DNA of 64,000 nucleotides from Shewanella aestuarii (GTDB lineage: Bacteria; Pseudomonadota; Gammaproteobacteria; Enterobacterales; Shewanellaceae). The DNA is taken from positions 2,476,501-2,540,500 of the forward strand of contig NZ_CP050313.1 of assembly GCF_011765625.1 (NCBI RefSeq), in the 5' to 3' direction. The position numbers and the translations under genes were made by a program. Below the pieces are notes generated by a model. That model saw only the letters and a program-made list of their open reading frames with translations. It was not told where the DNA came from and searched no databases. The first letter of the stretch is position 1; every line of letters begins with the position of its first letter. Below, piece by piece: positions 1 through 64,000 of this stretch.

Positions 1-529
1 CATACTCAATATTGATATCACAGTGATCAAAGATGGTTATCACGGTGATACATCAAAGATGTTTTTAATTGGTGACGTCAGCGCAAAAGATAAACGCTTG
101 TGTCGTATTGCCCAAGAAAGCCTTTATGTGGCGATCAAAAAAGTCCGACCTGGTGCAAAATTAGGCGAAATCGGCACAACTATCGAAAAATTCATCAAAG
201 CAAGCAAAACAGGACTTGATAAGTACTCCATCGTGCAAGATTATTGTGGCCACGGCATTGGTGCAGTATTTCATGAAGAACCACAGGTTGTTCATTATAA
301 AAATAATGACAAAACTGTGATTAAACCCGGAATGTGTTTTACTATCGAACCAATGATTAATGCGGGTCGCCACACCACCGTATTAGATAAACAAGACAAC
401 TGGACGGTTACCACCTCAGATGGTAAAAATTCAGCTCAATGGGAACACACTTTACTCGTGACCGAAACCGGTGTCGAAGTGTTAACCCTGCGTGAAGAAG
501 AAGATTTTCCCAGAATAATTAATTTTTAG
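1..529 (+). CDS. map: Methionine aminopeptidase type I, 3' part (5' end outside window)
   Basis: Removes the initiator methionine from nascent proteins in the cytoplasm (family M24A). The reading frame is open from the first bases, with LNIDITV preceding the first possible internal start, so the gene is cut by the window edge and the GTG at 23 is not its start. Visible pita-bread-fold hallmarks are the metal-ligand segment after DGYHGDTS, the histidine in GHGIG, the glutamate in TIEPM and the late WEHT glutamate. The stop is at 527-529 and glnD begins 18 bases later on the same strand, so the two are probably co-transcribed, an order seen in other gammaproteobacteria. Identification is secure; only the N-terminus is unseen. 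Confidence 0.96.
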   Translation, partial: ILNIDITVIKDGYHGDTSKMFLIGDVSAKDKRLCRIAQESLYVAIKKVRPGAKLGEIGTTIEKFIKASKTGLDKYSIVQDYCGHGIGAVFHEEPQVVHYKNNDKTVIKPGMCFTIEPMINAGRHTTVLDKQDNWTVTTSDGKNSAQWEHTLLVTETGVEVLTLREEEDFPRIINF

Positions 530-547
530 ATATACATAAGGATATCA

Positions 548-3121
548 ATGAACACAGCGCTGGCAGCCAAAAACACCTTAATTGAACTTAACCAGCGCTT
601 AGTTGAGCAATATCAGGCAAAACATCCCATTGCCGATATTGTTAAGCAACGAAGTTCATTCATTGATAACCTACTTAATACCACTTGGAATAACTGCCAA
701 TTAGACCAAACTGCCATGACCTTGATTGCGGTAGGCGGTTATGGTCGCGGTGAATTACTGCCTCATTCAGATGTTGATTTATTATTTCTGATTGAATCAG
801 ATCTCGTTTGCGAGCAAACCAAAACCCGCCTTGGTGACTTTATCACTTATCTTTGGGATGCTGGGCTTGAAATTGGCCATAGTGTTCGTACCGTTGAGCA
901 AACAATAGAGCAAGGTAAAGCAGATATAACTATTGCCACAAATTTGATTGAAGCTCGTTTTTTAATCGGTAACGCCACTTTATTCAACCAATTATATCAG
1001 CGCATTCGACAAGATGATTTTTGGCCTTCTGCTGAATTTTATAAAGGTAAAAAGGAAGAGCAAAATCAACGTCACTCCAAAGCTAGCGCCTTTGATTTAG
1101 AACCGAATATTAAATCGTGCCCTGGTGGTCTACGTGATATACAAACCATCGCGTGGGTAGCCATGCGCCATTTTGATGCGGCAAATTTATCAGAGTTGGT
1201 CGAGCATGATTTTTTAGAGGCGAGTGAATTAGAAGAGCTTATTGAATGCCAAGACTTCTTATGGGAAATCCGCTTTGCCTTGCATATCACTGCTAACCGA
1301 AATGAAAACCGTTTATTATTCGACCTGCAAAGGCAAGTCGCCAGCTTACTCGGTTATGAAGATGCGACTCAGTTAGCCGTTGAGCAAATGATGAAGCGCT
1401 ATTACCGAACGGTAAGGCGGATAATGGAACTTAACCAAATGTTGCTGCAATTATTTAAGCGCGCAACATTAGGCCACATAAAAGCCTTAGAAGTTAGACC
1501 GATCAACTCACAATATCAGCGCCGTGGTCGTTATATTGAAGTGTTAGATGACACATTGTTTGCAGAAAATAACGAAGAAATTCTGCGATTATTTTTACAT
1601 GTTGCTAAAAACTCAAATATTGAAGCAGTTTACGCCCCAACGCTTCGATTACTTCGTAATGCTCGGCGGAGTCTAAAAGCACCATTACAAGATAACCCAG
1701 CATGTCGAAAAGTGTTTATGGAGATCCTCAAACACCCTCGAGGTATTAGTGCTTTCTCGTTAATGCATCGTCATGGGATTTTATCTTCGTACCTTCCCGC
1801 TTGGCGAAACATTGAAGGCCAAATGCAATTTGACCTCTTTCATGCTTATACGGTGGACGAGCATACGCATAGATTATTACTTAACATTGAGCGTTTCTCT
1901 CAAGCCGAACAAAAAGATGAGTTTCCGTTAGGCGCGGTATTAATTAATCAATTACCTAAAAAAGGCTTATTGGTTCTGGGCGCGATTTTTCATGATATCG
2001 CTAAGGGCCGTGGTGGTGATCACAGCAAATTAGGCGCTAATGACGCACTCGAATTTTGTAAACTACATGGGTTAAATGACCACGATGGACGCTTAGTGGC
2101 TTGGTTAGTTGAAAATCACTTAGTGATGTCAGTCACGGCCCAACGCCGAGATATATCGGATCCTGCTGTAGTGGCTGATTTTGCTGATAAAGTCCATGAT
2201 GCCGTGCACTTAAGTTACCTATATTGTTTAACGGTTGCCGATATTTGTGCCACCAACGAAAAGACATGGAATAACTGGAAAGGTTCATTACTAAGAGATT
2301 TGTATTTTTCTACCCAACGCGTACTTGCCCGCGGCAAAGAAAAACCCATAGATGAACAAGCCAGGGTTGATGAAACCCAAGCGAAAGCTAAAAAAGAGCT
2401 TTTGCGTCGTGGTATCAAAGAGAAAGATATGCACGCCTTATGGGCAAGATTTAAGCCGGAATACTTTATAAGACACCAACCTAATCAAGTCGCTTGGCAC
2501 AGTGAAGCGATCATTAAACATAACCATAATGATCCCCTGGTCTTAATCTCAAAGCATACAACCCGAGGCGGAACCGAACTATTTGTTTATAGTAAAGACC
2601 GGCCTAAATTGTTTGCTACTGTTATGACAGTGTTAGATAACAAAAATATCAATGTTCATGATGCCAACATCATGACATCAATTGACAATTATGCACTAGA
2701 CACGTTTGTCATTTTAGAACAAGATGGCGAACCTATCGTGCAACTGTCTCGCATACAGAGCATTCGAAAGGCGCTGGAAAAAGCATTAGCCAGTGAAAAT
2801 CCTAAATTACCAAAATTTAGAAAACTCGCTCGGATTATGAAACCCTTTAATGTGCCAACACATGTGAGTTTTTTACCGAGCATTCGTCAAGACACCAGTA
2901 TGATGGAACTTATCGCTCTGGATTCACCCGGTTTATTAGCCAAAGTGGGTGATATTTTGTACCGTTGCGATATTGTGCTTTTAGCAGCAAAAATTACTAC
3001 TATCGGTGAACGAGCAGAAGATTTTTTCATCTTACAAACGCATGACGGTCATGCACTTAATGACGAACAGCAAGACCATTTATCTTACGCTTTACATTTG
3101 GCGTTAAATCAAATTAGTTAA
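548..3121 (+). CDS. glnD: Bifunctional uridylyltransferase/uridylyl-removing enzyme GlnD
   Basis: Main nitrogen sensor: it uridylylates PII (GlnB/GlnK) when glutamine is low and removes UMP when glutamine is high. The 857 residues have the usual order. A nucleotidyltransferase domain carries [15 protein letters not shown] at about residues 63-77. An HD domain with [12 protein letters not shown] supplies the uridylyl-removing activity. Two C-terminal ACT domains (about 690-770 and 795-857) bind glutamine. Length and all motifs are normal for the family. It sits 18 bases after map and 29 bases before dapD, suggesting a map-glnD-dapD transcription unit. The ATG at 548 is preceded by AAGGA. Confidence 0.97.
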
Positions 3122-3150
3122 TTTATTTAATATGACATTGGGAGAGTTAC

Positions 3151-3975
3151 ATGGAGGCATTACGCCAACGAATTGAGGCGGCATTTGAAGCACGTCAAAA
3201 TATCACCCCTAGCACGGTTGAACCAAGTGTTCGTGCTGACGTAGAGACAGTGATAAGCATGCTTGATAAAGGTCAAGCACGTGTTGCTGAAAAAATCGAT
3301 GGTCAATGGCATGTTCACCAATGGTTGAAAAAAGCGGTATTATTATCTTTCCGTATTTTTGACAACGGTGTTATCGACGGTGGCGACACAAAGTATTTTG
3401 ATAAAGTACCACAAAAGTTTGCTGATTATGATGAAGCACGCTTCAAATCAGAAGCAATTCGCGTAGTTCCCCCAGCAACGGTGCGCAAAGGTTCATTTAT
3501 CGGTAAAAATACCGTTTTAATGCCATCTTACGTAAACCTTGGAGCTTATGTTGATGAAGGCACTATGGTTGATACATGGGCAACAGTTGGTTCATGTGCC
3601 CAAATTGGTAAAAATGTGCACCTTTCAGGTGGTGTTGGCATTGGTGGCGTTTTAGAGCCATTACAAGCTGGCCCAACCATTATTGAAGATAACTGTTTCA
3701 TTGGCGCACGCAGCGAAATCGTTGAAGGCGTTGTGGTTGAAGAAGGCAGTGTTATTTCAATGGGTGTATATATCGGCCAAAGCACGCGTATTTTTGACCG
3801 TGAAACCGGTGAAATTCATTATGGCCGAGTTCCTGCTGGCTCAGTGGTCGTATCGGGTAACTTACCTTCAAAATGTGGAACTTATAGCTTATATGCTGCC
3901 ATCATCGTTAAAAAGGTCGATGCGAAAACTCGCGGTAAAGTAGGCATCAACGAATTGTTACGCATTGTTGATTAA
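3151..3975 (+). CDS. dapD: 2,3,4,5-tetrahydropyridine-2,6-dicarboxylate N-succinyltransferase
   Basis: Catalyses the succinyl-CoA-dependent step of the succinylase branch of lysine/diaminopimelate synthesis, supplying lysine and peptidoglycan precursors. The 274-residue length is standard. The central part (about 100-240) shows the left-handed beta-helix hexapeptide pattern, with repeated small-hydrophobic-glycine steps such as [27 protein letters not shown] and [14 protein letters not shown] ribosome site lies before the ATG. It follows glnD closely, and a strong intrinsic terminator just after its stop closes the map-glnD-dapD block. Confidence 0.97.
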
Positions 3976-3998
3976 TCGATTGTAACAAGCGTAATGTG

Positions 3999-4024
3999 AA
4001 AAGGCTCAATATGAGCCTTTTTTG
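3999..4024 (+). terminator. Intrinsic terminator after dapD
   Basis: A perfect 10-bp stem (AAAAGGCTCA / TGAGCCTTTT) with an ATA loop runs into a T tract, 23 bases after the dapD stop. The A-rich left arm means it may also work for the convergent HD-GYP gene from the other side. Confidence 0.85.
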
Positions 4025-4063
4025 TTGCCACAATTCAATCATTTTTTATACGCGCAATTCAGG

Positions 4064-5995
4064 TTAACTATGATGCATTCGCTCTTGCTCAAGCTCTTCA
4101 GCTAACGCGTTGGCCAGTATCTGCCAGGTAACTATTCCCCTAACTTGATTATTGGCATTTTGCACCACCAAATAACCTTGCTCGGTTTTATCCATAAGCA
4201 CTTTTGCATCATATAAGGTGGAGTCTTCTGCCACACATTGAAATTTATGCTCCATCACCTGATGAACACGCTTGTTAAGTAAATTGCGATCAACCAAACG
4301 TTCTGCAGCGGTATCAAGAAAAGGACTGTGCCAAAAAGCCATAATATGTTTATCTATCACGCCAATCGGTAAGCGACTTTTTTCCGACAATACAATAGCA
4401 ACATCCATTTTGGCTTTTTTCAGTAAGCTTTCAGCATGCTCTAACGTGTAATATTCTTCAAGAAAAACCACAGGCTGCAATGCTAATGTCGCTATACTTT
4501 CTTCCGTTTTAATTTCATCTGTGGATAGTATGTCTAAACAGCAATCAACCACTTCAGCATCAAATTCTATATCACGGCCGGCTAGTAATATCGATGTTAA
4601 CGCATCCATTCCTAATGCTGCTCTGTAAGGCCGATGACTAAGAACTGAATCAGCAACATCCGCTACCGCAATAATTTTCGCTTCTAGAATTATCTCGTCA
4701 GCAGTCAACCCATCAGGATAACCACTACCATCTAATCGCTCATGATGCTGTCTTATCATCTGCTTAATAGGCCATGGGAATTCGACTTCGTCAACAATTA
4801 ACGCGCCTTGCACGGAGTGTTGTTTCACTAATGCAAACTCAGTTTCAGTCAATCTGGAGGGTTTAGATAAAATCTGGCTTGGTATAGCTAGTTTACCGAT
4901 ATCATGAATGAGAGCCCCCAATTTGAGGCCTTCTAAGCGATCTTCATCCAACCCCATTCTTTCGCCTATTAAACAACTTAATTGAGCGACAGACTTTTGA
5001 TGTCCTGCGGTATAAGCATCTTTGAGCTCTAGCGCCTCTGCAATAGCACCAACAAGTTGCACTAAAATGTGAGTCATTTTTTCTTGTTGTGACTTTATAA
5101 TATGCGACTGTTTATTCATTGCCCTCAACGTGCGAGGCAACTCAATACTATGCCATAAAATCGTCGCATAAATTGTTAAAGACTTGGCATCAATAAGAGT
5201 ATAAGGCTTATCTCTGTTTGCTACGCCTAACAATCCGACAAGCTTACCTCTATAGAATATCGGGACACATAAGTGACGCTTAAAAGGAAAATAACCTTGC
5301 AAAGCCGTCTTGCCATCAATCTCAACAATAGGCTCATTTTGAATAAACGCTTTACCTGTTTTAATCACTTCAACCCAGATCCCTTCATGAGCTGAATACG
5401 TTTGGTTATGTTTAATAGCTATGTGTTCATGTGCATTATCACTCCATGCTGTCATCAGTATTTTTTCGTTTTTTTGATCGAAAATATGAACATAACCCAC
5501 ATTACTTTGAGTCAACATCGTGGCTTGTTGCACAGACGTCTGGATAGCTTTACTCGGTTTAGCACTCAACACCGCCTCAATTTGCTGCAACCACTCATCA
5601 CTTGTTTGTAATGCGTACTGATAGTCCGGATGAAGCTCCATTAACCATTTATCATCTAAATTGATAGGGGACATTAGGATTGCCCAATGTTGATCACTGT
5701 CCACAATTGGACAAATTGTTACTTTATACCCTTGACCGTAATCATCGATAAAGTTTAAGTATTGAGGAGCATGACGATTTTTGAGATCAATTTTAGCAAC
5801 ATCTAAACTAGAAAAACTTCGAGATAAGGGTTGCTTTAAAATACTCGCAATAGGCTTATTGATTAACTTATAGAGCGGTTCACTCAGTTTTATTAAATCA
5901 AGTCGATCATTTACCACTCCCCAACATAATTCCAACTCTTTGGGGAGCTCATTTGATTTCAAAAAAAAATTGGCTTGATGACGATTCATAAACAC
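4064..5995 (-). CDS. GAF / HD-GYP / CBS-like cyclic-di-GMP phosphodiesterase
   Basis: Probable hydrolase of cyclic di-GMP. The 643-residue protein has an N-terminal region without a clear assignment, a GAF-like sensor module (about 130-290) and a complete HD-GYP domain (about 315-480) with HDIGK, a downstream metal-binding HH pair and the diagnostic HHERLDGSGYPDG. The C-terminal 120 residues resemble a CBS pair (VLSEKSRLPIGVIDKH and YLVVQNANNQVRGIVTW). No transmembrane segment or signal peptide is visible, so it should be cytosolic. The start is at residue 1 or the nearby Met3. It stands alone and faces dapD. The HD-GYP assignment is firm; the CBS assignment and the sensed ligand are inference. 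Confidence 0.9.
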   Translation of the reverse strand: MFMNRHQANFFLKSNELPKELELCWGVVNDRLDLIKLSEPLYKLINKPIASILKQPLSRSFSSLDVAKIDLKNRHAPQYLNFIDDYGQGYKVTICPIVDSDQHWAILMSPINLDDKWLMELHPDYQYALQTSDEWLQQIEAVLSAKPSKAIQTSVQQATMLTQSNVGYVHIFDQKNEKILMTAWSDNAHEHIAIKHNQTYSAHEGIWVEVIKTGKAFIQNEPIVEIDGKTALQGYFPFKRHLCVPIFYRGKLVGLLGVANRDKPYTLIDAKSLTIYATILWHSIELPRTLRAMNKQSHIIKSQQEKMTHILVQLVGAIAEALELKDAYTAGHQKSVAQLSCLIGERMGLDEDRLEGLKLGALIHDIGKLAIPSQILSKPSRLTETEFALVKQHSVQGALIVDEVEFPWPIKQMIRQHHERLDGSGYPDGLTADEIILEAKIIAVADVADSVLSHRPYRAALGMDALTSILLAGRDIEFDAEVVDCCLDILSTDEIKTEESIATLALQPVVFLEEYYTLEHAESLLKKAKMDVAIVLSEKSRLPIGVIDKHIMAFWHSPFLDTAAERLVDRNLLNKRVHQVMEHKFQCVAEDSTLYDAKVLMDKTEQGYLVVQNANNQVRGIVTWQILANALAEELEQERMHHS

Positions 5996-6112
5996 ATCCT
6001 TGATAAAGCGTCAATTAAGTTAAAATTGAGTATGTTATGACTCTCTGGATAGTTTAACTTTAGTACATTAAATGCATTCCATTTTGTAAAATGTCATATT
6101 AAATTCGTCAGG

Positions 6113-6991
6113 TTAAAAAACGACGGTTTTATTTCCGTACACAACAACTTGTTCATTCAAAACAAGTTGTAGTGCTTTACTCAGTACACTTTTTTCTACA
6201 TCACGACCTTGATGCGCTAACTCTTCAGCACTGTAACTATGATCAACCGATATCACATCTTGTTTAATAATCGGTCCTTCATCTAAACAGTTATTTACAA
6301 AATGTGCTGTGGCACCAATAATTTTCACCCCTCGCTCCCAAGCTTGCTTATATGGCGACGCACCAATAAAGGCGGGCAAAAATGAATGATGAATATTGAT
6401 GATTTGATCCGGAAATTGCTGCACAAAGTTAGGCGTTAATACCCGCATAAATTTAGCTAAAACAACATAGTGAGGCTGATAAGGGGTAATGACGTTAAGC
6501 ATGGCTTGTTCATGTTCTTCACGATTCAAACCTTCATGACTTACATAGTGAAATGGAATATCAAACTTCTCGGTTAAATTTTGCAGCACATCATAATTAC
6601 CAACGACAGCGGCAATTTCTACATTGAGTCCACCATAATAGGATTTCATCAATAAATCCCCAAGACAATGCGCTTCTTTAGTAACCATAATCACCACTCG
6701 CTTTTTGCCAGCATCAACAAGCTTAGTATGATTTTGTGTTGGTAATACCGACTTTAGTTCAGCTAAAAATGCCACTTCATTAATTGTACCTTCTAACTCA
6801 GTACGCATGAAAAATCGGCCGTGAGCATGATCAACAAACTCGGTGTTTTTAATGATATTAAGATGGTGCGCAAAACATACCCCGGTAATCTTAGCGATAA
6901 GTCCTTGCGCATCGGCACAATCAATAATAAGAATTTTACGAGAAAGCACTGATTGTGCTGCATCTTTTACAACAGCTGTCGACAACGACAT
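6113..6991 (-). CDS. purU: Formyltetrahydrofolate deformylase
   Basis: Hydrolyses 10-formyltetrahydrofolate to formate and tetrahydrofolate, balancing one-carbon pools and feeding formate to purine synthesis. An N-terminal ACT domain (KILIIDCADAQGLIAKITG) is followed by a formyltransferase fold with HHSFLPAFIGASPYKQAWERG, GATAHFV and DEGPII, which hold the catalytic His and Asp. I chose the ATG at 6991 because GGAG lies nine bases upstream. An in-frame TTG at 7006 would place the start on top of that ribosome site. The resulting 292 residues are slightly longer than the usual 280. Confidence 0.95.
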   Translation of the reverse strand: MSLSTAVVKDAAQSVLSRKILIIDCADAQGLIAKITGVCFAHHLNIIKNTEFVDHAHGRFFMRTELEGTINEVAFLAELKSVLPTQNHTKLVDAGKKRVVIMVTKEAHCLGDLLMKSYYGGLNVEIAAVVGNYDVLQNLTEKFDIPFHYVSHEGLNREEHEQAMLNVITPYQPHYVVLAKFMRVLTPNFVQQFPDQIINIHHSFLPAFIGASPYKQAWERGVKIIGATAHFVNNCLDEGPIIKQDVISVDHSYSAEELAHQGRDVEKSVLSKALQLVLNEQVVVYGNKTVVF

Positions 6992-7149
6992 AAAAAGCGA
7001 CTCCAATATAAAGCTAATAAAACTTAGTCTGCCAGTAAATCGTATTTTCAGGTAACTTTTAAACTTTATATGAATTAAATTACGAAAAATTGGTCGACAA
7101 AGCTAAATAACCGCCAATAAATAGGGATGATTTTTACGATAAATGTAAT

Positions 7150-8618
7150 TTAACGACGGGTATCAAGGTACTTTTGCAACAGTTGCCTTAATGTTTCCGC
7201 TTTTGTGCCATAAACAAGTTGCACCCCCTTACCTATCACTACCACACCTTTCACCCCTAATCGACTTAGACGTTGTTTATCAATCAAGCTGGCATCTTTG
7301 ACACTTATCCGCAAGCGAGTAAAGCAAGCACTCAACTCTGTAATATTGTCGCGACCGCCAAGCGCTGAAATAATGCTAAGAAGACTTTCTTTTGTGGAGT
7401 GGCATCTTGTTCGATATCGGCTAATAACCTACCTGGAGTTTTTAAATTAAACGCCATAATACTCAGTCTAAATAAACTATAGTAAATCACCGCAGTGATT
7501 GGGCCCAACAACAAAAACCAATATGTATTTTTCGACTGAGAAAACAACAAGCTAAAATCAACCAAACCATGAGAAAACACAATACTATGGTGTACATCAA
7601 ACATGATACAAATGCTGTAAGCAAGACCAGTAAGTACGGCATGAAGCACAAATAAGAGCGGTGCAACAAACATGAATGCAAACTCAATCGGCTCTGTTAC
7701 CCCCGTTAACCAACAGGCCATACCTGCAGATAACATAACTCCAGCAACCCGATTTCGTTCAGACTTATCTGCACTGCGCCATATTGCTATGGCCGCAGCA
7801 GGTAACCCCCACATTTTAATCAAATAACCACCAGCAAGGTTTCCCGATTGAGGATCGCCAGCAAGATATCGACCAATCTCACCCCGCACAAGCTGGCCAT
7901 CGTGCCAAAAAGAACCAAACTCAAGATAAAATGGCGCATTCCAAATATGATGTAAGCCCAATGGGATTAATAACCGTTCAACCAAACCATAAATAGCAAA
8001 CGCAATAGTAGGATCTTGATAAACAGCCCAATTCGATAACAGTTCAATTTGAACGGCTAACGGTGGCCATACATAAGCTAAAATAGCCGCCAACATCATA
8101 GATAATGGCAACACAATCAATGGTGCACTTCGCCGACCTTCAAAAAAGGAAAAAACAACAGGCAGTTTAATATAACCACTGGCCATAACTGCTAAATAAG
8201 TGATAGCCCCAACCAACATACCACCAGCAATACCAGTATCGATAGTGTCGATGCCCCACAGCGAACGAGTAGGTAAATCATATATGTTACTCACTGCGCC
8301 CATCGTTGAGAGAAATACCCCAAAACCAAACACAGCAGTAAAAGCGGCTAAGCCTTGATCTTTACAAAATCCAATCGCGACTGCGACAGCAAATAGCAAT
8401 GGCATCATGGTAAAAATAAGATGACCCACAGTTGAAAAAACTAAATTGAGAGAAGCGGGTACAAATGGCAAAGGGTTAATACTTAACCCCAACATAACAC
8501 CCGCTGCTGGCAAAATGGCAATGGGGATCAGTAAAGCTTGGCTTAGTCTTTGCGCAAAACGAAACCAATGTTGAGTCATAGAATTAGGCAAAAAATCATT
8601 TATGCGTTTGTTTAACAA
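7150..8618 (-). pseudogene. ptsG: Glucose-type PTS permease EIICB (PtsG family), split by one frameshift
   Basis: Membrane permease that imports and phosphorylates a hexose, probably glucose, using phosphate from HPr/EIIA. The EIIC part (from 8618) has many membrane segments, the family signature GLHHIWN and GVTEPIEFAFMFVAP. After TPQKK the frame runs out to a TGA at 7332. The -1 frame continues the homology as SALGGRDNITEL and then SACFTRLRIS with the EIIB phosphorylation cysteine, ending at 7150 (GTKAETLRQLL). Restoring one A in the AAAA run near 7391 would give one normal EIICB of about 489 residues. Residue resemblance favours PtsG over NagE. Whether this is a true mutation or a base-calling loss is unresolved. 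Confidence 0.85.
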
Positions 8619-8620
8619 GG

Positions 8621-9076
8621 TTACTGACTACTAACGGCAGCTTGCCAACAAGGTAACCAATTTAGCGCCTCTTGTTCGGGCTCCATCGTCTCGCCCGCAT
8701 CGATTTTAAGCATAGGCGTTAAGCTTTTCGCGCCGAGTTCAGTAAACAACTCGTCAAACTGATTGGCTGCACCGCAAAAATTCTCATAAGAACTATCGCC
8801 TAGTCCAATAATACTGTACTTAAGCTTAGGTAAATAAGGAGCTACTGATTTGATTTGAGAAAACCAAGGTTGAACATCGTCTGGTACATCACCCTGACCT
8901 GTAGTGGAACAAACAATAATCAGAATATCCTCTTCACTAGGCACAAAGCCTAATAAGTCATCCGGTTGATATAAGGTAACCTGATGTTCAAGTTCAGCAA
9001 TTTTGTCAGCTAAGGTCTCAGCAGTAAACTGCGCTCCACCATAAACCGTACCATAAACAATATTAACCTTGGCCAC
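8621..9076 (-). CDS. yqcA: Flavodoxin YqcA
   Basis: Small FMN-binding electron carrier (151 residues). The phosphate-binding loop YGTVYGGAQF is near the N-terminus, followed by STTGQGDVPDD and GLGDSSYENFCGAANQFDELF, which hold the flavin in the flavodoxin fold. It resembles both MioC and YqcA. The immediate neighbours truC and yqcC match the enterobacterial yqcC-truC-yqcA order, so YqcA is the better name. Two bases separate it from the PTS permease downstream. Its redox partner is not known from the sequence. Confidence 0.87.
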   Translation of the reverse strand: MAKVNIVYGTVYGGAQFTAETLADKIAELEHQVTLYQPDDLLGFVPSEEDILIIVCSTTGQGDVPDDVQPWFSQIKSVAPYLPKLKYSIIGLGDSSYENFCGAANQFDELFTELGAKSLTPMLKIDAGETMEPEQEALNWLPCWQAAVSSQ

Positions 9077-9163
9077 GTATTATTCCTTATTATGTAAAAA
9101 CAACGTTAAAGCTAACATACTGTACTTAATCACTTTCTATCAAGTACTAATCCCATCAAAGTC

Positions 9164-10027
9164 TTATATCTCTATGCTAGGTTCGCGATCTAAAGATTGC
9201 CAACCTAATAATTCAAATAAATCTAACCACTCTTGCTCAAGTTCAGTTTCAATATGCATCACTTGTTGAGTCACTGGGTGTGTAAATTGCAAACTTTTAG
9301 CGATTAACCATAAACGATTTACGCCAAAGTGCTCCCGAGCAAATTTATTCTGTTTGCCGTCGCCATGGGTAGTATCACCAATAATGGGATGACGTAAATG
9401 TGCCATATGACGTCTAAGTTGATGTTTACGGCCGGTTTTAGGTGAGAGTTTAATTAACCCAAAACGACTCGTCGGATAACGACCTGAACTATATGGTATT
9501 TCACAATTTAGAAGTGGTTGATAAACGGTTACGGCATCTTGCGCCGCTTTGTTTTTCTCGGCAAATTTATCGGCAACATCATCTAATTCAACTTTTAAGG
9601 GATAATCGAGCTCACCCGAATCATGCATATTACCTCGAATGAGCGCTAAATATTTTTTCTGCACAGTATGTTGCTCAAACTGCTCACACAACATACGGGC
9701 ACATTCACTATTTTTGGCAAACAGCAACACGCCAGATGTGGGTCTATCTAGACGATGCACAGGAAACACATGACAACCAACTAGATCTCTAGTTAATTGC
9801 ATGGCAAAAAAACGCTCTTTTCGAACAAGGTAACTGCGATGCACCAATAAACCGGCTGGCTTGTGAATAGCCACCAGATATTCATCTTCAAATAAGATTT
9901 CAAGCGCTGGCGCAACCTCATCTATTTCAACATCATCAACTAACATGGCCGTTGACGAAGTTGACAATGCATCTTGATCGTGAGTTAACTCATATTCTTG
10001 AAGTGACTTATTATTTAAATCGGTCAT
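9164..10027 (-). CDS. truC: tRNA pseudouridine(65) synthase TruC
   Basis: Converts uridine 65 of certain tRNAs to pseudouridine. It belongs to the RluA/TruC family, shown by VHRLDRPTSGVLLFAKN with the catalytic aspartate, by KTGRKHQLRRHMAHL, and by HPIIGDTTHGDGKQN. The 287 residues include an N-terminal extension of about 40 acidic residues that is longer than in E. coli TruC; a later start is possible, but none with a better ribosome site is obvious. Its start is directly adjacent to the end of yqcC, indicating an operon with yqcC upstream and yqcA downstream. Confidence 0.93.
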   Translation of the reverse strand: MTDLNNKSLQEYELTHDQDALSTSSTAMLVDDVEIDEVAPALEILFEDEYLVAIHKPAGLLVHRSYLVRKERFFAMQLTRDLVGCHVFPVHRLDRPTSGVLLFAKNSECARMLCEQFEQHTVQKKYLALIRGNMHDSGELDYPLKVELDDVADKFAEKNKAAQDAVTVYQPLLNCEIPYSSGRYPTSRFGLIKLSPKTGRKHQLRRHMAHLRHPIIGDTTHGDGKQNKFAREHFGVNRLWLIAKSLQFTHPVTQQVMHIETELEQEWLDLFELLGWQSLDREPSIEI

Positions 10028-10360
10028 TTAGACATTTACTCTATGATTTTGGGCAAGCAGTTGATCGAATTGTGTCAATAAAACAATAAGGTCATTGCGT
10101 TCGGGGATTGAAAGCCACACATGCTTTGCCATCGGTGCAATCGCCATGTTTACTGGTAACGGCTGTTTATGCTCTATCAGCAACGTCATTTTGGGTATGA
10201 AAATAAACTGCAGCCATTCTTCAAAGTTCATGCTATCACATGCAAACGGCGCGGTACTGGCCATCGCAACCTCTGAAGGTGGTTGTTGTGACCACAAATG
10301 ATGCTGCTTAAGCAGTTTTTCTAATTTAACTAAAAAGGACTTGCTCAAATCAAAAATCAT
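10028..10360 (-). CDS. yqcC: YqcC family protein
   Basis: Conserved small cytosolic protein of 110 residues whose biochemical role is unknown. Recognised from the characteristic segment MNFEEWLQFIFIPKM, the helix-rich composition and its fixed place directly before truC. No membrane segment or catalytic motif is visible. It is the first gene of the yqcC-truC-yqcA set, and the divergent DUF3549 gene begins about 95 bases away, so the gap between them should hold both promoters. Confidence 0.85.
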   Translation of the reverse strand: MIFDLSKSFLVKLEKLLKQHHLWSQQPPSEVAMASTAPFACDSMNFEEWLQFIFIPKMTLLIEHKQPLPVNMAIAPMAKHVWLSIPERNDLIVLLTQFDQLLAQNHRVNV

Positions 10361-10455
10361 AAAAAATATGACTCAATACCTATGACAAAGGTTGAATATG
10401 ATAACATTAGCCTCCACTAACACCCAATATTGAATTATTTTAACAACGGTTGCCC

Positions 10456-11469
10456 ATGACTGAAATCACCACATTAAGCCAGTTTCTTAGCACAGCGAAC
10501 ACCCAATTTCAGGTTTATGATTTAGGACGACGTGTGCAAAATATCGATATGATGGCCTTTCATCAAATTGAATCTTTAGCGACCCCCTATCCTTACCCGA
10601 TTCAGGGGCATGCCCATTTTGCTATTGTATTCTGGCAAACGCAGCAACAGCCCTATATTTGGTTTATAAAACTGCCATTAGATGAGCAAGGTTTGCTTTC
10701 TCCGGCCCCAAGGCAGCAATTTATTAAAATGATCCTAGAAGCACTAGGCCGCGATCCAACTCAGCCGCTAACTGAGTATCAACAAGAACAACTCGCTAAT
10801 CATCCTTTTAGCTTCAAGCCTAGCCAACATAAACTGGCTGTATTTAATGCCTTAGTAAAACTACAACTCGGTCAACAAGCATCCAGCCAGTATGAAACAG
10901 CAGCCCAATATGTCTCTGGACAAATGCCTTTAGATCAATGGCAACATCTTGGACTGCAAGGTTTAGCTGATGTCTGTGTAAGAATGAACACTTTTAATCA
11001 TCTTAATGACTTAATTAATTGTTTACCCAAAGCCCCCATTGAAGTGCAAGCTGCACTATGCGAATGCCTTGAACACTTGATGATTGATGAAGCCCTCGCT
11101 AAAGTCTTGTATGACTTATTTGAGCAAAGTGAAATAGCGCATAAAGGTATTTTTTTAAAAGCATTTGCCTCGCATATCAATTTAAGCCGTCTTGCAATTA
11201 AACGGCTTGATGAGCAAGCATTATTAGACGACAACCTTTTAATCACTATTGCAGCCCGTAATTGGTTAGCATTAAAGGATGATGTAACTCGCAAAATTTA
11301 TTTAGAAGCCCTAGCCAAGCAACCCCAGGGGTTCTTTAATCAAATTTTTGCTGATATGGTGGCCATTCCAAGTTTACGAAATTTGCTGCTGGCAGAATTA
11401 CGAAACCCTGAGCGCAGTGCGCAATTATCTCTCGCCATTGGCGGTTTATTTAAGGCTGCAAACATATGA
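10456..11469 (+). CDS. DUF3549 family protein
   Basis: Conserved protein of 337 residues, known from Shewanella and relatives, without assigned function. It opens with TLSQFLSTANTQFQVYDLGRRVQ, typical of the DUF3549 family, and continues with alpha-helical repeat-like sequence to the end. No signal peptide or membrane span is visible. I use the ATG at 10456; an in-frame TTG six bases upstream is also possible. Its stop overlaps the start of the next gene by four bases, so both are translated as a pair. Confidence 0.85.
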   Translation: MTEITTLSQFLSTANTQFQVYDLGRRVQNIDMMAFHQIESLATPYPYPIQGHAHFAIVFWQTQQQPYIWFIKLPLDEQGLLSPAPRQQFIKMILEALGRDPTQPLTEYQQEQLANHPFSFKPSQHKLAVFNALVKLQLGQQASSQYETAAQYVSGQMPLDQWQHLGLQGLADVCVRMNTFNHLNDLINCLPKAPIEVQAALCECLEHLMIDEALAKVLYDLFEQSEIAHKGIFLKAFASHINLSRLAIKRLDEQALLDDNLLITIAARNWLALKDDVTRKIYLEALAKQPQGFFNQIFADMVAIPSLRNLLLAELRNPERSAQLSLAIGGLFKAANI

Positions 11470-11852
11470 TGTCAGATTTTTTATTAATTGTTGCTTTAGT
11501 GGTCGTTGCAGCTTTCTTTTGGCAACTACGCCAAATGGCTGAACTGAGCCGTATGGTGGCGGAACAAGCCTGCAACAAGCAAAAAGTACAATTATTAGCT
11601 GTCGCCATGGAATCAGCTAGGCCTAGTATTGGCGGCCATACAGGTTTATGCTGGCGAGCAAAATTCATGTTTGAATTTAGCACTGATGGCATGAATCAAT
11701 ACAAAGCTCATATTAATATGCATGGCAAAAGGGTAAGTAAAATCGACTGGCCAATATTTCCTGAACCAGAGTGGACTGATGCCCCAACAGCAAGAGGAAA
11801 ATTCGGTGGTTGTGGTTCCAGCCGCAGTTGCAACTCAGGCAAATGCCACTAA
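11466..11852 (+). CDS. DUF3301 family membrane-anchored protein
   Basis: A 128-residue protein of unknown function. A single N-terminal membrane anchor (about 4-20: FLLIVALVVVAAFFW) is followed by a cytosolic domain containing RPSIGGHTGLCWRAKFMFEFSTDG, typical of DUF3301. The C-terminus is rich in Gly, Ser and Cys (GGCGSSRSCNSGKCH), which could bind metal, though that is only a guess. Its start overlaps the stop of the DUF3549 gene (ATGA), indicating translational coupling. Confidence 0.82.
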   Translation: MMSDFLLIVALVVVAAFFWQLRQMAELSRMVAEQACNKQKVQLLAVAMESARPSIGGHTGLCWRAKFMFEFSTDGMNQYKAHINMHGKRVSKIDWPIFPEPEWTDAPTARGKFGGCGSSRSCNSGKCH

Positions 11853-11892
11853 ACGATTAAATATAAATCATCACGAAAATCAAAAAGCAATA

Positions 11893-11927
11893 CAAAAAGA
11901 AAGGCCGCGACATAATGTCGCGGCCTT
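11893..11927 (-). terminator. Terminator of CsrB-like copy 1
   Basis: A 12-bp perfect stem (AAGGCCGCGACA and its complement) with a 3-base loop is followed on the minus strand by TCTTTTTG. It lies 48 bases after the DUF3301 stop and may also stop plus-strand transcription, although the T tract is much better on the minus strand. Confidence 0.88.
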
Positions 11928-12358
11928 CTGTTCTCTTGTTAAGCTTTCCAGCTATTTTTTGTGCTCCCTGCACCATCCATGCGTAAATTTGCTCCTGCAA
12001 CTGTCCGTGCACTATCCTTGATAATCCTTGTACTAGCGTACATTCCATCTTACTCGATTATCCGTTGACCGAGTCTGCTCTATCCTAAGCGTGTCCTGAC
12101 ATCATCCATAAGTATCAATTAAATCCTTTTACGGTAAACAAGGCATCCTGCTTACTACCTGGGTACAAATCATTTATACCTATCCAACCTTAATCCGTAA
12201 TGTTGGCTATTTTACTTAACCTTTTTTGCTTGCCGTGAGTGTTTTTCCTAAACAATAGCAAGTTGTCATCCTTTACATTCCATTCCAACCTAGTATGGAA
12301 TCCAATTAAAAATAGACTTATACACTCCTATTGGCGCTCTCCTTAGCTAAACAAATGT
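11893..12358 (-). ncRNA. CsrB-type regulatory sRNA, copy 1 (CsrA sponge)
   Basis: Predicted decoy RNA that binds many CsrA dimers and relieves CsrA repression. No protein gene fits here, but the minus strand carries about 23 GGA triplets in 400 bases, mostly AGGAT, AGGA or TGGAT in short hairpin-like contexts, which is the CsrB/CsrC hallmark. The 3' end is set by a strong minus-strand terminator (11901-11927 plus T tract). The start is estimated from the conserved ATGATTACAT at 12361-12370. A UvrY-like palindrome lies about 160 bases upstream of that. The 3' part shares GCATGGATGG and GCAGGGAGCAC with copy 2. Exact ends are inference. Confidence 0.82.
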
Positions 12359-12516
12359 TAATGTAATCATCTAAAACAAGCCACCCCTTCCAACAAAGAT
12401 GCAACAAAACCACAACACAACCATTTAAACAAACTCAGCAATAACCGTTACTTTTCAGAAGCTTAAATACTGTCGAAAGATAATTACCATTTACAAAACT
12501 GAATTAACTTACACAT

Positions 12517-12538
12517 CTTGTGAGATATATCTCACAAG
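12517..12538. promoter_or_regulatory. UvrY/GacA-like box upstream of CsrB-like copy 1
   Basis: A perfect 22-bp palindrome whose core reads TGTGAGATATATCTCACA. This matches the TGTAAG-N6-CTTACA type of site bound by UvrY/GacA/VarA response regulators. Its centre is about 162 bases upstream of the conserved ATGATTACAT at the presumed start of copy 1, a distance similar to that known for csrB of enteric bacteria. Binding is inferred, not shown. Confidence 0.75.
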
Positions 12539-12612
12539 CACTATAGCAAAGTGCTATCGGTAAGGTTTACTAGAGTTAATTTCACCTACAGCGCAATACC
12601 TAAGTTGTAGAT

Positions 12613-12642
12613 GTAAAAAGGCACAACCTTAAAGGTTGTGCC
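12613..12642 (-). terminator. Terminator of CsrB-like copy 2
   Basis: A 9-bp perfect stem (GGCACAACC / GGTTGTGCC) with a TTAAA loop is followed on the minus strand by a run of five T, a classical intrinsic terminator separating the two sRNA genes. Confidence 0.88.
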
Positions 12643-13006
12643 CATTTAACACTTATTGTCAGCAATCCTGCTAAATTGGTGCTCCCTGCTCCATCCATGC
12701 GACATGCTATCCTAGCGGTTCCATTTCCATATTTCTCAACATTCCTTTACAGACGTAGGTTGAGTTCAGTCCCTTGTTCAGTCATCCTTTACTGAAAATT
12801 CAAATCCGTTGAATTATCCTTAAGCTTCCTGCTTTCCTATTCCTTTATTCCTTGTGTCAGCTTACGCTTTCACTCTTCCTTGTTTCGGCTATCCATTTGC
12901 CGAGCTTATGCCCTCAATCCTTAGGCGTGTCCTTAAATCATCCTTGAAATTCAGTGTTACGATGCAATGTTTTATCTTCCTGATTAAACATGCTGTATCG
13001 GTGACT
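12613..13006 (-). ncRNA. CsrB-type regulatory sRNA, copy 2 (CsrA sponge)
   Basis: Second predicted CsrA-sequestering RNA, in tandem with copy 1 and on the same strand. About 22 GGA triplets occur on the minus strand between 12660 and 12985, again mainly AGGA or AGGAT, with no open reading frame of note. It ends at a minus-strand terminator (stem 12620-12628/12634-12642, then TTTTT) and starts near the shared ATGATTACAT (13009-13018). A UvrY-like box at 13182-13199 lies about 177 bases further upstream. Primary sequence is diverged from copy 1 except in the 3' block, so the duplication is not recent. Confidence 0.84.
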
Positions 13007-13181
13007 TGATGTAATCATTGTATATCTAAAAAGTTAACTAAAAACACACAAACATCTATTTACAAAAGAAACACAAAAAAAACACCAACCAGTTTTCTTA
13101 ATTAAGTTATTGAATAATATAAATTATTGACAACACCACTGTCATTAGTACACATAATTACTCAATAAAAACCTACAGCAC

Positions 13182-13199
13182 TGTAAGATATATCTCACA
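13182..13199. promoter_or_regulatory. UvrY/GacA-like box upstream of CsrB-like copy 2
   Basis: TGTAAGATATATCTCACA, an 18-bp near-perfect palindrome sharing the GATATATC core with the box of copy 1. It is about 177 bases upstream of the presumed start of copy 2 and just beyond the end of the neighbouring DUF962 gene (13219). Presumed binding site of the BarA/UvrY (GacS/GacA) response regulator. Confidence 0.74.
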
Positions 13200-13218
13200 A
13201 AGCTTTGGGGGAAAGGGA

Positions 13219-13542
13219 CTATTTACGATTATCTTCAGATTTTAAAAACATCTTTTTTAACATTTGAGCATACATAACCCAATCTCCCATAAGGCTGTAT
13301 ATGGGATATCTAAACGTTGCTGGACGATTTTTTTCAAACATAAAGTGTCCAAGCCAAGCAAACCCATAACCAATCACAGGTAACCATAATAACTGCCACC
13401 ATTGTTGGTTAATCAGAGTGTTTATCAACACAACCAAGACAATTGTGCTACCAACATAATGTAAGCGCCGACAAACCGGGTCTTGATGTTGCGATAAATA
13501 AAAAGGGTAAAATGCTTTAAAACTGTCAAACTTTTTGTTCAT
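13219..13542 (-). CDS. Mpo1-like (DUF962) membrane protein
   Basis: Small integral membrane protein of 107 residues resembling the DUF962/Mpo1 family, whose yeast member oxidises 2-hydroxy fatty acids. Visible features are FKAFYPFYLSQHQDPVCRRLHYVGS, two hydrophobic spans (about 30-47 and 52-70) and WLGHFMFEKNRPATFRYPIYSLMGDW with conserved histidines. I prefer the ATG at 13542 because a G-rich ribosome site lies just upstream and the family starts here. An upstream in-frame start at 13590 would overlap the GNAT gene. The substrate in bacteria is unknown. Confidence 0.82.
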   Translation of the reverse strand: MNKKFDSFKAFYPFYLSQHQDPVCRRLHYVGSTIVLVVLINTLINQQWWQLLWLPVIGYGFAWLGHFMFEKNRPATFRYPIYSLMGDWVMYAQMLKKMFLKSEDNRK

Positions 13543-13561
13543 AACCCCCCCATCAATGGTT

Positions 13562-14188
13562 TTATTTGGCATAGAATAAAATCTCACCACTCACTTGACC
13601 AATAGTCACTTCGGCAATACTTTGAAACCCTTGTTGACTAAACACTTTATGATGCTGAGGGTGGTTAACAAATACACCAATACCATCAAGGTTTGGTTGT
13701 TCATCGCACCAACTCAATACCGCTTGAATTAGCTTTGCACCATTTCCTTTTCTCTGCTCACTAGGCGATAAAGCAATAAACTGTAAAATACCGCACTTTT
13801 CTGATGGTAAATGACTTAATAGACAAGACTCCTTTTGCATTAAACCTTGGGTAGATTTCCAACCAGTTCCTAGTACCATTTTTAAACGCCAATGCCAGTA
13901 TCTCGACTCTCCAATTGGAATCTGCGATGTCACAACACACGCCACACCAATGAGTCGCTCACCGTCAAACCAGCCAATTAGAGGCTGTTCTTGCTGCCAT
14001 AATTCATTTAATTCTTCTCGTATTGCGGCTCTAAGTTTCTGTTCATACAGACTTTTGTCTTCACCACCGAAAACATCAATAAAAAAAGGATCATCATGGT
14101 AAGCATTGTAAATAATTGAACTAGCGAGACGTAAATCTTCCGCAGTCAGATACACTGCGCGAAACTGCTCAAAGGTTGGGGTATCCAT
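13562..14188 (-). CDS. GNAT family N-acetyltransferase
   Basis: Cytosolic acetyltransferase of 208 residues, acceptor unknown. The acetyl-CoA-binding loop appears as LSPSEQRKGNGAKLIQAVLSW (motif A), preceded by a strand with ILQFIAL and followed by GIGVFVNHPQHHKVFSQQGF, the usual motif B. It lies immediately upstream of the DUF962 gene on the same strand, with only 19 bases between stop and the chosen start, so the two are probably transcribed together. Confidence 0.85.
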   Translation of the reverse strand: MDTPTFEQFRAVYLTAEDLRLASSIIYNAYHDDPFFIDVFGGEDKSLYEQKLRAAIREELNELWQQEQPLIGWFDGERLIGVACVVTSQIPIGESRYWHWRLKMVLGTGWKSTQGLMQKESCLLSHLPSEKCGILQFIALSPSEQRKGNGAKLIQAVLSWCDEQPNLDGIGVFVNHPQHHKVFSQQGFQSIAEVTIGQVSGEILFYAK

Positions 14189-14354
14189 TTATCGTTGTCC
14201 TTTGACTAATTGATGTTCAGTTCTAACTTAGCAAGTTAACAACTTTGAAACAATCTGCAATTTTATTTCGATGTTCGATTTTGCATTTTTTACGAGAACA
14301 ACCGATACTCAATCAACAATCAAGATTGATTAAAACCGACTGAATGGAAAATAA

Positions 14355-14600
14355 ATGGATACGACTAAAACTAATTTAAACCATTTGTTTCAACAATTAG
14401 GTTTAAGTAATCGTCCTGAAGATATAACTATATTTATCGCGGCACATGCTTTAGATAAACATACTCTGTTGATTGATGCACCATTTTGGAATAGTGCTCA
14501 AAGAACATTTTTGACGGAGTCTTTACAGGAGGACGCCCAATGGTCTGAAGTCATTGACCAATTGGACGTCATGTTAAGGCAGAGTTCAAATAGCGAGTAG
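14355..14600 (+). CDS. DUF2789 family protein
   Basis: Small acidic helical protein of 81 residues with no known activity. The DUF2789 pattern is visible: LNHLFQQLGLSN near the start, FIAAHALDKHTLLIDAPFWNSAQRTFL in the middle, and ESLQEDAQWSEVIDQLDVMLR at the end. It stands between the divergent GNAT gene and the convergent lipoprotein gene, whose stop is four bases away. Confidence 0.82.
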   Translation: MDTTKTNLNHLFQQLGLSNRPEDITIFIAAHALDKHTLLIDAPFWNSAQRTFLTESLQEDAQWSEVIDQLDVMLRQSSNSE

Positions 14601-14603
14601 TGG

Positions 14604-14990
14604 CTAGATATTCTTATAAGCCGTATCACCCCAACCGACTAAAGTATTATTTTTAAAGACAACAGGAGTGCATTCGTTTTTAGTTGTTTTACCATCGCCT
14701 TCCACCCATTGGGTGCGATAAAACAAGACTTTCACTTCCTCTTTAGCATTAGCGTCATTTGCAGACTTGGTAAATGCCTCAGTAAACTCAGCCGCGCCCA
14801 TGATCAATTGCACTTGATCCAACGCCATACCCAAATTTAACTTAGTTAAGTTGTCAATGTTTTTCTCTTGCTTAACTTCCCAGTAAAAGCGGTCTGCGCG
14901 AGACTCATGATCGCCTATATTTATCACACAACCCGTTAAACCTAGAGATAAAGAAGTAATTAGTGCGGCACCCATTAATTTTGATTTCAT
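14604..14990 (-). CDS. DUF3192 family lipoprotein
   Basis: Predicted lipoprotein of 128 residues. An N-terminal signal peptide ends in the lipobox LTGC (Cys21), so the mature protein should be lipidated at the periplasmic side. The body has LNLGMALDQVQLIMGAAEFTEAF and VLFYRTQWVEGDGKTTKNECTPVVFKNNTLVGWGD, resembling the SmpA/OmlA-like fold of DUF3192. Function unknown. It converges with the DUF2789 gene. Confidence 0.84.
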   Translation of the reverse strand: MKSKLMGAALITSLSLGLTGCVINIGDHESRADRFYWEVKQEKNIDNLTKLNLGMALDQVQLIMGAAEFTEAFTKSANDANAKEEVKVLFYRTQWVEGDGKTTKNECTPVVFKNNTLVGWGDTAYKNI

Positions 14991-15166
14991 GTCATGTCCT
15001 TTTTGTTAGAATGTATATTAAAGAATAGCATAAATAGTTAATGCTAATATTTTACTACAAGCTAAAAATATGCCAACTTTTATCTATATGATTTTTAACA
15101 ATAATGCGCAAGTAAGCAACATAGTTAGTGATTCTCACTACTTAAAATTAAGGAAATTCACTAAAA

Positions 15167-15490
15167 ATGAGTTCAATTGAACAAGTGATTGCAGCAGCAA
15201 AAGCTATCGCAACTAATGGCCACACACCCAGCGTTGCATTGATAAAAAGTCGTGTTGGTAAAGTGCCTATGCCATTAATTGTTCAAGGCTTACAGCAATT
15301 TAAAGCCATGCCAAAATCGGAATGGCAAACCATACCCGAGTTTCAGGCACCTGTTACACAACAGGCTTCTCAAGACATGCCATCTATTGAAGAACTGTTA
15401 GCGCAGCAGCAACTCATGGTTGAACAAATCGAAATGTTAATTCAGCGTGTAACATCATTAGAGCAAGTTTTAGCAGGAAAAACTAATTAA
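15167..15490 (+). CDS. Small protein with KfrA-like N-terminal helix-turn-helix pattern
   Basis: Protein of 107 residues. The first 50 residues (VIAAAKAIATNGHTPSVALIKSRVG...MPLIVQGLQQF) have the layout of the KfrA-type or plasmid-replication-region DNA-binding domain. The C-terminal 30 residues (LLAQQQLMVEQIEMLIQRVTSLEQVL) look like a coiled coil. DNA binding is therefore possible but unproven. An AAGGAA ribosome site precedes the ATG. Its stop abuts the next gene (shared base at 15490), so it is coupled to the zinc-ribbon protein. Confidence 0.72.
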   Translation: MSSIEQVIAAAKAIATNGHTPSVALIKSRVGKVPMPLIVQGLQQFKAMPKSEWQTIPEFQAPVTQQASQDMPSIEELLAQQQLMVEQIEMLIQRVTSLEQVLAGKTN

Positions 15491-16263
15491 TGTTTGTAAC
15501 TGAATTACGCTTTGAACCATTTGCCGACACTACGATTACTGCAGCCGAAAAAGCCATTAACCATTATTTGGAAGCCTTACGCGCTAATGGTCAAATCTTA
15601 GGGCGTGAATTTGCTGTCGCCTACAATGATGGTGAGTTTCGCGTGCGCTTAATGCAGCCAGAAAAGACCAGTTTGGCAAATAGGTATAACAGCCCTTGGG
15701 TCAAATCAGCCTTAAAAGGACTCACGGATGCAAAACTGCTCACCCCTCGAGAAAAATTTATAGGCCAAGATATTAATTCAGAAGTCAGCAATACAGAGCC
15801 TGTAAGCTGGCAATTGCTTTATACCAGTTATGTACATATGTGTTCGCCACTTCGCAGTGGTGATAATTTGCTGCCTATTCCGTTATACCAAATTCCTGCG
15901 ACCTTTAACGGCGATCACAAGCGCATCATAAAATGGCAAAGCGAATGGCAGGCTTGCGATGAACTTCAAATGGCCGCAGCCACTAAAGCAGAATTTGCCG
16001 CACTTGATGAAATAAGCGAAGTAGACAGCGATCTATTTCGCCGAGGCTGGGATTTACGCGGAAGAATTGAATACCTGACGAAAACGCCTACCTATTATTA
16101 TTTGTACCGAGTTGGTGGTGAAAGTCTTGCGTCAGAACAAGCTCGAGTATGTCCTAAATGTGGTTCTCAAGAATGGAAGCTTAATGAACCATTATTAGAC
16201 ATGTTTCATTTTCGTTGTGAGCCTTGCAGGTTAATATCTAATCTTTCTTGGGATCACCAATAA
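15490..16263 (+). CDS. DUF2310 zinc-ribbon-containing protein
   Basis: Protein of 257 residues, unknown function, recognised as DUF2310 from its overall sequence. The C-terminus carries a zinc ribbon with CPKCGS near residue 220 and CEPCR about 24 residues later. The remainder is soluble with no signal peptide. The start directly abuts the stop of the preceding small gene, indicating a two-gene operon ended by the hairpin at 16269-16289. Confidence 0.82.
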   Translation: MFVTELRFEPFADTTITAAEKAINHYLEALRANGQILGREFAVAYNDGEFRVRLMQPEKTSLANRYNSPWVKSALKGLTDAKLLTPREKFIGQDINSEVSNTEPVSWQLLYTSYVHMCSPLRSGDNLLPIPLYQIPATFNGDHKRIIKWQSEWQACDELQMAAATKAEFAALDEISEVDSDLFRRGWDLRGRIEYLTKTPTYYYLYRVGGESLASEQARVCPKCGSQEWKLNEPLLDMFHFRCEPCRLISNLSWDHQ

Positions 16264-16268
16264 AGGAA

Positions 16269-16290
16269 AAAAGCGCATTGTGCGCTTTTG
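16269..16290 (+). terminator. Intrinsic terminator after the DUF2310 gene
   Basis: A perfect 9-bp stem AAAAGCGCA / TGCGCTTTT with a TTG loop lies six bases after the stop codon. Confidence 0.82.
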
Positions 16291-16348
16291 TCATCATTAA
16301 ACTTAAGGCGAATCTCGCTCTGAATGGCGCTAGCTCAAAGCTAATCAA

Positions 16349-16998
16349 CTATTTTTTACGCAACAAATATTGCCACATCATCTTAATCCGTTGCCAAATT
16401 CCAGGATGTTGCCACTGAACATCATCATCGACTAAAGGTTTAACAGGTGGTGCAACCCGAGGCGAAATACTTCTGATAAACTCTGCTAATGAATCAGCAA
16501 GCTTTTGCTTTGGTTTGTCACCCGGAATTTCAATCCACACACTACCTGATTCATTATCGACAGTTAGCATTTCATCACCGTCACCCAGCACACCAATAAA
16601 CCATGTGGCTTGTTGCTTGAGTTTTTGTTTCATCATTAGATGGCCAATCACATTTTGCTGCAAATATTCAAAATCTTGCTGGTTCCATGCTTGCAGTAAC
16701 TCCCCCTCCCCCACGGACTGGTGAACATTAAAGGTGCGCTGAAGTATTCACCATAATATTGATTAATATCGGGATGAAGGGTAATTTCCAATGCTTTTTC
16801 AACGTTACTAAAGTGGGATGAGCTTTTTCGCCTAAAAGGACTAAAATAAACAGCTTGATCAGTGTCTTTGTTAAAGTGACCTTGAATACAAGCAGAATCT
16901 TCACCCAATGGATAATAACGTGGTAACTCTGATAGCGCCTCTTCATAAGCCTTCAGATACTGATTTATAAAAATTTCAAGTGCAGATGAGCAAGACAC
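16349..16998 (-). pseudogene. syd: SecY-interacting protein Syd, split by one frameshift
   Basis: Syd binds SecY at the inner membrane and monitors assembly of the translocon. The N-terminal frame (from 16998) gives the expected start with LPRYYPLGEDSACIQG and [23 protein letters not shown]. The frame then fails, and the -1 frame resumes exactly with [37 protein letters not shown] sequence to 16349. The break is in a five-G run (plus strand CCCCC at about 16708-16712); one more G restores a normal protein of about 217 residues. It is divergent from queF, 54 bases away, an arrangement typical of Shewanella. Biological inactivation is possible but a missed base is more likely. Confidence 0.88.
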
Positions 16999-17052
16999 TA
17001 GTTGTTCTCATAGTTTATAATAAAACGATATTTTGACATGGAAACCGATTAG

Positions 17053-17907
17053 ATGACACAAAATCACGATCCTTATAATGATGCAGCAGCACTTAAAGGC
17101 TTAACCTTAGGGCAAGTGACCAAATATCAAGCTGAATATGACGCATCATTGTTGCAAGGGGTCCCGCGTAAACTCAATCGTGACGCTATTGAATTAACGA
17201 GTACATTACCATTTCATGGTACTGATATTTGGACGGCCTATGAATTATCATGGCTAAATAGCAAAGGTAAGCCTATGGTTGCTATTGCCGAGGTGCGCTT
17301 AGACGTAAACAGTGAAAACTTAATTGAATCGAAGTCATTCAAATTATATTTGAACAGTTTTAATCAAACTCGATTTGATAGTGTTGACCAGCTTGAACAA
17401 ACTTTATCTCAAGATCTCTCAACCGTGGCTAATGGTGACGTTAGCGTAAAAGTGATCGAGCCTAAAAGCTTTAACCTTGAACGAGTGGTTGAATTACCCG
17501 GTACTTGTATCGATGATTTAGATATTGAAGTCGACAATTATGATTTTAATCCCGATTTGCTTTTAGATAGCACCGAAGATAAAAATGTCGCTGAAACGCT
17601 CAATTCTAATTTATTGAAGTCTAATTGTTTGATCACTTCACAGCCAGATTGGGGAAGTGTAATGATCCGCTATCAAGGGGCAAAAATAGATCGTGAGAAA
17701 CTTTTACGCTATCTCATTTCGTTCCGTCAGCATAACGAATTTCACGAGCAATGTGTTGAACGAATTTTTGTCGATTTAAAGAAATACTGCAAATGCACCA
17801 AGCTTACGGTTTATGCTCGCTACACACGAAGAGGAGGATTAGATATTAACCCTTATCGTAGCGACTTTGAACATCCACCTGAGTCAAATCGATTAGCAAG
17901 ACAGTAA
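17053..17907 (+). CDS. queF: NADPH-dependent 7-cyano-7-deazaguanine reductase
   Basis: Reduces preQ0 to preQ1 with NADPH in queuosine biosynthesis. The 284-residue length marks the long (YqcD/type II) form with tandem T-fold halves. The nitrile-attacking cysteine is in [14 protein letters not shown], and the substrate-binding histidine and glutamate are in [10 protein letters not shown]. The start ATG at 17053 is the only one that keeps the expected N-terminus. A strong terminator follows 14 bases after the stop. Confidence 0.96.
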
Positions 17908-17920
17908 AACTTTAACGAAA

Positions 17921-17957
17921 AATAAATGCCTTTAATTGCAAAATAAAGGCATTTATT
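17921..17957 (+). terminator. Intrinsic terminator after queF
   Basis: A 14-bp perfect stem (AATAAATGCCTTTA and its complement) with a 9-base loop, flanked by A and T tracts; it could work in both directions. Confidence 0.8.
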
Positions 17958-18047
17958 AATGACTTAATCAATCCATTTGGTAAAGTATCATCACATCGAC
18001 ATTCCTTAGATAATTACTACAACATCATTTTACAGAGAAACTACAAT

Positions 18048-19112
18048 ATGTCTGCGGCAGAGAAATCATCGAGAAAATTAAGCTTTTATATTATAGGTAT
18101 CATCCTAGCGATTTGGTTATATAGTCTATGGGCAGATCGCGTCACACCGATGACAGGCGAAGCGAGGGTTCACTCATATTTGGTTAGAGTCGCCAGTGAG
18201 GTAAATGGCAATATTATTGAGGTTAATGTAAAAAATAACCAAGTCGTTAAAGCGGGTGATGTATTATTTAAAATTGACCCACGAAACTACGAAATAGCTT
18301 TGCAAGCAGCACAAGCAAACCTTGACTTAACAGGTCAAAGTTTAGGAGCTAATACTGCTGCGGTCAGTGTTGCCCAAGCAAAAGTTGTTGATGCATTAGC
18401 CGCACGCAACAACGCTAGAGAACAAGCAATACGTATTACAGAGCTAGCCAACCAAGGCGTATTAAGTAAATCAGATCTTGATAATGCCATTGAGTCACGT
18501 GATCGCACACAAGCAAACTTAGAGGCTGCAGAAGCCTCGTTAATGCAAGCAAAACAAAATTTAGGCCCAGAAGGTGAAAACAACCCTCAAATCTTAGCCG
18601 CAATGGCAAAACTCGAGCAAGCTCAGCTTGATCTTCAACGTACAGTGGTTGTAGCCCCATCAAATGGTATTGTATCTAATTTACAACTAACTGTGGGACA
18701 GAAAGCCAGTGTGGGTTCCCCTCTATTGACCTTTATTGACCCACGAGCAGTTTGGATTTCCTCACAAGTTAGAGAAAACTCATTAGAACATATTAAAGTT
18801 GGCAATAAAGTTGAAATCGTCCTTGATGCCCTGCCAGGCAGAGTATTAAATGGCCGAGTGGAAAGTATCGGCTGGGGTACAGGCGGCAGTAATAACATTG
18901 ATCAAGCAACAGGCTTTATTACTGCTGAGACTAAATCACTCAGCGCGCAACGTTACCCTGTCAATATTGTCTTTGAGAATGGCGAAGTGCCACACAATAT
19001 TCGCTATGGCTCACAAGCTACCGTAGCATTTTTTACTGAACAAAGTAGTTTCGGTGAATTATTAGCTAAACTTTGGATTCGTATTGTTAGCGTGTGGACT
19101 TATGTTTCGTAA
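18048..19112 (+). CDS. HlyD/EmrA-type membrane fusion protein
   Basis: Periplasmic adaptor of an export system, 354 residues. One N-terminal membrane anchor (about 11-29) is followed by a lipoyl-like strand (VASEVNGNIIEVNVKNNQVVKAGDVLFKIDP), a long alpha-helical hairpin (about 85-190) and a second lipoyl half (VVVAPSNGIVSNLQLTVGQKASVG). A beta-barrel domain completes it. The stop overlaps the start of the DUF2955 membrane protein by 11 bases, so the pair forms one unit. HlyD/DUF2955 pairs resemble aromatic-acid or drug exporters (AaeAB/FUSC-like); the substrate here is unknown. Confidence 0.88.
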   Translation: MSAAEKSSRKLSFYIIGIILAIWLYSLWADRVTPMTGEARVHSYLVRVASEVNGNIIEVNVKNNQVVKAGDVLFKIDPRNYEIALQAAQANLDLTGQSLGANTAAVSVAQAKVVDALAARNNAREQAIRITELANQGVLSKSDLDNAIESRDRTQANLEAAEASLMQAKQNLGPEGENNPQILAAMAKLEQAQLDLQRTVVVAPSNGIVSNLQLTVGQKASVGSPLLTFIDPRAVWISSQVRENSLEHIKVGNKVEIVLDALPGRVLNGRVESIGWGTGGSNNIDQATGFITAETKSLSAQRYPVNIVFENGEVPHNIRYGSQATVAFFTEQSSFGELLAKLWIRIVSVWTYVS

Positions 19113-20111
19113 TGCAGCTAATCCAGTAATAAGATTGGTATTTTTCCCAATCTTGTTACTTTTTTATTTATTTTATAGTGGTGATCCCATGGCTAGTTTA
19201 GCACCCATTTTTGTGGTGCTATTATTAACTATCATGCCAACTGTACCGCCATTAAACATGCTACTAAAACTGCTTATCGTTTTATTGTTTATCTGCTTTG
19301 TATTGGCATTTTTAGGTAATGTGTTAAAAGACACGCCTGTCGGTTACTCACTATTTTGTTGGTCATTACTATTTTGGAGTTATTACCGAAGTCATCGAGA
19401 TCCAAAAGATTTAATTTCGACATTAGTATTGGTAGTTATTATTATCATTACGGTGATGAATTTCCAAATGAATGCACCGATGAATATTTTACCTTGGTTA
19501 ATATTCAAGGCTTTTGTGATTGCGATTATCGTCACTTACTTGAGTTTTTTACTGTTTCCCGGTGAAGAAAAAGACATATTGCCCGATGAAGTCGGTCATA
19601 GCGGTGCAGAAGATCATATTGGATTAATACTGTTTAAAGCGACAGCAATGTGTATTGTACTTGTTGTTTTAATGGGTATAGGGGGAGCCAGACAATATTG
19701 ATAGCAATTACAATCAGTAGCATCTTAAAAATCCCCATGCCAGAAGATCATCGCACTTTTAGCGTCAACAAGATTGTTACCACTGTGTTGGGCATTTTAT
19801 TCACAGTTCCAATTATGCTTTTATATACTTTTGGTATTTCAACTTGGGCTTTATTGGGGATCACCCTGTTTTGTGGATTACAGATGGCCTGCTTTGCAAT
19901 CTCAAGGAAGTGTCCGTTAACTCTTTATCAACTACTATTTACAAATTTTGTCGTACTCACTTATCAAGTGATTAAACATGAAGGGATCGACTCTTTATCC
20001 GCTGAGTTTATTCGTTTAATGGCAATCATAGTTGCGATTTTAGTTGGTGCACTCATAATGAATTTAGTCAAATTCACCCCCAAAGCGTTGAGCAATAACT
20101 CAACCAATTAA
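19102..20111 (+). pseudogene. DUF2955 membrane protein (FUSC-like exporter partner), split by one frameshift
   Basis: Polytopic inner-membrane protein that pairs with the HlyD adaptor. From the ATG at 19102 the first frame gives about six membrane segments up to MGIGGARQY and a stop at 19701. The -1 frame carries on immediately with GSQTILIAITISSILKIPMPEDHRTFSVNKIV and further spans to 20111. One extra G in the GGGGG run at about 19680-19684 rejoins them into roughly 336 residues, the usual size for this family. No other damage is visible, so a missed base is a good explanation. Confidence 0.8.
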
Positions 20112-20123
20112 TATCAATATCAG

Positions 20124-20152
20124 CGATAAAGTACTTATCAAGTACTTTATCG
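20124..20152 (+). terminator. Hairpin after the DUF2955 gene
   Basis: A 13-bp perfect inverted repeat (CGATAAAGTACTT and its complement, loop ATC) 12 bases after the stop. There is no strong T tract, so it is terminator-like rather than certain. Confidence 0.55.
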
Positions 20153-20298
20153 TTGCTCGCCTCCTCGTATGGATATTTAATCATCAGCCTCCCAACTTGC
20201 TCATTTGATTTTATTTAATGTTTATGTAAACTTCGCCACCTTTGCCAAAGACCGACATTAGGCAGATCATCAACCGACTAAATTGATAGGATAGAACA

Positions 20299-20694
20299 AT
20301 GAAGCATGTGTTAACCGCAGTTATAGTATTTTTCGCAACCTTGAGCTCAGCACAAGCTCAAAAACTTAAATTAGGTTTTGGATTTGACCAAGGTTTTGGT
20401 GTTACAGGGCAAGTCGATAATATTAATTTTTTTGTTGGCAATGATGGTGCAAGCGGCGATTACCTATTCAAACAAGGCCAATTTGACACTCAAGAGGTTC
20501 CTATGTCTTGGTATATTGGTGGTGGTGCATTTTTTGGGTGGGACCATGGTTATGGTATTCGTATGCCTTTTGGGCTTAATTTTAAACTCGGTAAAGGCTG
20601 GGATGCATACGCCCAAGTCGCTCCAGAACTTGATTTTGATGACAAAACAGACTTGGGTTTGAACGGTGGCATTGGTTTTCGCTACGCTTTTTAA
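20299..20694 (+). CDS. Small exported protein, probable outer-membrane beta-barrel-like
   Basis: Unrecognised protein of 131 residues. It has a clear signal peptide (MKHVLTAVIVFFATLSSAQA, cleavage after about 20). The mature part is rich in Gly and aromatic residues with alternating patterns (WYIGGGAFFGW, YGIRMPFGLNFKLG, WDAYAQVAPELDF) and ends in GGIGFRYAF with a terminal Phe, as in outer-membrane barrel proteins. AGGATAG precedes the ATG. At this size it would be a very small barrel or a periplasmic sandwich. It stands alone, and its function is unknown. Confidence 0.75.
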   Translation: MKHVLTAVIVFFATLSSAQAQKLKLGFGFDQGFGVTGQVDNINFFVGNDGASGDYLFKQGQFDTQEVPMSWYIGGGAFFGWDHGYGIRMPFGLNFKLGKGWDAYAQVAPELDFDDKTDLGLNGGIGFRYAF

Positions 20695-20720
20695 ACTCAA
20701 TAAACACAATTTGATTTAGT

Positions 20721-21599
20721 TTACTCATTGTTAGCTAGCAAATGCGCCAATGATGACTCTGTTATTATTGGCGTCTTTATGTCAGCGCTCACACAGTTAA
20801 TACACAAAGCAAACCGATAAGCTTTATTTAAGCGGCCAAACTCTATATGCCAAGGCTGTTGATACGGTTCTGGAGGAATAAAGTTGATCATGCCTTGCTC
20901 AGTTAACACCAAAGTTTGTGCTTCTTTATTAACAACTTTATTATCCGTAAACAAAAACCTAAATGAGCTTAATGGCTGGGCCAAACCTTTACCAATAGCT
21001 TTGATAAAAGCCTCCTTTAAAGCCCATAAATCGAAAAAACGCTCGCGTTGCAAATCACTTGTCAGAACCAGTAAATCTGCAATTTCTTGAGCCGTAAAAT
21101 AGTGTTTCAAAATTGGCTCAATATTGGTGTTGGATCGTAAACGTTCAATATCCACCCCCAGCATCAACTCATGGCTTATGGCATGTGGTTCAATAACGTG
21201 CGTGAAGGACGAAAGCACTCCCACCATCAACCAATCACCACTATGGCTTAAATTAAAATGTAATCCAGTTTTTACCTTAAAAGCATGGCTTAAGCTTGGT
21301 TTACCTTTTTCAGCATATTCAAACTGCCAATCCTGTGGCCTAATTGCCAGCGAGTTAGCTTGAGACTGTAAAGATAAAATCACTCTTAATGCTAACCGAA
21401 CCTGTAAGGCTTTTTGCTGCGCCAAAGGCAACTTGTAACGCAGCACTTTTTGGATTTCATCATTCTCTAACCAGCCAAGTTCCAACCAAGCTTTGAATTG
21501 AGCATCACTCAACGCGGTTAATGGCACAAAATAAACCCGCGGCTGCAAACTTGTTTGCAACTCACTATGCTGTTTTGCTGTGCTGTTACTTAAAGACAA
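20721..21599 (-). CDS. 4'-phosphopantetheinyl transferase (Sfp/AcpT type)
   Basis: Transfers the phosphopantetheine arm of CoA to acyl- or peptidyl-carrier domains. The 292 residues contain the two halves of the Sfp-type fold: LHFNLSHSGDWLMVG, the magnesium site GVDIERL, and FFDLWALKEAFIKAIGKGL, the family signature. In Shewanella, enzymes of this type (PfaE) activate the polyunsaturated fatty acid synthase. No pfa genes are in this window, so that partner is an inference and no symbol is given. A general AcpT-like role is equally possible. It is monocistronic. Confidence 0.88.
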   Translation of the reverse strand: MSLSNSTAKQHSELQTSLQPRVYFVPLTALSDAQFKAWLELGWLENDEIQKVLRYKLPLAQQKALQVRLALRVILSLQSQANSLAIRPQDWQFEYAEKGKPSLSHAFKVKTGLHFNLSHSGDWLMVGVLSSFTHVIEPHAISHELMLGVDIERLRSNTNIEPILKHYFTAQEIADLLVLTSDLQRERFFDLWALKEAFIKAIGKGLAQPLSSFRFLFTDNKVVNKEAQTLVLTEQGMINFIPPEPYQQPWHIEFGRLNKAYRFALCINCVSADIKTPIITESSLAHLLANNE

Positions 21600-21805
21600 T
21601 GAGCCCTCACTTAATAAGAAAATTAATCTGGTTTATTATCCAGTTTCTATAGTTAACACACTACTCGACCTAAAGGATGGGGATTTCACGCAGAGTAAAG
21701 ATCAATGCTATGAACCGTTCTAGAATAAAATCAGCATTACTGAAAAGTAACATTCATTAACTCGATAATATTTTTTACTAAGCTTAGCTTGACGCAAGTG
21801 TCATG

Positions 21806-24328
21806 CTAACTTTGCCCCTTTTTCACACTAAACAATAATGCAGGTAACACTGTTAAGCTGTAAAACAGCAAAAAGCCAATGGCGATAGTTAATAAGAACC
21901 CGATGCTGTACATACCGCGATGATCCGCTAATAATAGCGAACCAAATGTCGCCATTGTGGTTAACGAGCTCAAAATGGCGGCTCTTGGTGTTGATGAACG
22001 ATAAAAAGCTCTAGCAGATCCAACACTTCTAAACCGTTCAACAATATGAATACCATTATCAACACCCAAGCCAAAAATCAGCGGAATAACAATAATATTG
22101 GCCATGTTTAATGCCTGCCCGCTCCAGTGTGCCACCGCCATTGTCGACAACGTGGTCAGCAATAACGGAATAAAGGTTAACAATACATCTCGTTTATGCT
22201 TTAACGCAATTAGCAAAATAAGGCCAATTAACAGTAATGAATAACTAACCGCTTGAAAAAACGCCTTGATAATAATTTGCCCCACTTGCTGCTCGGCCAC
22301 AGGTCTACCAGTTGCATCGGGCGCAATCGCTTGTACCGCTTGAATAAAGCGATCTAACTGCTTAACGTCACGCATATCACCAGCGGGATAAGCGACCACC
22401 AGCAAATACTCATCATTTTGATACCGCTGCGCCAGTGCCTTTGGGATATCTGCATAAGTCGCTTCTGGAGCTTGCATTAATTGGTTTAAGCCAAGATACA
22501 TTTGCTGTAATGGCAACAGCGCAGTTTGATTTATTTGGCTGATCAGCACGCTTTGCTCATTTTGCTGTAACCATCTTATGGTTTGCGGCTCTAAGCCTTG
22601 TTGAGCAAGCGGACTCGCAATAAGGTTTTGCTGCAAAGTGGTTAGATTGTCTAGGGTCATAATCGGGGCAGGAGAGGCATTAAGCGCGGCTAATAATGCC
22701 GCCAGCTTTTCGCTACGCCCTTGGGGTAAAAACGAGTTAATCGACACCACATTGCTCACTTCGGGCAAGGTCAAAAGCTGTGATTGCCAATTTGCCGCTT
22801 CTGCTGGCGATGTTGCTAGCATCATCATCTGATAACTCGAGGTTAATCCTTGCTGCTGTATTTCTTCAAGGGTTTTGACAGATTCCGATTTAACCGATTT
22901 CAGTACCAAGGTGGAAAAATCGAACTCCATCTTACTGGCACCATAACCTGATATCACTAATGCCACCACAGCCATAAAAACGACCAGCTTGTGATGCTTT
23001 GGCAACCAAAAATCGGCATCATCCATCGGTACATTCAGCTCAGTATTTATCCCATTTACTATTAATTTTTTAGGATAGCCAAATACATAGAAGAAACTTG
23101 GAATAACAGTAAAGGTGGCCAGTAACCCCATTACCATCCCCGCAGCAGATATAATCCCTAGCTCTGCAAGTCCGGTATAAGCGGTGGGATAAAAACCCAA
23201 AAAGCCTATCGCTGATGTAATTGCGCATAAGCTAAGCGGCAGCAATGTACCACGAATAGAGGCAAATAAACTCGCTAAATTGGTGTCATGCAGGACTTGT
23301 TCTTCACGAAGGCGTAAACAAAAATGAATCGCAAAATCGACGCCTAAGCCGATAAACATCACCAAAAAGACAATCGAAATGGTGTTGTACGAGCCCACCA
23401 GCAAAAGTCCTAGCGCTAAGGTCCAAACTAGGCCAATGATAACCGCCACATAGCTGGCTAAAATAATGCGTAGCGAGCGGATCCCAAATCCTAGCACCAC
23501 AATCAAGCCAATCAACGACATGGTACCGGCTAATTTAACGCTATTATTGGCATCGCTAATCTCGTCAAAATCTAACGCGGTTTGCCCCGTTATACGGATT
23601 TGCACATCATGGTGATGATTTTGGTTATATTGACTGATAATAGTTTGCGCAGTTTCGATAATTAATCTGTTGGGCTCTTTTTGATCTAACTGCGGCTTAG
23701 CATTAATGCTAATAATTTGATAACTCGTATCAGTACTCTCTGGCAGTAATACTTCAAACCAATCCACGTTAGCTTTTTCACTGGCGACTTGATTAATCGC
23801 TTTGATTAATAGCTTAGCGCTAGTCTCATCATCTATTTGCAATGCATGATTTAATTGGGCTAATAACTGCATCGCCGCCACATCGGCCCCCTTTGCTTGA
23901 AGCGATAACGCAGCCTGTAGTTTTGGCATCAAATTGACTAAATTATCATTAAAGCTTGTAAACTCGTCATCGGCTAAAAACCATAATGCTTGCTGTTTAA
24001 ACCAAGGTAATGTGGTGGGTGAAAACACATCGCTAAATAATGGTTCGGCAGTAAAATCTGCGTGTAATTGTTCAGTAACCGATTGCACTTCATGCCTGTT
24101 TTCGCCTGAAATCACAATCACTAAACTGTTCTCTGACTGACCAAACTCATTGGTTGTCTTTTGTAGATTATCTTTCCACGGCGCATCTTGCTTCACTAAC
24201 CCATCTAAATCTGAATCAACCACAAAATTATTTTTGCTATAGATAACAGCTAGGTAAGTAACTAAACCGATAAGAATAAGTGATAAGATAAAAGGAAGAT
24301 GATGCTTCGAAAAAAGACTATGTTTCAC
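21806..24328 (-). CDS. RND/MMPL family exporter (HpnN-like)
   Basis: Large inner-membrane transporter of 840 residues. Each half begins with a membrane segment, continues with a big periplasmic loop, and ends with a bundle of five or six spans. The first bundle (about 270-420) contains FLVMFIGLGVDFAIHFCLRLREE; the second (about 690-840) contains IVIPLIFGLGVDNGIHIVERF. These paired GLGVD segments mark the RND/MMPL superfamily with proton-coupling aspartates. Similar proteins move lipids or hopanoids; the cargo here is unknown. No adaptor gene is adjacent. Confidence 0.88.
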   Translation of the reverse strand: MKHSLFSKHHLPFILSLILIGLVTYLAVIYSKNNFVVDSDLDGLVKQDAPWKDNLQKTTNEFGQSENSLVIVISGENRHEVQSVTEQLHADFTAEPLFSDVFSPTTLPWFKQQALWFLADDEFTSFNDNLVNLMPKLQAALSLQAKGADVAAMQLLAQLNHALQIDDETSAKLLIKAINQVASEKANVDWFEVLLPESTDTSYQIISINAKPQLDQKEPNRLIIETAQTIISQYNQNHHHDVQIRITGQTALDFDEISDANNSVKLAGTMSLIGLIVVLGFGIRSLRIILASYVAVIIGLVWTLALGLLLVGSYNTISIVFLVMFIGLGVDFAIHFCLRLREEQVLHDTNLASLFASIRGTLLPLSLCAITSAIGFLGFYPTAYTGLAELGIISAAGMVMGLLATFTVIPSFFYVFGYPKKLIVNGINTELNVPMDDADFWLPKHHKLVVFMAVVALVISGYGASKMEFDFSTLVLKSVKSESVKTLEEIQQQGLTSSYQMMMLATSPAEAANWQSQLLTLPEVSNVVSINSFLPQGRSEKLAALLAALNASPAPIMTLDNLTTLQQNLIASPLAQQGLEPQTIRWLQQNEQSVLISQINQTALLPLQQMYLGLNQLMQAPEATYADIPKALAQRYQNDEYLLVVAYPAGDMRDVKQLDRFIQAVQAIAPDATGRPVAEQQVGQIIIKAFFQAVSYSLLLIGLILLIALKHKRDVLLTFIPLLLTTLSTMAVAHWSGQALNMANIIVIPLIFGLGVDNGIHIVERFRSVGSARAFYRSSTPRAAILSSLTTMATFGSLLLADHRGMYSIGFLLTIAIGFLLFYSLTVLPALLFSVKKGQS

Positions 24329-24443
24329 AAGTAAACTTCAAATGATAATCAGGTAATTGCATTATAACCTTGATAAGCAATGAATGAAAAATGCCCCCAC
24401 TTCAACACAGAGGGAAGTAAAGTAAGTTGCTAAATGTTAGTCG

Positions 24444-25253
24444 TTACTCTTGAACATCACACATGGCATATTTAATTTGTTCGCTATCAAAGCCTTTGCG
24501 GGTTAAATAAGCATAAGCTTTAGTCTTTTGTTTATAATCAGATACATCGAAGCGCTTTTTAGCCAATTCATTTTTACAGCTCAGATAAAAATCAACCTCA
24601 TTGGTTAACATTAATTGGTAAAGCGTGTCTTCAAATTCACTAATATCAATTAATCGCTGTTTTAGCTCTTGTAAAATCAATGTTTTACCCTTGCCTTTTT
24701 TATAAAGTTTTATGATTTCAGCTTTTAAATCAACTTTATCGGCTTTTATGGCCAATTTACTTCGCAAAGAGTCTTGCTCAGGATGCTGTGCTAATGCATG
24801 TTCAATTTCAGCATGCGAAAAGCCTTTGGTGGTCATTTGAGAAAAAATTTTCTCACGACTGGTATGATGAAAATGGTCAAATTTGTTGAGTAATCTTGAT
24901 GTTGCCAAGGCATAGAGATCAATGTTTTGTTGCTCCATCACTATCTCAATTGCATTATCAATATCAGTCATGCCTAGCCCGCGTAATTGCAACTTACGCT
25001 TGATTGCGCCTTTACCAAGTTGTTTGCTAAACGCTAACTCGCAATAACGTATGGCAAATTCAGCATCATTTTTTAAATAACCATTGTCAATTAATTGAGC
25101 AATGACAGTATCTATCCACTGTTGATTATCTGTTTTACGCTCGAGCTTAGTGCGCAATTCTTTGATGGTGAAGTCTTGTTGTCCAAGGTGCCAATAAGCA
25201 TAGGTAAAAACGTTATCAATAGTTTGAGCTTGGCGTAAAGGCTGACGTTGCAT
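24444..25253 (-). CDS. Extended RecX-like protein
   Basis: Protein of 269 residues composed of repeated three-helix RecX-like units. Typical phrases are AYWHLGQQDFTIKELRTKLERK, VIAQLIDNGYLKNDAEFAIRYCE, GKGAIKRKLQLRGLG and, near the end, KQKTKAYAYLTRKGFDSEQIKYAM. Classical RecX, which caps RecA filaments, is about 150 residues; this one is nearly twice as long. It is not next to recA here. It may therefore be a second RecX paralogue with an added half, and whether it acts on RecA is unknown. Confidence 0.8.
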   Translation of the reverse strand: MQRQPLRQAQTIDNVFTYAYWHLGQQDFTIKELRTKLERKTDNQQWIDTVIAQLIDNGYLKNDAEFAIRYCELAFSKQLGKGAIKRKLQLRGLGMTDIDNAIEIVMEQQNIDLYALATSRLLNKFDHFHHTSREKIFSQMTTKGFSHAEIEHALAQHPEQDSLRSKLAIKADKVDLKAEIIKLYKKGKGKTLILQELKQRLIDISEFEDTLYQLMLTNEVDFYLSCKNELAKKRFDVSDYKQKTKAYAYLTRKGFDSEQIKYAMCDVQE

Positions 25254-25371
25254 AATTGACTTTCTGACTAATTAACTAAGCCAACAGTGTAGCAGAAGGC
25301 TGTTAGACTTCGTAATCACTAGCAACACGCTAGCTTAAGGTGTTTATAGTAAAGGGGTTAAGTTTATAAAC

Positions 25372-25405
25372 AAAATCGGGATTAGTATAAACCAATCCCG
25401 ATTTT
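25372..25405 (-). terminator. Intrinsic terminator after the amidase gene
   Basis: A 12-bp perfect stem (AAAATCGGGATT / AATCCCGATTTT) with a 10-base loop and T-rich sequence on the minus-strand 3' side, 31 bases beyond the amidase stop. Confidence 0.8.
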
Positions 25406-25435
25406 CATCATTAAATGTTAATGATTGACTGCTGA

Positions 25436-27137
25436 TTACTTCAGTGATGGCGTACGCGGCGGGATCATACGCTTGCTACCCGTTGACTCGAATGCACCAG
25501 CAAATCTCAGTAAGTTGTTGTCATCATAAGCACGGCCAGCAAAAGTTAGCCCCACAGGCATGCCAATATCAGCCATTACCCCCATCGGTACTGTCACCGT
25601 TGGCACGCCTAAATGACGAATCGCAAGGTTACCATTAGCAACCCAAACCCCGTTGCTCCATGCAATGTCTGCCGAGGCAGGGTTAACATGCGCATCAGCG
25701 GGTCCTACGTCTGCAACAGTTGGAAACAGCACTGCATCCAGTTTGAGTTTGTCCATCCAATCTTCCAAATCGAGTTTGCGTGTTTTCTCCAAACCACGCA
25801 GGCCATCTGGCACACTATCAATTTGGTTATAAGATTTTAAGCCTCGTTTGGCCATGTTGACATACTCATCCATGCCGGCGGCAAGGTCGCCCTCGCGATT
25901 AGGTAAGGTGCCTAAATCATGGGGAATATTAAATGACCATTAACATCTTCGAGTTTGTTCAGCTTAGGGTCATTATTGGCACGCAAAAACTCATCAAACG
26001 CCCAACCTGATAGCGCCCAAAGCTCATCTTCAAGAAACTCAGGTGTCACTATACCGCGATTGAACACGGTTGGCGCTCCCGGACGATCACCTTCACAGTT
26101 AGAAACCAATGGAAAGTCAACTTCTATCACTTCTGCCCCGGCAGATTCCAGCGCCTTGCGAGCCGCTTCCCACAAGTCAATTACCGAGTCACGGGTATAA
26201 ATGCGCTGCCCAGTAGGGCCACCTATGCCAGGATTTTCACTGGTTCCTGCAAGTTCATCCTTATTAATGTACATGCTCGGCACACCAAATCGCTTGCCTT
26301 TAAGGGTGTCAGCTTGCGCAGCCAGTTCTAAATAAGATTGTGGACGAACCGTTGAAGCTTTAGGAATATCAACCCAAGGCTGCAAGCGCCATAAGTCGCC
26401 ACGGGTAATAGGATCATCAGCCACAATCACATCTAGCACTTCAAGCATATCAGCCATAGTACGGGTATAAGGCACCACCACATCCATGGTTGGTGTCAAC
26501 GGCCAGTTACCACGTACAGAAATCACGCCTCGAGATGGAGTATAAGCACACAGGCCATTATTTGATGCTGGCCCCGGCCACTTGACCATGTTTCTTCGGC
26601 CAACCCGAAAGCAGAATAACTGGCAGCCGTGCCCGTACCTGCTCCGTTAGAAGACCCCGAAGCAAAAGGAGCAGTAAGGTAGTCTGCATTATATGGACTT
26701 TCAGCTCGGCCATAATGACCACGCTGCATGCCGCCATTTGCCATAGGAGGCATGTTGGTTTTACCTAAACAAATGGCTCCAGCGGCACGTAAGCGCTCAA
26801 CAGCAAATGCATCGTATTGAGCAACTAAATCCTTAAATGCCGGACTGCCTGATGCTGCAGTAAGCCCCTTAACCAAATAACTATCTTTTGCCGTGTAAGG
26901 AATGCCATCAAGTGGGCTAAGGGGTTGTCCACTTGCGCGACGAGCATCGGAAGCTTCAGCTTCTATTATGGCATCAGGGTTACGCACCACTAACGCATTT
27001 AACTTAGTTTGGGTTGCTGGGCCGTCGTATGCATCAACACGAGCAAAATATGACTTCACCAGCTCAACCGCTGTTGTACGACCGGATTCAAGCGCCGCCC
27101 GTAACTCGGCAATAGAAACCTCTGTGACTTCGAACAT
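25436..27137 (-). pseudogene. Amidase-signature family amidase, split by two frameshifts
   Basis: Amide hydrolase of the Asn/Gln-amidotransferase A family. The first frame (27137 to about 26575) shows DGIPYTAKDSYLVKGL, with the catalytic lysine, and FASGSSNGAGTGTAASYSAFG, the Gly/Ser-rich signature. The -1 frame then continues RGPASNNGLCAYTPSRGVIS to about 25923, and a further shift gives PHDLGTLPNREGDLAAGMDEY to the stop at 25436. Both breaks sit in four-base G or C runs and each is repaired by one added base, giving about 567 residues. It lies directly downstream of agmatine deiminase and may act with it. Base composition is richer in GC than most of the window. Confidence 0.85.
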
Positions 27138-27231
27138 AATGCGACCTCTTATATAAAGCCAAGGGGATTAACAGCCAATTTAAACGAAAAAACCGTGACA
27201 TTGACTGTCATTGACTCTCCTTAGATATAAC

Positions 27232-28344
27232 TTACTGCCCAGAAGGGATTTGTTGGGTAATACAATGGATATTTCCACCACCTAATAAGATTTCGCGCGC
27301 AGGCACACCAACAATCTCATGTTCAGGGAAAATCTCCTGTAGTTTTTGGGCAGCGATATCGTCAGTTGCAGGATCAAGTAATGGGTAAACCACACGCTGG
27401 TTCGTAATTAAAAAGTTCACATAAGAACCCGCTAGGCGTTCACCTGCTGTACGGGGAACACCTGTGCCGGCTTCGACACCTTGCGCCTCTTCTGCGGTGC
27501 AATACAGAGGTCCTGGTTGAGGCAGTAAATGAATTTTTAACTTACGTCCCCTTGCATCAACCGTATTTTGCAATACATCCAATGCTGCTTTTGAACGCGG
27601 ATATTGAGGATCAGTTTGATCATCAGTCCAGTGTAAAATCACTTCACCCGGACGAGCAAAACAGCACATATTATCAATATGGCCATCGGTCTCGTCCATA
27701 TAGACACCCTCTTCTAACCAAATAAATTGCTGCACATTTAAATACTCAGACAAGTATGCTTCAATCTGTTCACGGGTTAAATCAGGGTTGCGGTTACTGT
27801 TAAGCAAACATTCAACACTGGTCATGCACGTGCCTTCGCCATCAACATGAATTGAGCCACCTTCGAGGATCAACGGCGCTTGATAGCGCTTAAAACCATG
27901 TACTGAAAGCATCTGTTGCGCGACTTGTTCATCTTTATTCCATGGCGAGTACAAACCACCATTATGACCGCCCCATGCATTAAAGCCCCAGTCAACCCCA
28001 CGGCATTCGCCGTTAGCATTTACCACAATCGTTGGTCCTGTATCCCTTGCCCAGCAATCATCGCTGTCAATGTCGACTAACGTAACATGAGAAGGCATCA
28101 CCGATTTAGCCTCAGCCAAAAATGCTTGAGGAACCCCCATATAAACAGGAGTTACCGCACCAATTGCATCTGCAACCTTCGCAAATGTTGCCTGTGCATA
28201 TGCCCCAGCAGAACGCCAGTTATCAGGACGATATGGCCAAATCATCCATACTGCTTGTTGCGGTGCCCATTCAGCGGGCATGCTAAATCCGTCTTGGGAT
28301 GGCTTAGTTGCTAACACAGCGGCATCCACATTCACGTTTGTCAT
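27232..28344 (-). CDS. aguA: Agmatine deiminase
   Basis: Hydrolyses agmatine to N-carbamoylputrescine and ammonia, feeding putrescine synthesis or agmatine use. The 370 residues show the family hallmarks: [22 protein letters not shown] at the start, [46 protein letters not shown], and GGGNIHC with the catalytic cysteine near residue 361. It is upstream of the amidase on the same strand, about 94 bases apart. The partner would classically be N-carbamoylputrescine amidase (nitrilase family), but the amidase here is of a different family. Confidence 0.94.
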
Positions 28345-29081
28345 GAGCTTTGTCTCCAGTAATGCTGAAAAACTCTAATAAGAGGTGGCCCTAACTTAGG
28401 GGAATATTAAAAATTAATTATATCAATGAAATCAATAAAATTCTGATTATCATGTGCAAATAAGGTTCTCTTTCGACCTAATACAAGCTGCATAATTAGA
28501 AATTAGCAAATGCTCAAATTGAATAAATATGAACGTTAATTTTGATTCTAGTAAGCAATTTTTGCATAGACCAAGAAAAATTGGTCTCCCAATAGTTGAC
28601 TTAATGAAAACAAATTTAACAGCGCCATCTGTAAAATAGCCTCTAAATAGCAAGTTGTTATGCAAAGCCAGATGTCGATTAATTTGCTGAGTTCATTTTG
28701 AAACAATGCTACATATCATATCATTTAAGATAGCTTGCACTAAATAGTTGAATGTAAGACATAGATAACGATTTGTGTCTCAAGATGACGCTAAGTTTAT
28801 TATTTAGACAAGCATGCAAGAAGCCGTATAAATAATAACCAGCTATTAACCACAAAACGGTGATGTGGTTAAAAAGTTTGGCCACTGCCCATGTTCAATA
28901 AATAGAGTCACTCTCGAAAGGAATCCTTTATCACTTAGCAAATTGACTAAAAAATACTGTGAAATAAAGACCTTTAAGAGCAACGCATGTGAAAATTATT
29001 GCCATAAACAATGACAGTCTAATCATTCTCAAAAATTCAACACTTCACTGAAGAGGCCCATTTCCAAATTAATTCTGATAA
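28345..29081. other. Intergenic region without recognised gene
   Basis: About 740 AT-rich bases between aguA and the mechanosensitive channel gene. I see only small inverted repeats: AGACCAA/TTGGTCT at 28568-28587 and TTAACCACA/TGTGGTTAA at 28846-28872. Neither has a good T tract. No convincing coding frame is present; the one frame of about 70 codons on the minus strand has no ribosome site and no recognisable motif. Confidence 0.5.
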
Positions 29082-31586
29082 TCAGCCAGCACTCGTCGTC
29101 ACGATATCATCTTTAACCTCTTGTTCAGATTTGTCATTTTTACGTGACATATTGGTCAAGATATCTGTTTCAATACTGCGAATGTGTAGATCTCGTTGCG
29201 GGAATGGGATTTCAATATTAGCTTCAGCAAATTTCTGGACAATTTCATAATACAATTCACTACGAACGGAGAGACGATCATCAGCATCCGGTAGCCATGC
29301 TCTTAGTTCAAAATTTAATGCACTATCGCCAAGAGCCATAAATAGTGTGTAAGGTGCAGGAGATTTTAATATTTTGGGATGATTTTTTGCACTATCGATC
29401 AAAATACTACTCACTAATGATACATCACTACCGTATGCAACACCCACTGGAACAGAGAGTCTTGCCTGTCTATTTTGTAATGTCCAATTAGTCACTTGAT
29501 TACTGATAAGGTCTGCATTTGGAATAATAACATCAGCATTATCAAATGTTTCAAGTATAGTCGAGCGTAAACCAATTTTTTTGATGACGCCAACTGAGCC
29601 GCCATTATTCACATCAATGGTATCACCCTCTCGTAACGGACGTTCAAACAGTAAAACCAAGCCACATACAAAATTATTAACAATCCCTTGTAAGCCAAAA
29701 CCAATACCTACACCCAGCGCACCTAATACGATAGTAATTTTAGTTAGGTCAAACCCCAACATTGAAATTGCAGTAAAAAAGCCAACAATAATGATAAAGT
29801 AGCGAAGTAAATGGCCCATAGAATTACGCGTGCCACGTTCAATAAGTTTGCCACTAACAGATTCATCTAACAAAATTTTAGGAATAACTTTAGAGATGAA
29901 AATTGTGGCACTCAGTGTAATGACTGAAATAACCACTAAACCAATATTGATGTTTTGCTCGCCAATATAAAATCCAAAGTCGAGCATACTCGAAAGCGCA
30001 TCTTCCATGCTTGGATATAATTGCCAAATCGACAATATAGATGGAATTAGAAAGAAAAAAACAATTAATATTTGAATAAATACCGTAGTTTGCCTCGCAT
30101 ATTCGCTAGCATCATTACGCATTAATTTAATTTGCCATACTACTGATGAGGTAAAAATCCAATCCATTGCTCCTTGAATAACATATAAAAACAGTCCAAA
30201 AGGAACAATTAGAGCCCAAGTAAGTATGGTTGTTTTAAAGGTGTAGTTTGCAATACCGTCTTGACCGATTAATTCCATTACAATAATAAATGCGAATACG
30301 GCAGACATGAATTTAAGTACATTAGATAATTTATTCTGTGCATTTGTGGTATTTGTTACGGCGAGATTTTTTTTATTCCACCGGATGCAACAGACTAATC
30401 CTAAAATAGATAAAATAAACACATAAAGCCTAAATATCGGCGGAGGAGTGCCTACCGCGGTGAATACGACTGTGATGATATATGTTGCCATAATCCAGTA
30501 TACAGCTTGACTTTTCCAGCGCTGATCAAAAATAGAATCTAATAATAGTGCTGAAGCCACACCACCAATGATGGCATTAATTAAATTGATAGTTTTAGGG
30601 ACTTCCCATAATTCAAATTGAATCGCACTGATTAAACTACAAATAAACACGATTCCTGCTATAGGATGTTTTCCTAAAAAAAACCACGTTTTTGACTCAA
30701 TGAGTTGCTGTTTATTTTTATTGATTACAGCACTAAAAAACAGCAGCATTATAAATAAAATTGAATATGCTGTACCATGTTTTGAGGTGAAAGGAATGGT
30801 AAGCCAGGCGTCTAAACTAACCGCATTCCAATCTGAATCAAATAGATGTACCTTAAGTTGCTGGAAAAACAAAGGCGAATAAATAGCGGGTGATTTGTCA
30901 AAAAGAGACTCTAAACGAAGTTCTTTAATAAAGTAATTTATCTCTTCATTTAAGATATTGATTTTAGATTGTAGCGCCGCATTCTGAGCTTGTAGCAATA
31001 GCAATGGTTCAATATGCTGAGAAACTTGATTTTGGCCTTTTGCTATCGCCTCGATGGCGTTGGCAAATGTTTGTGAAAGCTGCTCTGAATTTTCATCAAT
31101 ATAATGTTGCTGCCATCTGTCCCAACGTACTTTTTCGTCGTGCCAAATCGTTTTCCAGCTATTTAACAACTTAATATTTTCAGCTATCGGTTTATTTAAT
31201 TGCTCCAGTGTAGAAACATCGTCAATTAATGATTGTTTAAGCACATAATATTTAAGGTGATTATTTTCAGCATCTTTCTGTAACTCGCTGAACTCTTTGC
31301 TAATATCTTTAACTCTATCATTGATAACACTGTACGTTTTTTGAGACGTTGCAACACTATCATTTTTTAGTGCTTGTTTCTTAAAATAGGCTGTTTGTAC
31401 AGATAAATTGGTCGACAGGGCTATCGATAAAGGAATAATTTCGTAAATCTGAGGTATGGCCTCTGTACGCTTTAATAGTGGTGAAACTATGTCAGCTTCA
31501 GCTGGACTTTCTTCGGCATTTAGACTGGTTGGAGTTAATATTAATAGTACTAATGATAGGCACAACAGTTTTCTTGTTGAGTACAT
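29082..31586 (-). CDS. Large MscS-family mechanosensitive channel
   Basis: Inner-membrane channel that should open on hypo-osmotic shock. From the ATG at 31586 it has a signal peptide (MYSTRKLLCLSLVLLILTPTSLNA), a long periplasmic coiled-coil-like region (about 60-230), then about ten membrane spans. The C-terminal MscS core has the pore helix ALGVGIGFGLQGIVNNFVCGLVLLFERPLREGD and the beta domain ending FPQRDLHIRS. This is the MscK/YbdG-like large type. An in-frame start at 31643 has a GGAG upstream, and an even longer frame opens at 31730, so the N-terminus is uncertain by up to about 50 residues. Confidence 0.87.
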   Translation of the reverse strand: MYSTRKLLCLSLVLLILTPTSLNAEESPAEADIVSPLLKRTEAIPQIYEIIPLSIALSTNLSVQTAYFKKQALKNDSVATSQKTYSVINDRVKDISKEFSELQKDAENNHLKYYVLKQSLIDDVSTLEQLNKPIAENIKLLNSWKTIWHDEKVRWDRWQQHYIDENSEQLSQTFANAIEAIAKGQNQVSQHIEPLLLLQAQNAALQSKINILNEEINYFIKELRLESLFDKSPAIYSPLFFQQLKVHLFDSDWNAVSLDAWLTIPFTSKHGTAYSILFIMLLFFSAVINKNKQQLIESKTWFFLGKHPIAGIVFICSLISAIQFELWEVPKTINLINAIIGGVASALLLDSIFDQRWKSQAVYWIMATYIITVVFTAVGTPPPIFRLYVFILSILGLVCCIRWNKKNLAVTNTTNAQNKLSNVLKFMSAVFAFIIVMELIGQDGIANYTFKTTILTWALIVPFGLFLYVIQGAMDWIFTSSVVWQIKLMRNDASEYARQTTVFIQILIVFFFLIPSILSIWQLYPSMEDALSSMLDFGFYIGEQNINIGLVVISVITLSATIFISKVIPKILLDESVSGKLIERGTRNSMGHLLRYFIIIVGFFTAISMLGFDLTKITIVLGALGVGIGFGLQGIVNNFVCGLVLLFERPLREGDTIDVNNGGSVGVIKKIGLRSTILETFDNADVIIPNADLISNQVTNWTLQNRQARLSVPVGVAYGSDVSLVSSILIDSAKNHPKILKSPAPYTLFMALGDSALNFELRAWLPDADDRLSVRSELYYEIVQKFAEANIEIPFPQRDLHIRSIETDILTNMSRKNDKSEQEVKDDIVTTSAG

Positions 31587-31865
31587 CATTAATAGCCAAA
31601 TACTCGCTTTCAAACAGCTGAGTCTATGAGTCATTTGAAACATTATAAATCCAACTCCAATTGCAAAAGTCTCTTTTTTAAAAATATAGGGAAAAATATT
31701 ACATGCGTGAGACTTGAGTATAGCCTGCATTACATTGAAAAGGCCATGGACATATCATTGAAACGTAAACAGGACTGAATACGTACATGCGGCGCTATGT
31801 TCATCTTGACGGATTTTGAGTGTTTTGCCGTTAAGTTCGACAAAAATGGTCGATAAGCACTACAA

Positions 31866-33254
31866 CTATGCCTTAGTGACTACCTTATTCCGTCCATTTT
31901 GTTTAGCCTCGTAGAGTGCATCATCTGCTTTTTTTATAATATCTTGATAACCATTGTCATTCAGACTCATGGAAGATAAACCTGCACTAATCGTTATAGT
32001 ACCAACGTTATCTTCGAATTGTAGCTCACTAATAGCAGTTCTTAATCTATCCATTAATACTTCACCTGCAAGCAGTGAAGTAGAAGGTAATAGTATGGCA
32101 AATTCTTCACCTCCAATTCTTGCTAGTACATCCCCAACCCTTATATATTTAAGGAGTTCTTGAGAAATACTTTTTAATACATTATCGCCAACAATATGAC
32201 CGAACTTGTCATTGACCTTTTTAAAATAGTCAATATCTATTATTGCAACTGATAGTTCTATATTATTTCTTTTGCAATTTGAAAACTCCCTTAACGCAGC
32301 GTCTTCAAAATATCGACGGTTTTTTAAGTTGGTTAAGCTATCTATAGAGGCTTCTTTATTTAAGGAACGATTCTGCTCTAAAGCAAGCTTTAAACTTTCA
32401 ATTAGTTTACTTTGTTCTGTAAAGTCTCTAAGACTGACTAATACACGCTGACCATATCGAGTTTTAATACTACTTAGTTTAATTTCTACTGGTACAAAAG
32501 ATCGATTTTTATGTTGTGCAGAAATTATCCTTGAAGATTTAAGCATACTACGAGTTGAAGGTGACTCAAGATACTCCTGACGCATTTTGGGATGGTTTTT
32601 TTTATAATTTTCGGGAACGAGATCGTCCACATTCATACAAAGCAATTCTTTTTCAGTATAGCCTAATAATACGCATGCTTGATGATTTAATTTATTAATA
32701 TAACCACAATCATCTACCAAAAGCGTTGCATCTGGTAGGTTTTTAAAAATATCTTCGGCTTCTTCTAAGTCAAGCTTTGCTGTTGCATATAATTCATCAA
32801 CAGCTTTAAGATTCCGTTTATTTATTTCTTCAAGTTGTTTTAGTTTAGTAATATCGTTATGAGCACCCAGCATTCTAATTGGTTTGCCATCTTTATTTCT
32901 AATTGCAATGCCTCTGCAATGTATCCAAACCGTTGAGTTATTTTTGTGCTTATAGCGAACAATTTGATTGTATGGGTGGTTTTCGTCTTGTAAATGTTTT
33001 TCGAAATTATCTATTGCGATTTGAAGATCATCTTGATTAATGATGCTTTGCCATGATGATGGAGTATGTGGCATAGCATCGGGCTCATAGCCAAGTATTT
33101 TCCAAAACTCTGGACTCATCCACTCATCTTCAGGTTTTTCTAGATTCCAATACCAAACTCCTTCTAAAGATCCTTTTTGCAAGAAGTCAAACACCGTATC
33201 TTCTGTTTTAAGTAGACGATATAATTCACTTTTTAAATAGTGATCTTTTGACAT
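31866..33254 (-). CDS. PAS-PAS-GGDEF diguanylate cyclase
   Basis: Predicted cytosolic cyclic-di-GMP synthase of 462 residues. A PAS domain (about 25-135, with WYWNLEKPEDEWMSPEFWKILGY) and a second PAS (about 165-280, with NLPDATLLVDDCGYINKLN) precede a GGDEF domain (about 300-460). The active site is intact as RIGGEEF, and an RxxD inhibitory site (RVGD) lies five residues before it, so product feedback is expected. No membrane span is visible. It is the last gene of a same-strand signalling block, but 201 bases separate it from the next, so it may have its own promoter. Confidence 0.92.
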   Translation of the reverse strand: MSKDHYLKSELYRLLKTEDTVFDFLQKGSLEGVWYWNLEKPEDEWMSPEFWKILGYEPDAMPHTPSSWQSIINQDDLQIAIDNFEKHLQDENHPYNQIVRYKHKNNSTVWIHCRGIAIRNKDGKPIRMLGAHNDITKLKQLEEINKRNLKAVDELYATAKLDLEEAEDIFKNLPDATLLVDDCGYINKLNHQACVLLGYTEKELLCMNVDDLVPENYKKNHPKMRQEYLESPSTRSMLKSSRIISAQHKNRSFVPVEIKLSSIKTRYGQRVLVSLRDFTEQSKLIESLKLALEQNRSLNKEASIDSLTNLKNRRYFEDAALREFSNCKRNNIELSVAIIDIDYFKKVNDKFGHIVGDNVLKSISQELLKYIRVGDVLARIGGEEFAILLPSTSLLAGEVLMDRLRTAISELQFEDNVGTITISAGLSSMSLNDNGYQDIIKKADDALYEAKQNGRNKVVTKA

Positions 33255-33455
33255 CTGCTGCTCCGCAAGGTTTTATCAATAGTCGATATTTTAGCTCAGT
33301 TTTTATACTTTGGATAAATAGAGATACTGTATTCCATTACTTGTACGCACTATATCGCGCAAACATCGTCGACTGAGAGCATGCAATAACGTTTCCAAGA
33401 CGTTGATTTCTGTATTGCTTAACGTAACAATACTTTGTCGACTATTACGAAAAAA

Positions 33456-34391
33456 TCACAAATAACATATCTGATCCCGGCCTTGCTGTTTTGCTTGAAA
33501 TAATGCTTTATCAGCAAAAGATAACAATGCCTTATCATCGGCATCATCTTGGGTTGTTTCTTCAGGGCTAAAAGTACTGTAACCAACGGAAACAGTCACA
33601 TGGTCGTATTTGGCTTCAGGTGTATGTTCAATATTCAATTGCGCAATCATTTGTAATAAATGAGTCAATATCTCATAAGCGCCATTCTTGTCTGTATTAG
33701 GTAAAATCAAAACAAACTCTTCACCACCATATCTTGCAATAAAATCTGCAGGGCGTCGACCACATAATTGTATAGTCGATGCGATTCTTTTCAGACATTC
33801 ATCGCCTTCTATGTGCCCGAAATAATCATTATATTTTTTGAATTCATCAACATCAATCATTGCAACCGTTAGTGGTGTTTTATCACGAAAACTTCGCTTA
33901 TACTCTATTTTTAATTTCTCATCTAAGCTGCGTCTATTATTAACACCGGTCAAACCATCCCGCATTGCCATTTTATTAAGTTCAATAATAAGATGCCTGT
34001 AATTTAAATGAGTGTTAACTCGAGCCGCGACCACATAGGGGTTTAAAGGCTTACTAATGTAGTCTGCCCCGCCACAAGAGAAGACTTCTCGTTCAAGTGT
34101 AGCGCCAACCTGACTAGTAATAAATAACACTGGGATATCTGAAGTATCTGGTTCTTTTTTTAAATCACGACAAATATCCAAACCGTTTTTATCCGGCAAA
34201 TCTATGTCAAGTAAAATCAAATCAGGAGATATATCACTGATCATTTCGAAAGCCTGCACGGCATTTTGAGCGAATCTTACCCGCCCTAAATCGTTCAAGA
34301 CATTTCTTAGAGCCATAACAACTGAGTGGTCATCATCAACAATCAAAATATCAAACGATTTATCTTGAGTGTTGATCAAAAATGTATCCAT
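33456..34391 (-). CDS. Response regulator with REC-GGDEF (PleD/WspR-like) output
   Basis: Phosphorylation-controlled diguanylate cyclase of about 311 residues. The receiver domain has ILIVDDDHSVV and the phospho-acceptor aspartate in LLDIDLPDKNG, followed by TSQVGA and the KPLNP lysine. The GGDEF domain shows TGVNNRRSLDEKL, the active site YGGEEF and an RPAD inhibitory site five residues upstream. The adjacent hybrid histidine kinase is the natural candidate for its phosphate donor. I start at the second Met (34391); a Met two codons earlier is equivalent. Confidence 0.92.
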   Translation of the reverse strand: MDTFLINTQDKSFDILIVDDDHSVVMALRNVLNDLGRVRFAQNAVQAFEMISDISPDLILLDIDLPDKNGLDICRDLKKEPDTSDIPVLFITSQVGATLEREVFSCGGADYISKPLNPYVVAARVNTHLNYRHLIIELNKMAMRDGLTGVNNRRSLDEKLKIEYKRSFRDKTPLTVAMIDVDEFKKYNDYFGHIEGDECLKRIASTIQLCGRRPADFIARYGGEEFVLILPNTDKNGAYEILTHLLQMIAQLNIEHTPEAKYDHVTVSVGYSTFSPEETTQDDADDKALLSFADKALFQAKQQGRDQICYL

Positions 34392-34539
34392 ATACACCGT
34401 CCATTTAAAACCTTATGGTTTAAATTAAAATACTTAACCTAACTTATACTAAACGCCTACCCGTTCAATGTTTCAGTAATTAATAAAGACATTTCATTAC
34501 CTCCATATTTAAATGATATTTCGTTAACAAACTAACACG

Positions 34540-37500
34540 CTATTCATCATTATCGATTAGAGGCAATAGCATTGTTGTTACTTTTTCAAAATCTAGTTTA
34601 TATATACTAGTTTCAATCTCTGAAAATTGCTTATCGTTAAACACATTTCGAAATGATTCAGAGTGTTTATCAAAAATATCTATCGCACTTAAATCCTTAT
34701 TTTTAAGACGTTGCAACAAATCAGTTAGTAATTCCTGTTGCAAAAGTGGCGCTTTATCATTTGGCGCTAGTGTTTTAAATTCGTCTTTTTTCCATGAAGC
34801 TAAAATATCCATACTGGCTTCTTGCAATGCTTTCAACTCCAAAGAAAGTGCTATCAATGTTTCTTTTGCTTGCTCGTCATTGGTACGTAATAAATGTTCA
34901 GCTTCTGCGGCAAGTTGTTGTAACTTTTCCGCACCAACCATCCCAGCTGAACTTCTTAATTTATGAGTTTGTGATGCCAATCGCGCGCGAGCTTCTGCGT
35001 TGTTGTCAATATGATTGTCAGGGGTGGCCATTAGATTTACAAAATCATGCAGCAAATCATCTAACACCCTCATGAAAAGGGTTTTATCACCAAGCATTAA
35101 CTCTTTCGCTTTATCAATATTTAGCCCAACCACTTCAGGCCAATTATCATCAGCTACATTTATTGATATTGAATCATGGCCAATTTCTTTTCCTCGGTAA
35201 GATTCATAGGCCATACGTAATGCTTGTATTACTTTAGATGGTTCAATCGGCTTGGTTAAGAAGTCGTTCATACCCGCCTCTAAAGCTTGTTTTCTCTCTT
35301 CGGTTAATGCACCTGCCGTCAAGGCGATAATGGGTAATGATGTTAGCCCAAGACTATTTCGGATACGCCTGGTTGCTTCAAGCCCTCCTATGCCAGGCAT
35401 TTGAATGTCCATTAAAACGACATCATATTGATTAGGATTGGCTTCCAAGCATGTTAAAGCATCTTCACCAGATAGGGCTTCTTTGGTAATAGCACCGTGA
35501 CGTTTTAATATATTTGAGAGAACCTCAAGATTTAGTGAGCGGTCATCTACTAGCAAAATACACATATTAGCTAACCATTTATTATCAATAATGTCCATGC
35601 GGGTTGAGTTAATTACCCGTGAACGATTACCTGTATTTTTGCTTACCACTTCATTTACAGCATTAAATAGTGTTGATGAATTAACAGGCTTTTCTAAACA
35701 TTCTTGTATTACTTTCTCTGGGTCGTGTTGAGAGATTATTTTTCTGTCATGCGATGAAATCATCAATACTGCCGGCAATTGTTGCGGGCCCAATCTCTGC
35801 TTCAATGTCATAATGGCCTCTATGCCGTCCATTGCAGGCATTTGCCAATCGACAATAATGGCATCGGGTAAACGTAATTGTTTTTCATAACGGCCAACAT
35901 AAGCGTCAACAAGTTCTGCACCGTTACTAACAACCTCCGAACGCCAGCCAAGAGAGCTAGCCAATCTTCTCATAATATCAGCGTCAGTAGGGTCGTCTTC
36001 TGCAATTAACACAAAAACGGCTGAATTATCACGATTTAGTATTTGATGGTTTGTGAGTATTTGTAAAGGAATATCGACCCAAAATTGACAGCCCTCACCT
36101 GGTTCGCTTTTGATGCCAATATTGCCATTCATCAATTTTACCAATTCGTAGACAATAGATAACCCTAATCCAGTACCACCATATTTGCGCGTTGTTGATG
36201 AATCTACTTGTGTGAAAGGCTGAAATAAAAGCGCTTGTTCTTTGTCAGAAAGACCTATTCCTGTATCTGTAACCGATATTCTAACTATTGTTTTATTTGA
36301 GTTCTTTTCAGTATCATCACTGACCGTTTCAGCACACAGTGAGATACTCCCCTCAGAGGTAAATTTAAGCGCATTCCCAAGCAAATTTACCAATATTTGT
36401 CGTAATTTGGTGCTGTCAGCATTAACCCAAACTGGCAAGTTTTCAGCCAGCTCACAGTTAAATTTTAGGTTTTTTGTGTTGGCTTGTAACGCATAGGTAT
36501 CAGCTATTTCCTCAATAAATTCAATTAATTCCAAGGGTTCAACATCTAGTTGCATTGAGTTGGCTTCTATTTTGGCAAGATCCAGCACATCATTGATGAT
36601 ACCTAATAAGGATTTTCCTGAAAGGATAATTTTGTTAACAATTGATTGTTTCTCTTCAGATAGTTCGTTGTCGTTGAGTAAGTAACTTAGACCGATAATC
36701 GCATTTAATGGCGTTCTGATTTCATGGCTTGTATTGGCTAAAAATTGACTTTTAGCTAGCGTTGCAGACTCGGCATCAAATAAGGCTTTATTTAGTTTAT
36801 TTTGCTCATTAATCTTTTCAGTAACGTCTCGTATTGACGCGATAATCTGCAACTTTTTTTCTATCACTACTGAATTTAGGTTTATTTCTACTGGAAAAGG
36901 GTTTCCATCTGCATCTATCGCTTCAACATTTCTTGCACCAGCCATCGTCATTTTTTGAGGATTCTTTACATAGGCAGCAAGTTTACTAGCATGCTCATGT
37001 CTGTATTTCTGCGGGATAAATTTTTCTACTGATTCACCTTCTAATTGATTAATTTTATAACCAAACAAAGACGCAGCTGCGGAATTCGCCATTTCGACAA
37101 TGCCATTTTTATCAATAACTAAAATTGCATCTGGTGAAGCATCTAACAGCGCTTGAACTTTTCTTAATGTCTTTGCCTGTGACAATTCATTTTGTTCATT
37201 TACTAAATTTTGAAAAGTTATTTTTTGTTTAAACCAAACGTAGTATCGAATTATCATCAACAACAGAAACAGAAACAGAAACAGAATAAAATTTCTGGAT
37301 ACCTCTACTAAAACTTTTTTTATAAATACAAACTCAGAAACTGAAAGGTATAAATCAAAGTATCTTGTAGAATCGATTGAGCTCAAACTTATTCGTTGTT
37401 TACCAACAATAAAACGTTCTCCCTGATGTGTATATACTTCATAACCATGGGGATATTGCCACCACAGGTATGGTTCTAATTCAAAAAATTGTTGCCAACT

Positions 37501-39309
37501 TTCAGAATAACCAAACTCATGAGCGAATGCTTTTCCCTTAATAGGGTGTTTTAAAAAATTACCCTTATTGTCAGCCACATAAGAGTTGATGTTTTTTGGG
37601 CTAACAGTATCCAAATAATTTAATAATAAATCAGCATTTACATTAATGATAACAATACCAAGCAATTCTCCATCAGGCTTAAAAACTGGCGAAGAAAAGC
37701 GCCACACGGGTCGAATAGGTTGTTCAATTATCCCGTATTCACGATTAAGATTTATATCAGATTTAAAAACATTACCCTCTCCGACTAATAAGGTTTGATT
37801 AATGTAACTTTCATTTTTCTTTGATTGAAGTTCATTATCCCCATAAATCCTTAACCCCTCATTGGTTTGCTGTAGCTTTACAAACTCATGCCAATCTTGC
37901 TCAGAAATAAAACGAACTTGATATACCTCTTTATTTGCTGATAGATAGGAATGAAATATATCTTGGATGGATTGCTTTAGAATTTCTTTCGAAAATTTAA
38001 AATCATCAAATGATGAAAAATATTTATCAGCATTGATGAACTGGGACTTAACCGATGAAGTAAGAAATTTGACATCTTCTTCATATTTAGATGCTGTTTG
38101 AAGTATCACTGAAGCAGTATTTTGCTTAGATTCTTCTAAAACACTCTGTAATTCAAATCCATTGTTTTTTAAGATAAGCCAGACTGAAGTTACAAAAGCA
38201 CTTGTCAGCAATATTATTACCACAAGACATGTTCGTCTAAATATAAAACTGTTTAGGAAAATTTTAAAACTTTGAGATATAGACAAATTATAAATATTGT
38301 CTAGCGATTCTCTCTCTTCACTGCGTAGTAAGTTAATAGTGAAAACCAGTAGAGTTGTAAATACCAAACCCAAGATAATAACCAAACCAATATTCCAATC
38401 CTTTAGTGTTGCTATATATTGTGCAGGAAGTTTAATCTCCATCGCCCAGGATTGACCTAAAACATTGATATTTCTTGTTATTACATAATCACTATATTGT
38501 TTGATGTTCTTTATATTGTTAACAAAAAATGGTTTACTCTCGGACTTATTAGTCAAAGATACAAAAACATCCTCATTTAAAAAATCCAGATTATCTAACA
38601 CGGTATCGATGATTAAAGGCGCATAAGACCAGCCAACAACTGCATTCTCACGCTCTTCAGGGGTTGATAATTTTGCATTTTCAGCATAAATAGGAAGCAG
38701 CACTAATGCTCCCATACGCTTTTTGTTATCTGCTTGAACCAGAGTAATAGGCGCTGTAAGAAAAGGTCTATTATATTGAGCAGATTCAATTGCCGCTGTA
38801 CGACGATTTAATTCAGAACCAATATCGAGGCCCACTGCTTGAGAATTACCTTCAACAGGAAATATGTACTGTATGACAAATCGGTCAGTTTCGTGTGGAG
38901 TCAATGTTCTTATACTAAAATTTGGAGCATCATCTGCACGAGCTTTTGTGATAAATTCATTCTCTTCATCTATTGATACACGCCGAATAAAACCAAAGCC
39001 AAGAGCGCCGGGAAACTCATGATCTAGATTTCTGTTTCGTATGTATTTTTCCATTTGTTTTCGAGTGATATTATCCACACCTATTGAATTGATTGTCGCT
39101 TTGGTGCCAACCAAGCCATATTCGTAGTGTTCAAATCGTTGTCTAATCAAATTTTCAGTTTTATCAGCAATGTCCAATAGATATTTATTGATATTGTGTT
39201 GGTTGTCATAACTACCCATCCCCGCAGCTATAAGAGTAAGCGCTATGCCAACAAAAATTGGTATCAGGCTGTTTTTTAGGTTGAAATTGATCCATATTTT
39301 ATTTTTCAT
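34540..39309 (-). CDS. Hybrid sensor histidine kinase, CHASE-PDC-PAS-HisKA-HATPase-REC-REC-HPt
   Basis: Membrane phosphorelay kinase of 1589 residues. Order: membrane span (about 14-32); CHASE-like periplasmic domain (about 75-260); spans near 307-327 and 360-382; a second Cache/PDC-like periplasmic domain (about 390-650); span 673-690; PAS (715-830). Then HisKA with His862 in SHEIRTP, HATPase (N box near 975, GTGLGL at 1045), receiver one (Asp1154 in DWQMP), receiver two (Asp1301 in DIQMPG) and a C-terminal HPt (His1449 in HKLRSSAG). All catalytic residues are present, so a complete internal relay is possible. The start overlaps the stop of the upstream REC-EAL gene by four bases (ATGA). The signal sensed is unknown. 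Confidence 0.93.
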   Translation of the reverse strand: MKNKIWINFNLKNSLIPIFVGIALTLIAAGMGSYDNQHNINKYLLDIADKTENLIRQRFEHYEYGLVGTKATINSIGVDNITRKQMEKYIRNRNLDHEFPGALGFGFIRRVSIDEENEFITKARADDAPNFSIRTLTPHETDRFVIQYIFPVEGNSQAVGLDIGSELNRRTAAIESAQYNRPFLTAPITLVQADNKKRMGALVLLPIYAENAKLSTPEERENAVVGWSYAPLIIDTVLDNLDFLNEDVFVSLTNKSESKPFFVNNIKNIKQYSDYVITRNINVLGQSWAMEIKLPAQYIATLKDWNIGLVIILGLVFTTLLVFTINLLRSEERESLDNIYNLSISQSFKIFLNSFIFRRTCLVVIILLTSAFVTSVWLILKNNGFELQSVLEESKQNTASVILQTASKYEEDVKFLTSSVKSQFINADKYFSSFDDFKFSKEILKQSIQDIFHSYLSANKEVYQVRFISEQDWHEFVKLQQTNEGLRIYGDNELQSKKNESYINQTLLVGEGNVFKSDINLNREYGIIEQPIRPVWRFSSPVFKPDGELLGIVIINVNADLLLNYLDTVSPKNINSYVADNKGNFLKHPIKGKAFAHEFGYSESWQQFFELEPYLWWQYPHGYEVYTHQGERFIVGKQRISLSSIDSTRYFDLYLSVSEFVFIKKVLVEVSRNFILFLFLFLLLMIIRYYVWFKQKITFQNLVNEQNELSQAKTLRKVQALLDASPDAILVIDKNGIVEMANSAAASLFGYKINQLEGESVEKFIPQKYRHEHASKLAAYVKNPQKMTMAGARNVEAIDADGNPFPVEINLNSVVIEKKLQIIASIRDVTEKINEQNKLNKALFDAESATLAKSQFLANTSHEIRTPLNAIIGLSYLLNDNELSEEKQSIVNKIILSGKSLLGIINDVLDLAKIEANSMQLDVEPLELIEFIEEIADTYALQANTKNLKFNCELAENLPVWVNADSTKLRQILVNLLGNALKFTSEGSISLCAETVSDDTEKNSNKTIVRISVTDTGIGLSDKEQALLFQPFTQVDSSTTRKYGGTGLGLSIVYELVKLMNGNIGIKSEPGEGCQFWVDIPLQILTNHQILNRDNSAVFVLIAEDDPTDADIMRRLASSLGWRSEVVSNGAELVDAYVGRYEKQLRLPDAIIVDWQMPAMDGIEAIMTLKQRLGPQQLPAVLMISSHDRKIISQHDPEKVIQECLEKPVNSSTLFNAVNEVVSKNTGNRSRVINSTRMDIIDNKWLANMCILLVDDRSLNLEVLSNILKRHGAITKEALSGEDALTCLEANPNQYDVVLMDIQMPGIGGLEATRRIRNSLGLTSLPIIALTAGALTEERKQALEAGMNDFLTKPIEPSKVIQALRMAYESYRGKEIGHDSISINVADDNWPEVVGLNIDKAKELMLGDKTLFMRVLDDLLHDFVNLMATPDNHIDNNAEARARLASQTHKLRSSAGMVGAEKLQQLAAEAEHLLRTNDEQAKETLIALSLELKALQEASMDILASWKKDEFKTLAPNDKAPLLQQELLTDLLQRLKNKDLSAIDIFDKHSESFRNVFNDKQFSEIETSIYKLDFEKVTTMLLPLIDNDE

Positions 39310-41387
39310 ATAGTGTATTTATCCTTAATTTCAACAGCTAAAACTGGAGGAGAAAAGTAAAAGCCTTGTAAACATGACGCACCAATTTGCCTAAGGATAT
39401 CTACTTGTTCAGCTGTTTCGACGCCTTCAGCAACTGACGTTAAATTCAAACTCTGAGCAAGGGTGACGATAGTCTTCACGAGTACGTCTTGAGAAATATC
39501 TGAAGAAAGCTGTGATACAAAAGATTTATCAATTTTCAGCACGTCAACGGGTAAATCCTTTAGATAGCTAAGACAAGAAAATCCTGTTCCAAAATCATCA
39601 ATAGAGATGGTTATGCCGAGTTCATGAAGCTTTTTCATGTCCATCATTACATTATCCATATCTTGGATCATTAGACTTTCTGTTACTTCTAACTCTATAT
39701 AGTGAGGATTAACTTTGTATTGCTTTAATGCTTCAACCAAAAAAGGCACAAAGCTAGGATCTCGGAATTGTATTGCCGATATATTTATGCAAACCCGAGG
39801 CGCTAATCCATCATCTATCCAATGTTTTAATTGAGCTAACACAAGCTCAATCATTTTTTCACCTAACGGGATAATCAAGCGCGATTCTTCAGCTAGAGGG
39901 ATAAAATCATTAGGCGAAATAAGCTTACCGTCTTCACCATTAATCCGCATTAATGCTTCAACCGCTTTTAATTTGCCGTTGCTAGCATCGACAATAGGTT
40001 GATATAGAGCAACAAGACTATCATCCGTTAAGGCATTTTTTATAAGAGCAAAGTATTGCTTTTTTAATACATAGCTTTGTTCCATTTCCTCAGAATAAAA
40101 ACAACAACCTTGACTGACTATATCTATCCTTGCTTTTTGTAAAGCGGCATCGGCATGTAACATCAGCATTTCACTGCTAGAAGCATCATCAGGATAAACA
40201 CTCATTCCCGAACTTAGTGAAAAACTCTCCATATTAGGGAGAGTTGATATAATTGACTCCACTTTTTTGGTAATTATGGTTGCAAAATTTGCCAAGTCAC
40301 CCGACTTTTCTAGGTTAGTTACTATGACTCTAAATTCATCAGCATTATGTCGGCTGACTAATTCATTATTTGATAATTGAGATTTGATTGCCTCGGCAGT
40401 TTTCTTAAGAATTTCATCGCCCACCTCAAAACCAACCTCATGATTTATCTCCTTAAATTTATCTATATCAAATTGTATTAATCCAATTCTTTTATGCGAC
40501 TTTTCAGCATGTGATATTTCTGAATTCAGACGTTCCCAAAATAAAAAACGATTAGGTAAATTGGTTAATTGATCATATTGCAAACTGTGACTCATTTTTT
40601 GCGCCATGATGTTTGCTTGATGAATATCATGAAACACAATGACGGCTCCCATGACTTCTTTGTCTGGAGTAATAATCGGGGCAGCACTATCTTCGACAGA
40701 AATCCATTGGCCATTTTGTTTCATCATTTGGCAATTAAGTGGCATACCAACCACTCTTTTTTCCTCTATACAAATACGTATAGGATTGACGTGAGCTGGG
40801 CCATGATCACCAATTCTTAAGGGCATTATCTGCTCAATTTCTTTTCCTATCGCTTTTTGTATTGAAATACCCACCAATAATTCAGCCGGAGGATTCATGA
40901 AGGTAACAACACCATCTTGATCTGTTGCAATCACAGCGTCACCGATTGAATTCAATATTACTTGAGATTTTTGAGACAATTCTATTAACTCAAGTTCTCT
41001 GGCACGCAACTTTAATTGGACATTGATACGCGCTATCAGTATTTCGGCTTTTATGGGCTTGGGAATAAAATCAACGGCACCATTTTTAAAGCACGTTAAT
41101 TGCTCTGTAATTGAGTTGTGTGCCGTAATAAAAATGACTGGAATATGGCAAGTTTGGATGTGTTGTTTTAGCTGGGCTAAAACTTCATAGCCATTTATGT
41201 CAGGCATTTCTATGTCCAATAAAATGACATCAGGAATGACAGAAATAGCTTGCTCTAATGCTAAATGTCCACTTTGAGTGAAAAAAACTCTGCCAATTGG
41301 GGATAAAATTTGCTTTAACCTTCTGATTTGATTTATGTCATCGTCGACGACTAGGATTCTTGACTCTGTCGCTCTTAGTGAAAACAT
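39306..41387 (-). CDS. Response regulator REC-PAS-degenerate GGDEF-EAL
   Basis: Probable phosphorylation-controlled cyclic-di-GMP phosphodiesterase of 693 residues. The receiver (about 10-125) has VVDDD and Asp58 in LLDIEMPD. A PAS domain (about 140-260) follows. The GGDEF domain (about 275-435) has a degraded signature, SRHNADEF instead of GGDEF, so it is unlikely to synthesise. The EAL domain is well kept (VEALMRIN, EVTESL, DDFGTGFSCLSYLKDLPVDVLKID), so hydrolysis is expected. Translationally coupled to the hybrid kinase downstream. Confidence 0.92.
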   Translation of the reverse strand: MFSLRATESRILVVDDDINQIRRLKQILSPIGRVFFTQSGHLALEQAISVIPDVILLDIEMPDINGYEVLAQLKQHIQTCHIPVIFITAHNSITEQLTCFKNGAVDFIPKPIKAEILIARINVQLKLRARELELIELSQKSQVILNSIGDAVIATDQDGVVTFMNPPAELLVGISIQKAIGKEIEQIMPLRIGDHGPAHVNPIRICIEEKRVVGMPLNCQMMKQNGQWISVEDSAAPIITPDKEVMGAVIVFHDIHQANIMAQKMSHSLQYDQLTNLPNRFLFWERLNSEISHAEKSHKRIGLIQFDIDKFKEINHEVGFEVGDEILKKTAEAIKSQLSNNELVSRHNADEFRVIVTNLEKSGDLANFATIITKKVESIISTLPNMESFSLSSGMSVYPDDASSSEMLMLHADAALQKARIDIVSQGCCFYSEEMEQSYVLKKQYFALIKNALTDDSLVALYQPIVDASNGKLKAVEALMRINGEDGKLISPNDFIPLAEESRLIIPLGEKMIELVLAQLKHWIDDGLAPRVCINISAIQFRDPSFVPFLVEALKQYKVNPHYIELEVTESLMIQDMDNVMMDMKKLHELGITISIDDFGTGFSCLSYLKDLPVDVLKIDKSFVSQLSSDISQDVLVKTIVTLAQSLNLTSVAEGVETAEQVDILRQIGASCLQGFYFSPPVLAVEIKDKYTI

Positions 41388-41580
41388 AAAGACTCCGTTG
41401 CAGAATGAATTTTTTTAAATTAATACTTTAAGTAAGTATATGCTGTTGTCTGAATTGTGCCAGTTGGTAATTTTTTATTGAAGCTGATTCGAGATCATCA
41501 ATTTGTGATCTACAAAAATTGGTATTTCGTATTGGGTAGGTTGAGTGCAGGTTGTGAAATAGGGGGCCTTTCATAACAAG

Positions 41581-42507
41581 CTAAGAGTAAAATGCGTAGT
41601 TGTTCTTGCCGCAGTTTTTAATGTCATACATAGTTTTGTCAGCATGCACTAACAGTTCGCTAGCCTTAGTCCCATCGGTTGGAGAAATAGCAATGCCAAT
41701 GCTAGCACCAATACACATATCTTCTTTGTCAATTGAGAATGGCTTTGAAATGACATCAATGATTTTAATGGCAATTTTGGCTATCTCATCTTTTGTTCCG
41801 CTATTAGGCAATAACACAAGAAATTCGTCGCCGCCAATACGCCCAACAGTATCCCCCTCTCGCAAGGATGCTTTAAGTCGCTCTGCGACACCCTTAAGAA
41901 CCATGTCGCCGACAGCATGCCCTTTGGTATCGTTTACCTCTTTAAAGCCATCTAAATCAATAAAAAATATGGCAGTTTGCGATTTTTTTCGACGCTGAGT
42001 AGCCAAAGCCATGTCTAGGCGTTCATTGCAAAGGCGTAGATTAGGTAAACCGGTCAAGTTATCATAGTTGGCTAAATGCTCCATTTTTTCTGATAAGGCT
42101 TTAAGTTCAATGGCCTGTTTAAGTAGCTTCGCTTCACTTTTTTTAAGTCTTTCTTCTGTTTCTACATTTTCGGTAATATCTCGTGCAATAGCGAATAAAA
42201 TACCATCTACTGCATGTGTTGAATTCCATTCTAACCAACGATATTCACCATTTTTAGTTCGGTACCTGTTAACAAATGATATGACTATATGGCCATTTTT
42301 CTGCCGTTCTATCTCCTTAAGAGTTGGAGCAAGATCATCTGGGTGCACAAACGATAAAAACGGCTTTGCCATTAGTTCCTCCGAAGTCCAGCCAAGCGTT
42401 GTTGTCCAAGCAGGATTTAATCGCTGGAAATAACCATCTGTAGTTGCAATGCATGCCATATCAAGCGCGATAGTGAAGAAAGATTCGTACATTTTTTCTA
42501 ATGACAT
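41581..42507 (-). CDS. PAS-GGDEF diguanylate cyclase
   Basis: Predicted cytosolic cyclic-di-GMP synthase of 308 residues. A PAS domain of the PAS_3 type (DGYFQRLNPAWTTTLGWTSEELMAKPFLSFVHPDD) covers about residues 10-125. The GGDEF domain follows with NLTGLPNLRLCNERL, intact RIGGDEF and an REGD inhibitory site. I use the ATG at 42507, which has a GAG ribosome site; a frame 17 codons longer exists but lacks one. It begins the same-strand signalling block and borders the accessory region. Confidence 0.91.
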   Translation of the reverse strand: MSLEKMYESFFTIALDMACIATTDGYFQRLNPAWTTTLGWTSEELMAKPFLSFVHPDDLAPTLKEIERQKNGHIVISFVNRYRTKNGEYRWLEWNSTHAVDGILFAIARDITENVETEERLKKSEAKLLKQAIELKALSEKMEHLANYDNLTGLPNLRLCNERLDMALATQRRKKSQTAIFFIDLDGFKEVNDTKGHAVGDMVLKGVAERLKASLREGDTVGRIGGDEFLVLLPNSGTKDEIAKIAIKIIDVISKPFSIDKEDMCIGASIGIAISPTDGTKASELLVHADKTMYDIKNCGKNNYAFYS

Positions 42508-42558
42508 TTTAGACTCACATGCATTTTTTAACTTATTGATTAAAAATAGCCATAACAT

Positions 42559-42865
42559 TCATTTATTTCAAATTTGAGATAAATATAATAAATGTATCCG
42601 TCTCGTGGTTCACGCCTAGCATTATTTTAATTGAAAGTTTGAAAGTGATTACTTATCAACAAGATGAATACAAAAAATAGCATATACCTAGAAAATTATC
42701 TTTCATCAGTCTAACGAAATAGACCTATTCTTTTTAAATTCCATGGTAACAAACTGTCTAGTTCGATCTCTGGTTGACACAATCCATGATGGCATGCCAT
42801 GAAGTAATCAAATATTTCCTCAAAGTTTTATGTGTCAGGACTTATTGTAAACAACAGTTCTAAGT
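42559..42865. other. Non-coding stretch before the intron remnant
   Basis: About 300 AT-rich bases with no coding frame or clear regulatory structure. The reverse transcriptase gene that a full group II intron would carry is not here. Confidence 0.45.
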
Positions 42866-42936
42866 GAACCGCCCAATGCGGAGCAGCATGCAGGGTGGTG
42901 TGGGAGCTGGAGGCTAGATACCTCCGACTACCCGAT
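42866..42936 (+). mobile_element. Group II intron 3' remnant (domains V and VI)
   Basis: The segment folds as the 3' end of a bacterial group II intron. ACCGCC pairs with GGTGGT, enclosing an ATGC/GCAT stem (domain V-like). A second hairpin follows with GGAGG/CCTCC closed by GGG/CCC and an unpaired A before the 3' end CTACCCGAT (domain VI with the branch-point A). Sequence phrases such as GTGAACCGCC and GGTGGTGTGGGAG match the common tail of bacterial introns. Upstream domains and the reverse transcriptase are absent, so this is a truncated scar. Confidence 0.68.
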
Positions 42937-42981
42937 TAGCTTCACGTGAATAAAATATAACATTACATACTCGAATTAGGG

Positions 42982-44841
42982 CTATGCCCGATAAACTTGC
43001 TTTCCATCCATCCAAGTCTCGAGCACCTTGATATCCTTGATTGTATCTACAGGCACTTTGCGAGGGTCGTTATCGAGAATAACAAGGTCGGCGAATTTGC
43101 CCGCCTCGAGGCTGCCGATCTCTTTTTCGGAAAAGAGCTGCCAAGCTGCCTCGGATGTGATTGCGCGGATTGCCGATTCGACAGAGACTCTCTCCTGTGG
43201 AGCCAGAACGTAGTCCGGTTCCTTCCAAGTACGCCGCGTCACGGCCATTTCGATCATATGAAGGGGCAATGGGTCGGTTACCATGAAGTCCGAGTGCAGG
43301 GTGAAACTGACTCCCGCATTCTCAAGGGACCGGCAGCGATCGAGTAGTTGCGCCTTTTCCGGTCCAAAGACCTCGTCGCGCATTGTAACTCCCCAATAAT
43401 GCACGTGCCCGATAAGGAAGCTTGCCGAGACACCGAGTTCCTTCATGCGTGTGATCTGGTCGTCATGAAGTATGGAGCAGTGCTCGATCCTTGGCCGCAC
43501 CATGGCCATATCGATCCCAGCGTCACTCAGTGCCTCGCAGGTGTCGAGAATGTTGTCGATCGCCGCGTCTCCATTGCCATGAATCGCTAGGTGCCAACCT
43601 TTCTTGGCCCGCTCGATTGCGGTGGCTGTCAATTCTTCAGGAGACATATAGGCAATACCACGGTCATCACTGTTCAAGTAGGGTTCTCGTTGGAGGCCTG
43701 TGTAGCCCTGATTGGAACCATCGGCCACCAGTTTGTAGCCTGCGATGCGCGCCAAGGCGTTGCCATCGCCTTGTTTGACATTGGCCTGATCCCATGTTTC
43801 CGCGCCAAGGGTATAAAAGGGGTAAGCCCGGATCCGTGCGTTAAGACGGCCACTTCTTGCTGCAGCCGCCATCACTTGGGCATCAGCAGGCGACTGAGAA
43901 AGTGCGCCGAGACTCAGCTCGGATACCGTGGTCAAACCGGTCTCCGACCATTTACTCAGTAGTTCAATGAGAACTTCTTTGGGATCCACCTCCGCCATCG
44001 CGGGATAGTTGGACAAAATCTTCAAGAACGCTACATTATTCTTAATGACTCCTGTTAGCTTGCCGGAGGCGTCCCTTACAAATTCGCCACCAGGTGGATC
44101 CTGGATGTCATCGGGGATACTGGACACCTCGAAAGCCTTGGAATTGGTGTATGCAATGTGGCCTGAAGCATTCAGTACGAAGATCGGGTTGTCCTTTGAA
44201 AGGGCATCAAGCTCCGCAAAGGTCAGAGCATCGGCCCCTTCCTGAACCGCTGGATCGAAGTTCCGGAAGACTAGCCATTCGCCAGCCGGAGTTTGTGCCA
44301 CCTTGCCAGCGATGTGGGCCAGAACTTCATCGACCGTCTTGTATTTCGCCATGCCGACATAGTCCATAACGCCATCCACAACAGAGCCGATAACGACATG
44401 GCTATGTGGATCGATAAACCCAGGAAGTACGGTCCTGCCTTCGAGATCCACAATGGTTGCAGCGCTTCCTGCAGCCTCACGCACCTCAGTGTCGGAGCCT
44501 ACGGCAAGGATACGGTTGCCGCGAATAGCGATCGCCTCGGCCTCTGAGAAATTGTCATCGACGGTTAGTACCTTGCCACCAGTAAAGAAGATTGTATCTT
44601 GACCAGTCGCCTCGGTGTTGGACTTGGAGCATCCAGGCAGAAGGAAAGCAAGGCTTGCGGCGGCTGCGCTTGTCTTGATGAAGCTGCGTCTACTCATTGC
44701 AGAGAAATCAATGCCCCAGTTACAAGACCATCCACTGCCGCTGTCGGCCTTGGCCTTCATCGTCTTGAATGCGCTATTCCCCGTAACAAACCCATGAAAC
44801 CCGCCGCTACAGCAGGCACAACCGTACTTTTCTTTCGCCAT
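42982..44841 (-). CDS. Tat-exported TIM-barrel amidohydrolase (YtcJ-like)
   Basis: Metal-dependent amidohydrolase of 619 residues, substrate unknown. A twin-arginine motif SRRSFIK (residues 50-56) is followed by a hydrophobic stretch and a lipobox-like LLPGC, suggesting export and perhaps lipid anchoring. Enzyme hallmarks are the FIDPHSHV metal site, DGSNQGYTG, WHLAIHGNGDAAIDN, PRIEHCS and FTLHSDFMVTDPLP, plus EIGSLEAGKFADLVILDNDP. A 48-residue Cys-containing leader precedes the Tat motif; starting at Met49 is possible. GC content is clearly above its surroundings (58% in one line counted against 32% in a neighbouring gene), and it lies between mobile-element scars, so recent acquisition is likely. 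Confidence 0.88.
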   Translation of the reverse strand: MAKEKYGCACCSGGFHGFVTGNSAFKTMKAKADSGSGWSCNWGIDFSAMSRRSFIKTSAAAASLAFLLPGCSKSNTEATGQDTIFFTGGKVLTVDDNFSEAEAIAIRGNRILAVGSDTEVREAAGSAATIVDLEGRTVLPGFIDPHSHVVIGSVVDGVMDYVGMAKYKTVDEVLAHIAGKVAQTPAGEWLVFRNFDPAVQEGADALTFAELDALSKDNPIFVLNASGHIAYTNSKAFEVSSIPDDIQDPPGGEFVRDASGKLTGVIKNNVAFLKILSNYPAMAEVDPKEVLIELLSKWSETGLTTVSELSLGALSQSPADAQVMAAAARSGRLNARIRAYPFYTLGAETWDQANVKQGDGNALARIAGYKLVADGSNQGYTGLQREPYLNSDDRGIAYMSPEELTATAIERAKKGWHLAIHGNGDAAIDNILDTCEALSDAGIDMAMVRPRIEHCSILHDDQITRMKELGVSASFLIGHVHYWGVTMRDEVFGPEKAQLLDRCRSLENAGVSFTLHSDFMVTDPLPLHMIEMAVTRRTWKEPDYVLAPQERVSVESAIRAITSEAAWQLFSEKEIGSLEAGKFADLVILDNDPRKVPVDTIKDIKVLETWMDGKQVYRA

Positions 44842-44855
44842 ATTTTAGATGTCCT

Positions 44856-44868
44856 ATCTAAGTTAGAC
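44856..44868. promoter_or_regulatory. Palindrome in the leader of the amidohydrolase gene
   Basis: TCTAA-G-TTAGA sits 15-26 bases upstream of the start codon, where a repressor could block transcription or translation. Candidate operator only; no regulator gene is adjacent. Confidence 0.3.
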
Positions 44869-44887
44869 ATAACGCTCCCCACACGGT

Positions 44888-45435
44888 GCTAGCCTCCGCA
44901 TCTTCGTGGCTTAGCTAAAAGCCAGTGCCATAATTAGTTTGTCATTAACTAAACAGCAGAGGCTAGCATGAAACAACATAGCATACTTTTCATTGGCTTA
45001 GATACTCATAAAGAGTTTGTAGAAGTCGCTTATATTGAAGACTAATATGGCGCTAATCCAGTACACTATAGCCGAATTTCTAGCCCCAAAGATGCTATTA
45101 CAAAATTTGCCAAACAGTTCCAATCTAAATACCCCAAGGCTACTTTACATTTCGTTTATGAAGCTGGCCCATGTGGCTATTTGATATATAGTTTACTCAC
45201 CAGTTTAGTGCATTGTTGTTATGTTATCGCACCCTCACTCATCCCTAGAAAGCCTAGTGAAAAAATTAAAACTGACAAATGGGGCGCACTCAAGTTAGCT
45301 AAGTTATTAAAGTCAGAAGTTCTTACGCCTATCTACGAGTCTGAGTCTAAAAATGAAGCGATTTGAGAGTTATCTCTTGCTCGTGAAACAGCCATGAAAG
45401 ATTTAAAAGATGCCAAGTATCAACTTATCGAATAA
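44888..45435 (+). mobile_element. Degraded IS110-family insertion sequence
   Basis: Reading from ATG 44968 gives an IS110-type transposase start (ILFIGLDTHKEFVEVAYIED) interrupted by TAA at about 45043. The same frame continues with ISSPKDAITKFAKQF, HFVYEAGPCGY, APSLIPRKPSEKIKTDKWGALKLAKLL, then a TGA at about 45364, and ends at 45435. The usual KTDKRDALKLA has become KTDKWGALKLA, losing a catalytic Asp. Only the N-terminal DEDD part remains; the C-terminal serine domain is missing. A 9-bp inverted repeat GCTAGCCTC/GAGGCTAGC (44888-44896 and 44959-44967) marks the left side. It is dead. Confidence 0.82.
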
Positions 45436-45514
45436 AGTCATTGATACGGGTTTTGTAGTCTATTGAATGAATGATTCTTTTCAGTGTGCCAGCAACATCA
45501 ATATTGCGACCTTT

Positions 45515-45709
45515 TTACCAAGAAATGGCTTCTGCTCTGTCGCAAGTCAACAAAGAAACTTTAATATCAAAAGGAAAGCCTTTATCGCGTAACGATTTGG
45601 CTAAACAGATACCTGTGAAATACACGTTATTAGGGGCTCCGCTCATGTGAAAAGCGGGTACATTGTCTGAGTCAATCCTCTTGGAAAGCCTCTCTAACGC
45701 CAAAAACAA
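45515..45709 (-). CDS. Hypothetical 64-residue open frame, possible gene fragment
   Basis: Frame beginning MFLALERLSKRIDSDNVPAF and ending KVSLLTCDRAEAISW. I do not recognise it. It lies directly beyond the tRNA-Ser terminator and next to the IS110 relic, so a scar of an integrated element or a gene fragment is likely. No good ribosome site is seen, and there is no signal peptide or membrane span. Confidence 0.3.
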   Translation of the reverse strand: MFLALERLSKRIDSDNVPAFHMSGAPNNVYFTGICLAKSLRDKGFPFDIKVSLLTCDRAEAISW

Positions 45710-45712
45710 AAA

Positions 45713-45735
45713 AAGCCGTTGATAATCAACGGCTT
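45713..45735 (-). terminator. Terminator of tRNA-Ser
   Basis: A 10-bp perfect stem AAGCCGTTGA/TCAACGGCTT with a 3-base loop is followed on the minus strand by TTTTTTTGTTTTT, 16 bases past the tRNA 3' end. Confidence 0.85.
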
Positions 45736-45750
45736 CTTTCGTATTTAATA

Positions 45751-45840
45751 TGGCGGAGGGATAGGGATTTGAACCCTAGAACGGGGTAAACCGTTGCCGG
45801 TTTTCAAGACCGGTGCATTCGACCACTCTGCCATCCCTCC
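45751..45840 (-). tRNA. tRNA-Ser (anticodon TGA)
   Basis: A 90-base class II tRNA on the minus strand. The acceptor stem GGAGGGA pairs with TCCCTCC and is followed by GCCA. The anticodon loop CTTGAAA sits in the stem CCGGT/ACCGG, giving anticodon TGA. A long variable arm (about 18 bases, CAACGG... CCGTT) and the T arm GGTTCAAATCC are present. CCA is encoded at 45751-45753. tRNA-Ser genes are frequent integration sites, which fits the accessory patch on its 3' side. Confidence 0.96.
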
Positions 45841-45851
45841 GAACGCGGCAA

Positions 45852-45880
45852 ATAATATAAGTATCTTGGTAGCTTGTAAA
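45852..45880 (-). promoter_or_regulatory. Sigma70 promoter of tRNA-Ser
   Basis: On the minus strand, TTTACA and TATTAT are separated by 17 bases, with a GC-rich discriminator (GCCGCG) just before the mature tRNA. This is the composition expected for stringently controlled stable-RNA promoters. Confidence 0.65.
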
Positions 45881-46135
45881 CTACAAATTTAAAAAAAGTG
45901 TTTAAATGCCTAGCATTTGAACACTTTGCTGTGACTGCGCTCATCTCATATAGGATGATGCGTCTTATTTCCTTAGCCGTTGCTCGATATTATCGAGACT
46001 TAATCTCGTCAATTTTAGGGTAACTTTATTACGGATATTAAGGCCTTCGTGTATTTAACGGATTCATTTAAAGACTTTAAATCGCATTATGCTACTATTT
46101 GCTTATTATCTTTATTGATCGTCCAATACTCATCT

Positions 46136-47890
46136 ATGAACTCGACATTATTACCCAGCGCAAAATTGGCTCCCCAGTTTACTGTTCCTAAAGAAATCCC
46201 AACTAGCTTCTACCCTAGTCACTTATTACTTGGTCAAGACCGAGTGCTTGATAGCTTCAACTTAATGACAAAGTTACTCGGGCAGCATTTGTTTTTGGCA
46301 GATTTCCCTGGGGTTGATCGGGTTAATTTTATTGAGGCGCTTTGCACTCAAGCTGATACGCCATCAGATCAATACCTGGTTGCGGTTAAGTCAAATGAAG
46401 AAGACAAAGCCATTGAGTTTAAGTGGCAAGCTCAATTACCGCCTGAAAATGTAGGGATTGTGGCTAGGCAGAATAATTTATCTTGCTACTTACATGGCTC
46501 AATTAAACGTCACGATCTGATTGGCCGCATGCAAAAAACAGAAAAAAACAGCCAATATAAAGCAGGAGCACTAGCCTCAAATCATTTTGTATTCATTTGT
46601 TTGCATTCAATTTGGAAACGTGAAGGTCTGTGGGAACTGCTGATGCAAGTTTTATCAGATGGCCAGTACCGTATTAATCAAGATTTGGCACCGATACCCG
46701 TTAATTGCAAAATTATATTGGTCGGTTCTGGTTTATCTTACAGTCAATTAAAAGTCGAAGACCGTTTATTCAGCCAACATTTTCCCCTTTTAGCTGAAAT
46801 GAGCCATGAGCTCGATTTAACTAAGCATTCTGAAGCACAATATGTGCAGTGGCTTGCCACACTTGCTAATAGTCACAATGTTACTTTAGAAGTATCTAGC
46901 ATCTTACCCTTACTTTGGTTTAGCTCGCGTTTAGTAGAACATCAGCAACGCTTGTCACTAAGTATGCATGATATGCGCTTGGTTATGACGCAAGCTTGCG
47001 CTTTAAATACTCGTTCAGCCAATAATTCTTCCAACAGTATTAATAGTAATGCGGTAGCAAAAGCGTTATCTCAATTTAAGTTTCGCCATAACAGTTCTGA
47101 AGTTTATTCAGCTCAAAACTTTGATGATAACTTTATCAACTTGCCTACAGAGGGGGCGATGGTTGGTCAAATCAACGGCTTAACTGTAATTGATACGAGT
47201 GATTACGCTTATGGTGAACCAGCCCGTATTACAACATCTGTGCACTATGGTGATGGTGAAGTAGCTGACATTGAACGCAAATCTGAGCTTGGCGGCAACA
47301 TTCATACAAAAGGAATGATGATCCTATCTGCTTGTTTGTATCGTATATTCGGGCGCGATGCACCATTACACTTAAATGCTAACATCGTTTTTGAGCAGTC
47401 TTATCAAGAAATTGATGGTGACAGTGCATCATTAGCGGAATATTGCTGCTTAATGTCGGCGATTGCCGAGCAACCCATTTTGCAGTCATTAGCGGTGACT
47501 GGTGCATTAGATCAATTTGGTAATGTACAAGCTATTGGTGGCGTTAATGAAAAAATTGAAGGTTTTTTCAATTTATGTCAGCGCCGAGGATTAACGGGTC
47601 AGCAAGGGGTAATTATCCCTAAAGCGAATGTACTGCAGCTAAACTTAGCACCAGAAGTCATTACAGCTGTGTCTGATGGCAAATTTCATATTCATGCTAT
47701 TGAGCACATGGATCAAGCGGTCGAACTATTAATGGAACTTCCCGCTGGCGATGCAAATGAAGATAATGATTTTCCTGAACAGACATTATACGGCATGGTG
47801 CAACAGCGTTTAGATCGCCTTGCTGGTGAAGACGACGAGGTTGAACTTGGGTTTTTAGCTAAATTATTAGCAAAGTTAAGAATTATTTAG
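46136..47890 (+). CDS. lonH: Lon-related putative ATP-dependent protease (LonH/YcbZ)
   Basis: Soluble protein of 584 residues with an N-terminal AAA-like region of weak motifs and a C-terminal Lon-type peptidase domain. The catalytic dyad is visible as Ser430 in GDSAS and Lys473 in GGVNEKIEG. DDNFINLPTEGAMVGQINGLTVID begins the Lon proteolytic fold. It precedes fabA, as ycbZ does in enteric bacteria. I start at ATG 46136 because the 29 residues upstream in the longer frame do not resemble the family. Physiological substrates are unknown. Confidence 0.87.
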   Translation: MNSTLLPSAKLAPQFTVPKEIPTSFYPSHLLLGQDRVLDSFNLMTKLLGQHLFLADFPGVDRVNFIEALCTQADTPSDQYLVAVKSNEEDKAIEFKWQAQLPPENVGIVARQNNLSCYLHGSIKRHDLIGRMQKTEKNSQYKAGALASNHFVFICLHSIWKREGLWELLMQVLSDGQYRINQDLAPIPVNCKIILVGSGLSYSQLKVEDRLFSQHFPLLAEMSHELDLTKHSEAQYVQWLATLANSHNVTLEVSSILPLLWFSSRLVEHQQRLSLSMHDMRLVMTQACALNTRSANNSSNSINSNAVAKALSQFKFRHNSSEVYSAQNFDDNFINLPTEGAMVGQINGLTVIDTSDYAYGEPARITTSVHYGDGEVADIERKSELGGNIHTKGMMILSACLYRIFGRDAPLHLNANIVFEQSYQEIDGDSASLAEYCCLMSAIAEQPILQSLAVTGALDQFGNVQAIGGVNEKIEGFFNLCQRRGLTGQQGVIIPKANVLQLNLAPEVITAVSDGKFHIHAIEHMDQAVELLMELPAGDANEDNDFPEQTLYGMVQQRLDRLAGEDDEVELGFLAKLLAKLRII

Positions 47891-47965
47891 TGATCGGAGT
47901 TGTTTAGCGTACACGTGTTCGCTATCTTGTTGCCCACAGAAATCATCTAAGTGGTATTAATATAA

Positions 47966-48481
47966 ATGGAAAGAGCAAACAGTTTTACTAAAGAACAACT
48001 TGTCGCTTGCGGCCATGGCAATCTACTTGGCCCTAATCGCCCTCGTTTACCCGTCGATAATATGTTGATGATAGATCGCATTGTAACTATCAATGATAAC
48101 GGCGGTGAGTTTGGTAAAGGTGAAATTGTTGCTGAGCTTGATATTAATCCTGAACTATGGTTTTTTGATTGCCACTTTGTGGGTGATCCGGTGATGCCTG
48201 GATGTTTGGGCCTTGATGCGATGTGGCAGTTAGTAGGTTTCTATCTTGGCTGGGAAGGCGCTGAAGGCAAAGGACGTGCGCTTGGTGTGGGTGAAGTAAA
48301 ATTTACTGGTCAAGTATTACCTGAAGCTAAAAAAGTCACCTACAAGCTTAATATTAAGCGTACCATCCATCGTAAGTTGGTGATGGGAATTGCTGATGCA
48401 GTATTAGAGGTCGACGGTCGTCAAATTTATTCTGCTACCGATTTAAAAGTTGGCGTATTTAGCGATACCTCTACTTTTTAA
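47966..48481 (+). CDS. fabA: 3-hydroxydecanoyl-[acyl-carrier-protein] dehydratase/isomerase
   Basis: Dehydrates 3-hydroxydecanoyl-ACP and isomerises the product to cis-3-decenoyl-ACP, the branch point for unsaturated fatty acids. The 171 residues have the standard length and active site: His70 in [13 protein letters not shown] and Asp84 in LGLDAMWQL. It lies 75 bases after lonH and is followed by a strong terminator, then by rmf on the other strand, reproducing the enterobacterial ycbZ-fabA-rmf neighbourhood. Confidence 0.97.
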
Positions 48482-48523
48482 TCTAAGCTACTCGGTTAAT
48501 ATTATGATTAATGCTTAAAAAAT

Positions 48524-48542
48524 TGCCCTCATAATGAGGGCA
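48524..48542 (+). terminator. Intrinsic terminator after fabA
   Basis: TGCCCTCA/TGAGGGCA perfect 8-bp stem with a TAA loop, A-rich on the left and TTGTTTTA on the right, 43 bases after the stop. It could serve rmf from the other side. Confidence 0.8.
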
Positions 48543-48606
48543 TTGTTTTATCTGAAATATGAGTTTAAAAAATTTATAGCTTAAGTAAGGTAATTATTAC
48601 TAAAAA

Positions 48607-48783
48607 TCATTTATTAAACAAACCACTTAACCTTCCATCAATCCCTTCTCGCCAGCCACCTAGCCACTGAGACTTTGAATCTAAATTCGCATAGGGACAC
48701 AAATCCTTAGAGCGTCCTCCTATGCCTGCTTGAAACCCCTTTGAAAAAGCTCTATCTAAACGATCTCTTTTTTGTCTTTTCAT
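48607..48783 (-). CDS. rmf: Ribosome modulation factor
   Basis: A 58-residue basic protein that dimerises 70S ribosomes into inactive 100S particles in stationary phase. Translation of the minus strand gives MKRQKRDRLDRAF, QAGIGGRSKDLCPY and SQWLGGWREG, the three conserved blocks of RMF; only the C-terminal tail (DGRLSGLFNK) differs from the E. coli protein. Its place next to fabA is conserved in gammaproteobacteria. In enteric bacteria it is induced by slow growth and ppGpp; no promoter motif is assigned here. Confidence 0.95.
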   Translation of the reverse strand: MKRQKRDRLDRAFSKGFQAGIGGRSKDLCPYANLDSKSQWLGGWREGIDGRLSGLFNK

Positions 48784-48925
48784 GCAAGCGTCCTCATTTG
48801 TTAATCAAACAAGCTAGCCAATCTTTGACTAGTTTCAACAATAGAAATAGCTCGTTTTTCGACCAAGATCAACACAAAAAATCATCAATTATAGCGTTCA
48901 TTTATTAAAGTATTGAGAACACAGT

Positions 48926-48953
48926 TAAAAAAAATCGAGGAATATTCCTCGAT
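48926..48953 (-). terminator. Intrinsic terminator after the DUF3466 gene
   Basis: A 20-base perfect palindrome with arms ATCGAGGAAT/ATTCCTCGAT is followed on the minus strand by a run of eight T, 51 bases after the DUF3466 stop. Confidence 0.85.
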
Positions 48954-49004
48954 CTTTTAAGTCTCTCGTATAAGTTAATTAATCAACTTAACGTAATGTT
49001 GTCA

Positions 49005-50915
49005 TTAAAATGAGTATTTACGGCGTCTTAACCACAGTAAAGGCAGCGCGAATAACCAAACAAAGCTTGCTGCGCCCTTACGTTCATAAGGTTTCTCTTC
49101 CGGCACATCGGTAAAGTCACAAGCTTCACCTGCGGTTGGCTTTAACACAACCATACGTGGAAGATAAGAGGTAACAGGGTCACCATTGCCATCAAGTTCA
49201 AATAATGGCAATTTTGTTTCTTCGTCAAGAATTAGATTACCATTACTATCAAATTGGTAACGAGGCTTACGAATAAATGCAGTCCCTCCAATGGTACCGT
49301 CTTCATTGATGCTATTAGCCTCAACCACATAAATGTCACTGCTGTAGGTTAGTTCCTCGCCGGTTCCATCGATAATGGTTACTTTGTTACGTTCCCAACC
49401 ATTTTCTTCACTGGCAACATAACCTTTTGACTCACAAACCAACGTATCATTTAAATTTACAAACTCTTTGTCGTTGTGATTGTATAAAAAACCTGCTTTT
49501 GGACGCGGTTTTTCTTTGTCGTAAGTGACTTCAATTGACCCAACAACCAGACCTTGGTTATTAATGTCTTTTGGATTGCTACTTAAGTCAGACAAGCCTT
49601 CACGGAAATCTTCAGGAGTAATCGGTAATTCAGTTGGATTATTAGTGTCGTAAATAAAGAATTTTGTGCGAGGATAACCACCGATGTACTTGCTGTACTT
49701 ACCCACCATTAACCCACTGTCGTTAATGTCATAACCAATAGAGGCATAAATGTCTTTATCGTCAAAATCGACCCAATTATATTCATACTCACCATTGGTA
49801 TTCTTTTTCCAAAAGGCGGCATCTTGATACAAGCGATCTGTTTTGCCATCACGAAATACATGAGAGCGCCCCACCACAACCGCATCGGCATTTAAGCCTA
49901 AGCCCTGTGCGGTATAAACTAGAGTTGAATTTTCTGGCGGTGTTAACCCTAAAGGCAGCTCTGTCACTAATGGGTCGCCATTAGCATCAAACTGATTTAA
50001 GTCCCACACTAATGCGCGAGTTTGATATTGAATATTACGACGACTGTTTATTGGGTATTGATTAGCCTGAATACAAATATCTACAGGTATTGGATTTTCG
50101 GCTTCAGGATCATAGTCGTCGATACAAGAGTTAACATATTTTTCGCTAAATGAGGCGAGCGCAGTACTACCATAACCCGTTGCGATATTGGCTTCATTAA
50201 CCGCAGCAGCGGCTGACCAACCACCTAGCTCAACCGTTGCTGCCGGTTTGTCCTCTTCTTCTTCCCGTGAGAAGGTGGTGTAAGGTGGTACCAATTGCAA
50301 TTCAGCTGCTGGAGAGATGTTATCGTTAACGGCAACACCACGAAGTTCAAACTCTCGGTAAAACCAAAAGTCTTGATCTTCAATGGTACCAACATACTCT
50401 TCTTTTTTCTCAGGAGCGGTAAAAGATCCCACTTTGATACCGTTACTGTTGATACCGTAAAAATAGGTATCAATCGAGTTAATAATGACTTCACCTTCGT
50501 CATCTGTTGAACCCGGAGCAGTGGTACCTGCAATGCTGTAAAACTCGGGCGTCCAAGGCTCTGCAGACTCTGGATTAGCAGATGCAGTAAAAGTAAAGTT
50601 ATTCGCTTCAATGGCCTTATAGATTGAATAAGAGATTAACTCTTCAGGTGCAATACCATCTTCAACATCAACAATGCCGTCATCAACATCATCAACATCT
50701 AGCTTCTTTTTGCCTTTTGAAATACCAATTAATTGGCCATTTGCGTCAACGCCCATAGCATAACCATTTCGAGTGCCATCTAGGGTTCCGCGCAAGTCAT
50801 AAGTTGCTTCGTCTAGGTTAACAATTTCATAAACTGGTGCGGCATGGGCCGAACCAATCGCACTTAATACACTGATAGCGACCAATGATAAGGCTTTGTC
50901 CAACTTTAACTTCAT
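49005..50915 (-). CDS. DUF3466 exported protein with C-terminal sorting-like tail
   Basis: Exported protein of 636 residues with unknown function. The signal peptide (about 1-25, LVAISVLSAIGSAHA) is followed by repeated beta-rich segments containing NSNGIKVGSF, GLNADAVVVGRSH, INDSGLMVGKYS and INNQGLVVGS, the HAF-like repeats seen in DUF3466. The C-terminus has KGAASFVWLFALPLLWLRRRKYSF: a small-residue turn, one hydrophobic span and an Arg-rich tail, like GlyGly-CTERM/rhombosortase signals. Highly acidic in its first third. It lies downstream of uup, probably in the same operon. Confidence 0.85.
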   Translation of the reverse strand: MKLKLDKALSLVAISVLSAIGSAHAAPVYEIVNLDEATYDLRGTLDGTRNGYAMGVDANGQLIGISKGKKKLDVDDVDDGIVDVEDGIAPEELISYSIYKAIEANNFTFTASANPESAEPWTPEFYSIAGTTAPGSTDDEGEVIINSIDTYFYGINSNGIKVGSFTAPEKKEEYVGTIEDQDFWFYREFELRGVAVNDNISPAAELQLVPPYTTFSREEEEDKPAATVELGGWSAAAAVNEANIATGYGSTALASFSEKYVNSCIDDYDPEAENPIPVDICIQANQYPINSRRNIQYQTRALVWDLNQFDANGDPLVTELPLGLTPPENSTLVYTAQGLGLNADAVVVGRSHVFRDGKTDRLYQDAAFWKKNTNGEYEYNWVDFDDKDIYASIGYDINDSGLMVGKYSKYIGGYPRTKFFIYDTNNPTELPITPEDFREGLSDLSSNPKDINNQGLVVGSIEVTYDKEKPRPKAGFLYNHNDKEFVNLNDTLVCESKGYVASEENGWERNKVTIIDGTGEELTYSSDIYVVEANSINEDGTIGGTAFIRKPRYQFDSNGNLILDEETKLPLFELDGNGDPVTSYLPRMVVLKPTAGEACDFTDVPEEKPYERKGAASFVWLFALPLLWLRRRKYSF

Positions 50916-50941
50916 GTAAACTATTCCTGTTTTATTATTCT

Positions 50942-52867
50942 TTATTTCAATGACTCAAGCTCTTCCCAACGCTCAAAGCATACTTCTAACTGTTGTTCTG
51001 TTTGCGCCAATAATTGCAAGGTGCTATTGACTGTATCTTGCGGCTGATTATAAAAGTCAGCATTACTGATTTTGGCTTGTAGCGTTTCAATCTCTTGTTC
51101 TAATTGTTCCATTTTTCCAGGTAACTCTTCTAGCTCACGCTGAAGCTTATAAGACAGCTTTTTTGCTGATTTATCAGCAGTTTTGCTTTTAACAACTGGC
51201 TTAGTCTCTACTGGTGTTTGATGTTGGACAACCTTTTCTGTAACTGGTTCCTCAGAATAAAATTTAGCACCTTGAGAAACGGCATCTTGGTAACCACCAA
51301 CGTATTCACTCCATCGACCATTGCCAGTAAACCACCAGCTACTGGTGACGGTATTATCGATAAATTCCCTATCGTGACTTACGATAAGCAAAGTTCCCTC
51401 AAAATCAGTCAGCAGAGACTCTAACAACTCTAAGGTCTCAATATCAAGATCGTTTGTTGGTTCATCAAGAATAATTAAGTTTGCTGGGCGCAATAATAGC
51501 CTTGCAAGTAACAATCGGTTCTTTTCACCACCAGATAATGCCTTAACCGGTGTGCGTGCGCGCATTGGCGAAAACAGAAAATCTTGCAGATAACTTAAAA
51601 TATGACGGTCTTGGCCGTTAACGGTAACTGTGCTTTTACCTTCACCCACGTTTTCTTCTACCGTTTTTTCTGGATCTAATGCTTCGCGGTATTGATCAAA
51701 ATAAGCGATTTCAAGCTTGGTACCGACTTTAATTTCACCCGATTGCGGTTGCAGTTGATCAATCAATAATTTAATCAAGGTTGATTTACCACAGCCATTA
51801 GGGCCAATAAGTGCAATACGATCACCGCGCATAACGGTTGCACTGAAATTTTTAACCAGATTTTTCTCAGGGATGTTGTAATCGACATTTTGAATGTCGA
51901 ACACCAACTTACCTGAACGCTGGCCGTCAGACACAGCCATTTTGGCGTTACCTTGACGATTCAGGCGCTCACTGCGTTCTTGCCTTAGCGCTTTAAGTGC
52001 TCGAACACGACCTTCGTTACGAGTACGACGAGCTTTAACACCTTGGCGGATCCATGCTTCTTCTTCAGCTAGTTTTTTATCAAACTGGGCATTTTTTTCA
52101 GCTTCAACACGAAGCCATTCTTGCTTACCGTCAAGATATGCTTGGTAGTTGCCAGGCCAAGACGTGACTACGCCTCGGTCTAAATCAACAATTCGTGTGG
52201 CCATACGTTGAATAAAACCACGGTCATGGCTGACAAATACAATGGCACCTTTAAAACCCAATAAGAATTGTTCTAACCATTCAATGGTATCTATGTCTAA
52301 GTGGTTGGTTGGCTCATCTAAAAGAAGTAAATCTGGCTCGCTGACTAATGCACGCGCTAACGCCACTTTACGTTGCCAACCACCAGATAACTCAGTTAGA
52401 GGTTTATCAGCATCTAAGCCTAATAATTCACAGGTTTGTATAATGCGTGAGTCGAGTTGCCAACCATTATTATGATCAAGAATGTCTTGTAATGGCTGCA
52501 TTTGCTTTAGCATACGCTCCATCATTTCAGGCGATGCATCGGCAATATCGTGCGATAGTTGATGATACTTTTCTAATGCTTCACCGATATCCTTTAAGCC
52601 TGCCGCAATATAGGCATAAACCGTACCTTTTTCTGCTTTTGGAGGATCTTGTTGTAAACGACTAACATTGACATCATTGGTGATATTAAATTCGCCATCA
52701 TCAAGTAATACATCACCCGATAACACCTTCATTAAACTTGATTTGCCAGCGCCGTTGCGACCAACAATACAGACACGTTCACCCGGTTCGATAGTAAAAT
52801 CCGCATTTTGTAATAACGGGGTATATCCATAGGCTAATGAGCCATTGTTAATTCGGACCAGACTCAC
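50942..52867 (-). CDS. uup: ABC-F ATPase Uup
   Basis: Cytosolic ribosome-associated ATPase of 641 residues with two ABC domains and no membrane part. Domain one has Walker A GRNGAGKSS, signature LSGGWQRKVALARAL and LLLDEPTNHLD. Domain two has GPNGCGKST, LSGGEKNRLLLARLL and IILDEPTNDLD. The linker (about 240-310) is charged. A C-terminal coiled coil with KLQRELEELPGKMEQLEQEIETL marks Uup, known to affect precise transposon excision and DNA-branched structures. One base separates it from the glutaredoxin gene upstream. Confidence 0.95.
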   Translation of the reverse strand: MSLVRINNGSLAYGYTPLLQNADFTIEPGERVCIVGRNGAGKSSLMKVLSGDVLLDDGEFNITNDVNVSRLQQDPPKAEKGTVYAYIAAGLKDIGEALEKYHQLSHDIADASPEMMERMLKQMQPLQDILDHNNGWQLDSRIIQTCELLGLDADKPLTELSGGWQRKVALARALVSEPDLLLLDEPTNHLDIDTIEWLEQFLLGFKGAIVFVSHDRGFIQRMATRIVDLDRGVVTSWPGNYQAYLDGKQEWLRVEAEKNAQFDKKLAEEEAWIRQGVKARRTRNEGRVRALKALRQERSERLNRQGNAKMAVSDGQRSGKLVFDIQNVDYNIPEKNLVKNFSATVMRGDRIALIGPNGCGKSTLIKLLIDQLQPQSGEIKVGTKLEIAYFDQYREALDPEKTVEENVGEGKSTVTVNGQDRHILSYLQDFLFSPMRARTPVKALSGGEKNRLLLARLLLRPANLIILDEPTNDLDIETLELLESLLTDFEGTLLIVSHDREFIDNTVTSSWWFTGNGRWSEYVGGYQDAVSQGAKFYSEEPVTEKVVQHQTPVETKPVVKSKTADKSAKKLSYKLQRELEELPGKMEQLEQEIETLQAKISNADFYNQPQDTVNSTLQLLAQTEQQLEVCFERWEELESLK

Positions 52868-52868
52868 A

Positions 52869-53111
52869 CTACTCTCCTAAAAACTGCGCCAGTTGCGACG
52901 CATCAAAAGGCCAACACAATTCTTGTTGACCATTAGCAAAAACCGGAATGCTTGTACCGTAACGGGCAGCGAGCTCAGCACAATCACAAATATCGACATA
53001 ATCAAACTCAACTTGAGCTTGCTGCACGATAGCCAGTGCCAATTCACACAGATGACAGCCGTCTGTGTGGTACAACACATAACGGCTTGCAGGGTTAACA
53101 CTACTAAGCAT
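52869..53111 (-). CDS. Glutaredoxin family protein
   Basis: Small thiol protein of 80 residues with the redox motif CHLC (Cys19, Cys22) in [13 protein letters not shown], and a cis-proline segment [12 protein letters not shown], matching the glutaredoxin-like family. It overlaps the end of rlmKL by eight bases and precedes uup by one, so the three are translated together. The target is unknown. Confidence 0.88.
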
Positions 53112-55236
53112 GAGTGATCAGCCAAACATTATGAATATGAGGGTTACGCTTATAATCAAGTGGTAAACAAAGGTGATCAATGTTTTCAACCTTCATGCCC
53201 ATCTTGGTTAATGTATCAATATCCATTTTAAATTTACGCTTGTTATTGGAAAAAATAATTTCCCCTTGTGGCGCAAGTAACTTGATTAAATCACCTAGCA
53301 TGTTGACATGATCACGTTGTACATCCCAGCTATCTTCCATACGTTTTGAGTTTGAAAACGTGGGCGGGTCGATAAAGATAAGTTCGTATTTTGACTCACT
53401 ATTATCTTTAATCCACTGCAAGCAATCTGCTTGAACAAACTGATATTGCTTTCCCGATAGATTATTTAGCTCAAAGTTTTCTTTGGCCCAATTAAGATAA
53501 GTATTTGACATGTCTACCGTAGTTACGGACTTCGCACCACCAAGAGCCGCATGCACAGACGCCGAGCCCGTATAAGAGAACAAATTAAGTACATTACGTT
53601 TGTTCGACTTTTTGCCCACTAACTGACGAGTCACACGGTGATCTAAAAATAAACCTGTATCTAAATAACCTGTTAGGTTTAATTTAAAACGCGCGTTATA
53701 TTCTTGAGTAATGACTTCAAGCTTTTTATCATCTAACTTTTCATACTGGCGTGTACCCTTTTGACGCTCACGGGTTTTTAAGGTGATACGATCTGGGCTA
53801 ATGCCTAATGCATGTGGCAAAGATAACAACACATCACTAATACGTCGTTTGGTCACAGCTTCAGGAATCGTTGCTGGCGCTGAGTACTCTTGAATAACTA
53901 CATAATCAACATACTTATCAATGGCGACGTTATATTCAGGAATGTCTGCATCATAGATACGGAAACTATCAATGTTTTCTTTTTTAGCCCACTTACTAAG
54001 CTGCTTGATATTCTTTTTAATACGGTTGGCAAATTCAGGGGCAATATCGCTAATTTCCATGCCATCAGGTAATTGCACCGCCTCACGACGAGTACTAGTT
54101 GCATGTAACGTATATAAATTAAACACACACTCAAGCGCACCATTAAACATCTTCATTTGCTTATCAGCTTTAAGCTTTAACGATGACAATAGTTCAACAT
54201 CACTACAAAGCATGGCCACTTTCCAGCCACCAAATTCTTTTTTAAGCTTGTCACCTAATTGATAATACAGTTGTAGTAGCTCAGTGGTGCTGCCTAAACG
54301 CTCACCATAAGGTGGGTTAGAAATTAAAAAGCCGCTATCTGCGGGTGGCGAAACGGTTAATGCATCGGCAACACTGAAATCAATTAAATCAGCTACGCCG
54401 GCATTTTCTGCATTACGTTTGGCAATAGCGACTAAGTAAGATTCAATATCTGAACCATAAAACTTAATCTTACAGCGTGATTTACCCAAGGATGCTCTTG
54501 CTTTGGCTTCGTCTAACACAGACTGCCATAAGGTTTTATTGTGGCTACGCCAGTGTTCAAAACCAAATTTTTCACGCAATAAACCTGGCGCAATATCTGC
54601 AGCCATTAATGCGGCTTCAATTAATACTGTGCCACTACCACAAAATGGGTCGAGTATCGTTTGAGGTTGTTTTTGCCAACCTGAACGCGCCAGCATATTA
54701 GCGGCAAGATTTTCTTTTAGCGGGGCTTGGCCAGTTGTTGAACGGTAACCACGTTGATGCAAAGCCGAACCTGAAAAGTTAACCGCAATTGTCACTTGGC
54801 CACTACGGAAGTGCGCATCAATTTTAAAATCAGGGTCTACACGGGCTACATCTGGGCGGCTTTCACCATCATCACGAAAACGGTCAACGACCGCATCTTT
54901 AATTTTTAACGCACCGAATTGGGTGTTATTAATAAAACCGCCAGTACCATGAAAATCGATACTGAAAGTCTTTTTATTAGAAAAGTGCGAAGGCCAGTCA
55001 ATACAATATGCTGCGTTATATAGTTGCTCAGGAGATTCACATGGGCCTTTATAGATAACTAGCACAATTCGGCTAGCCAACCTTGTCCATAAGGTAATAC
55101 GATAAGCAAGTTCAAGCGGGGCGGAAAAGTACACACCAGCAACGCTTTCTTTTACCTCAAGTGCTCCTAAATCTTTAAGTTCACAGGCAAGGCTATATTC
55201 GAACCCTTTTGGGGCAGCAGCAAAAAAATTAAACAT
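53104..55236 (-). CDS. rlmKL: Bifunctional 23S rRNA methyltransferase RlmKL
   Basis: Methylates 23S rRNA at G2445 (N2, N-terminal half) and G2069 (N7, C-terminal half). The 710 residues have a THUMP region (about 45-155), the RlmL core with [17 protein letters not shown] and NPPYGERL, then the RlmK core with [13 protein letters not shown] and [11 protein letters not shown]. The start at 55236 gives [14 protein letters not shown], the expected N-terminus; longer in-frame starts up to 55305 have no ribosome site. First gene of the rlmKL-glutaredoxin-uup-DUF3466 series. Confidence 0.95.
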
Positions 55237-55437
55237 GGATTGGTTAGTCATCTGTACGCAATAAATTCTGATGCGCATTATACCTGTTGCAGCGAAGATC
55301 CCCAACGACTTATCGAATTCACTACCTAGATTGACAACTGTTTAGCTATTTGTTGCAGCAATTATCGGCAACTTGTTAGTTAAACCTACAAAACGTTTAC
55401 TTAACCAGCAGTCATTGAAGTATTTAATAAATTACAC

Positions 55438-55466
55438 TTGCAATGTAAAAGCTCAATCGTTATAGT
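55438..55466 (+). promoter_or_regulatory. Sigma70 promoter of the initiator tRNA cluster
   Basis: TTGCAA (-35) and TATAGT (-10) are exactly 17 bases apart, and the discriminator CTGCCCCGC is GC-rich, as in stringent-response-controlled stable RNA promoters. The first tRNA-fMet begins 70 bases downstream, and no other promoter of this quality is seen before the cluster. Confidence 0.72.
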
Positions 55467-55535
55467 CTGCCCCGCTTTGAAGGAGACAGCAAAACAACCA
55501 AGGTTTTGCCAAACAGAAAAGCAGTGTTTTTCGGA

Positions 55536-55611
<76 letters not shown>

Positions 55612-55666
55612 ATTCTTATTTAAACTTAAATAAGATAACGATAAACACAGAGATTCAATATACAGT

Positions 55667-55742
<76 letters not shown>

Positions 55743-55795
55743 TTTTTGATTAACACCAGTTAATACAAAGCCTATTGAATATCAGATAATACAGT

Positions 55796-55871
<76 letters not shown>

Positions 55872-56403
55872 TTTTCTTAGTTTTACCCTTCCCTATTTAA
55901 CTCATACTTGTTAGCTTTAGACAAAAGCACCGTCGATAGTCGGGCTCAGCGCTCATATTATCAGCGAAGGTCGTTGGTTCAAGTCCAGCTCCCGCAACCA
56001 TTTTCTTAGTTTTACCTTTCCCTATTTAACTCATACTTTTTAGCTTTAGACAAAAGCACCGTCGATAGTCGGGCTCAGCGCTCATATTATCAGCGAAGGT
56101 CGTTGGTTCAAGTCCAGCTCCCACAACCATTTTCTTAGTTTTACCCTTCCCTATTTAATTCATACTTGTTAGCTTTAGACAAAAGCACCGTCGATAGTCG
56201 GGCTCAGCGCTCATATTATCAGCGAAGGTCGTTGGTTCAAATCCAGCTCCCGCAACCATTTTCTTAGTTTTACCTTTCCCTATTTAACTCATACTTGTTA
56301 GCTTTAGACAAAAGCACCGTCGATAGTCGGGTTCAGCGCTCATATTATCAGCGAAGGTCGTTGGTTCAAGTCCAGCTCCCGCAACCATTTTCTTAGTTTT
56401 ACC
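55872..56403 (+). repeat. Four tandem 129-bp repeats each ending in a 3' half of tRNA-fMet
   Basis: Four head-to-tail units (55872-56000, 56001-56129, 56130-56258, 56259-56387) with exact 129-base period, then 16 bases of a fifth. Each unit has about 60 bases of AT-rich spacer (from TTTTCTTAG to GACAAAAGCACC), then GTCGGGCTCA. An insert GCGCTCATATTATCAGC replaces the anticodon-stem 3' strand TAACCC. The unit ends with the intact variable region, T arm and acceptor 3' strand with CCA, identical over 35 bases to the functional tRNAs. The D arm and acceptor 5' strand are missing. Units differ by only a few bases; unit 2 has CCCACAACCA, and unit 3 shares AAATCC with tRNA copy 3. Confidence 0.92.
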
Positions 56404-56493
56404 TTTTTGTTAATAAATAACTAAAACTTCTTGATTTAATCTACAAGCTAGCTGAGAACAGCTCACTTTTACAAAATAGTTTTTAAAGCTAGT

Positions 56494-56524
56494 AAAAAAA
56501 ACCGGCTCCTCTCACGAAGGCCGG
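56494..56524 (-). terminator. Terminator-like hairpin after the oxidoreductase gene
   Basis: CCGGC and GCCGG arms around a 13-base loop, followed on the minus strand by seven T, 30 bases past the stop of the large oxidoreductase gene. Confidence 0.65.
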
Positions 56525-56553
56525 CTATTAGGGCTAAAGCAACCAGAAATTCA

Positions 56554-59500
56554 CTACACAGCTTGCTTATAAATTATTTCTTTAGGGTGTTCAAATTCCT
56601 TCTGCAGCTCAACCCAAGCTTTCTTAGTGGCTTCAACGTTATTTTCTTTAACGTGACCATAACCACGTAGCTTCTGTGCAGTTTGAGCAATCTCTACCGC
56701 TATGTCATAGTTTTTATCATTAAGTTTACCTAACAAGCTTTCTATTAAGGTTTCATATTCACCGATTAATTGACGCTCCATTTTTCGCTCAGCGGTATAC
56801 CCAAATATATCAAAAACCCCACCACGCAGGCCTTTAAACTTAGCAAGGACAGCAAAAGCTTTCATCATATAAGAACCAAACTCTTTCTTAATAAGATGCC
56901 CAGTAATTGGATCGCGTTTCCCGAAGATGGGTGGCGCTAAATTAAATTTAACCTTAATGTCGCCTTCAAATTGATTATTAAGTTGCTCAGCAAATTGCCC
57001 ATTTGTGTATAAACGAGACACTTCATATTCGTCTTTATACGCCATTAAACGAGAAAAACCACGCGCAACGGCCTTAGATAACTCACCGTTTTCATTACCC
57101 AGTGCTTTGTCCGCAGTTATCACCTTCTCGACTAGGGTGATGTAGCGATCTGCATAAGCGGCATTTTGATAATCAGTTAATAATTGAACACGATGTGCTT
57201 TGATTTCATTGACATTTTCTAACGGTTTAAATTCAGACTTCACCTTGCCAGTTTGTGATAATAACCCAATCACTTTTTGGGGCTCATGAGCCAGCAATCG
57301 GCCAATATTAAATGCATTAAGATTGAATTGAATCGCAATACCGTTTAACTCAATGGCTTTCTCAATGGCTTTAGCAGACACCGGAATTAACCCTTTTTGG
57401 AATGCGTAACCGACCATCATCATGTTGGTTGCAATTACGTCACCCAGTAAATTTAAGGCTATTGCGGTAGCTTCAATACCAATGTAATTCGCTTCACCAG
57501 CAGCATTTTTTAAAGTAGTTTCCGCTAGCTTAGTGTTAAAGTTAACATCAGGCATGAATTGAAATTGTATAGTCGGATTAACGTTACTATTGGCAAGCAC
57601 TAATGTGCGGTTTTTATCAATACTTTGAATGGCATCTTGTCCTGTCGCAGCCAGTAAATCACAACCAATAATTAAATCTGACTCACACTTACCAATACGC
57701 TGAGCATTTAAATCAGTTACTTTGTCAGCAATTTTTAAATGACTGTATACTGCACCGCCTTTTTGCGCTAAGCCTGTCATATCATAAACAGATGCAGCTC
57801 GGCCTTCTATATGAGCAGCCATAGATAAAACTGCACCAATGGTGATAACACCTGTACCACCAATACCTGACACCATAATATTACATGCTTGCGCTAATGG
57901 TTTTGCTGAAGGCGATGGTAAACATGCAAATAGCTCTTCACTCATAGTCACGCCTTGAGGTTTTCTCAATGCGCCACCATATACAGTGACAAATGAAGGA
58001 CAGAAACCTTCTACACAGGTAAAATCTTTATTACAGTTCGATTGATCTATTTTTCGCTTACGGCCCAATTCGGTCTCGTTTGGTAAAATACTGATACAGG
58101 TTGCTTGGGCAGAACAATCACCACACCCCTCACAAACCGCTTCATTAATATACGAACGCTTGGCAATGTCTTCCATTAAACCACGCTTACGACGGCGACG
58201 TTTTTCCGTTGCGCAGGTTTGCTCGTAAATAATAATAGTTGTGCCTTCAATATCACGAAGCTCTCTTTGAACTTCATCCATTAAACTACGATGTTTAATT
58301 TCTACATTTGAAGGAATGGCATTATCTGCGCGATGCAGTTCAGGTTTATCCGTAACGATAACAACTTTTTTAACACCTTCGGCTAAGGTTTGCTTTGCAA
58401 TGCTGGCAACCGTATTAGGGCCATCATGCGATTGACCACCTGTCATAGCGACAGCATCATTATATAAAATTTTAAAGGTGATATTAGCACCGGATGCTAC
58501 TGCCCCGCGGATCCCCATTGACCCAGAATGGTAATAAGTTCCATCTCCCAAGTTTTGGAATATATGTTTTGTTGTCGTAAATGGTGCAATACCGTACCAA
58601 GTGGCCCCCTCGCCGCCCATATGCGAAGCTGAGAGTGTATTTGGATTCGTGAGCAGCGCCATACCATGACAACCGATGCCTGATGTTGCTTTACTACCTT
58701 CTGGCAACTTGGTTGAACGACTATGAGGGCAACCTGAACAAAAATAAGGTGAACGAGCGGTTGCAGGGTTCATATTCGCGGCCTGCCCCAACGCCGCCTG
58801 CAGTTCTTTGCATCGCGCATCGATGGTTTCTGTCAACAAATTTAGCTCAGCTAAGCGGTCAGCAATCGATAGTGCTAAAGACATTGGCTCAAGTTGCACA
58901 TCAGCAGGTAGCAGGGTGTTCCCATTTAAATCCTGTTTTCCAACCATGGATGGCCGCTCTGCTAAGTTATAAAGTAAATGCGCAGCCTGAGGCTCCATTA
59001 CTTCTTTTTTCTCTTCAATGAAAAATAGCTGTTGATGACCTGCGGCAAACTCTCTGAAACCTGTGGGTTCTAATGGGTAAATCATACCCACCTTGTAAAT
59101 ACTTATGCCTATCTCTTCAGCCTGTTGTTTTGACAAATTTAGTAATTCAATGGCGCGTAATACGTCCATATAAGACTTACCCGCCGTGACAATACCTAAT
59201 ATTTTTGTGCTTGCTAGAAATGGCGTTTTATCAATTTTATTTGCCCGAGCAAAAGCTTGTGCCATGGGAATTTTAAAACGATTGACATCGATTTCATCTT
59301 GCATCGGTGAATAAGTACGTGGTTTGTAATGTACATCTCGTTGAGGCTGGACAACGCCTGTCGGTGTGACAAATTCAAAACTATCCACATCAATGTCAAT
59401 TGTTGCGGTTTGCTCTACCGTTTCGTTTACAGATTTGAAACCACACCACAAACCACTGTAACGAGATAATGCCCAACCAAATAAACCAAATTCAAAAAAC

Positions 59501-60030
59501 TCTTCAACATTAGATGGATAAACAACAGGAATAGAACCTGCCATCATTGCTAACTCGGATTGGTTTGCTACTGTTGACGATTTGCCCGGTGAATCATCAC
59601 CTGCTACGAGCAACACGCCACCATTTTTGTGGGTACCAGAAAAGTTACCATGCTTGAAAATATCACCACAACGGTCAGTCCCCGGCCCTTTGCCATACCA
59701 CATTGAAAAAACCCCATCTACGGTCACTTCTCCAGGGAAGTTATCAAGCTGTTGAGTTCCCCAAATTGCAGTTGCAGCTAAATCTTCATTAATACCGGGC
59801 TGGAATACTAAGTTATATTGGTCTAATAATTTTTTACTCTTGTATAATTGCGCATCAAAATTACCGAGTGGCGATCCACGATATCCAGAAATAAATCCGG
59901 CTGTATTCAAGCCGTTTTTTTCGTCTACTAACTTTTGAAGCGTCGGCAGTTTAATTAATGCCTGAGTGCCCGAAATTAAAATACGGCCTTTATTAATGGT
60001 AAATTTATCGGTTAACTTTACTTCTTTCAT
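56554..60030 (-). CDS. Fused indolepyruvate/2-oxoacid ferredoxin oxidoreductase
   Basis: Very large cytosolic enzyme (1158 residues) that should oxidatively decarboxylate an aryl or branched 2-oxoacid to the acyl-CoA, reducing ferredoxin. The N-terminal half is IorA-like: GFISGYRGSPLGNFD, the thiamine pyrophosphate region FCSGCPHSR and GIGCHGMA ... MGGEGATW, and GDGTYYHSGS. A cysteine-rich ferredoxin-like insert follows (CEGCGDCSAQATC ... CVEGFCPSF). The C-terminal half is IorB-like with GIGGTGVITIGAVLSMAAH. I use the ATG at 60030 because AAGGCGA lies just upstream; the longer frame (60054) has none. Substrate not determinable here. Confidence 0.91.
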   Translation of the reverse strand: MKEVKLTDKFTINKGRILISGTQALIKLPTLQKLVDEKNGLNTAGFISGYRGSPLGNFDAQLYKSKKLLDQYNLVFQPGINEDLAATAIWGTQQLDNFPGEVTVDGVFSMWYGKGPGTDRCGDIFKHGNFSGTHKNGGVLLVAGDDSPGKSSTVANQSELAMMAGSIPVVYPSNVEEFFEFGLFGWALSRYSGLWCGFKSVNETVEQTATIDIDVDSFEFVTPTGVVQPQRDVHYKPRTYSPMQDEIDVNRFKIPMAQAFARANKIDKTPFLASTKILGIVTAGKSYMDVLRAIELLNLSKQQAEEIGISIYKVGMIYPLEPTGFREFAAGHQQLFFIEEKKEVMEPQAAHLLYNLAERPSMVGKQDLNGNTLLPADVQLEPMSLALSIADRLAELNLLTETIDARCKELQAALGQAANMNPATARSPYFCSGCPHSRSTKLPEGSKATSGIGCHGMALLTNPNTLSASHMGGEGATWYGIAPFTTTKHIFQNLGDGTYYHSGSMGIRGAVASGANITFKILYNDAVAMTGGQSHDGPNTVASIAKQTLAEGVKKVVIVTDKPELHRADNAIPSNVEIKHRSLMDEVQRELRDIEGTTIIIYEQTCATEKRRRRKRGLMEDIAKRSYINEAVCEGCGDCSAQATCISILPNETELGRKRKIDQSNCNKDFTCVEGFCPSFVTVYGGALRKPQGVTMSEELFACLPSPSAKPLAQACNIMVSGIGGTGVITIGAVLSMAAHIEGRAASVYDMTGLAQKGGAVYSHLKIADKVTDLNAQRIGKCESDLIIGCDLLAATGQDAIQSIDKNRTLVLANSNVNPTIQFQFMPDVNFNTKLAETTLKNAAGEANYIGIEATAIALNLLGDVIATNMMMVGYAFQKGLIPVSAKAIEKAIELNGIAIQFNLNAFNIGRLLAHEPQKVIGLLSQTGKVKSEFKPLENVNEIKAHRVQLLTDYQNAAYADRYITLVEKVITADKALGNENGELSKAVARGFSRLMAYKDEYEVSRLYTNGQFAEQLNNQFEGDIKVKFNLAPPIFGKRDPITGHLIKKEFGSYMMKAFAVLAKFKGLRGGVFDIFGYTAERKMERQLIGEYETLIESLLGKLNDKNYDIAVEIAQTAQKLRGYGHVKENNVEATKKAWVELQKEFEHPKEIIYKQAV

Positions 60031-61092
60031 TATTTCGCCTTTTAAATTCGTCATTTGAATAGTGGTATTATTTTTTATTAAATAAATTTTTATTTATTAT
60101 TTGAACACTAATCTAAAGTTGCACCTTGTGATGCGCTTTAACACTTTTAGGTATCTCACCATAAAACCCAAACTGCTGGCTTAACTCTCAGGTTAAGATC
60201 GAATTAAGCCTTCCATTCCTTCTTCAATAAAATTTCATTGCTTTATCACAGCTATCTATCAAGCACCTGCTCCAAGTATTCTTGTCATGATTGAAGTCGC
60301 TCCAATCAGTATGGAAATCAGTTTAATGATATTGCTTCGCTAACAACGTCACATTGATTACAATTAATGTAAATTTATTGTGAAATGGGCAGTTAGGCTG
60401 TTAAAAAACCACACAAGCAAATCACAACAAATTGAATATAAAGAGTTTATTTTATTTAAAGAGTGTTCAAATGAACCGGTACACATCTTAAAGATGTTTT
60501 ATAAATCCCATCCTGTTCAATCCCTTATTTAACAAACATCTAAGTAAAGTTGTCGCTTGAGATTAAAGGAAGTTTGCTAAATCGTGCTCAGAATTCACTG
60601 AAAGAGATCACTGCAGAGTCAATAAAATGCATATAGATTTGGCTAATTTCAGCAACGATTGGATGGCCAGAACACTAAGCTAGGCAAATTGAGAACAGCT
60701 GAAAAAAGCAAATGGTACCTTTTCTAATACTTGGATAGCTGTAGATAAAAATAAACATCGAAGTGGTTATAGGTTAATTCGCTGCATTAACAGCTAATAC
60801 AAATCACCAAACTAGACCAAGAATGTAACAAACATGACAGTCTCATTTATTGACTGGTTCTATATTAAATCAAGCTGTATTTAAAAATTGAATATTTTGG
60901 CCATAGAAACAACACCGCCAACTATTACATTGTTAGAAATAATGACGATGCCATGACTTAAATGGAGCAAGAATTTTATAAACAGAAATTAAACATCCAA
61001 TAGCACTACTTCGGAATGTTTGATGTTTAGAGAATAACTTTTCAATGCTAAATATATTATTTCTATGTAAACACTACACAGCAGGTATCAGC
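60031..61092. other. Long intergenic region without recognised gene
   Basis: About 1.06 kb of AT-rich sequence between divergent genes. Only short inverted repeats are seen, such as GTTCA/TGAAC near 60464 and ACATCTT/AAGATGT near 60484. Reading frames are short and broken in all frames. It probably holds the promoters of both flanking genes and perhaps eroded coding sequence, but I can support no specific feature. Confidence 0.4.
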
Positions 61093-63030
61093 ATGTTTTT
61101 AAAAACAATAATTATAGCCTTATGCTTAATATGCTTTAATGTTTCATCTGTTTTGGCATCGCCTTTGATGAATAACACAGATAACACTTCTCTACCGAGC
61201 GCGCCCGATATAAATGACCCTAGGATCGTTGAAGCTTTTGTTGATGGCATCGTTAAGCCGTTAATGAAACAAAATCATTCGCCATCAGGTGTTGTATCCT
61301 TAATGAAAGATGGACAAATTATTTTTTCAAAAGGCTACGGCTATCAAGATATTGAAAAAAGGATAAAGGTCGACCCAAACACAACATTATTTCGTCCGGG
61401 TTCGATTTCTAAATTGTTTACTTGGGTGTCAGTTATGCAACAAGTCGAACGCGGCAATTTAGATTTAGACGTAGATGTAAATCGATACTTAAAAACATTT
61501 CAGATTGATGATACTTGGCCAGGACAGCCAATTACCTTGAGGCATATTTTGTCCCATACTGCGGGATTAGAAGATGGGGCTGTCGGTTACTTAATCCTTG
61601 ATGATGTATCTCGTATTGTGCCGCTTGCTGAATCGTTAGCGAGTCACATTCCTACCCGAGTAAACCCTCCAGGAAAACACACGGCTTATTCAAATTGGGC
61701 CACGGCCGTGGCAGGGTTAATTGTTGCCAATGTGACTGAGATGCCATTTAACGACTATGTTCAAAAAAATATTTTTGATGTACTAGAAATGAAAAGCGCT
61801 ACCTTTGTTGAGCCTTTACCACAAACATTAGCACCGCATATTGCCAATTCATATGGCTGGAAAGACGGGCAATATGTGTTACAAAACTTTGAAATTATCT
61901 CTAACTTTGGGCCGGCAGGTTCATCTTCCGTTAGCAGCACTGACATGGCTAATTTTGCTCGCGCTATTCTTAATAATGGGCAATTTATCAATAGCATGGG
62001 GCAATCTGTTCAATTACTTAATCCAGCAACGACCAAGCAAATGCTTTCAACCTTAAACACCCATGATCCAAGAGTGGGTGGTATGTCATATGGTTTTATT
62101 AACTATCCTTTCAAGGGCATAGACATCATTGGGCACGGAGGCGCCACAATGGTATTTAAGTCTCATTTTGGCTTGTCATTAGATCATAATTTGATGTTGT
62201 TCTATTCGTTTAGTGGGCCTGGTGCGACAAGTATTTTCCATGCTTTGAAAGGTGAATTTTACGACTATTTCTTCCCTTCACAACAATTAGATACGTCAAC
62301 TAAAACCAGTAATAATGATTTTGCAGAACGAGCGGCTAGTTTTGTTGGCAGTTATCAGCCCTGGCGATCGAGTTTTACAAAAATGGAAGCGTTAATGGCG
62401 GCCTTAAAAGAAGTTAAGGTTGTTGCTATGCCTAATAATACCTTGCTTATCGGTGAGAAACGTTATGTTGAAGTAGACAACAATCTTTTTCGTGAAATTG
62501 ATGGTGATTTACGTATCGCATTTCAGGCAGATGAAAATGGTGAAATTTCTGAGTTTCTAGATGAAACACTGCCAGTAACTCAAATGAGCAAAGTACCATT
62601 TTACCGGTCGCTGTTGTTTTTTATCCTTATCATTTTGGTCTCAAGTCTTATTTTCATAGAGGTAATACTGCATCGAATTTATCAAGCGAAAAGCATTGGT
62701 AACTTGTTCGTGACAGAGAAGAGAGCAATGAATACTTCACTTGTGATTGCTATTACCTTGTTTGCATTTGTGATTTGTGCGGTCGTTGGTGTTGTTACCG
62801 CTCGTAACCTTGCCTATGAGATCCCTTGGTTAATTAAATTCGCGTTAACACTCCCTGTGGTGGCATTACTTGCAACGAGTTATTTGAGTTTCTTATTAAT
62901 CAAACTTTGGCGCGATAAAGTAAACAAAGTCAAATATCCCGTGCGCTTAACTCTTATCACAGCGACTAGCTTAATCATGCTGGTGTTTTATAACTATTGG
63001 AATTTATTAGGGTTCAATTATTACAACTAA
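61093..63030 (+). CDS. Serine hydrolase (class C beta-lactamase fold) with C-terminal membrane segments
   Basis: Exported protein of 645 residues. The signal peptide (MFLKTIIIALCLICFNVSSVLA) is followed by a penicillin-binding/CubicO-type domain with the nucleophile in PGSISK, the tyrosine in AYSNWA and the third motif as GHGG. After about residue 500 come about four membrane spans. The active domain should therefore face the periplasm while tethered to the inner membrane. I start at 61093, where the signal peptide begins and AGGT lies upstream; the longer frame from 61045 adds an unlikely leader. The substrate (D-amino peptide or ester) is unknown. Confidence 0.87.
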   Translation: MFLKTIIIALCLICFNVSSVLASPLMNNTDNTSLPSAPDINDPRIVEAFVDGIVKPLMKQNHSPSGVVSLMKDGQIIFSKGYGYQDIEKRIKVDPNTTLFRPGSISKLFTWVSVMQQVERGNLDLDVDVNRYLKTFQIDDTWPGQPITLRHILSHTAGLEDGAVGYLILDDVSRIVPLAESLASHIPTRVNPPGKHTAYSNWATAVAGLIVANVTEMPFNDYVQKNIFDVLEMKSATFVEPLPQTLAPHIANSYGWKDGQYVLQNFEIISNFGPAGSSSVSSTDMANFARAILNNGQFINSMGQSVQLLNPATTKQMLSTLNTHDPRVGGMSYGFINYPFKGIDIIGHGGATMVFKSHFGLSLDHNLMLFYSFSGPGATSIFHALKGEFYDYFFPSQQLDTSTKTSNNDFAERAASFVGSYQPWRSSFTKMEALMAALKEVKVVAMPNNTLLIGEKRYVEVDNNLFREIDGDLRIAFQADENGEISEFLDETLPVTQMSKVPFYRSLLFFILIILVSSLIFIEVILHRIYQAKSIGNLFVTEKRAMNTSLVIAITLFAFVICAVVGVVTARNLAYEIPWLIKFALTLPVVALLATSYLSFLLIKLWRDKVNKVKYPVRLTLITATSLIMLVFYNYWNLLGFNYYN

Positions 63031-63054
63031 TATTGCTCTTTAAAATCAGAGTGA

Positions 63055-63386
63055 CCATTAATAAACAAGATAGGTGTCGAGTATGGCTTGATAGTTGAAT
63101 TAGATACGATAATTAGTACGATATTTGGCTCTCTTGCAGGTGCATTGTTTGCTCCTGAACTCATCGCAAAAGATCAAAATGGGCAGTCTTATGGACAGCA
63201 AATTATCTGCTGATGACACCCATTTTATCGACTTCTGACTCAGCTCCATCATTTGCTGAAGCCCAAAGTATTGCGGCACCTAAATTAAAATCGATTGCTG
63301 TTGTGTCAACTTTACTTTCTAAGGCAATACTTGGGGAAATTCTTGGTCCACTAACACTTGAATACCAAACGACACCTTGCAAATAA
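63055..63386 (+). pseudogene. Relic of a membrane transporter C-terminus, possibly a cation/proton antiporter
   Basis: One frame gives INKIGVEYGLIVELDTII, then FGSLAGALFAPELIAKDQ, up to a stop at about 63212. A -1 shift near 63206 continues it as LLMTPILSTSDSAPSFAEAQ, then KLKSIAVVSTLLSKAILGEILGPLTLEY, to a stop at 63386. The last part looks like the final span of CPA-type antiporters. There is no start codon, no ribosome site and no N-terminal half, so it is a dead fragment. The family name is tentative. Confidence 0.4.
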
Positions 63387-63551
63387 AATCGATTAAAATA
63401 AATGACTTACATGTATAAATATTTATCTTACTCTTCACATTTGTTCATTTATTCCTAGCATCAAATACATTTTTCAAGAAAGAAAATTAATGTGTCGAAG
63501 AATGGCATTTATTCACAGAAAAACCATAACTATAAAAATGAGAGCAATTAA

Positions 63552-64000
63552 ATGTATATTCCAGAAGCAAAACAACTACATGACAAATCCATCATTATCG
63601 ATGGCACCTGCCCTCTTCTACAAGATACTCATTACATAGATTGGTACATCGAAGGCGGTGTGACTATTGTCACTCCCACAGTAGGAGGACCAGTCCCAAC
63701 ACAGCTGACTTTTAACTATATAGCGCTTTTATTGGACTTAATCCGTTCTCGCGATGATCTCGTGTTAATTGAGAGCGCGCAAGATGTCTATGATGCGAAA
63801 ACTCAAGGTAAAACAGGGGTAGTGTTCCATTTTCAAGGAACAGATCCTATTGGTGACAACCTAAACAATGTCAATCTTTTTCATAAACTTGGCGTTAAGA
63901 TTATGCAGCTTACCTACAATGTCGACAATTTAGTAGGCTCAGGCGCACAAGTGGATGAAGACAAAGGACTAACCGATTTTGGCAGACAGTTTATTGAACG
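63552..64000 (+). CDS. Peptidase M19 (membrane dipeptidase family), 5' part, runs past window end
   Basis: The first 149 residues of a renal-dipeptidase-like TIM-barrel hydrolase. The start is MYIPEAKQLHDKSIIIDGTCP. Visible family features are GVVFHFQGTDPIGDN, LFHKLGVKIMQLTYN and GLTDFGRQFIE. The usual N-terminal zinc ligands HxD (as in DGHND) are replaced by DGTCP, so this belongs to a variant subgroup whose metal chemistry may differ. The gene is open at the window edge, so its C-terminus and the remaining metal ligands cannot be judged. Confidence 0.82.
   Translation, partial: MYIPEAKQLHDKSIIIDGTCPLLQDTHYIDWYIEGGVTIVTPTVGGPVPTQLTFNYIALLLDLIRSRDDLVLIESAQDVYDAKTQGKTGVVFHFQGTDPIGDNLNNVNLFHKLGVKIMQLTYNVDNLVGSGAQVDEDKGLTDFGRQFIE

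Follow-up and report, generated by a model that had tools for sequence, protein, structure and literature searches.

A tandem pair of diverged csrB genes in Shewanella aestuarii

The locus described here almost certainly consists of two tandem csrB genes of the Shewanella csrB1/csrB2 type, coding for RNAs predicted to sequester CsrA and to be switched on by UvrY; their transcription, control by UvrY and binding of CsrA are extrapolated from relatives. We describe the sequence features of the locus, its family match, promoter boxes, synteny, partner genes and conservation. The system itself is already known: csrB1 and csrB2 of Shewanella have been published, and the window (the whole 64,000-nucleotide stretch of DNA that was analysed) contributes a further member of the genus. 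Added here are the spread of csrB over 60 genomes, the counts of tandem arrangements and the separate positional lineages of the two copies in a group of 13 species. The finding locates the Csr switch in this Shewanella genome. A pair retained side by side in many species lends itself naturally to the question of why a bacterium should keep two or more CsrA sponges.

Two GGA-rich stretches in a long intergenic gap

The features of the locus and of its conserved neighbourhood are as follows.

8621..9076, minus strand: yqcA-type flavodoxin gene, conserved neighbour (Pfam PF00258)
9164..10027, minus strand: truC, conserved neighbour (NCBIfam NF008321, over the cut-off)
10028..10360, minus strand: yqcC (DUF446), conserved neighbour (Pfam PF04287)
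11893..12350, minus strand: csrB copy A (downstream gene), about 458 nt; Rfam CsrB match and GGA excess, start predicted from the promoter alignment
11900..11928, minus strand: intrinsic terminator of copy A; 13-pair stem (8 G-C), then a T-rich tail
12356..12365, minus strand: possible -10 region of copy A, weakly conserved; proposed from the 7-species alignment
12519..12536, no strand assigned: UvrY-type inverted repeat of copy A, TGTGAGATATATCTCACA; pattern search and promoter alignment
12613..13010, minus strand: csrB copy B (upstream gene), about 398 nt; Rfam CsrB match and GGA excess, start predicted from the promoter alignment
12619..12643, minus strand: intrinsic terminator of copy B; 11-pair stem (6 G-C), then a T-rich tail
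13017..13022, minus strand: likely -10 element of copy B, TACAAT, present in 7/7 aligned species; proposed from the alignment
13182..13199, no strand assigned: UvrY-type inverted repeat of copy B, TGTGAGATATATCTTACA (minus strand), followed by TGTAGG; pattern search and alignment

The stop codon of the DUF3301 gene (11852) and that of the Mpo1-like gene (13219) are separated by a 1366-base gap, in agreement with the gene desert of about 1.3 kb noted in the preliminary description. The only frame of at least 80 aa found in the gap is the tail of one 80-aa plus-strand frame (11779-12021), which reaches into copy A; no frame of this length lies inside either RNA. The gap had been said to hold two minus-strand stretches with more than 20 GGA triplets each, and the counts bear this out: copy A (11893-12360, 468 nt, minus strand) has 23 and copy B (12613-13030, 418 nt, minus strand) has 22, while dinucleotide shuffles give means of 10.4 and 11.7 and reach the observed number in 0/500 cases for either copy. 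The plus strand of the same stretches holds one GGA (copy A) and none (copy B). For 11893-13006 as a whole the minus strand has 46 triplets and the plus strand one (shuffle mean 22.9, reached in 0/500). The AGGA count was reached in 1/500 shuffles for copy A and 0/500 for copy B, the A[AG]GGA count in 5/500 and 0/500, and the AGGAT count in 0/500 for both. When the densest 400-nt GGA stretches were sought on both strands of the 64-kb window, all of the top 30 listed overlapped this locus on the minus strand. The locus edge first proposed, 13006, is close to position 13010, near which copy B probably starts.

GGA richness of this kind could be a by-product of base composition or mark a coding gene that escaped detection. 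Composition does explain about half of it, as shuffles alone yield about 10-12 GGA per copy, but none of them attains the real counts, and the plus-strand frame tail entering copy A is all the coding potential of this size that the gap offers. The family search presented below speaks against this explanation as well.

Each stretch was also claimed to end in a strong intrinsic terminator on the minus strand, and terminator-like hairpins are indeed located at 11928-11900 and 12643-12619. Altogether, four terminator-like sites were found on the two strands of 11300-13600, compared to 1.6 expected from shuffles. The two copies have a common 3' block, CGCATGGATGG.GCAGGGAGCAC, as described previously. 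The accompanying statement that they share little else has to be corrected: the UvrY-type inverted repeat is also common to them, and in the multiple alignment they are 49% identical over the 3' 455 nt. Copy A (11893-12345) is predicted to fold better than its shuffles (z -3.36, 0/100 as good), and copy B (12613-13008) mildly better (z -2.12, 3/100 as good).

Match to the CsrB family

A permissive Rfam scan of 11850-13250 matched both copies to the CsrB model (RF00018) from end to end (model positions 1-356), with 60.4 bits and E 2.4e-15 for copy A and 41.8 bits and E 9.7e-10 for copy B. The covariance model search suggested in the preliminary description has thus returned full-length matches to both stretches, each under the Rfam gathering score of 71 bits; with that score applied, the scan of the window reports four tRNAs only and no CsrB. 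A search of the whole genome (E <=0.001) found CsrB in these two places and no other.

All 60 sampled genomes of the genus, this one included, have a csrB match at E <=0.001, and in 59 of them every match stays below the gathering score, which is exceeded in a single genome. The shortfall therefore belongs to the genus, and the cut-off, being a matter of annotation and not a biological feature, was not taken as excluding membership in the family. Rfam annotation at this cut-off would miss csrB in those 59 genomes. Full-length matches for both copies and the presence of csrB throughout the sample contradict a compositional or coding by-product, to which we attach a negligible probability.

The other 16 matches of the permissive scan (among them RefA9, STnc380, leaders and microRNAs) are below their cut-offs with E >=0.029 and were set aside as chance; many of them sit on terminator hairpins. 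The CsrC model gave six matches, all sub-threshold (the best with 29.1 bits vs the cut-off of 61), which were not taken as evidence for a third sponge RNA. One of them covers the full model at 21.8 bits; the model also gave matches in E. coli and four other control genomes. Nothing came out of a distant search of plasmid records.

Promoter regions and UvrY-type boxes

The consensus of the UvrY-binding repeat is TGTAAGNNNNNNCTTACA; in E. coli the repeat of csrB is located at -183/-182 and is followed, 5 bp further, by a partly conserved TGTAGGAGA (PMC4682653). Scanning of the 4.47-Mb genome with the pattern TGTRAGN6CTYACA has found matches in three places: 12519-12536, 13182-13199 and one on contig 2, while the control, the same pattern read backwards, matched once per strand. 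The third box (contig 2, 30422-30439) falls within a long, repetitive and cysteine-rich open frame and is probably a chance match.

The promoter regions of the window were aligned with those of six other loci (L032, L033, L034, L036, L037, L038), seven of the 11 loci that have boxes before both copies. TGTAGG follows the copy B box in 7/7 of these Shewanella loci. The -10-like element of copy A is weaker, reading TTAATATTAA in three relatives and matching less well in the window and the remaining species. The distance from the box centre to the predicted start is about 180 bp for copy B (start about 13010) and about 177 bp for copy A (start about 12350). A sigma-70 scan gave no site at either of these starts, with two sites found vs 6.7 from shuffles. 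One of the two, at 13145-13116, could serve copy B as an additional promoter, some 100 bases upstream of the predicted start, and would yield a longer transcript; this stretch is not conserved across the 7 aligned species.

Box-like sequences within 500 bases before a copy were located for both copies in 11 of the 26 two-copy loci compared below, for one copy in 14 and for neither in one; two of the 14 one-box loci (L045 and L087) are cut at the locus edge, the fetched stretch beginning at the upstream copy. Eight of these loci (L048, L049, L050, L055, L058, L059, L064, L065) have a box before the downstream copy and none before the upstream one, which possibly indicates divided control of the pair. 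In the first seven of these the upstream copy has only 14-17 GGA per 400 nt.

Genomic neighbourhood and the expected regulatory circuit

The order yqcA-truC-yqcC is that found beside csrB in E. coli K-12. TruC of the window has its nearest relatives, among the named contigs, in S. subflava and S. aestuarii (84-85%), in keeping with a place in Shewanella. The genome codes for the partners expected of a Csr system, all on the contig of the csrB pair: one CsrA match (92.5 bits vs the cut-off of 27), UvrY (best match 409.4 vs 280) and BarA (1326.9 vs 890). Twin CsrB-type RNAs, as first proposed from the letters of the DNA, are supported by the full-length Rfam matches, by the E. coli type of csrB neighbourhood and by UvrY-type boxes at the E. 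coli spacing; the presence of CsrA, UvrY and BarA and the published Shewanella pair back the identification as well.

By analogy with these systems, BarA would activate UvrY, and phosphorylated UvrY would bind the inverted repeat that precedes each csrB gene by about 180 bp and switch on the gene's own promoter. Each gene would then give an RNA of about 400-460 nt ending at its own intrinsic terminator, and the many GGA sites of each RNA would bind CsrA dimers, keeping CsrA off its target mRNAs.

Comparison with known csrB loci

E. coli CsrB (RF00018) and the window share the full-length model match, the yqcA-truC-yqcC neighbours and the box about 180 bp upstream. The E. coli locus has one csrB, whereas the window has two in tandem, with lower family scores. 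CsrC of E. coli is located away from the csrB locus. In contrast to E. coli, genes of the DUF3549 and DUF3301 families lie between yqcC and the csrB genes of the window, and the other flank of csrB is occupied by the Mpo1-like gene instead of syd.

A close parallel is S. oneidensis, where csrB1 and csrB2, first predicted in an earlier study cited in PMC3171408, were detected by northern blot and reported to drop more than 100-fold when barA or uvrY is mutated (PMC3171408). According to the same source, csrB2 is the more abundant RNA and csrB1 is growth-phase dependent. As in the window, the two csrB genes of strain MR-1 (420 and 421 bp) are described as located in one locus, each with a box of the TGTAAGN6CTTACA type; a transposase gene parts csrB1 from csrB2 in MR-1, while no gene lies between the copies in the window (PMC3171408, PMC11045786). 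The two genes are reported to be adjacent in other Shewanella, e.g., S. putrefaciens CN-32 (PMC3171408). In an S. oneidensis csrB1/csrB2 double deletion, siderophore synthesis was reportedly restored in trans by either RNA, CsrB2 being the more effective of the two (PMC11045786). Our literature search for csrB tandem duplication in Shewanella returned no report on it; the known csrB1/csrB2 pair was found by other searches.

Duplication of csrB has been described in Vibrio (PMC6262261). Like the window, Vibrionaceae have several csrB paralogues, mostly out-paralogs according to this source, and one case of neighbouring copies is given, in Aliivibrio salmonicida; most Vibrionaceae copies are described as relocated after duplication, whereas both copies of the window are still side by side (PMC6262261). 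Three Csr sRNAs have been reported in Pseudoalteromonas (PMC11882849).

Spread and age of the pair

Among the 60 sampled genomes of the genus, 33 carry two or, in one case, three csrB matches in tandem, defined as same-strand matches separated by no more than 1.5 kb (one partial 52-base match, in G014, was left out of this tally). In six others the two matches are more widely spaced or differ in contig or strand. The genome with three is G043 (C1:1276763-1278581), all of them being on the same strand. A single full match was found in 21 genomes, which is an upper bound, since the search filters were stricter. Loci were fetched for six of the 21 (L003, L008, L011, L016, L022, L023), and each of the six has another GGA-rich stretch close by (14 or more GGA per 400 nt).

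Such figures might suggest that one copy works and the other is a decaying paralogue: a third or so of the genomes (21/60) show one full match only, copy B has the lower family score (41.8 vs 60.4 bits), and the upstream copy of some relatives is poor in GGA and lacks a box-like sequence. However, copy B keeps its box, the TACAAT element (7/7 aligned species), the terminator, 22 GGA and the 3' block. It is also the better conserved one in comparison with the three nearest relatives, the upstream copy being 74-76% identical and the downstream one 67-68%. The second GGA-rich stretch in all six fetched single-match loci and the restoration of siderophore synthesis by either copy in S. oneidensis (PMC11045786) argue against decay too, which we consider very improbable.

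A tree was built from 26 loci, i.e., the window and 25 of the 57 named loci L032-L088 (Shewanella, Parashewanella). The other 32 were dropped: in 20 the fetched stretch held one GGA-rich peak or none, in 11 there were at least two peaks and no 3' motif in both, and L080 had three unassignable peaks. The 23 loci of other genera (L089-L111) were left out of the tree. Copies in the same position in different species have a mean identity of 54.6% (650 pairs), those in different positions 46.8% (650 pairs); the two copies of one genome are 41-53% identical, the window with its 49% included. Three relatives have upstream copies that cluster with that of the window (99/95) and downstream copies that cluster with its downstream copy (98/94). 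At a larger scale, 13 species contribute one supported set of 13 upstream copies (99/93) and another of 13 downstream copies (97/91). Position changes four times on the tree vs 17.7 times with shuffled labels (0/500 as low). Several points speak against a single clean split: a second group of eight upstream copies stands apart, long branches meet, and all upstream copies were placed on one side in 0/200 bootstrap trees. In addition, L052, alone among the 26 loci, has its own two copies placed together (91/90), weakly and on long branches.

By alignment and tree, the copies of the window are old, diverged paralogues. It follows from the separate positional sets that the csrB duplication predates the group of 13 species, provided that the true root falls outside both sets. 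In the preliminary description the two adjacent copies were taken to suggest dosage or differently timed control of CsrA, and either may apply; besides the age and divergence of the copies, the differences in level and growth-phase pattern between csrB1 and csrB2 of S. oneidensis (PMC3171408) bear on this point. We give about an even chance to a further proposal, namely that selection has preserved the adjacent csrB genes in much of Shewanella as an old pair of distinct genes, and not as spare dosage copies, while their promoters drifted in UvrY-box content and hence in timing or strength.

Among the 23 fetched loci of other genera, 12 (L089, L092, L100, L101, L103, L104, L105, L106, L108, L109, L110, L111) have one GGA-rich stretch before truC, with 22-34 GGA per 400 nt and lacking the exact Shewanella 3' motif.
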